A program made the position numbers and the translations under genes. From Nitrospinota bacterium (lineage in GTDB: Bacteria > Tectomicrobia > Entotheonellia > J063), in NCBI GenBank assembly GCA_003696125.1, contig RFHZ01000582.1:1-7680 (forward strand): DNA of 7,680 nt, given 5' to 3'. Below the pieces are notes generated by a model that had not been told where the DNA came from, did no database searches, and was given only the letters and a program-made list of their open reading frames with translations. Positions 1 through 7,680 of this stretch are shown in pieces (position 1 is the first letter of the stretch; the number at the start of each line of letters is the position of its first letter).

Positions 1-2832
1 GCCCTGTTTGGCACACCGGTAACGCAGGAAGATCATGCCGAGCGAGCCGTGCTGGCCGCCTTAGACCTGCTAGACGCTCTTCGACAAGAGGAGACAGCGA
101 GAAGCCCTTCCCAGATACGTATCGGGGTCCATACCGGCCCGGTTCTGGCCTGGCGTATCGAGCATGACAGCCGGACAACCAGTACCGAAATGGGAGACAC
201 CATACATCTCGCCGCGCAGATCCAGCAACTGGCCGGCCCGGGTACCATCCTCATCAGCGAAACGACCCGCAGGAAGATCGGCACAGGGACAAAGGTCAAG
301 AAGATCGGGACCCTCCAGGGTACAGATCCATCCGACACGCTGGCTGTGTATCACCTGCTCGCTCCCCCGACCTCCTTCTTTCAGAGAGGGGCCCAGCCAG
401 ATCAAGAGACGCGCTGTTTTGTCGGGCGTGATCAGGAACTGGTGACCTTACACGACCGGTTGGTGCGGGCAGAGCATGGCCAGGGACAGGTGGTGGGAAT
501 CGTGGGGGAGGCCGGCCTGGGAAAGTCTCGTCTCCTGACCGAATTTCTCCAGCATCTCTCTGCAGAGCAGATCACCTTACAGAGAACGTATTGTCTCTCT
601 TATGGGCGCACCATGCCCTATCTCCCGATACGAGATCTGATCCGCCAGCTCTGCGGGATCACCGAGACGGATAGTCATGGTGAGGCCAGGGATAAGGCTT
701 ACCAATGCTTACAGGAAGCGGGAATGGATCTTGAGACCTTTGCCCCTCCTCTCCTGGATCTGCTGGGATTGCAACCTTATAGGGAAGAGATAGCCGGACT
801 GAGCCCTGAGACGATACAGAACCGGCTGTTTACGCTCTTCCGTCAGCTCACCCTGCAGGCCAGCCAGCATTGTCCCCTGCTCATCGTAGTAGAAAACCTG
901 CACTGGATCGATCAGGCCTCTGAAGCCTGTCTGCACTCGCTGGTACAGGGGATGGCCGGTGCATCCATCCTCCTGCTGGCCACATATCGTCCCGGGTACC
1001 GTCCTCCCTGGATAGAGAAGTCTTACTTTACCCAGATAACCCTTCTGCCCCTCAATCCCGCAGAGAGCTACCAGGTGGTACACTCGATCCTCCCGCAGCT
1101 CCCCGACACGATTACTCCTCTTATTCTGGACCGGGCCGAGGGGAATCCCCTCTTCCTGGAAGAACTGACCCAGGCCGTTGCCGAGCAGGGGGTCCAGACG
1201 GATCTCACCATACCGGACACCATCCAGGGGGTCCTCATGGCCCGTATCGATCGCCTGTCCCTGCCCGCAAAGCGCCTGCTGCAGACCGCCTCGGTTCTGG
1301 GGCGTATCGTCTCCCTCCCCCTCCTGCACGCGATCTGGGGGGGAGAGGATATGACCTCACTCCTGCAAGAGCTCCAGCAACGAGAGTTCCTCTATGAGCA
1401 GGTCAGAGGTGGAGAACGGGTGTACGTGTTCAAACACGTTCTGGTCCAGGAAGCGGCGTACACCAGCCTGCCCCTGACCCGGCGTCAGGCCCTTCATGCT
1501 GCTACCGGCAGGGCACTGGAGACCCTCTATGCCCACCATTTAACCGAAGTTTACGATCGTCTCGCCTATCACTACGGACGCAGCCGGAAAACGGCAAAGG
1601 CGGTAGAATATCTGCGACGCTTCGCCGAGCAGGCAGCGCATACCTATGCGCACCGCGAAGCCCTGGCTGCCCTGCAGGAGGCATACACGCGCGCCCAGCA
1701 ACTCCCCACCACCGAGCAAGACCGCTGCCTGGTCGATCTGGCCTTCCGCCAGGCCTTTTCCCTCTCTGTGCTGGGACGCTTTCGGGAGGTGGCAGATCTC
1801 CTCTGGGAACAGGAGGAACGTCTACAGCGGCTCGCCGATCCGACTCTGGCCGGGCCGTATTACTTCCGCCTGGGCCTGAACGCCTTCTATCTCGGCGATT
1901 ACCAGCAGACCGCCCAGAGTGCGTCCCGAGCCCTCCAGGAGGCAGAGCGCTGCCAGGATACGGTAACCCTGGGTCAGGCTCACTACGTGATAGCCCTGCA
2001 GAGTTTTTCTATCGGGCAATTCGTGCAGGGGATGGAGCATGGCCGGCAGGCCATCACTCTTCTCCAGCGCACCACCGCCCGGCACTGGCTGGGACTGGCT
2101 TACTGGAGTGTAGGACTCAATGCCGGATTCTGGGGAGACTTTGCCACAACCCTGGCCGTGGAGGCTCAAGCCTATGCCATCGGGGAGACGCTGGCAGATC
2201 CTCGCCTGCAGAGCTTTGCCCAGGGGATCAGCGGCTGGGTCCTGGCCCTGCGCGGCGACTGGGAAGCGGGTATTGCTGCCTGCCAGCAGAGCCGAACCCT
2301 TGCCCCGGACCCGGTGAGCAGAGCCCTGGCCACCGGATACCTGGGGTGGGCCTATCTGGAAAAAGGGGACGCGGAACAGGCTATTCCTTTGTTAGAAGAG
2401 ACACTCCAGCTCTTTGACCGCTCCGGGCTCCCCCAAACCTGTGCACGCTTCATCGTGATACTGGGAGAAGCCAAACATCAGGCCGGAGCGCTTAAAGAGG
2501 CGCGAGAGATTACCGGGCAGGGATTAGAACTGACCCAACGGTACTCGCATCGGCCTGGAATCGGCCTGGCCCACCGGACCCTGGGACGAATCGCACAAAG
2601 TGAAGGAGACTTCTCCACGGCCAGCAATCATCTCCAGCAAGCCTTGCAAGTCTTTACCACCATCCAGGCCCGCTTTGAGACCGGCCGTACCCATCTCGAC
2701 CTGGCCTACCTGGCCCGGAGACAGGGGATGCAGGGAGCGATGGCCTCCCATCTGCACGAGGCGCATAGACTCTTCCGCACCCTGCAGGCCCCTCATTACC
2801 TGGAGAAGACCGCCCACCTGGCTAATGAGTGA
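1..2832 (+). CDS. Cyclase-like / AAA (STAND) ATPase / TPR regulatory protein, 5' partial
   Basis: The frame is open from the first base to a TGA at 2830-2832 (943 visible residues), so the true start lies upstream; the GTG at 49 is internal. Residues 1-100 are the end of a class III adenylate/guanylate cyclase domain (ALFG at the start, IGVHTGPV at 41-48, MGDTIHLAAQ at 64-73). Residues 142-500 are a predicted ATPase: Walker A GEAGLGKS at 169-176, and a Walker B-like strand ending ENLHWID (298-304). The FKHVLVQEAAYTSL segment is typical of the end of this module. From about 510 to the end the protein is helical and TPR-like. Cyclase/ATPase/TPR fusions of this kind are presumed cytoplasmic signal-responsive regulators; the ligand is unknown. 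In canonical cyclases the GDTVNLAAR motif supplies an Asn and an Arg to catalysis. Here they are His69 and Gln73, so cyclase activity is doubtful. The domain assignment is firm; the biological role is not known. Confidence 0.9.
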   Translation, partial: ALFGTPVTQEDHAERAVLAALDLLDALRQEETARSPSQIRIGVHTGPVLAWRIEHDSRTTSTEMGDTIHLAAQIQQLAGPGTILISETTRRKIGTGTKVKKIGTLQGTDPSDTLAVYHLLAPPTSFFQRGAQPDQETRCFVGRDQELVTLHDRLVRAEHGQGQVVGIVGEAGLGKSRLLTEFLQHLSAEQITLQRTYCLSYGRTMPYLPIRDLIRQLCGITETDSHGEARDKAYQCLQEAGMDLETFAPPLLDLLGLQPYREEIAGLSPETIQNRLFTLFRQLTLQASQHCPLLIVVENLHWIDQASEACLHSLVQGMAGASILLLATYRPGYRPPWIEKSYFTQITLLPLNPAESYQVVHSILPQLPDTITPLILDRAEGNPLFLEELTQAVAEQGVQTDLTIPDTIQGVLMARIDRLSLPAKRLLQTASVLGRIVSLPLLHAIWGGEDMTSLLQELQQREFLYEQVRGGERVYVFKHVLVQEAAYTSLPLTRRQALHAATGRALETLYAHHLTEVYDRLAYHYGRSRKTAKAVEYLRRFAEQAAHTYAHREALAALQEAYTRAQQLPTTEQDRCLVDLAFRQAFSLSVLGRFREVADLLWEQEERLQRLADPTLAGPYYFRLGLNAFYLGDYQQTAQSASRALQEAERCQDTVTLGQAHYVIALQSFSIGQFVQGMEHGRQAITLLQRTTARHWLGLAYWSVGLNAGFWGDFATTLAVEAQAYAIGETLADPRLQSFAQGISGWVLALRGDWEAGIAACQQSRTLAPDPVSRALATGYLGWAYLEKGDAEQAIPLLEETLQLFDRSGLPQTCARFIVILGEAKHQAGALKEAREITGQGLELTQRYSHRPGIGLAHRTLGRIAQSEGDFSTASNHLQQALQVFTTIQARFETGRTHLDLAYLARRQGMQGAMASHLHEAHRLFRTLQAPHYLEKTAHLANE

Positions 2833-2872
2833 TGAGTAATGAGTAACGAGTAATGAGTGATGAGGACTGAGT
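2824..2872. repeat. Heptanucleotide tandem repeat, 7 units
   Basis: Seven consecutive 7-bp units follow the pattern RAYGAGT: AATGAGT, GATGAGT, AATGAGT, AACGAGT, AATGAGT, GATGAGG, ACTGAGT. The first two units contain the last codons and the stop codon of the upstream gene. Because 7 is not a multiple of 3, the units present TGA, TAA and similar stops in different frames. The array resembles in form the heptamer STRR repeats described in cyanobacteria, although I make no claim of common origin. Confidence 0.85.
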
Positions 2873-2915
2873 AAATCCTTTGTGCCTGGTTTATTGTAGT
2901 CAAGTGTTCCGGGTT

Positions 2916-2955
2916 CGCCAGGTAGGGACGCAGCACGCTGCGCCTCTACCAGGCG
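2916..2955. repeat. 40-bp imperfect palindrome
   Basis: The arms GGTAGGGACGCAGC (2921-2934) and GCTGCGCCTCTACC (2937-2950) are inverted around a 2-base centre. They differ by one A-C mismatch and one G-T wobble. After an A-A mismatch the stem extends four more pairs (CGCC at 2916-2919 with GGCG at 2952-2955). No T-tract follows, so it is not a standard intrinsic terminator. It looks like a small dispersed palindromic repeat, though only one copy is in the window. It could still block 3' exonucleases at the end of the upstream transcript. Confidence 0.7.
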
Positions 2956-3026
2956 TCCGGTGCCTCTGGGCTTTTGTTCCTTTGTGCCTTATATCTCCCC
3001 CCTGGATCTTTGTGGTGCTTTTCTGC

Positions 3027-3062
3027 GTGCTCGGCGGTCTCGGCAGTGGAAACCGCTCCTAC
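3027..3062 (-). repeat. REP-like hairpin repeat, copy 1
   Basis: Read on the minus strand it begins GTAG, then GAGCGGTTTCCACTGC. The stem GCGGT/ACTGC encloses a TTCC loop (3043-3056). A GTAG or similar tetranucleotide before a short imperfect hairpin is the form of REP elements mobilised by RAYT transposases; no RAYT gene is in the window. The plus strand shares GTGCTCG, an identical 12-base spacing, and GTGGAAACCGCTCCT with the copy at 3588-3621. Confidence 0.7.
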
Positions 3063-3092
3063 ACCGGAGCCATCCTGTGGTCATGACGAAGC

Positions 3093-3120
3093 GTCTCACC
3101 TTCCCAGGAACTTGAGACAG
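3093..3120. mobile_element. Minimal MITE-like relic (two fused terminal repeats)
   Basis: This short palindrome has GTCTCA (3093-3098) matching TGAGAC (3113-3118) and TTCC (3101-3104) matching GGAA (3107-3110), with a two-base centre. On the minus strand, 3104-3120 reads CTGTCTCAAGTTCCTGG and matches the left end of the element at 3484-3706 at 16 of 17 bases. Its other end shares GTCTCACCTT with that element's right end. It therefore looks like both termini of the same family with no interior, in inverted orientation relative to the larger copy. The alternative is a protein-binding palindrome. Confidence 0.5.
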
Positions 3121-3136
3121 CCACCTAATAAAGAAC

Positions 3137-3166
3137 TGGACAAAGGCTACCGTTTCACGGTATAGT
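3137..3166 (+). promoter_or_regulatory. Sigma-70-type promoter for the 67-residue gene
   Basis: TGGACA (3137-3142) and TATAGT (3161-3166) are separated by 18 bases. Each differs from consensus at one position. Transcription would start near 3173, leaving a short leader of about 38 bases before the ATG at 3211. No other promoter-like pair fits as well in this gap. Confidence 0.6.
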
Positions 3167-3210
3167 AAATAGGCGGGAGAGAGTAACCTGACGTTCGAGG
3201 AGGAAGATCT

Positions 3211-3414
3211 ATGCCCAAAAAAGCCGAACGCGGTTACGCCACTCTCACCAACGATCAAAAGGTCGTGCTCATCGAAAAGCTCGTCTTCGCCTACGAAGAG
3301 CATTCCATCGATGCGGAAACGGCGTTGCGCTGGATTCAGGATGTGCTGGAGAACCGCGCTGCCACTGCCGAGGTGCGGGAATTCCTTGAACAACAACTCC
3401 TGCTTCCCCTGTAA
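3211..3414 (+). CDS. Small acidic protein of unknown function, 67 aa
   Basis: The ATG is preceded by AGGAGG (3198-3203) at a 7-base spacing, with a promoter-like pair at 3137-3166 and a TAA at 3412-3414. These make a real gene likely despite its size. The product has no signal peptide or membrane segment, so it is probably cytoplasmic. After a basic N-terminus (MPKK) it is mostly helix-forming, with a net negative charge (about 12 acidic to 8 basic residues) and few glycines. It has no cysteine or obvious catalytic motif. The Leu-rich C-terminus (EFLEQQLLLPL) could support oligomerisation. I do not recognise the family. The gene stands alone: repeat-bearing stretches flank it on both sides and related transposon-like ends bracket it. 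A small adaptor or DNA-linked regulator are guesses only. Confidence 0.75.
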   Translation: MPKKAERGYATLTNDQKVVLIEKLVFAYEEHSIDAETALRWIQDVLENRAATAEVREFLEQQLLLPL

Positions 3415-3483
3415 CTTCCCGGAAGGGAGGTAATGAAGGACGCCAGGTGACGCTTTTCAGCTCCCAGGGAAGAACGGGTGAGT

Positions 3484-3706
3484 CTGTCTCAACTTCCTGG
3501 TATGCTCTCTGCCTGGAGATTGCTGCACCGGCAACGGGATCTTTCCCTCGCCTGGAGGAGCGATTTTAGTCGCGACCCGGCGGGACGGTGCTCGCTTGGG
3601 GGCGCGGTGGAAACCGCTCCTGTCATGGCCTCCCGGGGCATGGTACGGAGCGCTGGCGACGACGCCCTCTCTCAGGGGATAGGGTCCTCCCAGTAAGGTG
3701 AGACAG
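3484..3706. mobile_element. MITE-like element with 17-bp terminal inverted repeats
   Basis: The left end CTGTCTCAACTTCCTGG (3484-3500) and the reverse complement of the right end CTGTCTCACCTTACTGG (3690-3706) agree at 15 of 17 bases. The 223-bp element encodes no transposase, so movement would need one supplied elsewhere. I cannot see a clear target-site duplication. Its interior contains an inverted pair of REP-like hairpins. A matching pair of ends occurs at 3093-3120, which supports a repeat family rather than a chance inverted repeat. Confidence 0.55.
3554..3625. repeat. Inverted pair of REP-like hairpins (BIME-like)
   Basis: On the plus strand, GGAG (3554-3557) precedes GAGCGATTTTAGTCGC, whose stem GCGAT/GTCGC encloses TTTA (3560-3573). 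On the minus strand, ACAG at 3625-3622 precedes GAGCGGTTTCCACCGC, a perfect GCGGT/ACCGC stem with a TTCC loop. The two face each other, and their outer AGGAGCG and CGCTCCT (3556-3562 and 3615-3621) can pair to make one large cruciform-capable structure. This is the arrangement of bacterial interspersed mosaic elements. The minus-strand unit matches copy 1 at 3027-3062. Confidence 0.7.
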
Positions 3707-3726
3707 ATACAGAACGGATTCTGATA

Positions 3727-3755
3727 TTGACAAATTTCCGTAAAAGGAGTATAAA
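3727..3755 (+). promoter_or_regulatory. Strong sigma-70 promoter of the leader and transporter operon
   Basis: A perfect TTGACA (3727-3732), a 17-base spacer and TATAAA (3750-3755) make this the best promoter match in the window. The predicted start is near 3762. It drives the leader described next and, on readthrough, the transporter-family gene at 3964. Confidence 0.8.
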
Positions 3756-3761
3756 TAGATA

Positions 3762-3937
3762 GCACTAGGGAGCAGAAATCGCTTACGGCAGCAAAACGTG
3801 GAAACAGAGAAGCGAAGGAAGTTCCTTCCATGTAAGCTACTGTTGCTTCTCCTAGCAATCCTCTGCAGGGTGTGATAAGCGCAAAAGCTTTGGGTCTGGC
3901 GGTCAAAGCCTCCCTAAGTGAGACGGGAGGCTTTTTT
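3762..3937 (+). ncRNA. Candidate cis-regulatory leader RNA (riboswitch or attenuator)
   Basis: A transcript from the promoter at 3727-3755 would run about 175 nt to the terminator. Its 5' part folds as a long interrupted hairpin: CTAGGG (3765-3770) with TCCTAG (3850-3855), AGCAG with TTGCT (3771-3775 with 3843-3847), GCTTAC (3781-3786) with GTAAGC (3832-3837), and an inner GTGGAA/TTCCAT or GAAGG/CCTTC hairpin. The 3' part offers exclusive choices. GCTT (3887-3890) can pair with AAGC (3877-3880). Alternatively GCTTTG (3887-3892) can pair perfectly with CAAAGC (3904-3909), which would occupy the terminator's 5' arm. Only 26 bases separate the terminator from the next gene, so there is little room for a second promoter and readthrough must be controlled. 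I could not match it to c-di-GMP-I, TPP, cobalamin, T-box or yybP-ykoY signatures. A stand-alone small RNA is the alternative. Confidence 0.6.
3905..3937 (+). terminator. Intrinsic terminator upstream of the transporter-family gene
   Basis: AAAGCCTCCC (3905-3914) and GGGAGGCTTT (3925-3934) form a perfect 10-bp stem around a 10-base loop, and the T-run covers 3932-3937. The stem is strong and GC-rich at its top. Its 5' arm overlaps CAAAGC (3904-3909), which can instead pair with 3887-3892. Confidence 0.88.
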
Positions 3938-3963
3938 GCTTGGGGTAGTGGATGGAGTAGAGA

Positions 3964-5586
3964 ATGCATTTCCTGGAGCTATTGATCGGCCTCGTCTTCT
4001 TCATGTATGGGAGCCGGCTGGCCTGTGAGGGCCTGCAGGCGCGGGCTGGCGACAAAATGCGCGGGCTGGTCACCAGCCTGACCCAGAATCGCTTCATGGC
4101 CCTGATCGCCGGCATTATCCTGACCGTCATCCTGCAGAGCAGCAGCGCAACCGCGATCCTGATGGTCGGGTTTGCCAATGCCGGGATCATCTCCCTGACC
4201 CAGGCCATGGGGGTCATGCTGGGAGGGGGCATCGGGACCACCATCACGGTCCAGGTCATCTCCTTCCAGATCTCCCAGTATATCCGCTGGGCAATCGTCT
4301 TCGGCTTTCTCCTCCTCTTCTTCAGCAAACGGCCGGCAACGCGCTCTCTGGGGCAGATCTTCCTGGGGTTTGGCCTCCTCTTCTTCGGCATGCAAACCAT
4401 GGCCGAGGCCGGACGTCCCTTGCAGCAGAGTATCCTCTTTCAAGATATCCTCCACTCCCTGGAAGCCAATCCTGTCCTGACCATAGTCTTTTCCGTTATC
4501 TTCACCAGCCTGGTCCAGAGCAGTGCGGTAACCCTGGGACTGATCCTCTCCCTCTCCTTTAATGGCCTGCTTACCCTCTCTACCGCCATCCCTATCATCC
4601 TGGGAGCAAATGTGGGAAACATCGCCGGTGCCTTTCTCGCCAGTTGGGGCACCAATGTTGAGGGGAAACGGATCGCCTGGGCACAGCTCATCTACAAGAT
4701 CACCGGTGTCCTCTTGTTCCTCCCCTTCCTCGATCCTTTTGCCCGGCTGGTGGAGCAGACCTCTGCTGACCTGCCCCACCAGATCGCCAATGCCCATACC
4801 CTTTATAACCTGGCGGTCTCTCTGGCCTTTCTCCCCTTCATCTCCCTGGGCGCCTGGGTGGTCCGGAAAATCGTCCCGGATGAGCCGGAGCTCAAGGGGG
4901 GAGGGATTCAGGTGCTCTATCTCAATGAGCGAGCCCTGGATACACCGGCTCTCGCTTTTGCCCAGGCCACGCGAGAGATCCTGCGCATGGCAGAGCATGT
5001 GCAACAGATGTTCTCCGATGCCCTGCTCGCTTTTCAAACCCATGATCCGGCTTTATTAGACGAGATGAGCAGTCGCGACGACATCATCGATTTCCTGGAA
5101 CACCGCATCAAACTCTATCTCACCAAGCTCTCCCGCGGTGCACTGACCGAGGAGCAGGCAGCCCGTGAGCTCGAGTTGATCTCCTTCACCACCGAACTGG
5201 AGAACGTGGGAGACATCATCGAGTTGAACGTGGTCGAACTGGCCCGCAAAAAGATGGAAAAACGGCTGGAATTTTCTAAAGAGGGCTTTGCCGAGATCTG
5301 CGATTTTCACAAGAAAATCGAAGAGAACTTTGAACTGGCCATCGCCGCCTTTGCCACCGGGGATCCGGAAATCGCCCGCAAGCTGTTGCGACACAAACGC
5401 AAGCTGGCGGAAATCGCCCGTCATCTCCGGGAATCACATATCCAGCGACTCCATAAAGGGCTACGGGAGAGTATCGAGACGAGTTCCATTCATCTCGATC
5501 TGATCAGTAATCTCCGCCGGATCAACTCGCACCTCTGCAGCATCGCCTATCCTATCCTGGAGCGTAACCGACTCGAAATCAGCTAA
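3964..5586 (+). CDS. Na+/phosphate symporter family protein with PhoU-like C-terminus
   Basis: This 540-residue inner-membrane protein belongs to the Na+/Pi cotransporter family (NptA/YjbB type), which moves inorganic phosphate using sodium. The family's two inverted half-repeats are visible: QSSSA (58-62) with GGGIGTT (87-93), and QSSAVT (185-190) with GANVGN (214-219). The NAHTLYN segment (276-282) is also typical. Hydrophobic segments fill residues 1-302. Residues 330-540 are a soluble, charged, helical PhoU-like domain, as in E. coli YjbB, which is of similar length. The ATG is chosen because GGAG (3954-3957) lies 6 bases upstream and the protein starts directly in a membrane segment. In the second half-repeat the usual GxNxGT is GANVGN, so the conserved Thr is missing. 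Substrate and direction (uptake or export) cannot be read from sequence. The leader and terminator upstream suggest attenuation control. The next gene follows after 35 bases. Confidence 0.92.
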   Translation: MHFLELLIGLVFFMYGSRLACEGLQARAGDKMRGLVTSLTQNRFMALIAGIILTVILQSSSATAILMVGFANAGIISLTQAMGVMLGGGIGTTITVQVISFQISQYIRWAIVFGFLLLFFSKRPATRSLGQIFLGFGLLFFGMQTMAEAGRPLQQSILFQDILHSLEANPVLTIVFSVIFTSLVQSSAVTLGLILSLSFNGLLTLSTAIPIILGANVGNIAGAFLASWGTNVEGKRIAWAQLIYKITGVLLFLPFLDPFARLVEQTSADLPHQIANAHTLYNLAVSLAFLPFISLGAWVVRKIVPDEPELKGGGIQVLYLNERALDTPALAFAQATREILRMAEHVQQMFSDALLAFQTHDPALLDEMSSRDDIIDFLEHRIKLYLTKLSRGALTEEQAARELELISFTTELENVGDIIELNVVELARKKMEKRLEFSKEGFAEICDFHKKIEENFELAIAAFATGDPEIARKLLRHKRKLAEIARHLRESHIQRLHKGLRESIETSSIHLDLISNLRRINSHLCSIAYPILERNRLEIS

Positions 5587-5606
5587 CCCTTTCGCAGACC
5601 GGACAA

Positions 5607-5613
5607 AAGGAGG
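5607..5613 (+). promoter_or_regulatory. Ribosome binding site of the exported 127-aa protein
   Basis: AAGGAGG lies 8 bases before the ATG at 5622 and fixes that start. I see no promoter in the 35-base gap after the transporter gene, which supports cotranscription. Confidence 0.75.
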
Positions 5614-5621
5614 GATAAAGG

Positions 5622-6005
5622 ATGAGGGCTCTGCTGATCACCACTTTTCTCTGCTTCCTGCTCCTGCCGGGTACGGCTCCCTGGGTCCAGGCCCAACCCT
5701 TTGCCGACCGATCGGCCGGAGGCAAGACCGGATTGGTCGTGCTCAGCAGCATGACGACTCCTCCCTATGGGGTGGTCAAGCTGGCTTTTGCCACGGTAGG
5801 AACCCTCCTGGGGGGTGCTATCAACCTCTTTTCCCTCGGTCACGCCGGTGACACGGCCAGTCGTATCGCCCTGGGTGCTGCCGATGGGGACTGGTACGTG
5901 CATCCAGATCTCTTCACCGGGGAGCGCTCCCTCCGCTTCATCGGACCAGGGGCAACCATACAGGGGGTAAAACTCCCGCTCATAATCCGGGAAAAACAGC
6001 CCTAG
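5622..6005 (+). CDS. Small exported protein of unknown function, 127 aa
   Basis: The N-terminus is a clear Sec signal peptide: Arg at position 2, a hydrophobic core (LLITTFLCFLLL), and a likely cleavage site after VQA at residue 24. The mature protein has a second hydrophobic, glycine-containing segment at about 48-73 (PPYGVVKLAFATVGTLLGGAINLF), which could anchor it in the membrane. A soluble tail follows, containing WYVHPDLFTGERSLRFIGP (91-109). That pattern of one hydrophobic helix followed by a tyrosine/proline stretch and 'GE..LRF.GP' resembles short uncharacterised envelope proteins I recall from several environmental phyla, but I cannot name the family. It is probably cotranscribed with the transporter gene 35 bases upstream, so a link to envelope or phosphate physiology is possible but only inferred. 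Its stop abuts the stop of the opposite-strand gene. Confidence 0.82.
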   Translation: MRALLITTFLCFLLLPGTAPWVQAQPFADRSAGGKTGLVVLSSMTTPPYGVVKLAFATVGTLLGGAINLFSLGHAGDTASRIALGAADGDWYVHPDLFTGERSLRFIGPGATIQGVKLPLIIREKQP

Positions 6006-6017
6006 CTACTCGTAGCT
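6004..6017. repeat. Palindrome spanning two convergent stop codons
   Basis: AGCTAC (6004-6009) and GTAGCT (6012-6017) are perfect inverted arms around TC. The plus-strand stop TAG occupies 6003-6005 and the minus-strand stop occupies 6006-6008, so both genes end within or at this palindrome. No T-tract follows on either strand, so termination here would not be of the usual intrinsic type. Confidence 0.6.
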
Positions 6018-7415
6018 CAACGGCAGACCAGCCTGTCGCCAGGCATTCATGCCACCGGTCACATGGAGAAGGGGATGCACACCGGCTCGCTCCAGGACAC
6101 TCACCGCTACGGTGGAGCGATACCCACTCGCACAGACCACGGCCAGGGGAGTAGAGCCGGCAGGAATCTCAGAAAGCCGGTGCATCAGCTCTCCCCCCAT
6201 GATATGGAGGGCACCGGGGATATGGCCAGAGTGCCACTCCGCATCGGAACGGACATCGAGCACACAGATGGCCTCCCCCTGCTGGAGCCGTCGATACAGA
6301 TCAGGTGGAGAGATCTGCGGGGTGGCTTGCAAGGAATAGCCGGCCCTGATCCAGCTTTCTATGCCACCGTCCAGATACCCTGCGATCTGGTCTAACCCTA
6401 CGCGGACCAGGGCACGTACGGCTGCCTCCACGGTGGTCACATCCGGGGAGACCAGGAGGAGCGGGGTGTCATAGGGGACCACCCAGGCGGCCCAGGTGGA
6501 GAGATCGGTCCCGGCCCCGATACCCAAAGCGCCGGGGATATGGCCGGCGCCAAAGCTGAGCTGATCCCGCAGGTCGATCACGGTATGCCCGTCCTCAACC
6601 AGTTGTCGAAACCGGCTCACCTCTAACGCTTCCCTTCCCGGCAAACCGTTCAGCAGGGCCGGTCCCTGCGCATTGAGCTCCTTCATCCGCCGGTAGTAAG
6701 GCGGAAAAGGGGGAACCGTAGAGAGGATCTTCTCGACAAACGCCTCACAGGAGAGGTCCTTCTGCAGATAGGGATTGGTCATCCGCTCAAAGCCGAGGGT
6801 AGAAGTCGGCCGGCTACTCATCCCTGCCCCACACATCGACCCGGCACCGTGTGCCGGGTAAATCTCCAGTCCATCCGGGAGACCTTCGAGCTTTTCCCGG
6901 ACACTGGTATAGAGTTGCACGGCCAGCTCATGCTTGGCCTCTTCTCCCAGCAGATCGGGACGCCCTAGAGACCCCACGAAGAGAAAGTCCCCGCTGAACA
7001 TGAGCAGGGGAATCTCTGCAGAGCGGGTGGTATCATAGAGGAGAAAGGAGAGGTGTTCCGGGGTGTGTCCCGGGGTATGGAGGGGCTGGATACGTAGCGA
7101 GCCGATGACCAGTTCGTCTCCTTCTCCGAGCTCATGATGGGGGAAGGTGACCTCATAGATCTCCCCTGTATCGTACGCAGAAAGCCAGAGCTCTGCCCCA
7201 CTCCGGTGGGCCAGCTCCCAGGCTCCAGAGGCATAGTCGGCATGGATATGGGTCTCCAGGACATAGACGATCTCCAGGTTGCGATCCCGGGCAAATTCCA
7301 GATAGATGTCCACGTCACGCCGGGGATCGATGACCGCCATCTTTCCTGCTGCCGGACAGGCAACGGCGTAAGAATAATGCGCCAGGCCCCGGTCTTCAAA
7401 GCGTTCCAATAGCAT
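6006..7415 (-). CDS. MBL-fold persulfide dioxygenase / rhodanese fusion (CstB-like)
   Basis: The protein has 469 residues from the ATG at 7415, chosen because AAAGGAG (7421-7427) lies 5 bases upstream; the frame stays open further but without such a site. Residues 1-220 are a metallo-beta-lactamase fold of the persulfide dioxygenase group. THIHADY (55-61), HTPGHT (113-118), SGDF (141-144) and YPAHG (186-190) supply probable iron ligands His56, His113 and Asp143. GSMCG (192-196) carries Cys195. Residues 262-362 form a rhodanese-like domain whose active-site loop (LVSPDVT) has no cysteine. Residues 370-469 form an active-looking rhodanese with loop CASGYRS (Cys428). This order of dioxygenase, inactive rhodanese and active rhodanese matches CstB, which oxidises persulfides and transfers sulfur to sulfite to give thiosulfate. 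It probably acts in cytoplasmic sulfide detoxification. The last His of the usual HxHxDH is Tyr61, consistent with this subgroup. It lies 43 bases downstream of an ABC exporter gene. Confidence 0.9.
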   Translation of the reverse strand: MLLERFEDRGLAHYSYAVACPAAGKMAVIDPRRDVDIYLEFARDRNLEIVYVLETHIHADYASGAWELAHRSGAELWLSAYDTGEIYEVTFPHHELGEGDELVIGSLRIQPLHTPGHTPEHLSFLLYDTTRSAEIPLLMFSGDFLFVGSLGRPDLLGEEAKHELAVQLYTSVREKLEGLPDGLEIYPAHGAGSMCGAGMSSRPTSTLGFERMTNPYLQKDLSCEAFVEKILSTVPPFPPYYRRMKELNAQGPALLNGLPGREALEVSRFRQLVEDGHTVIDLRDQLSFGAGHIPGALGIGAGTDLSTWAAWVVPYDTPLLLVSPDVTTVEAAVRALVRVGLDQIAGYLDGGIESWIRAGYSLQATPQISPPDLYRRLQQGEAICVLDVRSDAEWHSGHIPGALHIMGGELMHRLSEIPAGSTPLAVVCASGYRSTVAVSVLERAGVHPLLHVTGGMNAWRQAGLPLSYE

Positions 7416-7427
7416 CTTTTCTCCTTT

Positions 7428-7440
7428 CAACAGGCTGTTG
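7428..7440. promoter_or_regulatory. 13-bp perfect inverted repeat before the CstB-like gene
   Basis: CAACAG (7428-7433) and CTGTTG (7435-7440) flank a single G, immediately upstream of the ribosome binding site of the minus-strand gene. It could be an operator or an mRNA hairpin beside the Shine-Dalgarno site. I see no clear promoter around it, and the short length means chance cannot be excluded. Confidence 0.35.
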
Positions 7441-7458
7441 TTGGCCGGAGAATAATCA

Positions 7459-7680
7459 CTAGCCATCCCCCCCGGCCAGGGGGAGGCGGGTCCTCTCCAC
7501 CGGCGTCTTTGCCCGGTACAGCCTGGCGTACGCCCCGCCGGCAGCGAGCAGTTGCCAGTGCGTCCCTTCCTGCACGATCCGTCCCTGTTCCAGCACCACG
7601 ATCCGATCCGCCTTTTGCACGGTGGACAGGCGATGGGCCACGATGATGGTGGTCCGTCCGGCCATCAACCGGGCTAAGGC
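7459..7680 (-). CDS. ABC exporter ATPase, C-terminal end, 5' partial
   Basis: The last 73 residues of an ABC transporter nucleotide-binding domain are visible, ending at a TAG at 7459-7461. The frame is open to the window edge, and the preceding residues ([11 protein letters not shown]) continue the domain, so the TTG or ATG near 7668 is not the start. The H-loop [10 protein letters not shown] carries the catalytic switch histidine at visible residue 16 (7633-7635). The following [31 protein letters not shown] is characteristic of exporter-type (MsbA/MdlB-like) half-transporters, in which the ATPase is fused to a membrane domain. The Walker A, signature and Walker B motifs lie outside the window. 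The substrate cannot be inferred. The gene is on the same strand as the CstB-like gene, 43 bases upstream of it, and no terminator lies between them, so they may be cotranscribed. Confidence 0.9.

Follow-up and report, generated by a model that had tools for sequence, protein, structure and literature searches.

We assign positions 3761-3937 of the window, by which we mean the entire 7,680-base contig (C935) of a genome assembled in 990 contigs (~95% complete and 8% contaminated), to a leader that would control the following nptA-like gene by transcription attenuation, with a ligand, a protein or a ribosome as the acting factor, and place the probability of this reading at about 0.52. The leader is probably of an ordinary on/off type and was found in one genome only. 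Sequence inspection and folding reveal a strong promoter, a strong terminator separated from the gene by 26 bases, and a transcript 5' end that can pair with the terminator. The features that define this arrangement are collected in Table 1; a first-pass annotation of this DNA had placed the promoter, leader, terminator and start codon at coordinates that proved right when checked against the sequence.

Table 1. Features of the leader region and the downstream gene (window coordinates).
Feature	Position	Strand	Basis or remark
Sigma-70 promoter, TTGACA-N17-TATAAA	3727-3755	+	11/12 consensus; chance expectation for the region ~0.002
Untranslated leader RNA	3761-3937	+	Sequence; start inferred from the -10 box
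Segment 1, candidate 5'-end antiterminator strand, CACUAGGGAG	3763-3772	+	Pairs over 10 bp with 3910-3920 (one bulge)
Candidate 25-residue leader peptide ORF beginning with GTG, its six Leu codons (3837-3854) lying across segment 2	3798-3875	+	No Shine-Dalgarno
Segment 2, P1 partner of 3765-3775, would sequester segment 1	3843-3855	+	Minimum-energy folds of partial transcripts
Candidate local antiterminator hairpin, GCUUUG/CAAAGC (3887-3892/3904-3909)	3887-3909	+	Perfect 6 bp; 34% chance of equal
Intrinsic terminator (segments 3 and 4), with a U tract after a 10-bp stem (3905-3914/3925-3934)	3905-3937	+	-16.7 kcal/mol
nptA-like Na+/phosphate transporter gene with PhoU domain	3964-5586	+	PF02690, E 1.5e-54; PF01895, E 3.4e-22

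The -35 box (3727-3732) and the -10 box (3750-3755), separated by a spacer of 17 nt, form the sole 11/12 sigma-70 site in the window when both strands are counted, far beyond the chance expectation of 0.0017 such sites per 700 nt of like composition, or 0.003 per 7.68-kb strand. An automated promoter scan passed over this site because it requires the -10 box to end in T. The transcript start is placed from the -10 box only, and a start after 3763 would lose antiterminator pairs; from 3761 the leader RNA extends over roughly 175 bases to the end of the terminator. The latter consists of AAAGCCUCCC, a 10-nt loop and GGGAGGCUUU, followed by further Us, with all 10 pairs of the Watson-Crick type, and was likewise passed over by an automated scan, whose loop limit is 8. 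No terminator of this strength is found elsewhere in the window, and 0 of 200 simulated windows reach even 8 pairs. The promoter and the 10-bp terminator of the first-pass annotation are thus both borne out.

The downstream gene product contains both PF02690 (Na_Pi_cotrans) and a PhoU domain and is nptA-like. Its ATG start codon at 3964 follows the terminator after a gap of 26 bases and is preceded a few bases upstream by GGAG. Further promoter-like sites were sought from 3755 to the gene and none was found; expression of the transporter most likely requires readthrough of the terminator, as had been proposed in the first-pass annotation. With the full-length transcript at equilibrium, the pair probability of the terminator is 0.998, and its dominance means that readthrough must be set by kinetics or by a factor. 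On the other side of the promoter lies a stretch of ~0.9 kb (2833-3726), between a cyclase/AAA/TPR gene and the promoter, in which we recognized no gene or RNA. This stretch gives no Rfam match, its tested minus-strand ORFs give no Pfam match above cut-off (the ORFs at 3457-3969 and 2989-3396 were searched, and no family exceeded its own cut-off), and it holds a 10/12 promoter-like site at 3137. Beyond the transporter gene, a 127-residue ORF on the plus strand (5622-6005) has a signal peptide-like start and a strong Shine-Dalgarno sequence (-12.1 kcal/mol) and matches no Pfam family.

The promoter and terminator would also suffice for a stand-alone small RNA gene at 3761-3937, the transporter then being served by a constitutive, unregulated leak. 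The complete transcription unit and the very strong terminator speak for such a gene, as does the near-complete pairing of the terminator at full length, given that switching exists in the model only. However, no such RNA is present in Rfam or was found in the other genomes searched, the complementarity between the 5' end and the terminator (see below) would have to be a coincidence of ~1%, and the 26-base gap leaves the transporter gene with no separate promoter; we consider this explanation somewhat unlikely. A specific identity of this kind, 6S RNA, was tried and rejected, as RF00013 finds no match in the window and the true 6S RNA of this genome resides on contig C31 (2875-3056, 99.5 bits). 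The ORF that follows the latter reads as what we take to be a 5-formyltetrahydrofolate cyclo-ligase, presumably in the classical ssrS-ygfA order. No 6S RNA match was obtained in the four further genomes of this class.

Further evidence for attenuation comes from the pairings available to the 5' arm of the terminator. The 6-bp antiterminator singled out in the first-pass annotation (3887-3892/3904-3909) is indeed perfect, and the competing AAGC (3877-3880), which can pair with GCUU, is present; however, 34% of simulated leaders offer the terminator arm an equally perfect 6-bp partner by chance, and this helix alone is therefore weak evidence. An alternative pairing that excludes the terminator does exist, as that annotation held, but the one that lies beyond chance is not the annotated helix; it is one that was missed, in which the very 5' end of the transcript, CACUAGGGAG (3763-3772), pairs with CUCCCUAAGUG (3910-3920), which lies in the terminator 5' arm and loop. 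In folds of the growing transcript, this helix directly adjoins the local one. Pairing of 3904-3924 with the leader amounts to -12.7 kcal/mol, compared with -6.1 ± 2.4 kcal/mol in dinucleotide shuffles (10 of 1000 equal or better) and -5.2 ± 2.3 kcal/mol for genomic segments (2 of 600 equal or better), where the p of ~0.01 from the shuffles belongs to a pairing picked after viewing the folds rather than to a planned test. On the other side of the balance, the stability of the leader fold as a whole is close to that of shuffles (z = -0.35).

Minimum-energy folds of partial transcripts order these pairings along the path of transcription. Helix P1 (3765-3775/3843-3855) is present in most folds for transcript ends from 3850 to 3894 and reappears at 3910; the antiterminator prevails for ends at 3914-3930, and the terminator takes over from 3932 on. 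In the complete transcript, the terminated form leads the antiterminated one by only 3.7 kcal/mol. As modeled, a sequestrator (segments 1:2), an antiterminator (1:3) and a terminator (3:4) are mutually exclusive, which is the layout of an attenuator. Early in transcription, the 5' end would be held in P1; with P1 closed, the terminator would form and the RNA would end at ~3937. If P1 were opened or prevented from forming, 3763-3772 would be free to pair with 3910-3920, beside the local helix 3887-3892/3904-3909, and the antiterminator so formed would block the terminator and allow the transporter gene to be transcribed.

One candidate for the factor that acts on P1 is a ribosome. Under ribosome-mediated attenuation, a ribosome slowed at the Leu codons of the short ORF at 3798-3875 would cover the 3' strand of P1 and so leave the 5' end available for the antiterminator; when the Leu codons are blocked in the folds, the long antiterminator persists until the 3' arm of the terminator has been made. 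A run of six Leu codons has a probability of ~0.0003 in a simulated leader of equal length, which is an optimistic figure, since any other residue repeated in this way would have drawn notice as well, and the run sits in the P1 strand, of whose pyrimidine-rich composition it may be a by-product. Against this mechanism, the GTG of the ORF lacks a Shine-Dalgarno sequence (-2.0 kcal/mol, a value that the median random position surpasses), and a metabolic reason for Leu to govern a phosphate transporter is not apparent. We regard a ribosomal mechanism as unlikely. The Leu codons of this ORF are of mixed spelling, and the encoded sequence is charged and then hydrophobic, like a small membrane or leader peptide. 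The leader also contains a start-stop AUG-UAA (3830-3835, plus strand), eight bases 3' of GAAGGAAG, as a possible minimal ORF.

A second candidate is a Na+ or phosphate riboswitch, with an aptamer at 3776-3842 that would act through P1. The layout allows this, with ligand-stabilized P1 giving an OFF switch, and the downstream gene fits; sodium or phosphate as the ligand was nonetheless a guess of the first-pass annotation drawn from that gene, and no riboswitch or leader family matches. Over the window, no Rfam family reaches its gathering cut-off, and only two chance-level matches appear at E values up to 5; the best of the sub-threshold matches, Phe_leader, scores 20.9 bits relative to a cut-off of 55, mostly via the terminator. 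The first-pass annotation recognized no known class here, and the Rfam search agrees: none of the Rfam leader families rises above its own cut-off for this leader, and the covariance model of the Na+ (DUF1646) riboswitch finds no match in it. In addition, the 5' domain is no more stable than its shuffles (z = -0.17), and a conserved aptamer was seen in no relative across 98 genomes, 59 homologue loci and a DNA search of 386 genomes. We hold a riboswitch for either ion to be very unlikely; of the first-pass proposal of a riboswitch or attenuator leader, the attenuator part is likely, whereas nothing directly supports a riboswitch for Na+ or phosphate.

Searches of its own genome, its class and the wider genome sets found no relative of the leader, which stands as a single unconserved example from an undersampled lineage. 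Comparison of the leader DNA with its own genome and with 98 and then 386 genomes gave scattered short matches in a number near the chance expectation. The second match in its own genome (C168, 4938-4967; 28/32 identical, E 0.002) was rejected as another leader, as it falls in the apparent signal peptide region of a coding gene. When run on 98 genomes and on 59 homologue loci, a structure model built from one sequence (3761-3850) matched only itself, an nhmmer search of the leader over the transporter homologue loci likewise recovered the self-match alone, and a plasmid collection yielded a single trivial match of 27 bases. An alignment query for the transporter retrieved 80 loci at 33-47% identity. 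The first-pass annotation had proposed a search for homologous leaders 5' of PF02690 genes; no comparable leader is present in the regions 5' of these 80 nptA-like loci, and the best 20 also lack Rfam matches.

The genomes compared include just five of this phylum, the remaining four of which lack the transporter; close relatives of the transporter protein were not found in genome and viral contigs, and the nearest proteins, from metagenome genomes named Deltaproteobacteria, Rokubacteria, Nitrospirae and others, are only ~43-47% identical. Presence or absence of the leader elsewhere is therefore uninformative. A survey of premature terminators describes the signal-sensing structures of attenuators as diverse and quick to evolve (PMC2965389), and a singleton leader is thus no refutation of attenuation. 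That the leader represents a new riboswitch or attenuator class of a poorly sampled phylum, controlling a Na+/phosphate transporter and drawing its antiterminator strand from the outermost 5' bases of the transcript, is a bolder reading that we judge distinctly unlikely. If the switch works, it would place an nptA-type phosphate transporter under cis-acting RNA control, of which a limited literature search turned up no example.

With attenuation leaders in general (PMC2965389), the leader described here shares a promoter, an untranslated leader, a terminator near the gene and a mutually exclusive antiterminator; what sets it apart is a candidate antiterminator strand at the very start of the transcript, an nptA-like gene downstream and the lack of any conserved sequence in the searches. 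The described Na+ riboswitch (DUF1646) also controls sodium-biology genes, through a terminator in the example described, and is an ON switch whose aptamer overlaps the terminator stem (PMC9337991), but its model does not match the present leader. 6S RNA (RF00013) resembles the leader in its similar length, in having its own promoter and terminator and in the gene close behind; the leader nevertheless lies outside that family, whose representative in this genome is the one on C31. Finally, leu/phe-type leader-peptide attenuators likewise feature a short ORF with a run of codons for one amino acid before the terminator, but here there is no ribosome site, and ribosome stalling would release segment 1, not segment 2.
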